Virus record (IMG/VR): IMGVR_UViG_3300013372_001277
Coordinates: 1 to 22,368 of that record
Strand: one strand, 5' to 3'
Length of the DNA stretch: 22,368 nt
DNA from: a virus
The notes under the pieces were generated by a model. It did no database searches. It was not told the DNA's origin and worked only from the letters and a program-made list of their open reading frames with translations. Position numbers and translations under genes: made by a program. How positions within the stretch are numbered: the first letter of the stretch is position 1; every line of letters starts with the position of its first letter. This document shows, in pieces, positions 1 to 22,368 of this stretch.

Positions 1-150
1 CTTGGTGCGTCTGCAATTTGCCATGTAAAAACTGAGGGCCGTCGAAAAAAAAGAGTGGCCGAAAAAAAATGGGAAGGTGTGGGAAAATCCGGGAGGTTGT
101 GGCGAGAGACAGCGGATGCTGGTGGCACGCCTATGAGGCGGGGAGCCTGA
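1..150 (+). CDS. Possible 3' fragment of an unidentified gene (cut by left edge)
   Basis: One plus-strand frame is open from base 1 to a TGA at 148-150 and would give 49 residues of a basic C terminus, including RKKRVAEKKWEGVGKSG and ending GTPMRRGA. The amino-acid mix (charged, few rare residues) looks coding, but the piece is too short and repetitive at DNA level (two A8 runs) to be certain. If real, it would be the last gene of a rightward operon that converges on the leftward terminase gene. I recognise no family. Its start lies outside the window. Confidence 0.35.
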   Translation, partial: LGASAICHVKTEGRRKKRVAEKKWEGVGKSGRLWRETADAGGTPMRRGA

Positions 151-303
151 AGACTACTTAGTATTAGTAGTTACTGGGATTGTGGGGTGTGCACACACGT
201 AGTGTAACGTGAAAACCGGAAGTATGCAAATGCTGACTTGCGGAGCGGCTAACGGGGTGCCTGCTTCTTTAGCATCCTTCCGATGTACATCTTCTGCCAG
301 AAC
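151..303. other. Intergenic stretch with small palindromes, no gene seen
   Basis: No convincing gene or classical terminator is visible between the possible fragment on the left and the terminase stop. Two short symmetric elements are present: ACTACT/AGTAGT arms separated by 7 bases (153-171), and the perfect palindrome GTGTGCACAC (187-196). Neither is followed by a T-run in the direction needed to end terminase transcription, so their role is open. The minus strand has T8 runs further left (within 49-70), without a stable stem directly before them. Confidence 0.4.
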
Positions 304-1728
304 TCAAACTACCGCCAGTTTGCGCCGTAGCGGCTGTGACCACTTGCTGTTATAGCTGGTGCCATACAATGCCGTTCCTGCCTCGCTGGCGAAAGTGAGG
401 GCGACGGCGTCGGCAACGTCGGGAGAACGGCGCGAACGTGCCCGGATCTCGTCCTTCGATTCGATTTTCATCTTGGCGGACCCAGACTGAAACCCGTAGC
501 GCACCAGCGTTAACTCGTCACGCAGGCGCTTGTCTTCAGGAAGCCGACAGTCCCGACGCTCCAACCATGCCTTCATCTTGAACCAAAGCTCGGCTCTCAG
601 GTTGAGGTACGTGGTGCCCATTGCCGGGGACTCGGACACGTTGATGCCTCGGGCCGGAAGCCCCATTTCCCGCAGACGATCACAAGCGCCAGCTCCGAGG
701 CCGATTGAATCGACAAGGATTTCCATTGGGCGCATATCAGAACTGGCGGAGTCCCATTCGGACTTGACGACGGCGGCGGTCTGCATGAGGTCCAACTTTG
801 ACCAGCACCGTGGCGCGTCCGCGATCACGTTTGATTGGCGCTTTACCAGACACGAGGAGTCGTCGCCAAACCGCGCAACGTCCAGTCCCCAGATGATTGG
901 TTCGTTCGGCGAACAGATTACGTCGCGGCCAATGGCCGACTCTACCAGTTCCAGCGGAATGACGGTATCGTCTTCAGCGCGAGGGAACTCGCCAAGCACG
1001 CGGATACGGTAGGCGTTCGAGTCGATGCCGTGCAGCGCCACGATGTCGTCAACAAATTCATGGGACACCCTGGGGGAGTCGAGGCACGAAACGTGCATCC
1101 TGAACCATTTCTTTGCCAGATCAGGGTTCGTGTGCGTCTCGTAGAACATTCCACTGGTGCGAAGCGGGTTGCCCAGCAGAATTGTGACGGCAGAGTGCCC
1201 GGACATGGACCCGTAGGCGGCTTGAAAGACCGATTCGGGGATACCAGACGCCTCGTCAGCGATCAGCATCACGTTGGTGGAGTGGACCCCGGCAAGGGCT
1301 TCCGGCGTTTCAGATCGGCTGGTACGGGCAGAAATAAAGGCTTCATCTACTGCGCCAACCAAAACAACGCGGTCGGACTTTACTTCAAGCATCCCCCGGA
1401 TCAGGGGCGGCAACTTCTCAATCCATGTTTTGATTTCGGCAAACAGAGCATCGAATAATTGGCTGGCGTTTGGGGCGGTAATCACGATCTTGACCGGGAT
1501 GCGCGTCAGAATGTACCAGATTACGGCCCACGAAGACACTGTAGACTTGCCGGTACCGTGGCCGGATCTAACCGTAATACGGCGCTCTCCGCGTGCGACG
1601 GCCATCAAAAACTCGTCCTGCCACTTATCCGGGGTGGCCCCCAAAACCTCACGCACAAACAAGTCGGGGCGGTCGCGATATCGCCCTAAAAACTCAATAA
1701 ACGGGTTTTCTTGCGGTTTATCTGCCAT
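304..1728 (-). CDS. terL: Phage terminase large subunit (TerL)
   Basis: This is the packaging motor: an N-terminal ATPase drives DNA into the procapsid and a C-terminal RNase H-like nuclease cuts the concatemer. In the 474-residue product the Walker A loop is SGHGTGKST (55-63), Walker B is VMLIADEA (153-160, with D158 and E159), and the coupling motif TILLGNP lies at 182-188. Nuclease acidic residues are likely D283 (GLDVARFGDD), D340 (ILVDSIG) and D437/D440 (SPDVADA). The open frame extends 39 codons further upstream to 1845, but that would cross the control region and overlap the portal gene. The ATG at 1728 begins MADKPQENPF and has a GGA-type site upstream, so I chose it. The gene runs opposite to the portal gene, which is unusual. 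No small terminase subunit is recognisable in the window. Confidence 0.95.
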   Translation of the reverse strand: MADKPQENPFIEFLGRYRDRPDLFVREVLGATPDKWQDEFLMAVARGERRITVRSGHGTGKSTVSSWAVIWYILTRIPVKIVITAPNASQLFDALFAEIKTWIEKLPPLIRGMLEVKSDRVVLVGAVDEAFISARTSRSETPEALAGVHSTNVMLIADEASGIPESVFQAAYGSMSGHSAVTILLGNPLRTSGMFYETHTNPDLAKKWFRMHVSCLDSPRVSHEFVDDIVALHGIDSNAYRIRVLGEFPRAEDDTVIPLELVESAIGRDVICSPNEPIIWGLDVARFGDDSSCLVKRQSNVIADAPRCWSKLDLMQTAAVVKSEWDSASSDMRPMEILVDSIGLGAGACDRLREMGLPARGINVSESPAMGTTYLNLRAELWFKMKAWLERRDCRLPEDKRLRDELTLVRYGFQSGSAKMKIESKDEIRARSRRSPDVADAVALTFASEAGTALYGTSYNSKWSQPLRRKLAVV

Positions 1729-1744
1729 GCGTTCCAAGCGTACC

Positions 1745-1782
1745 ACCACTTTCAGGTGGTGTTGACACCACCTCCAAGTGGT
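1745..1782. repeat. 38-bp near-perfect palindrome (candidate operator)
   Basis: The 68-bp gap between the divergent terminase and portal genes holds an inverted repeat with arms ACCACTT-NN-AGGTGGTGT and ACACCACCT-NN-AAGTGGT around a 2-base centre. Only the central pair and one 2-base block per arm break the symmetry. It can be read as four half-sites of an ACCAC-type motif in alternating orientation. It contains the -35 box and the whole spacer of the portal promoter, so a protein bound here should control at least that promoter. There is no T-run after either arm, so a terminator is unlikely. The binding protein is unknown. Confidence 0.8.
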
Positions 1783-1789
1783 GTATAGT
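1762..1789 (+). promoter_or_regulatory. Sigma70-like promoter for the structural operon
   Basis: A consensus -35 box TTGACA (1762-1767) is followed after 16 bases by TATAGT (1784-1789), which matches TATAAT at five of six positions. The expected transcription start, about 7 bases after the -10 box, is at 1796-1797, that is, at the A of the portal ATG. There is no Shine-Dalgarno sequence between the -10 box and the ATG, so the mRNA from this promoter may be leaderless. The -35 box sits in the 38-bp palindrome. Confidence 0.7.
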
Positions 1790-1796
1790 ATGCTCA

Positions 1797-3848
1797 ATGG
1801 CTCAGATGGACATTTCGGAACTCGAAGGGATCGTTTCATCGGCAATCGTTGACGCGGCCAGCTTCATCGACTCCGACGTGTCCCCGCTCAGGGCGAAGGC
1901 AACGCGCTACTACAACGCGGAGTTGTTCGGAGATGAGCGGGCAGGCCGAAGTCAGGTAATTTCGCAGGACGTGCGGGACACCGTTAACGCGATTCTGCCG
2001 TCGCTGCTGCGCATATTCTTTGGATCTGAGCAGGCCGTCCAGTTTGTGCCGAAGTCGGCGGAAGACCTGCCGATAGCAGAACAGGCGACGGATTACGTTC
2101 AGTACGTCATCTCCGAAGATAATCCGGGTTTTCTCACGTTTCACGGCTGGTTCAAGGACGCGCTGATTAACAAGACCGGCATTGTCAAGTATTGGGCCGA
2201 CGACGCCACGCGCATCGAATCCCGCAAGTTTCACTACCTCGACGCGGATCAGGTCATGGGCCTGTTGTCCGAGGAAGGCGTCGAACTTGTTGAATCGGAA
2301 CAAGAAAACGGGATGTTTTCAATTACGGTTCGCAAGAAAACCAGCGACTACCGGCTCAGGGTTGCAAACATACCGCCTGAAGAGTTCCTGATTTCTCGCG
2401 AAGCCAAAACACTGGAAGACGCAACCCTGGTGGCGCATCGCACCGAAAAAACGGTGTCCGACCTGATAGCAATGGGTTACACCGAAGATCAGGTTGCCGA
2501 GGCTGGCATCGGGGACACTACCCTTGAAATGAACGACGAGCGGCTGGCGCGTTCGCCGTGGAATATCACCATCGGGGCCGAAGACTACTCGAACCCGGCG
2601 CAGCGTCGAGTTGCCTATTGCGAGGCGTTCCTCAAAGTTGATTTTGACGGCGATGGCATTGCCGAACTTCGCCACATTTGCACAATGGGAACCTCCCATA
2701 ACGTGGTACACAACGAACCCGCAGAGAGTCGCCCGTTTGCTCTGATCTGCCCGGACCCGGAGCCGCACATGGTTATCGGTAACTCCATTGCGGATCTGGT
2801 GATGGACATCCAGCGGATTAAGTCTCAGGTATGGCGGCTCATGCTTGATTCTCTCGGGCAGGCTATCAACCCGCGAACTGCGGTAGTTGAGAATCAGGTA
2901 AACCTTGACGACGTGATGAACGACGAAACGGGCGGCATTATACGAATGCGTGCTCCCGGCATGGTTCAGCCGTTCAACCAGCCTTTCGTGGGCCAGAACG
3001 CTCTGCCTGTGCTGGCGTTACTGGATGAGACGCGGGAATCCCGCACAGGTATTACAAAGGCTTCGCAAGGGCTAAACGCTGACGTTCTCCAAAGCACGAC
3101 TAAAGCGGCGGTAGCTGCAACGGTCACGGCGGCGCAAGAGCATATTGAAATGATTGCCCGCATCTTTGCGGAAACGGGCATCAAGGATCTTTATCGTGGG
3201 CTGCTGAAGTTAGCTGTACAGTGCCAAGACAAAGAGCGCATCGTTCGCCTGCGTAACAAATTCGTCGCTGTCCAGCCTTCCATGTTCGACCCGATGATGG
3301 ACGTTTCGGTTAACGTCGGGCTGGGCGGTGGAACACGCGAAGACAAGCTGGCCACACTCACCGGCATTGCGGCCAAGCAGGAAGCCATCCTGCAAACGCT
3401 TGGTCCGTCGAATCCCATTTGCACGTTGAGCCAGTATTCGGCAACCCTGCGGAAGATGGCCGAAATGGCCGGATTCAGAGACGCAAGCCAGTTTTTTAAC
3501 GCAGTGCCCGCTGACTACCAGGCCCCAACTCCACAACCCGCTGAAGACCCGCAGGCAAAAACGGCAATGATACTTGCTCAGGTTGAGCAGGAAAAGACGC
3601 GGGCTAGGATTTCAACGGACGCGGGCGAATTAGACCTGAAGCGCGACCAGATGGTGATGGACGATGCGCGGGAGCGTTACAAGATTATGGTTGACAGCCG
3701 GGTCAAACTTGCTGAACTTCAACTGAAATATGGCGCTGACATGATGTCCGTGAACGCCAAAATCGACGCAGACAACTTGCAAATGCAGCAAGACGCGCAG
3801 GCGCAGGTTAATGCCTCTAACCTACCTCAGGAGCAACCCGTCCAGTGA
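1797..3848 (+). CDS. Portal protein (P22-type, head-tail connector)
   Basis: The 683-residue product should form the ring at the unique capsid vertex through which DNA is packaged and ejected. Length is close to that of P22-like portals. The start region (ELEGIVSSAI..., YYNAELFGDERAGRSQVIS, DVRDTVNAILPSLLRIFF) is the typical N-terminal signature of this family. The middle has GDGIAELRHI and PEPHMVIGNSIADLVMDIQ, also characteristic. The last roughly 110 residues are polar and helical (many Q, E, K and D), fitting a C-terminal barrel or crown. The start at 1797 is supported by the promoter just upstream, but there is no ribosome-binding site; a second ATG at 1806 is possible. The stop overlaps the next GTG by 4 bases. 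Confidence 0.9.
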   Translation: MAQMDISELEGIVSSAIVDAASFIDSDVSPLRAKATRYYNAELFGDERAGRSQVISQDVRDTVNAILPSLLRIFFGSEQAVQFVPKSAEDLPIAEQATDYVQYVISEDNPGFLTFHGWFKDALINKTGIVKYWADDATRIESRKFHYLDADQVMGLLSEEGVELVESEQENGMFSITVRKKTSDYRLRVANIPPEEFLISREAKTLEDATLVAHRTEKTVSDLIAMGYTEDQVAEAGIGDTTLEMNDERLARSPWNITIGAEDYSNPAQRRVAYCEAFLKVDFDGDGIAELRHICTMGTSHNVVHNEPAESRPFALICPDPEPHMVIGNSIADLVMDIQRIKSQVWRLMLDSLGQAINPRTAVVENQVNLDDVMNDETGGIIRMRAPGMVQPFNQPFVGQNALPVLALLDETRESRTGITKASQGLNADVLQSTTKAAVAATVTAAQEHIEMIARIFAETGIKDLYRGLLKLAVQCQDKERIVRLRNKFVAVQPSMFDPMMDVSVNVGLGGGTREDKLATLTGIAAKQEAILQTLGPSNPICTLSQYSATLRKMAEMAGFRDASQFFNAVPADYQAPTPQPAEDPQAKTAMILAQVEQEKTRARISTDAGELDLKRDQMVMDDARERYKIMVDSRVKLAELQLKYGADMMSVNAKIDADNLQMQQDAQAQVNASNLPQEQPVQ

Positions 3849-4099
3849 CCACTGAAGACCGTATTATCAGAGGCAAGAGCGCCGAACAATTCCTGAGCAA
3901 CCCGCTGATGAATGACGCCTTCACCTCGATTGAAGCGGAAATCGTAAACGACTGGAAGCAGAGCGGCGGATTGCCGACTGCCGACCGCGAGGCGATGTTT
4001 CTCAAACTTTCTGTACTTTCTGAAGTAAAGGCGAAGCTCGAATCTTTCATCAATGATGGCAAGATTTGCCAGAACCGCCTAAACATGAAAACCTTATGA
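3845..4099 (+). CDS. Small conserved phage protein between portal and scaffold
   Basis: This is an 84-residue, mostly helical protein with a pattern I associate with short genes lying after the portal in podovirus-like genomes (AEQFLSNPLMNDAFTSIE, then W38, then LSVLSEVKAKLESFINDGK). I cannot assign a function. It starts with GTG, which overlaps the portal stop (GTGA), and its own stop overlaps the scaffold ATG (ATGA), so its translation is coupled on both sides. A role in head assembly is inferred from position only. A highly divergent small terminase subunit cannot be excluded, but I see no helix-turn-helix signature. Confidence 0.8.
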   Translation: MTTEDRIIRGKSAEQFLSNPLMNDAFTSIEAEIVNDWKQSGGLPTADREAMFLKLSVLSEVKAKLESFINDGKICQNRLNMKTL

Positions 4100-5052
4100 C
4101 CGCCACGGAAACAACCAGCGTTCTAACAGACGACACAGCCGCCTCATCCTTCGAGAAAATGCTGCTCGGCAACGCCGACACGCAGCAGGGCGAAGAGGAT
4201 GAAACGGAGATCGACCCGGACGAAGAGGCTGAAGACGCTCCAGCCGAAGACTCTGAAGATGAGCAGGACTCCGACGAAGACCCCGACGAGCCAAAACCTG
4301 TTGCCGAGTTCACCGTCAAGATTGACGGCAAAGAACAGAAGGTAACAGCGGACGAACTTGTGAAGGGGTATCAACGGACTGCCGATTACACGCGGAAAAC
4401 TCAGGAAGCGGCAGAATTGCGGAGGACCGCAAACGCCGAACTGGAAGCCGCCCAATCGGAGCGCGTGCATTACCAGCAGAACCTCGAAACACTCCAGCAC
4501 ATGATTCAGCAATCGGCTCCGCAGGAACCGGACTGGATTCAGTTGGCAACGGAAAACCCGGCTGAATACGTTCGCCAGCAGGCGCTCTTTGCCCAATACC
4601 GGGCAAGACAGCAATCTCTGGATCTGGAACGTCAGCAGTTGCACGAACGGGAGCAGGCAGAGCAGGAACGCACCGCACAACAAAACCGCGCTGAAGAAAA
4701 GGTGAAGTTGTTCGAGGCGATACCGGAGTGGAAGGACGTGAAGCGATTGAAGGCCGACAAAGCCGCGCTTCAGGACTTCGCCACTTCGGTAGGGTTTACG
4801 CCGGAAGACGTTGACACGGTAGACGATCACCGCCTTTTAGTCATTCTGCGAAAAGCCATGCTCTACGACAAGGCGGTGGCGGCACGCAGTTTGCGACCCG
4901 TCCAGCCTGTCGGCCCCAGATCTGCGACACCGGGCGCACCCGCAACGAGGTCAGGAGTTGGTAACCTTGCCCGCGCACAACAGCGTTTTCAAAAGGACCG
5001 TTCCGACGAAGCAGCAGCGGACGTGTTCCTGCACATGATGAAGCCAGCCTAA
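4096..5052 (+). CDS. Scaffolding protein
   Basis: The 318-residue product probably guides coat-protein assembly and leaves before DNA packaging. The first 70 residues are very acidic (runs of D and E at about 33-66). Next comes the segment VTADELVKGYQRTADYTRKT (83-102), a pattern often seen in phage scaffolds. Residues about 100-210 are Q/E/R-rich and predicted coiled coil, and a more basic C terminus would fit coat binding. An in-frame ATG exists 30 bases upstream (4066), but the ATG at 4096 forms an ATGA overlap with the preceding stop, matching the pattern of this operon. It lies directly before the coat gene, as is usual for scaffolds. Confidence 0.85.
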   Translation: MTATETTSVLTDDTAASSFEKMLLGNADTQQGEEDETEIDPDEEAEDAPAEDSEDEQDSDEDPDEPKPVAEFTVKIDGKEQKVTADELVKGYQRTADYTRKTQEAAELRRTANAELEAAQSERVHYQQNLETLQHMIQQSAPQEPDWIQLATENPAEYVRQQALFAQYRARQQSLDLERQQLHEREQAEQERTAQQNRAEEKVKLFEAIPEWKDVKRLKADKAALQDFATSVGFTPEDVDTVDDHRLLVILRKAMLYDKAVAARSLRPVQPVGPRSATPGAPATRSGVGNLARAQQRFQKDRSDEAAADVFLHMMKPA

Positions 5053-5065
5053 AGGAGGCATTTCA

Positions 5066-6037
5066 ATGGCAATCGTAACCAACACATTTTTGACGTTCTC
5101 CGCAGTCGGTAACCGCGAAGACCTCGCCAACACAATCAGCAACATCTCGCCCGAGAACACGCCGTTCATGTCGAACATCGGTAAGGGCAAGGCAAGCGCC
5201 ACTCTCACCGAATGGCAGACTGACGCTCTTGCTGCTGCCGCCGCCAACGCGCAACTTCAGGGCGACGAGATGACCTTCACCGCCGTCACTCCGACAGTTC
5301 GTGTCGGTAACCGCACGATGATTTCGCGCAAGACCGTCGTTGTTTCCGGCACTCAAGACGCCGTGGACAGCGCAGGCCGCGCTCGGGAACTTTCGTATCA
5401 GATGGTCAAGATGTCGAAAGAACTCAAGCGGGACATGGAGTTCAACATCATTGGCGTCAATCAGGGCGGCGTGACGGGCGACTCCACCACGGCCCCCAAA
5501 ACGGCATCTTTGACGGCGTGGATCAAAACCAACGTCGCCAAAGCTTCTGGCACCGGAGCCAACCCCGACTGGACTTCCGGCGTTCCGGCTGCGGCCAACG
5601 TTCGCTCGGACGGTACGGTTCGGGCTTTCACCGAAACCATTTTGAAAGCGGCGCTTTCGCTCTGTTTTACTTCTGGCGCTGAACCCACGATCCTGATGAC
5701 CGGGCCTTACAACAAGGGCGTGGTTTCCAGCTTTTCGGGTATCGCTACCCGCTTCCGTGACGTTTCTGCGGGCAAGCAGGCGCAGATCATCGGAGCCGCT
5801 GATGTTTATGTGGGCGATTTCGGCGAACTGAAGGTTGTCCCCAACCGGTTCCAGCGCGAACGTGATGCCTGGATTCTTGACCCGAAGATGGCGGCGGTTC
5901 TCTTCCTTCGTCCCTTCCAGTCAATTGATCTGGCGAAAACGGGTGACGCTGAGAAGAAGGCCATTCTCGCGGAATACGCGCTGAAGGTTTCCAACGAGGC
6001 CGCTCACGGTCTTTGCGCTGATCTCGTCACCAGCTAA
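5066..6037 (+). CDS. Major capsid protein, SU10/DUF5309 type
   Basis: This 323-residue protein resembles the SU10-type major capsid family (DUF5309, HK97-like fold), the main shell subunit. Signature parts are the N terminus with FSAVGNREDLANTISNISP and TPFMSNIGKG, the acidic/aromatic stretch TEWQTDAL, the central RARELSYQMVKMSKELKRDME, and the C-terminal GELKVVPNRFQRERDAW followed by LDPKMAAVLFLRPFQSIDLA. The strong Shine-Dalgarno AAAGGAGG (5051-5058) sits 7 bases before the ATG, the best in the window, in keeping with a high-copy product. The scaffold gene precedes it and a strong terminator follows, so it probably gets the most abundant transcript of the block. Confidence 0.92.
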   Translation: MAIVTNTFLTFSAVGNREDLANTISNISPENTPFMSNIGKGKASATLTEWQTDALAAAAANAQLQGDEMTFTAVTPTVRVGNRTMISRKTVVVSGTQDAVDSAGRARELSYQMVKMSKELKRDMEFNIIGVNQGGVTGDSTTAPKTASLTAWIKTNVAKASGTGANPDWTSGVPAAANVRSDGTVRAFTETILKAALSLCFTSGAEPTILMTGPYNKGVVSSFSGIATRFRDVSAGKQAQIIGAADVYVGDFGELKVVPNRFQRERDAWILDPKMAAVLFLRPFQSIDLAKTGDAEKKAILAEYALKVSNEAAHGLCADLVTS

Positions 6038-6056
6038 AGCGTGGCGTAACAACCTG

Positions 6057-6094
6057 GGGGAGGGCGTCATCACCGGCGCTCTCCCCGTTTTTTT
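6057..6094 (+). terminator. Rho-independent terminator after the capsid gene
   Basis: A 10-bp stem GGGGAGGGCG / CGCTCTCCCC (one G-U pair) closes a 10-base loop and is followed by G and T7 (6088-6094). It lies 20 bases after the coat stop. The T-run directly abuts the AGGAGG of the next gene, leaving no space for a promoter between them, so downstream genes depend on readthrough or on a promoter inside the coat gene. Confidence 0.9.
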
Positions 6095-6100
6095 AGGAGG
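6095..6100 (+). promoter_or_regulatory. Shine-Dalgarno site that favours a TTG start
   Basis: AGGAGG is a perfect ribosome-binding core, but it touches the first ATG (6101) with zero spacing, which is not workable. The TTG two codons later (6107) has a 6-base spacing and keeps the same frame, so it is the better start. Confidence 0.6.
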
Positions 6101-6106
6101 ATGATT

Positions 6107-6421
6107 TTGCAATCGCGACTGGTAGACAGAGACGCCGACGCAGGAATTGAGACCTGGCATCACTTTGACCCAATGACGTTGGAGTGTACGGTTGAAACAG
6201 TTCAGGATGTCAGCACTTTGATTGCCTGCAACAAAGCCGTTTACGCAAGCGTAGACGAACGTCAGAACTGGCGCGATGGTCAGGGTGACCGCGTGGCGTC
6301 GATCCCCCTCAGCGTCTTCTATGACCCCAAGGTAGGCATCCAGCACGACCGGGCGCAACTTCGCAAATGGCTCAACAATCCCGACAACCGGTTTTTCCGC
6401 ACAAGGCCGGGAACAATATGA
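6107..6421 (+). CDS. Conserved podovirus-type structural-region protein
   Basis: The product is 104 residues from the TTG start (106 from the ATG at 6101). It opens with QSRLVDRDADAGIETWHHFD, has VASIPLSVFYD in the middle and ends with RKWLNNPDNRFFRTRPGTI. I recognise this as a small phage protein often found between the coat gene and the connector genes, but know no proven function. No membrane span or signal is visible. Its stop overlaps the glycosyltransferase ATG (ATGA). A role in neck or head completion is an inference from position. Confidence 0.8.
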   Translation: MQSRLVDRDADAGIETWHHFDPMTLECTVETVQDVSTLIACNKAVYASVDERQNWRDGQGDRVASIPLSVFYDPKVGIQHDRAQLRKWLNNPDNRFFRTRPGTI

Positions 6422-7092
6422 ACCGGGTAGTTATCGGCATCCCTACACGCGATGAATGCAAAGCGCGGTTTGCGTTTGATTTGGTGAAGTTGGTAGCCGC
6501 GCATCTTCAGACGGGCGATACCGTAATCCCGATGCCGTCGATGGGAACGCTGCTGGCATCTCAGCGGACGGCCCTTGTAAAAGAGGCGCGGCGCGAGAAC
6601 GCGACCCATATCCTTTGGCTCGACTCCGATATGCGGTTCCCAGCTGACACGTTGAAACGGCTGTTGGCGCATAACGTGCAGGTTGTTGGCGCGAATTGTG
6701 CCAAGCGCAGGATGCCGACCGGGCCGACCGCAGCGAACTACGACCACGTAGATGGCAAGGTTGCCGTCTACACCGAAGAAGACTCCACCGGGCTGGAGCA
6801 GGTTGACATGCTCGGAACCGGGGTTCTGCTGGTGCGAATGGATGTTTTCGACGAGATCCCATTTCCGCCATTTGCCACGCCGTTCGTCCCCGACATGCAA
6901 GAGTTTATGGGCGAGGACACGTACTTTTGCATGTTGCTGAAGCGGAAGAACATCCCGGTTTATGTAGACCACGACGTTTCGCAGCAAATCGGGCACCTCG
7001 GAGAATTTGAGTTTAAGCACCTTCACACATGGGCGGTACGTGAAGGCATGAAACAGGAGGCTACATGGCCATCACAACCTTTAGCGAACTGA
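6418..7092 (+). CDS. GT-A fold glycosyltransferase (family 2-like)
   Basis: This 224-residue protein probably transfers a sugar from a nucleotide-sugar donor. It begins VVIGIPTRDECK, the usual first strand of GT2-like enzymes. It carries the metal-binding DxD motif in HILWLDSDMRFP (D69-S70-D71), then VVGANCAKRRMP, VDMLGTGVLLVRMDVF, and the late acidic GEDTYFC (165-171) with a following IGHLGEFEF, which fits the second metal/acceptor part. No transmembrane segment is seen, so it is likely cytoplasmic. An upstream in-frame ATG (6367) exists, but the ATGA overlap at 6418 fits the operon. Its last 28 bases overlap the adaptor gene. Target is unknown: capsid or fibre protein, host surface precursor, or DNA base are all possible. 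Its place between capsid and connector genes favours a virion target. Confidence 0.85.
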   Translation: MNRVVIGIPTRDECKARFAFDLVKLVAAHLQTGDTVIPMPSMGTLLASQRTALVKEARRENATHILWLDSDMRFPADTLKRLLAHNVQVVGANCAKRRMPTGPTAANYDHVDGKVAVYTEEDSTGLEQVDMLGTGVLLVRMDVFDEIPFPPFATPFVPDMQEFMGEDTYFCMLLKRKNIPVYVDHDVSQQIGHLGEFEFKHLHTWAVREGMKQEATWPSQPLAN

Positions 7093-7691
7093 AAACGGCT
7101 ATTGCGGACACGCTAAACCGTGCGGATCTCACTGCGACGATCCCAAACTTTATTACGATGTGCGAGGCAAAGGGCAATCGCATTCTTCGCACGCTAAACC
7201 AGCGGACGCGGAACGCAGCGTTCACTATCTCCAGCGAATACACGGCTGTACCTGGCACGTTTCGCGAGGCTGTTAAGGTCAAGCTGACGACCTCGGCACC
7301 GACGCAGCCGCTCACGTATTGCACGCCGGAAGAAATGGACATCAAGAGCGCCGAAAGATGGGACTCTACAGGTGAGCCAATTTGGTATACAATCGAGGGA
7401 GGATATTTGCGGGTCAATCCGACCCCGGATACAACCTACACAGCCGAACTGGTTTACTATGCGGCTCTGACGGCTTTGTCAGACAGCAATACGTCAAACT
7501 GGCTGTTGAGCAAGCACCCGGACGCCTACCTTTACGGCTCCCTGGTACACTCGGCTCCCTACCTCAAGGACGACGACCGCATAGGCATCTGGGCCGGGTT
7601 GTTCGACGCAATCATTCAAGATATCTTGCTGGAAGACCAACGCAGCAGCGTGGGCCAGCGCATTGCAGTACGAGGAAGGAGCATCGGATGA
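7065..7691 (+). CDS. Head-tail adaptor protein (SU10/P22 gp4-like)
   Basis: The 208-residue product should bind under the portal ring and link it to the nozzle. The N-terminal pattern FSELKTAIADTLNRADLTATIPNFITMCEAKGNRILR is typical of phage adaptor proteins of this class: a helical start, then a beta-rich middle (GGYLRVNPTPDTTYTAELVYYA) and a C-terminal helix pair around LLSKHPDAYLYGSL. A strong AGGAGG lies 6 bases before the ATG, inside the glycosyltransferase gene. The stop overlaps the next ATG (ATGA). The assignment rests on pattern and gene order. Confidence 0.8.
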   Translation: MAITTFSELKTAIADTLNRADLTATIPNFITMCEAKGNRILRTLNQRTRNAAFTISSEYTAVPGTFREAVKVKLTTSAPTQPLTYCTPEEMDIKSAERWDSTGEPIWYTIEGGYLRVNPTPDTTYTAELVYYAALTALSDSNTSNWLLSKHPDAYLYGSLVHSAPYLKDDDRIGIWAGLFDAIIQDILLEDQRSSVGQRIAVRGRSIG

Positions 7692-8053
7692 AACGATTTA
7701 TCGCATTGGCGTTGGTGGTAGCGGGGGCGCTCTGGAGCCAGTCGGCGACGCCGATTGTGTATCCTCCCGGACCCGTTAACCCTACATGGCTGATGGAGCC
7801 GCAGGCTATGCCGACATCACCCACTGTCATTTTGACGGGTAGCGTGGTGGTTCTCGGCGGGTGGGTCATGTGTACGACAGCCCGCACGGTCACTATCACG
7901 GACGGGAACGCTGTTGGCGCGATGACGGCTATCCCCGTCGCGGCCAACCAGATAGTCAGCCTTCTGGTGTTGCAGGGTGCCTATATCCCGACATCTCTGT
8001 CAATCTCCGCATCGGGCGCGGGGTGCAATTACAGCATCTGGGGCCGTCGATGA
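7688..8053 (+). CDS. Small protein with signal peptide-like N terminus
   Basis: This 121-residue protein starts MKRFIALALVVAGALWSQSA, a textbook Sec signal shape (Lys-Arg, a hydrophobic core of about 12, a small-residue cleavage region). The remainder is rich in V, T, S and G and probably an all-beta domain (VILTGSVVVLGGWVMCTTA, VTITDGNAVGAMTAIPVAA), ending GCNYSIWGRR with a possible disulfide between the two cysteines. I do not recognise a named family. It sits between the adaptor and a fibre-like gene with ATGA overlaps on both sides. Options are a decoration or tail accessory protein exported before assembly, or a secreted host-interaction protein. Either is inference. Confidence 0.8.
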   Translation: MKRFIALALVVAGALWSQSATPIVYPPGPVNPTWLMEPQAMPTSPTVILTGSVVVLGGWVMCTTARTVTITDGNAVGAMTAIPVAANQIVSLLVLQGAYIPTSLSISASGAGCNYSIWGRR

Positions 8054-9132
8054 AGACGCTTATCGCGCTCCTGTTCGTCGGTGGCCTTGCCGCGCAGACA
8101 CCTCCGATGATCCCGATGGCCACTGGCGGCGGGCCTGTTGGCGGGGCTACAAACCTCACCACAGTTGGCTCGGTGCCGTATGTCTCGGCCTCTGGCACAC
8201 TCGATCAAGACGCTGGCCAGTTCTTCTGGGACGCAACGAACAACAGGTTGGGCATCGGGACTACAGCACCTGAGTATTCTTTGTCTGTGTATAAAGATGC
8301 AAATGGTCAATCTACTATTTCTCTTGATAATCCCAACGCGGGGGTCAGTGCTTCTGCATTGATGGAATTTAAGAATGGCGCTTTAAGTGGTAACGACCGA
8401 TTACTAACGGGCGTAACCGGAACAGGATTTACAGCCATCACTGGCTGGGCTGATACGGCTATCTTTTGGTCCACGGCAAACCTGTCAGGCGGCATTGCTA
8501 TTGCTGCAAGTTCTGGCAGCATAAATTTTGAAACGGGTGGGTCCGGTTCAGCTTCGAGAAGGATGGTTATTAATTCAAGCGGCAACGTGGGCATCGGCAC
8601 GGCAACGCCAGCGTACCTGTTAGACGTAGCAAAATCAGGGGCAAGCGGCACCTTCCGGGCTTATGATCAGACCGCATCAACAGGTTCAACGCTGGGAGTA
8701 TTTCGGGCAGGTGTAGCGCAGAGTGGCAACGTGCTGGAAGTTCAGAATAACGCTGGGTCGAACGTGCTTAGTGTTACGGCTACTGGCGCACTAACTTCTG
8801 CTGTAAGTATTGTTGCGGGGGGTAATATTACGGCAGGGACAACACAAGATGTGGGTTGGTCTACTCGCTCAACGATGACTTCGCCTGTCGGCGGTGTAAT
8901 CACGCTGTACAATAACGCGCAAACCGACTTCAACCGCCTCCAATTCGGTGGCACCACTAGCAGTTTTCCTTCGATTCAAAGATCAACCACAAAGTTATTT
9001 TTCAGGCTTGCGGATGATTCGGCGGGGGCAACGGTTCGCGCTGGTGGGTATGAATCCAGTGACGGAACGGCTGGCGCAACGGTAACAACCTGCACGGGGT
9101 TTAAGAATGGCCTTTGCATTTCAGGGACGTAA
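8050..9132 (+). CDS. Fibre-like protein with signal peptide-like start
   Basis: The 360-residue product has a Sec-like N terminus (MKTLIALLFVGGLAAQTPP) followed by a low-complexity beta-rich body. Two copies of the fibre signature are visible: NNRLGIGTTAPEYSLSV (64-80) and SGNVGIGTATPAYLLDV (177-193). This GIGTxxP...L.V pattern is common in tail-fibre stalks and other trimeric surface proteins. The C terminus has CTGFKNGLCISGT with two cysteines. Base composition from roughly 8270 on is more AT-rich than the flanking genes, which suggests the fibre body came by recombination. The start is the ATGA junction with the upstream gene; longer in-frame starts (7861) would overlap that gene by nearly 200 bases. 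A receptor-binding role is inferred. Confidence 0.8.
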   Translation: MKTLIALLFVGGLAAQTPPMIPMATGGGPVGGATNLTTVGSVPYVSASGTLDQDAGQFFWDATNNRLGIGTTAPEYSLSVYKDANGQSTISLDNPNAGVSASALMEFKNGALSGNDRLLTGVTGTGFTAITGWADTAIFWSTANLSGGIAIAASSGSINFETGGSGSASRRMVINSSGNVGIGTATPAYLLDVAKSGASGTFRAYDQTASTGSTLGVFRAGVAQSGNVLEVQNNAGSNVLSVTATGALTSAVSIVAGGNITAGTTQDVGWSTRSTMTSPVGGVITLYNNAQTDFNRLQFGGTTSSFPSIQRSTTKLFFRLADDSAGATVRAGGYESSDGTAGATVTTCTGFKNGLCISGT

Positions 9133-9151
9133 ACATAAAAGGAAAACGAAC

Positions 9152-9517
9152 ATGAAAACCCTACTCATCCTCTTCATCGCATCGGCCCTCGCACTTTCGG
9201 CCCAGACCGTAAAGGTCACCATTCAGGTGGACGCGCAAACAACCGAGGTCACGCTTGCACCAGCCGCCGTTGCCTCTCTGAAGGCGTTTCTTGCGGACCA
9301 GGTAGAGCCATGCACCGAACCCGACTGCACACCAAAGGCGAAGTACACTGGTCCTGCTGAACTGCTTATCAAGCACGTCATGGAGTCCCTGATTGTACCG
9401 CTGGTGCAGAGGTACGACGCGAAAGTCAAGGCCGCTGCCGCCGAAGTGGAAAATGCCAAGAAAAGCGCGGACGCGCTGGCTCTCGTCACCGCATCGGGAA
9501 CCGTGGTGGTCAAGTGA
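9152..9517 (+). CDS. Small exported protein of unknown function
   Basis: The 121-residue product begins MKTLLILFIASALALSAQT, a strong Sec signal with cleavage expected after ..LSA. The mature part starts with a beta segment (VKVTIQVDAQTTEVTLAP), has two close cysteines (PCTEPDC) that could form a disulfide, and then a helical Ala/Lys-rich part (RYDAKVKAAAAEVENAKKSA). An upstream in-frame ATG (9107) lies in the end of the fibre gene and would bury the signal, so the ATG at 9152 with AAGGA upstream is preferred. No family is recognised. It shares a GTGA overlap with the next exported protein, so the two may act together in the envelope. Confidence 0.75.
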   Translation: MKTLLILFIASALALSAQTVKVTIQVDAQTTEVTLAPAAVASLKAFLADQVEPCTEPDCTPKAKYTGPAELLIKHVMESLIVPLVQRYDAKVKAAAAEVENAKKSADALALVTASGTVVVK

Positions 9518-9786
9518 AGCTCGCCGCTCTGATGGTCCTCACCTCGCTGGCGTGCCTTGCCGATGCGGCTGAAACGCCCAAGCTGTCCGACGCGCTCCTG
9601 AAGGAACGCTGGAAGGCTCTCGCGATCCACCACTCCAACACGGTGAGATACATGGAGATCCAGGCCGAACTGACGAAAAGCAAGGCGGCTTACGAAAAGG
9701 CGCTGGCCGACATCAAGGCCGCTTGCGGCACCGCAACCGTGGATGACACCGGGGCCGAAGTGGAATGTAAGGCTGTGGCCAAATGA
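9514..9786 (+). CDS. Small exported coiled-coil protein of unknown function
   Basis: This 90-residue product starts with GTG overlapping the previous stop. MKLAALMVLTSLACLADAAE looks like a signal peptide with an ADA|A cleavage site; the Cys at 14 is not in a good lipobox. The mature part is helical (KERWKALAIHHSNTVRYMEI and QAELTKSKAAYEKALADIKA) and ends with two cysteines (AACGT, EVECK) able to pair. A Skp-like, spanin-like or virion-associated role cannot be told apart from sequence. The stop context (AAATGA) is followed by a coding-looking +1 frame, noted separately. Confidence 0.7.
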   Translation: MKLAALMVLTSLACLADAAETPKLSDALLKERWKALAIHHSNTVRYMEIQAELTKSKAAYEKALADIKAACGTATVDDTGAEVECKAVAK

Positions 9787-9841
9787 AGCGATTCTGCTGG
9801 CCGGTGGCGTCATCAACAACTACCGCGTTTTGAGCAGGTGA
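9743..9841 (+). other. Short overlapping open frame, possibly an extension of the upstream gene
   Basis: In the frame +1 to the exported coiled-coil gene an ATG at 9743 opens 32 codons that end at 9841 with NEAILLAGGVINNYRVLSR. The part after the upstream stop looks coding. It could be a separate microprotein, the result of a +1 frameshift at AAATGA, a sequencing or real frameshift remnant, or chance. I cannot decide from sequence. Confidence 0.25.
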
Positions 9842-9844
9842 CAA

Positions 9845-10516
9845 ATGGCTGATACAACAACAACATACCTTGGGCTGACAAAACCGGAAGTTGGCGCGTC
9901 CACTGATACATGGGGGACGAAGCTAAACACGGATCTTGACAGCATCGACGCGCTGTTCACGACCGGGCCGGTTCTGTTGCTGACGAAAGGCGGGACGGGC
10001 GCAGCAACGGCATCTGGCGCACGAACGGCCCTCGGGCTTGGCACGATTGCGACTCAGGCGGCTTCCGCGGTTGCCGTTACAGGCGGCACCGTTACCGGGC
10101 TAACATCGCTGGAAAACTCGCCTATTGGCCAGACCACGCCAGCGGCGATCAAGGGCACCATCGTCACAATCGGCACCAAGATTGTTTTCCCCGATGCGAC
10201 GGAGCAGACGACATCTGCTGGCTCGTTCACGGCTGGCTTCCAGTCAATCACCACAAACACAACGCTGACGCTAACGTATCAAGATCATTACGTGAAAGTC
10301 AGCACTGCTGGCGGCGCGGTGACGGCGACACTATTTACTGCGGTAGGGAATACGGGAAAACTTGTCCAGATCAAAAAGACGACATCGGATGCAAACGCGG
10401 TTACAATAGCGACGACGGGCGGGCAAACTATCGACGGCCAATCAACGGTGACGATTGCCAGACAGTACGACGCCTACACATTTGTTTCTGACGGCACAAA
10501 CTGGGGGATTTACTAA
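9845..10516 (+). CDS. Tail fibre protein
   Basis: The 223-residue product starts TYLGLTKPEVGASTDTWGTK and LNTDLDSIDALF, a well-known N-terminal motif of phage tail fibre proteins. The middle has the stalk-like GGTGAATASGARTALGLGT repeat and ATEQTTSAGSF. The C-terminal 100 residues form a beta-rich domain (NTTLTLTYQDHYVKV, VQIKKTTSDANAVTI, YTFVSDGTNWGIY) seen at the end of many fibre or lectin-like proteins. There is no signal peptide, unlike the four preceding genes. The ribosome site is weak (AGGTG). It is directly followed by the glycine-rich protein (TAAATG junction), so the pair may form fibre and tip. Confidence 0.85.
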   Translation: MADTTTTYLGLTKPEVGASTDTWGTKLNTDLDSIDALFTTGPVLLLTKGGTGAATASGARTALGLGTIATQAASAVAVTGGTVTGLTSLENSPIGQTTPAAIKGTIVTIGTKIVFPDATEQTTSAGSFTAGFQSITTNTTLTLTYQDHYVKVSTAGGAVTATLFTAVGNTGKLVQIKKTTSDANAVTIATTGGQTIDGQSTVTIARQYDAYTFVSDGTNWGIY

Positions 10517-11239
10517 ATGTCATATATTTCAGGGCGCGTACAGAAAAGCCAGACCTTCACCAGTTCTGGGACTTTCACGCCGTCTGCCGCGTTGCTTGCG
10601 GCGGGCTACGTCGAAGTCATCGCGGTTGGGGGAGGCGGTGGTGGGGGACGGGACTCTTTAGGTGGAGGCGGTGGTGGTGGCGGCTCAGTCAATCACGCTT
10701 TCGGGATAAACGTCACGGCGAACGTGACAGTCACAATCGGCGCAGGTGGCGCAGCGGGTAGTGGTGGAGCGGGCACTGCCGGGTCAAGCACGACATTCGG
10801 GTCGCTATTGACGGCTACGGGCGGGCAGGGCGGCAGTGCAGGGGCAGCGGCAAGCGGAGGCGCATCGGGGAACTCGGTTGCATCGTCCGGCGGCGGGCGA
10901 TGGATAGATAACAACTACACCGGCGTCGGCGTGGGTTCCGGGGGCGGTGGCGGCGCAGGTGGTGCAGGGCTAAACGGATTTACGCTTCTTGCTACAACCG
11001 CTCAAGGGCACGGGGGCGGCGGCGGAATCGGAACAGAAGGGTACGGGGGCGGTGGTGGAGGGATGGGATCTTATACTGGCGGCGCAGGTTCATGCGGTGG
11101 CGGCAACGGTTCCACACAAAACGCATCAGGCACGGCTGGCGCAGCCAACACTGGCGGCGGCGGCGGTGGTGGCTACAGTGCCACTTACCCGGCGGGCGCG
11201 GGCGGCTCAGGAATCGTGATCGTTCGGTGGTGGGAATAG
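10517..11239 (+). CDS. Glycine-rich fibre-tip-like protein
   Basis: This 240-residue protein begins with a beta segment containing VQKSQTFTSSGTFTPSA and continues with many glycine tracts (for example AVGGGGGGGRDSLGGGG) separated by short Ser/Ala/Thr loops. It ends GGSGIVIVRWWE, the typical end of the phage glycine-rich domain. Similar glycine-rich sandwiches form the receptor-binding tips of some phage fibres (gp38-type adhesins). The spacer loops, such as RWIDNNYTGVGVG and NGFTLLATTAQGHG, are the likely variable receptor contacts. It starts right after the upstream stop. Receptor binding is an inference from this family. Confidence 0.85.
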   Translation: MSYISGRVQKSQTFTSSGTFTPSAALLAAGYVEVIAVGGGGGGGRDSLGGGGGGGGSVNHAFGINVTANVTVTIGAGGAAGSGGAGTAGSSTTFGSLLTATGGQGGSAGAAASGGASGNSVASSGGGRWIDNNYTGVGVGSGGGGGAGGAGLNGFTLLATTAQGHGGGGGIGTEGYGGGGGGMGSYTGGAGSCGGGNGSTQNASGTAGAANTGGGGGGGYSATYPAGAGGSGIVIVRWWE

Positions 11240-11245
11240 CGATCC

Positions 11246-12724
11246 ATGTTGATCCCGCTCAAAATCCCGCCCGGAATCTACCGGAACGGCACTAACTACC
11301 AGGCGCAGGGCAGGTGGTACGATGCCTCGCTTGTGCGGTTTTTTGAGGGGACAATTCGGCCTGTTGGCGGCTGGCGGCGTCCGTTATCTGGGGCCGTGTC
11401 TGGGCTGGCTCGGGGCATGTTTCCGTGGCGCGATTACGGCACAAACCGGTGGGTCGCAATCGGGACACACTCTGGGTTGTACATTTACAACGGCGGTTCG
11501 CTCTACAACGTGACGCCATCCGGTTTCTCGTCTGGACGCGCTGACTCTCTGCCGGGTAACGGCTTTGGTGGCGGTGTCTTCGGTACCGGAGCCTTCGGCG
11601 CTGCGCCAGTAGTAGTGGGCGTTCTGGACGCCACAACCTGGAGTTTTGACAACTGGGGGCAGTACCTTGTGGGGTGCTCAAACTACGACGGCAAGCTCTA
11701 CCAGTGGGAACTCAACACAGGAACAATTGCGGCGGTAATATCGGGCGCTCCTACAGGGTGCGTTGCCACGATGGTGACAGCGGAACGCTACCAGTTGGCG
11801 CTTGGGGCTTCCTCGAATCCGCGCCAGATTAAGTGGTGCGATCAGGAAGTTAACACCACCTGGACGCCATCAAGTACGAATACTGCGGGCGACGTTGAGT
11901 TACAGACGAACGGTCGGATTCGCTGCGGGCGACGGCTTCCTAATGAAGTTCTGATCTGGACAGATACAGACGTTCACTCCCTGCAATACGTCGGGCCTCC
12001 CTTCATTTACGCAGTGCGGCGCGTTGGCGGGTTCTGCGGCATCGCGGGGCCGAATGCAGTGGCCGTGATTGAGGCTGGCGCGGCATGGATGGGCGGGAAC
12101 GGGTTCTTTTACTACGATGGCGCTCTGCGGGATATCCCCTGCGACGTGTCGGATTATGTGTTTGGCGACATCAATCTGGTGCAGCTTGCGAAAGTCTACG
12201 CGGGTCACAATTCCAAGTTTGGCGAGGTCTGGTGGTTCTACTGTTCGTCGGCAAGCGATGAGGTGGACCGCTACGTCACTTGGAACTACCGCGAAAAGAC
12301 GTGGAACATTGGAAGCCTTGCGCGGACCTGCTGGGCTGATTCCGGCGTGTTCCCGTACCCAATGGCGGTGGACTCTAGCGGCTACGTCTACGAACACGAA
12401 TATGGATGGACGAACAACGGTACGGCCATCACGACCGGGCGCTATGCCACTTCCGGGCCTGTGGAACTTGGCACCGGTGAGCAGATCATGGCGGTACGCC
12501 AGATGGTGCCAGACGAAAAGACATCCGGGCAGGTGAACATGACGTTCACGACCAAATTTACGCCAGAGGGCGACACGTCAAGCTATGGGCCGTATACGCC
12601 ATCGGCCTACACTGATATGCGATTTACTGGGCGACAGGTTGCGATGCAGTTGCTTGGGGCGACGGATGCGGATTGGCGCGTCGGCAATATCAGGCTTGAT
12701 GCGGTAGCAGGGGGGCGGCGATGA
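11246..12724 (+). CDS. Tail nozzle/hub protein, P22 gp10-like beta-propeller
   Basis: The 492-residue product opens PLKIPPGIYRNGTNYQAQGR and WYDASLVRFFEGTIRPVGGW, the usual start of phage DNA-stabilising/nozzle proteins of the P22 gp10 type, which close the tail channel below the adaptor. Repeating W/G/Y blades follow: GTHSGLYIYNGGSLYNVTP, WGQYLVGCSNYDGKLYQWE, ERYQLALGASSNPRQIKWCD, GNGFFYYDGALRDIPC, GEVWWFYCSSASDEVDRYV and SSGYVYEHEYGW. No signal peptide is present. The stop overlaps the next ATG (ATGA). The gp10-like call is from pattern and gene order. Confidence 0.8.
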   Translation: MLIPLKIPPGIYRNGTNYQAQGRWYDASLVRFFEGTIRPVGGWRRPLSGAVSGLARGMFPWRDYGTNRWVAIGTHSGLYIYNGGSLYNVTPSGFSSGRADSLPGNGFGGGVFGTGAFGAAPVVVGVLDATTWSFDNWGQYLVGCSNYDGKLYQWELNTGTIAAVISGAPTGCVATMVTAERYQLALGASSNPRQIKWCDQEVNTTWTPSSTNTAGDVELQTNGRIRCGRRLPNEVLIWTDTDVHSLQYVGPPFIYAVRRVGGFCGIAGPNAVAVIEAGAAWMGGNGFFYYDGALRDIPCDVSDYVFGDINLVQLAKVYAGHNSKFGEVWWFYCSSASDEVDRYVTWNYREKTWNIGSLARTCWADSGVFPYPMAVDSSGYVYEHEYGWTNNGTAITTGRYATSGPVELGTGEQIMAVRQMVPDEKTSGQVNMTFTTKFTPEGDTSSYGPYTPSAYTDMRFTGRQVAMQLLGATDADWRVGNIRLDAVAGGRR

Positions 12725-12930
12725 GACTTCCAGACCCTGGGGCGCGTTACGTCCAAACTGAAGAAGCACGTCGAAACCGAGAAATCGAACTGGCCGACAC
12801 GCGAAACCTCAAGCGCCAGCAGGACATCGAACTGGTTTCCGGGATGCGTCTGATTATGACCTCGCCCAACGGGACGCGGTACACAATCACAGTAAGCAAT
12901 GCAGCCGCCATTGTGGTAACGGCTCTATGA
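12721..12930 (+). CDS. Small phage protein, coil plus beta segment
   Basis: The 69-residue product has a charged helical first half (EEARRNREIELADTRNLKRQ) and a beta-type second half (GTRYTITVSNAAAIVVTAL). I know no function. Both ends share ATGA overlaps with the nozzle gene and the GNAT-like gene, so it is almost certainly translated. Position suggests a tail or chaperone accessory. Confidence 0.75.
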   Translation: MRLPDPGARYVQTEEARRNREIELADTRNLKRQQDIELVSGMRLIMTSPNGTRYTITVSNAAAIVVTAL

Positions 12931-13298
12931 ATGTCGATTTCAATCAGGCGGGTATCGAAGCAGCTCTGGAATACGCCGGGGGAACGCACACTTATGAACA
13001 CGTCCGCGAGGCCATCATTCGGGGCGAACTTCAGTATTGGGAACGCGGGGACTCATTTATGGTGACCGAACTGGAACATTACCCGATCAAGAAAGTCTGC
13101 CATTTGTTTCTGGCTGGCGGTTCGCTCGAAGGGCTGCGGGAGATGTTGCCTGGTCTGGAGCGGTGGGCAATTGCGCAAGGGTGCAAAGCTCTGACGTTGA
13201 CAGGTAGGCCTGGATGGCAACGGTCGTTTCTGGTGGATGACGGGTATTTGGTGAAGTGGTTTTCGATGGCAAAGGAGTTGAGCAATGGGCAAGGGTAA
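12927..13298 (+). CDS. GNAT-like phage protein
   Basis: This 123-residue product has features of a compact N-acyltransferase fold: VTELEHYPIKKVCHLFLAGG (strands 4-5 like), then LPGLERWAIAQGCKALTLTG and GRPGWQRSFLVDDGY (93-107), similar to the GC..L.l.GR.GW...L...GY pattern of phage-encoded GNAT-like proteins near internal virion genes (compare T7 gp13-type proteins). A catalytic function is not proven, and the acetyl-CoA loop is not classical. It is coupled to both neighbours; its stop lies inside the next gene by 14 bases. Confidence 0.65.
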   Translation: MNVDFNQAGIEAALEYAGGTHTYEHVREAIIRGELQYWERGDSFMVTELEHYPIKKVCHLFLAGGSLEGLREMLPGLERWAIAQGCKALTLTGRPGWQRSFLVDDGYLVKWFSMAKELSNGQG

Positions 13299-15327
13299 CA
13301 AGACCACAACGAAGACGGATCAGACGCAGACAAGCAACAATACCGCGTCAACAACTATCGACCCAATTATCCAGCAGCAGGTTTACAAAAACATTGAGGA
13401 CGCGAACAAGACGGCGGCGGGCTACACGCCTGCAACTATAGGCGGGCCTGCGGGATTCACGGCTGACCAGTTGGCCGCGTTTGAAGCTGCCAGAAAAATT
13501 GGTGGTACAGGTTCAGAATCTGTAGCGGCTGGAAAAGATGCTGCCATGCGTGCAGCCGGGTACACTCCCGACCAAATCAAGGCTGCAACCTACGACCCTG
13601 CAATGTTTCAGGGTAACGCCAATTACACGGCGCAGGGCTTCAGCGGGCCTACAGGCTACGATGCGACGGGCTATAACGCTCAGGGCTATCAGGCAGCAAC
13701 GGCAGCGTCTCAGGGCTACGACGCGGCAAAGGCCGAAGGTGCTCAGGGATACGGCACCCAGCAGGCGCAGGCAGCAAGCCTAAATCGTGGCCAAGTTCGC
13801 GATATCAGCGGGGGAAATACCCTCGAACAGTTGCCGCAATACCTGAAAGGATTCGACCAGTCCTATCAGCAAAACGTCATCGACTCGGCTCTCAGCGACC
13901 TGAACCGGGCGCGGATCATGACCACGCAAGGCAACGACGCGGCTGCGGCTCGTGCCGGGGCTTTTGGATCTCGGCGGGATATCCTGGACGCTGAAACCAA
14001 TCGGGGGTTTGCGGACGCAGCAGCAAGGACTTCTGCGGAACTCAGAAATCAGGGATTCCAGACGGCATTGGGGTCGTTATCTCAGGATCAGCAGCGGCAA
14101 CTAGCGGCAGGCGCTGCGAACCAAAACGCAGACACCAGCGTCTACGGAGCAAACGCAAACTTTCAGCAGTCTGCCAACCTGAGCAACGCGGAAGCAGCAA
14201 ATCAAGCAGCGGCGTTTAAGGCGCAGGCAGGAAATCAGTTCACGCTGACAAACGCGCAAGCGGAAAACCAAGCTCGGGCGATGGCTGCGGAATCTGCCAA
14301 CTCAGCGGCGCTGGCAAACGCTTCAATGGCAACCGGGGCGAACCGGGATAACGCGGCATCGACAAACGCGGCGCGGCAGTTCGGGGCATCGGAAACGAAC
14401 AACGCAAGACAGTTTAGCACCGGGCTTGGCGCTCAAGTAGGGACATCGAACGCGGCGGCGCAGAACGCGGCTGGCCAGTTCAATGCGGGCCAAAACGTAA
14501 CGGTCGGGCTGGCAAACCAAGGAGCGGCGAACGCGGCAGGGCAATTCAACGCGAACTCGACAAATCAGGCAGCAGGCGCAAATCAGGCGGCGGGGCTGAC
14601 GGGGAACGCGCAAACTTTGGCGGCAGGGCAAACGCTGGCCAACATTGGTGGGCAAGAGCAGGGCATGGCTATCAATGGCGCAAACGCGCTAAATCAGGTC
14701 GGAACCCAGCAGCAAGGCTATAACCAGAGCGTTGTCGATGTGAACAACGCCAACGCAGACCGCCAAGCGCAAGCTGAAATCGAACGGCTGAGGATTCAAA
14801 AGAGCGGACTGGAAGGGGCCGTCTACGGCACGACACAGACCGGCAGCGGCACAAATACAAATCAGGGTACGCAGACGGTAAACCAACAGCAGGGATTGGG
14901 CACCACCCTTGCCGGGTTGGTCGGGACCGGGCTACAGATCGGCGGAGCGATTGCATCTGGCGGCGCATCACTGGCGGGGGGTGGTGGTGCGGCGAGTGGT
15001 GGTGCGGCTCTTTGGAACAAGTTCAAGCCATCAGGCAATCCGCAAGGATCAGGCATTGACCCTGCGTTGATTACGTCCGACAAGCGCATGAAGAAAAATA
15101 TCATTCGCATCGGCTCACCCCTTATGAAGGTCAAGCGCATGACGGGCGTCAACTACGACTGGAAGGGCGGTGGCGCTGATTCCGGGCTGCTGGCTCAGGA
15201 CGTGGCAAAGGCGTCACCTCGGGCAGTCAGGACCATCGGCGGGATTAAGGCGTACAATCCGGCTCCGGTTCTCGGGCTGCTCGTAGAATCGGTAAAAGAA
15301 CTGGATAAAAGGATGGCGAAGCGATGA
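13285..15327 (+). CDS. Large Ala/Asn/Gln-rich virion protein with C-terminal S74 chaperone domain
   Basis: The 680-residue product has a polar N terminus, a GY-repeat zone (TGYDATGYNAQGYQ, about 123-160), a helical part (NRARIMTTQGNDAAAARAGA at 207-226, followed by FGSRRDILDAETNRGFADAA), and a long A/N/Q-rich zone (about 275-500) with degenerate repeats such as NAAGQFNAGQN and NAAGQFNANST. A hydrophobic Gly/Ala stretch lies at 540-576. The last 83 residues match the intramolecular chaperone / peptidase S74 domain: TSDKRMKKN gives S598 and K603 at the spacing of the Ser-Lys autocleavage dyad, followed by NYDWKG, GLLAQDV and VLGLLVESVKELDKR. The domain is expected to cut itself off after trimer folding. 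AAAGGAG lies 7 bases before the ATG. The body resembles podovirus internal proteins more than fibres. Whether it is internal or external is uncertain. Confidence 0.85.
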   Translation: MGKGNKTTTKTDQTQTSNNTASTTIDPIIQQQVYKNIEDANKTAAGYTPATIGGPAGFTADQLAAFEAARKIGGTGSESVAAGKDAAMRAAGYTPDQIKAATYDPAMFQGNANYTAQGFSGPTGYDATGYNAQGYQAATAASQGYDAAKAEGAQGYGTQQAQAASLNRGQVRDISGGNTLEQLPQYLKGFDQSYQQNVIDSALSDLNRARIMTTQGNDAAAARAGAFGSRRDILDAETNRGFADAAARTSAELRNQGFQTALGSLSQDQQRQLAAGAANQNADTSVYGANANFQQSANLSNAEAANQAAAFKAQAGNQFTLTNAQAENQARAMAAESANSAALANASMATGANRDNAASTNAARQFGASETNNARQFSTGLGAQVGTSNAAAQNAAGQFNAGQNVTVGLANQGAANAAGQFNANSTNQAAGANQAAGLTGNAQTLAAGQTLANIGGQEQGMAINGANALNQVGTQQQGYNQSVVDVNNANADRQAQAEIERLRIQKSGLEGAVYGTTQTGSGTNTNQGTQTVNQQQGLGTTLAGLVGTGLQIGGAIASGGASLAGGGGAASGGAALWNKFKPSGNPQGSGIDPALITSDKRMKKNIIRIGSPLMKVKRMTGVNYDWKGGGADSGLLAQDVAKASPRAVRTIGGIKAYNPAPVLGLLVESVKELDKRMAKR

Positions 15328-16937
15328 ATCTTCTCAGTACTATCGGGCGCAGCATTAAGGGCGCTGGCAGGGGTCTTCTTTCCGGCATCGACAACGCGGC
15401 GGTGGGTTCCCTGACGGGCGGCGGGCTGATGGATGCTGCGCTTGGATCTAACGGGCAACCGTTCACGCCAACGGACCAGCAGCGCAAGGGGCTACGCGGA
15501 CAGTACCTCATGGGTATTGGTTCGGCGCTCCAGCAGGGCAGGCCGATTGCCGAGGGGATTCAGCAGTACCAGCAAAACGCCATCGGCCAGATTCAGGCTG
15601 GGCAACAGGCGGAACAGCAGAACAAAGCGCGGCAGGTCCAACAGGCGTTCAACCAAGAGATGCAGGCCGCTAACGGAGTGGAAGCGAAGCTGGCGGTCGT
15701 CGGTAAGTTCGCTTCGGGCCTCGGACCCGCTGCAACGAAGCAATACGCCGACGCTATCACGGCGATGCGGGCACCTGTGGACGAAGCGATGGGCGCACCA
15801 TTCCAGACTACAGGGCCGGACGGCAAGCCAGCAATGGCGCAACAGTTTAAGTCCGGCAACCCGAAGATTCTGACAGGGTATGCTCCTGCTGCCGAAAAAG
15901 ACGAGTTCACATCGGATGGCGTTGGCGGCGTCTATAACAGGAAGACCGGACTTGGATTCCCGGTTGACGTGACGATTAACGGGCTTCCAGGGCAGGCACG
16001 CCCGAACTACGCAACAGGCCAATACATGGACGATCAGGGTCAGCCGATCACACAGAACCCGGTAAGTCGGGCAGCGAAGCCGACCGCACCGCATACGATC
16101 CCAACCGCCGGTGGCTATATGTACCTCCAGCCTGACGGTAGTGCCAGACCTGTTCTCGGTCCTGACGGTAAGCCAGTCATGCCGACGAGCACAATCACGC
16201 ACAACAACTTCGGGGCACCGAATAAGTATGATGCCGAAGACCCGGTGATTAGCAAAATCGCCAGCTACGAGGCACCTCTTGTTCTTCCTCGCGGTGCCAA
16301 CGCAGCACAAACAGCCGAGTTTGATAGACGGATGAAGGCTGTCCTCGTCGTGAATCCGAAGTTTGACATGAGGAACTATGCGACCGCGCAGAAGACGTTG
16401 AACGCTTTCGCGACCGGGGCGGAGGGGCGGTCCTTGACTGCCATCAACACCGTTGCGGCACACGCCGGGGAGCTGTACGACGCAATCGACGCGCTGAAGA
16501 ACAGCGACGGGGCGCTGCTGAATCGTATCGGTAACTCCTATAACGTCAACGTGCGAGGGCTTCCGCCTGCGGCAGCTTTCAGGGTCATCGTGAATCGCGT
16601 TGGCCCTGAACTCGTTAAAGCATACGTTGGGACTGGTGGTACCGGCGAAGACAGAAAAACGGTGGCGGCTGATTTCGATGAGAACCTTTCCCCTGCCATA
16701 CTTAAAAGCAATACTGAAAAAACAGTGCGGCTGCTGCGGGGTAAAATGAATGCACTGAAGAACCAGTTTGAGTTCAACGTGCAGGGCCGCAAGTTTGAGG
16801 GGTATATCTCGCCTGAAGCGATGGCGATTTACGACCGGCTGGACCCGCCGAAAAATAATAACCAGCAAAGCGGCGTCCCAACAGTCGGCGGGACTTTCAA
16901 CGGGATGAACGTACGGAAGGTAACGAGGATCAATTGA
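15324..16937 (+). CDS. Putative internal/ejection virion protein
   Basis: The 537-residue product has a Gly-rich N terminus (SIKGAGRGLLSGIDNAAVGS) and a Gln-rich helical part (IQQYQQNAIGQIQAGQQAEQ). Next is a linker with DGKPxM-type turns (GPDGKPAMAQ, GPDGKPVMPT) and a helical C-terminal domain (SLTAINTVAAHAGELYDAID, VIVNRVGPELVKAYVGTGGT, EKTVRLLRGKMNALKNQFEF). The C-terminal domain has a pattern I have seen in phage virion proteins, without known function. No signal peptide or membrane span is evident. It is ATGA-coupled to the S74-domain protein and followed by another large alpha-rich protein, the usual setting of podovirus ejection proteins. A long open frame on the other strand is a shadow. 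Confidence 0.7.
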   Translation: MNLLSTIGRSIKGAGRGLLSGIDNAAVGSLTGGGLMDAALGSNGQPFTPTDQQRKGLRGQYLMGIGSALQQGRPIAEGIQQYQQNAIGQIQAGQQAEQQNKARQVQQAFNQEMQAANGVEAKLAVVGKFASGLGPAATKQYADAITAMRAPVDEAMGAPFQTTGPDGKPAMAQQFKSGNPKILTGYAPAAEKDEFTSDGVGGVYNRKTGLGFPVDVTINGLPGQARPNYATGQYMDDQGQPITQNPVSRAAKPTAPHTIPTAGGYMYLQPDGSARPVLGPDGKPVMPTSTITHNNFGAPNKYDAEDPVISKIASYEAPLVLPRGANAAQTAEFDRRMKAVLVVNPKFDMRNYATAQKTLNAFATGAEGRSLTAINTVAAHAGELYDAIDALKNSDGALLNRIGNSYNVNVRGLPPAAAFRVIVNRVGPELVKAYVGTGGTGEDRKTVAADFDENLSPAILKSNTEKTVRLLRGKMNALKNQFEFNVQGRKFEGYISPEAMAIYDRLDPPKNNNQQSGVPTVGGTFNGMNVRKVTRIN

Positions 16938-16938
16938 C

Positions 16939-18381
16939 ATGGCTAAGTATCGAGTGGAAACCGATCAGGGAACCTTCGAGATTGAGACGGACGACCAGCC
17001 GGCAAAGGAGTATTCTATCGGCCAGTTCGCATCTAATGCGATCCGTTCCGGGGGCAACTTCGCCAGAGGCATCGGCTCGGCTATTGCGCATCCTCTCGAT
17101 ACCGCGTCCAATCTGGGGCAAGTAGCATTTGGCGCTATAGAAAAACCAGTTCGTGCCGGGATGGAGGCCGTCACTGGACGCACAATCGCTCCGACGCCAG
17201 AGGAACAGAAAACTGACGCGCTGATCAATAGCTATAAGGAGAGGTACCGATCCGGGCTGCTCGATGCGGCTTACGAAGACCCGTTCGGAGTGGCTGGTGA
17301 TGTCTCAACGGTAGCTGGCGGGGCTGCTGGAATCCTCGGCAACACCAGCAAGGTAGGACGTGCTGCGGCTACCGTTTCAAAGGTGACGAACCCAACAAAC
17401 CTCGTTTCATCGCCTGTTCAGCTTCTTCGGGCCGTTGGCGGGAAGCTTGCGGAGCATGGCATGGGGATTGCTGCCAAAGACCGGCTCTACGGGAAAACAC
17501 CGGGGCGCGGTATCCTCGACGAAACCGGGGCGGCTATTACGCCAGCCGGGGTAGTGTCGCGGGCAGATGACGCCATGACATCGCTGACAGCCGAGCTGGA
17601 AGCCAAGGCGGCGGCTGCCGGTAAGAGTGGAGTGAAGACAAACATCGGGCCAGCAAGGAAGATTGCGGACGATTTGAGCGGCCATCACGGGGAAGGTATC
17701 AACCAAGGGCTTGGTTTGGAGATTGGCGACATGGCGCAGTCTTTGCGGAAGGTTCCGTCTAAGGCATTCCACGGTGCCACCGAATACTTGCCCGGAGCCG
17801 CTACGCCGATCACGCCGGGGAGGATGAACCCATTCACCGGGCAGCGCGGACCGACATCGCGTGGTGTCACCCCAGACCCAGAGATCGCGGCCATGCAGTC
17901 GCCGTCCGATGCGCTCAGGCTAAAACGAGATTTCAACGCTCGGAACGTCTCATGGAATGGTGTTCGCTCGGACCCTGCGACGAGAGCCGCAAGGCAGGTA
18001 TACCGCGAGCTTGACAGCGCGATAGACCGGACTGTACCCGGTGCGCAGGAACTCAACCAACGGATTTCCAGCTTGATCCCAGTGAAAGACAGGGGCATAA
18101 TGAAGGCCGCTGGGCCTGGTGTTGCCGGGAATGTGGCAGACACGATTACCAGGCCGACAGGTGCGATTACTTCAGCCGCCGCACTGGCTGGCGGCCATAC
18201 CGGCGCTGGGCTGCTGGCAAAGTCGCTATTATCGTCACCGACTATTCAGATCGCCATCGGTAAGGGGCTGAATTTACCGTATGCGCTCGGTCGATCCAAT
18301 CCGTTTGGGTTGATGGGGAAGACCGGCACGGTAGGGAAACGTGCCGCGCAGGCAGGGCTGATTTCACAACTTTTGAGGTAA
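16939..18381 (+). CDS. Putative internal/ejection virion protein with amphipathic segments
   Basis: This 480-residue product begins KYRVETDQGTFEIET, a short beta motif often found at the start of phage internal proteins. Gly/Ala-rich helices follow (FASNAIRSGGNFARGIGSAI, DVSTVAGGAAGILGN), then a central helical region with PSDALRLKRDFNARNV and ARQVYRELDSAIDRTVPGAQ, and a hydrophobic C-terminal stretch AITSAAALAGGHTGAGLLAK and LLSSPTIQIAIGKGL. Such membrane-active Ala/Gly segments fit a protein that enters the host envelope during ejection. The ATG is 1 base after the previous stop; GAGG lies upstream. The function is inferred. Confidence 0.7.
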   Translation: MAKYRVETDQGTFEIETDDQPAKEYSIGQFASNAIRSGGNFARGIGSAIAHPLDTASNLGQVAFGAIEKPVRAGMEAVTGRTIAPTPEEQKTDALINSYKERYRSGLLDAAYEDPFGVAGDVSTVAGGAAGILGNTSKVGRAAATVSKVTNPTNLVSSPVQLLRAVGGKLAEHGMGIAAKDRLYGKTPGRGILDETGAAITPAGVVSRADDAMTSLTAELEAKAAAAGKSGVKTNIGPARKIADDLSGHHGEGINQGLGLEIGDMAQSLRKVPSKAFHGATEYLPGAATPITPGRMNPFTGQRGPTSRGVTPDPEIAAMQSPSDALRLKRDFNARNVSWNGVRSDPATRAARQVYRELDSAIDRTVPGAQELNQRISSLIPVKDRGIMKAAGPGVAGNVADTITRPTGAITSAAALAGGHTGAGLLAKSLLSSPTIQIAIGKGLNLPYALGRSNPFGLMGKTGTVGKRAAQAGLISQLLR

Positions 18382-18386
18382 ATGAC

Positions 18387-18467
18387 ATGGCAAAGACAAA
18401 CGAAGCTGGACGCCACGTTGAGATGACGTTGCGGCACTTCAATAACATGCGTTTAGGCAAGAAATAG
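18387..18467 (+). CDS. Microprotein (26 aa)
   Basis: A short frame starts 5 bases after the ejection-protein stop with GAGGT upstream and encodes 26 residues (MAKTNEAGRHVEMT... ending GKK). The next gene begins with an almost identical DNA and protein start (MAKTKDTTES), suggesting a duplicated gene start or shared origin. Function is unknown; a decayed copy is possible. Confidence 0.45.
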   Translation: MAKTNEAGRHVEMTLRHFNNMRLGKK

Positions 18468-18476
18468 GAGCACGTC

Positions 18477-18653
18477 ATGGCGAAAACAAAAGACACCACC
18501 GAGAGCACCAACATTGAGAAACTGAAGGCCGACCGGGCCTCGCTGATTGAGTTTGCTCAGTACATCAAGGACTGGGCGCGGTTCAACGACCACGGCATCA
18601 AGTGCAAGGCTATAGCCGTTCTGGAATCGATAGGCGAAAGTCAGGCCGAGTAA
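18477..18653 (+). CDS. Small helical protein of unknown function
   Basis: The 58-residue product (MAKTKDTTESTNIEKLKADR, then ASLIEFAQYIKDWARFNDHG, ending SIGESQAE) has a clear TAGGAG site 7 bases before its ATG. It is mainly helical with an amphipathic middle. The stop overlaps the next ATG (TAATG). No family is recognised; position links it to the end of the virion block or the start of the lysis cassette. Confidence 0.7.
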   Translation: MAKTKDTTESTNIEKLKADRASLIEFAQYIKDWARFNDHGIKCKAIAVLESIGESQAE

Positions 18654-18940
18654 TGGGCATCCTCAGCAGCGCAGGGAAAGACGCGGGCGTCGAAGCGGCA
18701 AAGGTCGCAGAACGTGCGTTGGACGAGGCGACCGATACAGTCGAAAAGGTGGCGGCTGGCCTACAGCAAACCATCACCGCTGCGCTTGAGAAGGGCGGCA
18801 TAGATGCGGCGCTACTGGTCAACGCGGCGCTGCTGGAGGCTCAGGCGTGGCGTCTGGAAATCGTGGAGTGGCGCAAGATGATTGAGCCGCTGACTTGTGG
18901 CGTAGTGGTGACCGTGGTGCCTAAAGGAGAATCGGAGTAA
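18653..18940 (+). CDS. Small Ala-rich helical protein
   Basis: The 95-residue product is helical and Ala/Glu-rich (AGVEAAKVAERALDEATDTV, EKVAAGLQQTITAALEKGGI), with a Trp-containing amphipathic region (AWRLEIVEWRKMIEPL) and a beta-like end (GVVVTVVPKGESE). A longer in-frame start at 18602 lies inside the previous gene; the TAATG junction at 18653 is preferred. No signal peptide is visible. The function is unknown. Confidence 0.7.
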   Translation: MGILSSAGKDAGVEAAKVAERALDEATDTVEKVAAGLQQTITAALEKGGIDAALLVNAALLEAQAWRLEIVEWRKMIEPLTCGVVVTVVPKGESE

Positions 18941-19161
18941 TGCCTCGCAAATTAACCAACATTGAAAAGGTTCTCAAGTTTCTGCCAGCGTCGATTAAGC
19001 TGGCGGAAGCCGCTACTTTGCCGGGGCCGAAGAAAAAGGCGCTTGCCATCGCCACGGCTGCAAAAGACATTCCGCTACCACCGAAGGAAAAGGCTGCGCT
19101 GGGCGTTGTCACTGATGCCATTGTAGCGGCGTTTAATATTGCGGGACTGTTTATCAAATGA
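18940..19161 (+). CDS. Small basic protein upstream of the lysis enzyme
   Basis: This 73-residue product is basic in its first half (PRKLTNIEKVLKFLPASIKL, PGPKKKALAIA) and has a hydrophobic C-terminal stretch VVTDAIVAAFNIAGLFIK. It could be membrane-active, but the segment is short for a confident membrane span. It is coupled on both sides (TAATG and ATGA) and directly precedes the transpeptidase-like enzyme. Holin or holin-partner activity is only a possibility. Confidence 0.65.
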   Translation: MPRKLTNIEKVLKFLPASIKLAEAATLPGPKKKALAIATAAKDIPLPPKEKAALGVVTDAIVAAFNIAGLFIK

Positions 19162-19562
19162 AGTGCCTGACCTACGCTCAGGGGCTGGGCGTGCTGTCTG
19201 CGAAGGATGGCTTTTTGGCGACCGGCTACGCTGGGGCTGACGAGGGCAAAAACAACCCGGCCATGCAGGACGTGAAGAACCTCGGGCCGCTACCTCGTGG
19301 CAAATACACCATAAGCGGCCCTGAGTGCGTCGGGACGGCGTTCCCCTGCCCTGACTGTCACGGAGCCACATCGCATCGTCACGGGCCGTATGTGCTGCGA
19401 TTGCACCCCGTGGAGGGTAACGAGATGTTCGGGCGTGCGGGTTTCCTGGTACATGGAGATAACGGGCACGGTACGGCGTCCGAAGGTTGCATCTGCATCG
19501 GGCGTAGTTTTCGCCAGCAGATGACATCCGAGAAGTACACTGAAATCGAGGTGGTGGCGTGA
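19158..19562 (+). CDS. Tlde1/L,D-transpeptidase-like peptidoglycan enzyme (candidate endolysin)
   Basis: The 134-residue protein shows the pattern of the Tlde1 (DUF2778) branch of L,D-transpeptidase-like enzymes, which act on tetrapeptide stems of peptidoglycan. Visible parts are ATGYAG (21-26), NNPAMQDVKNLGPLPRGKYTI (partly 32-52), HGPYVLRLHPVEG, FGRAGFLVHGDNG (91-103), and ASEGCICIG (107-115) with the expected catalytic H99 and C111 and helper D101 and S108. A short insert CPDCHGATSHRHG (64-76) contains two Cys and three His and could bind metal. No signal peptide is present, so it needs a holin to reach the wall. With the following holin-like gene it forms a lysis cassette; no lysozyme, amidase or other muralytic enzyme is seen in the window. 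Confidence 0.8.
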   Translation: MKCLTYAQGLGVLSAKDGFLATGYAGADEGKNNPAMQDVKNLGPLPRGKYTISGPECVGTAFPCPDCHGATSHRHGPYVLRLHPVEGNEMFGRAGFLVHGDNGHGTASEGCICIGRSFRQQMTSEKYTEIEVVA

Positions 19563-19744
19563 AAAACTGGAAAACGACAGCAGCCGCTTTGGTGACCACG
19601 GCGGCGGGGTTTGTGGCCTTAAACCCTGAACTATTCGTTGCGTGGCCGTTTGCTGTGGCTTTGGCAAAGTACGTCGGCCTTGGCGGGTTGGCAACGATGG
19701 GGATTGTCGGGCATGATGCAAAGAAGGAAGACCCACCCGCATGA
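19559..19744 (+). CDS. Holin-like small membrane protein
   Basis: The 61-residue product starts with GTG overlapping the previous stop. Two hydrophobic segments (about 6-21 and 26-50: KTTAAALVTTAAGFVAL and FVAWPFAVALAKYVGLGG) are followed by a charged tail with GHDAKKEDPP. This shape (WKTT start, two spans, AKD-like tail) is common among small phage holins. It lies right after the candidate endolysin and is ATGA-coupled to an anchored coiled-coil protein. No experimental family match can be claimed. Confidence 0.7.
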   Translation: MKNWKTTAAALVTTAAGFVALNPELFVAWPFAVALAKYVGLGGLATMGIVGHDAKKEDPPA

Positions 19745-20025
19745 TCGAAGATACGCACGTAACGTTTACGCCTGACTGGGCTAAAATCTGCCGGGTTGTC
19801 GAAGCGGTGCCGGAAGAACTTCGTGGACTTCGCGAGGACGTAAAAGCCTCAAACTTGGCGCAGTCGGCTTCGCTGAAGTTGGCGCACGACCGCATGGACG
19901 GGATTCAGCTGGAACTGCGGGCGCTGGCAGGTATGCAGACCAAGTGGGGCGCTTTTGGGGCTGGCGTCTGCGCTGTCATTCTGGCCATCTGGGCGGTCAT
20001 GAAGTTTGCGTTCAATCGAGGCTAG
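19741..20025 (+). CDS. C-terminally anchored coiled-coil protein of the lysis region
   Basis: The 94-residue product has a soluble helical/coil part (RVVEAVPEELRGLREDVKAS, LAHDRMDGIQLELRALAGM) followed by one membrane span near the C terminus (about 69-90, WGAFGAGVCAVILAIWAVMK). This topology is like that of XhlA-type or T4-like lysis accessory proteins, or an inverted spanin-like protein. It ends the plus-strand late operon; only 32 bases separate it from the convergent minus-strand gene. Assignment to lysis rests on position. Confidence 0.65.
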   Translation: MIEDTHVTFTPDWAKICRVVEAVPEELRGLREDVKASNLAQSASLKLAHDRMDGIQLELRALAGMQTKWGAFGAGVCAVILAIWAVMKFAFNRG

Positions 20026-20057
20026 GCCACTGCAATCGGGCGCGGGTAAAGCGTTCT

Positions 20058-20390
20058 TCAAGATCGGGTAATTACCTCAACGCCGTCAATGAACTCCTTC
20101 AGTTGTCCCTCATACCTGAACCATTCATCGCGCAGCCGATAGGACTGGAAAAGGTGGTGAATGGCCTGTTCAAACGGGAACCCGCCTTTGTGCTCAAGGG
20201 CAACTCGGAACGGATACGGGCATCCTTTTTGAATGTCCGCAATTCGACCTCTGGCGTCCTGAAATTTAGTGAAGCCGATCTTAACGTACTCTTCGTTGAC
20301 GATGATGGCGTACACCGTCCCAGGCTGATTGCCAACGAGCATCGCTTTAGCCAAGACACAAGCTGCATTCACTACTGGATCTGAACTCAT
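20058..20390 (-). CDS. T5orf172/MUG113-type GIY-YIG domain protein
   Basis: This 110-residue protein matches the T5orf172 branch of the GIY-YIG nuclease superfamily. TVYAII (25-30) stands for the GIY strand and EYVKIGFTKF (34-43) for the YIG strand. R49 in RGRIADIQKGCPYP is the conserved Arg, E74 in FEQAIHHLF is the likely metal ligand, and DEWF (88-91) is the typical end motif. Stand-alone proteins of this kind are frequent in phages; they are expected to nick or cut DNA, but most are untested. It has a conventional ATG at 20390; an internal Met at 20342 is an alternative. It runs opposite to the late and early operons. No second DNA-binding domain is present, unlike in many homing enzymes. 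Confidence 0.8.
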   Translation of the reverse strand: MSSDPVVNAACVLAKAMLVGNQPGTVYAIIVNEEYVKIGFTKFQDARGRIADIQKGCPYPFRVALEHKGGFPFEQAIHHLFQSYRLRDEWFRYEGQLKEFIDGVEVITRS

Positions 20391-20483
20391 TGCCGCTTTT
20401 GCGTCCCTTTCTTTTGACTTTAGTGCTGCCAGTGCCCTAAATGCTATCCTGAGTTAGTTTCATCCCCCTGTGTATTCTCCTCG

Positions 20484-20510
20484 CCCCCCGGCTCGTCACC
20501 GGGGGGTTTT
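20484..20510 (+). terminator. Rho-independent terminator (plus strand)
   Basis: An 8-bp GC stem CCCCCCGG / CCGGGGGG with a 7-base loop is followed by TTTT. It points rightward and lies beyond the minus-strand GIY-YIG gene, so late transcripts leaving the lysis cassette would run antisense through that gene before stopping here. On the other strand no T-run follows. Confidence 0.8.
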
Positions 20511-20551
20511 CACGTCCGGGCAACATCTGCCTGCAATTTCCGCAGCGTTGC

Positions 20552-20806
20552 TCATGCTTTTTCCTCTCGCGGCGTCACCCGCTGAAGCATCCCCAGCCTG
20601 AGAGCGTGCCGCAGTCCGCACGCCAGTACGGCGTACACAGACGATCCCTTTGCCCTTGCCAGCACCGCCTGCGCTTGCGTATACGTTATCTCACCCATAG
20701 CCCATGCCACTGCCAAGCCAGCGGTTTCATCTTGTTTTGGCTTGCTGGCGCGAACCTTCTTTGTGACTGACTTTGCCCTAGCTAAGAGGGTTTGAGGTTT
20801 GTTCAT
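20552..20806 (-). CDS. Small basic protein, possible helix-turn-helix-like
   Basis: The 84-residue product has a Lys/Arg-rich N terminus (TLLARAKSVTKKVRASKPKQ) and an Ala-rich helical domain (ETAGLAVAWAMGEITYTQAQ followed by AVLARAKGSS and YAVLACGLRHALRLGML). The GEITYTQAQAVL..YAVLACGLRHA part recalls small phage DNA-binding-like proteins, but this is a weak impression. Start options are the ATG at 20806 (GGGGAG very close upstream), at 20815 (MGSMNK) or a longer form to 20869; I chose 20806. It faces the early plus operon across a shared control region, the usual place for a regulator. The plus-strand terminator lies between it and the GIY-YIG gene. Confidence 0.6.
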   Translation of the reverse strand: MNKPQTLLARAKSVTKKVRASKPKQDETAGLAVAWAMGEITYTQAQAVLARAKGSSVYAVLACGLRHALRLGMLQRVTPREEKA

Positions 20807-20848
20807 ACTCCCCATAGTAAACTGTGACGTAAAAAAAATGCAATATTT

Positions 20849-20858
20849 TGTTGCAACA
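20849..20858. repeat. Palindrome TGTTGCAACA in divergent control region
   Basis: A perfect 10-bp palindrome spans the -35 hexamer TTGCAA of the rightward promoter. Because TTGCAA is its own reverse complement, the same hexamer could serve as -35 box in both directions. It is short, so it may be chance. Confidence 0.45.
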
Positions 20859-20879
20859 GATTCATCCATCCACTATGCT
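20851..20879 (+). promoter_or_regulatory. Sigma70-like promoter for the early operon
   Basis: TTGCAA (20851-20856), a 17-base spacer and TATGCT (20874-20879) fit a sigma70-type promoter. The expected start near 20886 leaves a leader of about 11 bases with an AGGA site before the ATG at 20897. Leftward options are weaker: TTGCAA (20856-20851) with TTTACG, or TTGCAT (20843-20838) with TTTACT (20821-20816). Confidence 0.65.
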
Positions 20880-20896
20880 TGTTTTTAGGACACACC

Positions 20897-21274
20897 ATGA
20901 CGACCCCATACGACAACCACGACAGCGGTTTCACCCGCGCAGACCGCAAGATTGCGGCGAACTACGGCGTTGATCTTGACGCACCAGCGCAGGAGAAGTG
21001 CTATTCCTGCGGCAAGCTGTTCGAGGCTGGCGAACTCAACAAGGGCGGCGACTGCTTGACGTGCGCCGCTGAGATCCACGCGCAGGAATGCGCGGCGTTT
21101 GTTTCGGCTCCCACGATGGCCGGTTGCAAGGCTCTGATGGGTCAATCCGTGAACACAACGGGCCGCGCAAAGTGGCTGTTATTACTGGCTCACGAAGCTG
21201 CCATCGTTGCAGCGATACCTGCGCTGACATCGCACGGCTACACCGCCACGCTGAAAAACATGGAGGCGAAGTAA
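20897..21274 (+). CDS. Zinc-ribbon-like small protein, first gene of early operon
   Basis: The 125-residue product carries two CxxC knuckles, CYSC (35-38) and CLTC (53-56), 14 residues apart, which should bind one zinc ion. A Ser/Thr/Asp-rich N terminus precedes it, and an Ala-rich helical C-terminal half follows (RAKWLLLLAHEAAIVAAIPA). A longer frame from a TTG at 20879 would start inside the -10 box, so the ATG at 20897 with AGGA upstream is preferred. Function is unknown; early position suggests a DNA- or protein-binding role. The stop overlaps the next ATG (TAATG). Confidence 0.75.
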   Translation: MTTPYDNHDSGFTRADRKIAANYGVDLDAPAQEKCYSCGKLFEAGELNKGGDCLTCAAEIHAQECAAFVSAPTMAGCKALMGQSVNTTGRAKWLLLLAHEAAIVAAIPALTSHGYTATLKNMEAK

Positions 21275-21426
21275 TGGACACGTTTTGGATTGCGATGGTG
21301 TCCGGTGCAATTCTGCTGGGCTGCGCCCTGGGCGTGGCAAGCCTTACAAACCGGGATGAGCGTGCAGAAGACGAACGGATGCGGCAGGAGTTGGAGCGGC
21401 GGTCGCAGCGAAATGAGTGGGAGTGA
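21274..21426 (+). CDS. Single-span membrane microprotein (50 aa)
   Basis: The product has an N-terminal membrane span (FWIAMVSGAILLGCALGVAS) followed by a highly charged tail rich in Glu and Arg (DERAEDERMRQELERRSQRN). It overlaps both neighbours (TAATG before, GTGA after), which supports real translation. No family is recognised; it could be a membrane-anchored coil in the early stage of infection. Confidence 0.65.
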   Translation: MDTFWIAMVSGAILLGCALGVASLTNRDERAEDERMRQELERRSQRNEWE

Positions 21427-21524
21427 AAGCGTTGGCGTATGTGACGCTGGCCGCATGGATTGTGGCTCTGGTTGCAGTGGGCCTTGGGTACTTAGTTGCA
21501 AAGGTAGAGGGAGATACGAAATGA
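21423..21524 (+). CDS. Single-span membrane microprotein (33 aa)
   Basis: A GTG overlapping the previous stop opens 33 codons: a short basic start (KALAY), one hydrophobic span (LAAWIVALVAVGLGYLVA) and a charged tail (KVEGDTK). It ends in an ATGA overlap with the RecT-like gene, and an AGGGAG inside it serves as ribosome site for that gene. It may encode a functional membrane peptide or mainly couple translation. Confidence 0.55.
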   Translation: MKALAYVTLAAWIVALVAVGLGYLVAKVEGDTK

Positions 21525-22368
21525 CGAACGAACTAGCGAAGCAGGACGGCGGGGCCGTGGACCGCTACAACGATGAAACAATGCTGAACACGCTGAAAGA
21601 GACGGTATGCAAAGGCGCGACAGTACCGCAGTTTCGCATGTTTATCGAAGTTTGCAAGCGCACGGGGTTGGACCCCTTTTTGAAAGAAATATGGTTTGTG
21701 CCTGGTGTTGGCGTGATGGCGGGGCGCGACGGCTATCTGAGAGTTGCGAATGAGCATCCGATGTTTGACGGCATGGATACAAAGGTTGAACGTGACGCGC
21801 AGAGCAAGCCAGTCAAGGCGACGTGTTCCGTCTACAGGAAAGACCGAAGCCATCCCATTACGTGCGAGGCGTACTACAACGAGTACAAGAAATCTGGCAA
21901 CGTGTGGCAGACGTACCCGTCCGCGATGATCTCGAAGGTTGCCGAAGTTCTGGCGCTGAAGCGTTCGTTCTCAATCAATGGCGTGGTGACCGAGGAAGAA
22001 ATCGGCCCGCAGGAACCAACAGGATCACGCGAAGCGCAGCAAGACGTTGCGGCGGCAAAGCTGGCCAAGATGAAGGGCGAAGCGCCGCCGGTGCATGTTG
22101 CCGAGTTCACGGACGAACCGCCGCAGATGGAATCGCCAGCCGAGAAGATTTCGTTTAAGGCGCTGGAGTCATTTAAGGACATCAAGGCCCAGTTTAAGAA
22201 TTTGGGCGGCGAGGCGCGGTATTACGGCGTGTTGAAGACGTTCGGCGCGGCGAAGTCGAACCAGTTGACGATGGACAACGCACGGACGGCCTACGCGGCG
22301 CTGGCGGCTGAACTGAAGGGTATCAAGCTGGCTGCGGCAGACCGAGAGGAAACGGACAAGCCGCAACA
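21521..22368 (+). CDS. RecT/Bet-family single-strand annealing protein (3' end outside window)
   Basis: At least 282 residues are visible with no stop before the window edge. The N-terminal 165 residues show the RecT/Bet pattern: LKETVCKGATVPQFRMFIEV, KRTGLDPFLKEIWFV (46-60), AGRDGYLRVANEHPMFDG (67-84), CSVYRKDRSHPITCEAYYNE (102-121), and WQTYPSAMISKVAEVLALKR (129-148) ending FSINGVVTEEEIG. The later part is an acidic linker and a second helical region (YYGVLKTFGAAKSNQLTMDN). Such proteins anneal complementary single strands in phage recombination and concatemer formation. The ATG is in an ATGA overlap and preceded by AGGGAG. An exonuclease partner, if any, would lie beyond the right edge. 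Confidence 0.9.
   Translation, partial: MTNELAKQDGGAVDRYNDETMLNTLKETVCKGATVPQFRMFIEVCKRTGLDPFLKEIWFVPGVGVMAGRDGYLRVANEHPMFDGMDTKVERDAQSKPVKATCSVYRKDRSHPITCEAYYNEYKKSGNVWQTYPSAMISKVAEVLALKRSFSINGVVTEEEIGPQEPTGSREAQQDVAAAKLAKMKGEAPPVHVAEFTDEPPQMESPAEKISFKALESFKDIKAQFKNLGGEARYYGVLKTFGAAKSNQLTMDNARTAYAALAAELKGIKLAAADREETDKPQ

Follow-up and report, generated by a model that had tools for sequence, protein, structure and literature searches.

The operators OR and OL, bound by CI and Cro in phage lambda, carry a dyad in several copies, spaced by about two helical turns, over the -35 and -10 elements, an organization suited to cooperative dimers. Another described arrangement is that of the Arc/Mnt-type operators of phage P22, with paired ribbon-helix-helix (RHH) dimers following an 11-bp rhythm. 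Here we describe a locus in a 22.4-kb virus record, analysed at its full length and hereafter called the window, in which one dyad is likewise repeated about two turns apart over a -35/-10 region (Table 1). In lambda three copies are found between early promoters, whereas in the window two copies precede a structural operon. The half-site centres, alternating 12, 10 and 12 bp apart, are near the RHH rhythm as well; however, the half-site sequence differs from that of the P22 operators, and no RHH protein was identified among the phage proteins scanned, which were a subset of the open reading frames (ORFs). Unlike lambda, neither a tyrosine integrase nor an above-threshold CI/Cro-like gene was detected in the records of this phage and its kin. 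PF00589, the signature of the integrase that a temperate phage of lambda type would carry, had no match in three records, possibly incomplete ones, nor did any CI/Cro-type (HTH_3) repressor exceed the cut-off in three records. Furthermore, the neighbours of the site are the genes of the large terminase subunit (terL) and of the portal protein, and not that of an HTH_3 repressor. It is plausible that the double operator is a case of a known kind of switch, rather than a new kind of system.

Table 1. Positions of the features discussed. Plain numbers refer to the window; L078 and L079 together make up the 33.4-kb kin contig G005.
Feature	Position	Strand	Basis or remark
Terminase large subunit gene (terL)	304..1728	-	phrog_2 terminase large subunit, E 1.4e-44
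Operator-like dyad 1	1744..1761		CACCAC-TTTCAG-GTGGTG; exact match to CACCACN6GTGGTG; inverted and direct repeats
Predicted sigma-70-type promoter, TTGACA-16-TATAGT	1762..1789	+	consensus match alone; best in the window and kin genomes
Operator-like dyad 2	1766..1783		CACCAC-CTCCAA-GTGGTG; exact match; 22 bp from dyad 1
Portal protein gene, first of the late operon	1797..3848	+	phrog_1216 portal, E 1.1e-145
84-aa all-helical protein, candidate regulator of the initial annotation	20552..20806	-	no PHROGs match at E 0.001
Predicted replication initiation gene	L078:6370-7098		far from the double dyad
54-aa HTH-like ORF on kin contigs	L078:11949-12113	-	starts (V/M)ISRGRPR; predicted three-helix fold
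Small terminase subunit gene (terS)	L079:93-566	+	convergent with terL

The initial annotation had reported at this place a 38-bp inverted repeat, which is real: two arms of 19 nt (1744-1762 and 1765-1783), 2 nt apart, are 89% complementary. The same bases can also be aligned as a direct repeat (1744-1762 and 1766-1784, 84%, spacing 22) and, seen whole, the segment 1744-1783 is more aptly read as two dyads of 18 bp than as one large palindrome, the latter arising because a repeated dyad always yields a bigger palindrome. This segment is the top symmetric element of the window, scoring 14 against maxima of 8-13 in 30 simulated windows, and of 600 simulated windows a single one had two identical 6+6 dyads within 45 bp. 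As in the operators of phage repressors that overlap promoters, the site is dyad-symmetric, repeated and above chance. When the remaining genome was scanned for the half-site, as had been suggested along with the repeat, the double dyad proved to be one of a kind: in five records, one of them near-complete at 33 kb, the core CCACTTNNAAGTGG is not matched again within 2 mismatches, and no further copy of CACCACN6GTGGTG within 1 mismatch was found in the window record. Looser matches to the latter motif (1-2 mismatches) occur at three places in G002 and G005, none of them as tandem pairs.

The dyads, both on nearly the same helix face, are closely fitted to the predicted promoter, whose hexamers TTGACA (1762-1767) and TATAGT (1784-1789) are separated by a 16 bp spacer and share 11 of their 12 bases with the consensus; no other sigma-70 match reaches 11/12 in the window and two longer kin contigs. 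Dyad 1 ends immediately 5' of TTGACA, abutting the -35 box, while dyad 2 takes up the spacer and begins with the last two bases of that box. The overlap with a consensus-like promoter, pointed out in the initial annotation, is thereby borne out, and dyad 2 is placed, as expected of an operator, on the -35/-10 region of a promoter recognized by its consensus only. The flanking genes had also been correctly named as divergent terL and portal, as indicated by their PHROGs matches and opposite strands. The promoter is directed toward portal, with a transcript start predicted at about 1796. Of the proposed switching of packaging and structural genes, the structural part is sustained by a visible promoter for portal, and for terL none is convincing. 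The portal ATG at 1797 lies 8 nt past the -10 hexamer and has no Shine-Dalgarno sequence (window 1784-1800), unlike the capsid gene and several others, in which one is present; for both of these reasons the portal message is probably leaderless.

The interpretation that we favour, with a probability of roughly three in five, is that of a double operator which would repress the main promoter for the late genes. Each 18-bp dyad would hold one dimer of a DNA-binding protein, and two dimers placed about two helical turns apart could contact each other and bind cooperatively. Occupation of site 2 would cover the -35/-10 spacer and exclude RNA polymerase, and that of site 1 would strengthen the binding. 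Late in infection, with the repressor below a threshold or titrated by genome copies, the strong promoter would fire; portal, capsid, tail and lysis genes would then be transcribed rightward as one unit, in a probably leaderless message, as far as a presumed terminator near 20487-20516, where a T run accompanies a strong G+C hairpin. We infer here the cooperativity, the extent of the transcript and the preference for repression over activation, the last in view of a promoter that already comes close to the consensus. A protein that activates, or does both, by contacting RNA polymerase from site 1 as lambda CI does and repressing from site 2 at high concentration, seems quite improbable. Although the centre of site 1 (1752.5) lies some 44 bp before the expected start, near class II activator positions, an 11/12 promoter should need no activator, and both dyads look equally good.

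Five kin contigs span the site, with portal 98-99% identical, and contribute four distinct sequences besides that of the window. Both dyads and the promoter are kept in all five, with at most one arm change each. Variable positions amount to 2 of 24 in the arms and 4 of 12 in the inner segments, a difference that is not significant over five distinct sequences (Fisher p 0.15); the inner changes are all transitions, and at the half-site positions CACCACYY is preserved. Both arm changes are single and uncompensated, and they are found in two of the five distinct sequences. When pairs were counted for two local dyads, 95% of the cells were paired with zero double changes, equal to shuffles; for one large hairpin, 87% were paired with one double change, a result reached by 290 of 500 shuffles. 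The covarying arms anticipated in the initial annotation are therefore not seen in these five near-identical sequences, a shallow sample in which covariation gives no positive support and which is too shallow for refutation. The operator idea fits the anatomy, with site 2 between the -35 and -10 elements and site 1 just upstream.

Uncompensated arm changes in two of the five distinct sequences, together with an element that is not conserved outside close kin, are also what would be expected of chance or of a mutational by-product, for instance a functionless duplication of a short palindrome beside a promoter. We find such an origin hardly credible, given the rarity of the element in simulation, its exact position over the best promoter and its persistence in five kin contigs. 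Equally, one could think of a nucleic-acid structure or DNA-processing site, for example a cruciform or hairpin, an iteron-like element of an origin, or a pac site recognized by the small terminase subunit. Folding of the strand is much stronger than that of its shuffled versions (z -6.25), the distance from the double dyad to terS in the kin contig is about 1.9 kb, and direct repeats of CACCAC type, 22-24 bp in length, form iteron-like arrays elsewhere. This explanation is nevertheless very doubtful, as the changes in the stem are not compensated beyond chance, it would be a coincidence for the element to match the promoter spacer exactly, the replication initiation gene is far off and there are just two copies. 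Returning to the double operator, its anatomy and its retention in close kin are observed, and we infer binding, repression and timing; the element is probably functional.

As for the protein that would bind it, the initial annotation had put forward the 84-aa product encoded at 20552-20806. It has only an insignificant Pfam match and an all-helical AF2 model with a pLDDT of 65, and searches gave no relatives outside kin, no HTH-family match, no PDB match and no fold match; its role as regulator remains a guess, owing to the missing HTH-family match and the low-confidence fold. A reasonable second candidate is the 54-aa ORF of the kin contigs, which has weak sub-threshold HTH matches (the best one to HTH_3, 11.7 bits, E 0.01, on the 33-kb contig) as well as weak homeodomain-like fold matches of its three-helix model, and no convincing PDB sequence match. 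The protein is 98% identical between two kin contigs, the piece of DNA that holds the ORF being about 91% identical, and we see in it some resemblance to the domain with which Hin-type recombinases bind DNA.

Phage repressors usually control their own gene too. In this phage we found no regulator gene that is autoregulated through the same operator, and there is no site at the candidate phage regulators. As a second operator is not seen at any phage regulator gene, a host protein is the main rival for the regulator. The anatomy of the operator would then be unchanged, but a host transcription factor would bind it, and the phage would read in this way the physiological state of the host before virion making. 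The phage genomes examined do contain the operator at a single place, yet an exact scan for the tandem site over 84,980 species genomes returned one match, an iteron-like array in a Clostridia contig, and we hold the intervention of a host factor to be possible, though unlikely.

Outside kin, the tandem dyad was recovered only as iteron-like or G+C-rich repeats, both in exact scans of IMG/VR and GTDB and in similarity searches of phages and plasmids. The 72-bp region had no DNA match in phage or plasmid collections, an Rfam search of the element gave nothing, and no directly matching paper was found in the literature. Iteron-like direct repeats of 22-24 bp with ACCAC/GTGGT arms were observed in unrelated contigs (L085:4500-4600, L148:1780-1850 and L149:3418-3470); these were discarded as further operators, being iteron-like direct or G+C-rich repeats. 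A scan for TTGACACCACN6GTGGTGTA, for its part, matched 61 viral contigs, an enrichment that proved to be an artefact, since nearly all non-kin matches code for the conserved peptide LDTTEKWC. The sole promoter-like contigs among the non-kin matches, L090 and L147, could be due to chance.

The window and G005 combined suggest the following layout of the genome. G005 overlaps the window as a permuted map with 86-98% identity, the structural genes being at about 97.7%, and provides most of the missing remainder. The rightward structural unit, from portal to the G+C hairpin mentioned above, is followed by the minus-strand 84-aa gene and then by a rightward replication and recombination unit, which encodes a RecT-like protein, a replication initiation protein and a DnaB-like helicase. 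Beyond it lie leftward small genes and the plus-strand terS. Between the 84-aa gene and the replication unit, the divergent intergenic region 20807-20893 contains a 10-bp perfect palindrome, TGTTGCAACA, and is a possible second control region. On the other side of the 84-aa gene, a minus-strand ORF of the window (20058-20390) shows a weak endonuclease-like match (phrog_17889, E 3.3e-05); it could be a mobile insertion, because G005 has a different minus-strand ORF (L078:1242-1493) there. At the start of the leftward genes, near L078:16231, a dyad GACAC-CTCCAAA-GTGTC (plus strand) is kept in a second contig. It was rejected as a second operator, because the Shine-Dalgarno sequence of the first leftward gene falls inside it and its half-site differs.

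Relatives in the same portal/terminase family include Sinorhizobium phage phiM5, Manatee Spring MW202879 and about 50 IMG/VR contigs. Their portal proteins are 40-50% identical to that of the window, and for TerL the identity reaches 60%. They share the head gene set of the window where annotated. Unlike the window, however, they carry terL and portal in the same orientation, in most cases separated by 0.4-4 kb, a disposition seen also in MW202879, a close annotated relative, and they have neither a strong promoter nor a double dyad before portal. The some 50 relatives (40-55% identity) thus have both genes on one strand and lack the double dyad, so that terL is reversed in the clade of the window, and no conservation of the element was detected among them beyond the kin that are about 99% identical. 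The earlier remark that control between terL and portal is unusual agrees with the relatives examined and, within the data at hand, the divergent arrangement and the operator are specific to this clade.

In a more far-reaching and rather speculative scenario, terL would have been flipped by a local rearrangement, leaving the virion operon behind a new strong promoter and a double operator. The structural genes would then be timed by direct repression through a regulator of undescribed kind (or a host factor), instead of a late activator or antiterminator, and the portal message would be leaderless.

From a practical standpoint, the site offers a defined 40-bp bait for fishing a DNA-binding protein from uncultured phages. 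Should the double operator act as proposed, it would constitute a compact case, open to testing, in which direct repression of a single strong promoter sets the timing of late phage genes. Moreover, it would mean that late control was rewired by the inversion of a gene, in a family in which the remaining members have another layout.

Follow-up and report, generated by a model that had tools for sequence, protein, structure and literature searches.

Tailed-phage virions are taken to be built and finished inside the cytoplasm, and export of fibers encoded in the tail region would therefore be unexpected. Conventional tail fibers and tailspikes (phrog_9942; phiM5 ARV77521) carry no signal peptide (SP); virion-attachment motifs, for example LTKPEVGSSTDTWG, stand at their N termini. 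Exported, phage-fiber-like adhesins have been described in Bdellovibrio bacteriovorus, whose mosaic adhesive trimer (MAT) fibers bear a β-rich domain of ~130 amino acids right after the SP (PMC10769870). A Sec signal on a late protein of a tailed phage has a precedent in the exported endolysins, namely Lys44 of fOg44 and the SAR endolysins (PMC6116005). Unlike the proteins described here, these are lysis enzymes encoded at another locus. No published report of SP-bearing tail fibers was found in the open-access literature searched.

A four-gene cassette between tail adaptor and tail fiber

The window, which is the whole stretch of 22,368 bases analyzed from one virus record, contains 31 genes as determined with a codon-based gene caller. 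Its gene content includes terminase, portal, scaffold, major capsid protein (MCP), an SU10-type adaptor, a nozzle-like protein, an S74 protein and lysis-type genes. Four consecutive genes, encoding P0001 to P0004, lie between the adaptor gene and a conventional tail-fiber gene:

7065..7691, + strand: SU10-type tail adaptor gene (Pfam PF24175, E 4.8e-36; phrog_2941, E 3.3e-48)
7688..8053, + strand: P0001, SP protein of 121 aa with a predicted β-sandwich and mature cysteines C62 and C113 (SP score 12.0)
7688..7744, + strand: P0001 signal peptide, cleavage site approximate (SP scorer)
8050..9132, + strand: P0002, candidate SP fiber/adhesin of 360 aa with GIGT repeats and the C-terminal cysteine pair C348/C356 (phrog_9942 tail fiber, E 6e-12)
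8050..8094, + strand: P0002 signal peptide (SP scorer)
9152..9517, + strand: P0003, SP protein of 121 aa with the cysteine pair C54/C59
9152..9202, + strand: P0003 signal peptide (SP scorer)
9514..9786, + strand: P0004, predicted helical SP protein of 90 aa with a GTG start and the cysteine pair C71/C85
9514..9567, + strand: P0004 signal peptide, unlike the SPs of P0004 homologues (comparison across the P0004 family)
9845..10516, + strand: conventional tail-fiber gene without SP (N-terminal motif LTKPEVGASTDTWG common to the phiM5 tail fiber)

According to its annotation, the phiM5 tail fiber that shares LTKPEVGASTDTWG with the 9845 product was found in the particle proteome. The adaptor gene, directly 5′ of the P0001 gene, overlaps it by ATGA (7688-7691), and further stop-start overlaps are found at 8050-8053 (ATGA) and 9514-9517 (GTGA). 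These overlaps suggest translational coupling, and the cassette is probably coupled to the adaptor gene. Elsewhere in the window, the gene 5′ of the adaptor (6418-7092) belongs to phrog_1574, of unknown function, and a relative's gene at that position is annotated as a putative glycosyltransferase. The gene at 13285-15327 encodes a long low-complexity protein with a C-terminal S74 chaperone domain; in phiM5, the protein encoded at the corresponding position is annotated as found in particles.

P0002 shares features with both kinds of described fiber. Like MAT fibers, which have diverse C-terminal tips, it combines an SP with phage-tail-fiber-like GIGT/β-prism repeats, and its closest solved relatives are MAT fibers (PDB 8ond, Bd2133, E 8.2e-7; 8oml, E 4.9e-4), a homology that is suggestive only because the matching repeats are low-complexity. 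However, the first GIGT block starts near residue 30, ~10-15 residues past the SP, leaving no room for the ~130-residue domain, and MAT fibers are bacterial proteins outside any phage operon. Since the MAT N-terminal domain is missing, P0002 was not assigned to that family. Its repeats, locus and hypervariable C terminus are those of conventional tail fibers and tailspikes, from which it differs in its N terminus: no recognized virion-attachment motif was found in P0002, where the GIGT block directly follows the SP, and the anchor motif is found in the 9845 product instead.

Predicted signal peptides and cysteine content

SPs were scored by their n-, h- and c-regions with a program written for this analysis, the sole SP predictor used, which correctly called all 12 well-known signal peptides of E. 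coli that were tried. An earlier note on this DNA, made from the sequence alone, had proposed Sec-type SPs on the genes at 7688, 8050, 9152 and 9514 and GIGT repeats in one of them. The scorer flagged exactly these four of the 31 genes and no other curated gene, and the repeats were located in the 8050 gene. The predicted N termini are MKRFIALALVVAGALWSQS|AT for P0001, MKTLIALLFVGGLAA|QT for P0002, MKTLLILFIASALALSA|QT for P0003 and MKLAALMVLTSLACLADA|AE for P0004, each following the Sec (SPase I) pattern of an n/h/c signal with an Axx-type site; a lipobox is absent from all four. The chance that all four SP genes among 31 would be consecutive is ~9e-4.

The pattern is not due to chance, as control counts of SP calls show. 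None was made among the early genes of related contigs (0/42 in G012 and 0/28 in G002; 0/70 together). Over 1.6 Mb of early-fetched loci, 50 calls were on the sense and 3 on the antisense strand, a ratio that is indicative rather than a rate because the loci overlap in part and are mostly sense-oriented. The earlier note had named similar hydrophobic starts in known cytoplasmic virion proteins as evidence against its view. No such starts were seen in the relatives inspected: none of 21 genes translated from the region downstream of the adaptor or the fiber region of four relatives (phiM5, Octadecabacter DB2, a Bradyrhizobium phage and a Manatee Spring phage, the first three with known hosts) scored as carrying an SP.

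Each mature protein of the cassette bears one pair of cysteines, a feature that, like the stop-start overlaps, had escaped the earlier note. The cysteine count was extended to 40 SP proteins, comprising SP calls and rescued starts, with truncated genes excluded and cleavage sites placed by eye. The mature count was even in 37 of the 40, at a density of 1.53 Cys/100 aa, and in 20 of 22 Cys-containing SP families (P ~6e-5). Non-SP genes on the same contigs were even in 114 and odd in 143 cases (1.01 Cys/100 aa), and non-SP GIGT fibers in 14 and 12 (0.38 Cys/100 aa), one of these 14 being in fact an SP protein that had been translated from a start further upstream. In the P0003 homologue beside the SP fiber of G002, both cysteines are missing together. 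These sequence patterns support even cysteine counts as a signature of disulfide bonding in the mature SP proteins. Gln occupied position +1 in 25 of the 40 proteins at the cleavage sites set by eye; its prevalence there in the SP proteins of G001 to G008 and the window may be a host-lineage signature.

On conserved mature domains, the SPs differ in sequence but keep their SP character. Members of the P0004 family share the mature domain but begin with different SPs (MRTFVAGLLMANSMFAAD, MKTLIAGLLMANSMFAAD, MKTLIAGMLLASSMFAAD and VKLAALMVLTSLACLADAAE), and a distant P0001 homologue in L105 is 42% identical and retains both cysteines behind a different SP. Three lines, namely this turnover, the even cysteine counts and the recurrence in unrelated phages described below, say that the Sec signals would be functional.

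The hydrophobic N termini could instead be uncleaved membrane or virion anchors of cytoplasmic proteins. The SPs were assigned with a home-made predictor only, and their cleavage is predicted, which leaves room for such anchors. Against them stand the cysteine parity, h-regions ~8-13 residues long that lead into Axx-type sites, the placement of Gln at or close to +1 in most SP proteins, and the identical type of N terminus on unrelated small helical proteins; we regard anchors as very improbable. P0001 to P0004 are very probably exported out of the cytoplasm.

The hypervariable candidate fiber P0002 and its partners

P0002 was the variability outlier of the locus. Its identity to four close relatives was 32-70%, whereas the 9845 fiber was 98-99% identical among the same relatives and most other compared genes exceeded 90%, the exceptions among neighbors being P0004 (68-92%) and one small gene (48-100%). 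With fiber-like repeats and a hypervariable C terminus, as expected of a tail fiber or receptor-binding protein, P0002 is very likely a fiber or adhesin. SP calls were made in 10 of 72 loci with a GIGT block, and most phage proteins sharing the block have no SP. A genome scan for the block returned eight loci; the titles of six name Bacteroidota-type genera or families and those of the other two Kapaibacterium, a spread that gives no host.

No significant Pfam or NCBIfam match was obtained for any of P0001 to P0004. BLAST against 50,697 phage records returned one insignificant match for P0001 and none for P0002, P0003, the G003 spike or a 484-aa SP protein of G006. The P0001 model is a β-sandwich of modest confidence (mean pLDDT 67.7). 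In a fold search with this model, every match was weak (no E value under 1e-3); the folds matched were those of small phage proteins and cupin or CBM-like β folds. Two of the listed phage proteins are annotated as virion structural proteins, which is only a hint of such a role. No homology was found between P0001 and the 126-aa protein encoded after the adaptor in phiM5-like phages. P0004 is modeled, with modest confidence, as helices, and its homologues accompany SP fibers in unrelated phages.

The earlier note had called for a comparison of co-conservation in related phages. The near-identical phages L002, L003, L005 and L006 all keep P0001 and P0002, both with SPs. P0003 and P0004 are retained together in L005, while L002, L003 and L006 carry a different, 142-aa SP protein; L002 and L003 (G012 and G014) also have a P0004 homologue. 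In 10 of 83 distinct adaptor loci, a gene downstream of the adaptor was called as SP-bearing. One was a 64-aa lipoprotein-like gene (L157), and the rest were window-group loci together with L105, L138, L010 and L052. Between adaptor and fiber, L100 has nothing, L105 a P0001 homologue only and the window P0001 to P0004; the three loci make up an insertion series. The cassette is dispensable, since L100 lacks it entirely. Further scans of viral contigs yielded no additional relatives.

The earlier proposal of an exported cluster that includes a possible fiber or adhesin is well supported, while the host-derived origin it also raised is at most partly right. For that origin speaks the third-position GC content, which is atypically low in the 8050 gene alone among the four (0.50 versus ~0.65); the genes nevertheless recur as a phage cassette, in the tail region or beside lysis genes, in unrelated phages. 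A related possibility is that the genes are moron-like cargo, a host-type surface adhesin that alters the surface of the infected cell and has no role in the virion. The atypical 8050 gene fits such cargo, as do PDB matches to exported Bdellovibrio fibers (PMC10769870) and the SPs on several bacterial GIGT-block proteins, for example in Chitinophaga and Maribacter. It is improbable, however, given that the genes share the direction of the late structural operon in which they lie and have overlapping stop and start codons, that the homologues found are carried by phages, in linkage with lysis or tail genes, and that no prophage or host copy was found.

Predicted exported spikes in unrelated phages and their possible destination

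P0002-type or other large SP fibers or spikes were found in G001, G002 (siphovirus-like), G003, G004, G005, G007 and G008, and the MCP relative G006 encodes two SP proteins of large size. The contigs compared are metagenomic, some of them incomplete, and the terminase matches of G001 to G008 differ widely. A unit of SP fiber and P0004 is common to G003, G004, G005 and the window group. The 142-aa protein of G003 shares 98-99% identity with that of G012/G014; the cassette therefore moves between unrelated phages. Siphovirus-like G002 (L256, L257) and podovirus-like G012 (L268, L269) have early and lysis genes in common, as seen on inspection of gene starts, which suggests a shared host and recombination between its phages.

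The SP spike of G003 matches a pectate-lyase-type β-helix (E 1.2e-10). Its match to tailspike families starts at residue ~16, corresponding to profile position ~146, so the region that in known spikes forms the N-terminal, virion-binding part (~145 residues) is missing and an SP stands there instead. A PHROGs search with the structural genes of G003 returned nothing. In G001, all large fiber-like genes near the adaptor (24636, 22365 and 19536) start with an SP, and no non-SP spike or fiber gene of comparable size was recognized, although one 114-aa gene had a short tail-fiber match. At least two large SP spikes or fibers are encoded in each of G001, G004 and G006.

We hypothesize, with about an even chance of being right, that these genes form an exchangeable cassette, expressed late, whose Sec-exported products center on a receptor-binding fiber. 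P0002 and its partners (P0001, P0003 and P0004, or the 142-aa alternative) would cross the inner membrane by Sec, lose their SPs and form disulfides in the periplasm, where P0002 could fold as a trimeric fiber and bind a target on the cell surface with its variable C terminus. In the least certain step, the exported proteins would encounter virions once lysis breaches the envelope, and would act as, or on, their receptor-binding fibers.

That P0002 and its partners join virions at lysis is our first choice of destination, held tentatively and at somewhat less than an even chance. The spike locus, the hypervariability, the several large SP spikes per phage and the G001 pattern favor it; the retained 9845 gene, the lack of a known virion anchor visible in P0002 and the dispensability of the cassette count against it. 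Because the window keeps a conserved non-SP tail fiber, P0002 need not be on the virion. P22 tailspikes can be added to completed heads outside the cell, which makes attachment after lysis feasible here, though inferred.

Secreted proteins that never reach virions are our second choice, possible but doubtful. They would block receptors or glycans, acting either against superinfection or against the trapping of progeny on lysed envelopes. The conventional fiber kept without an SP, the SP that replaces the N-terminal region in the G003 tailspike, a cassette missing in L100 and positioned differently in other phages, and hypervariability suited to a variable surface target all fit such blockers. 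A blocker would need fewer large SP spikes or fibers than G001, G004 and G006 encode. The probable coupling to structural genes also implies that the cassette is expressed late, and superinfection exclusion usually acts early. The earlier note had offered several destinations that are mutually incompatible, and the sequence data do not separate two of them, a superinfection block and an envelope-assembled appendage.

In its general form, the preferred reading of fibers that join virions at lysis would have unrelated tailed phages send host-recognition fibers and spikes through Sec, form their disulfides in the periplasm and complete the virion outside the cytoplasm at lysis, a proposal that may be right but is more likely to be wrong. 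Exported, disulfide-bonded, hypervariable fibers common to unrelated phages would mean either that assembly is finished outside the cytoplasm or that phages secrete a receptor-binding weapon, and either outcome would change how receptor-binding genes are recognized in environmental phages.

Two further observations concern the compared contigs. A terminase match in G011 (G011:C1:10520-11860) contains one internal TGA, which may reflect an error in sequencing, a frameshift or stop-codon recoding. An SP protein with 4 Cys (L254:9021-9827) is encoded immediately after the major capsid gene in G001, and one with 8 Cys (L273:4439-5545) immediately after the gene in the capsid position in G005; a predicted exported protein adjoining a capsid gene is also odd.
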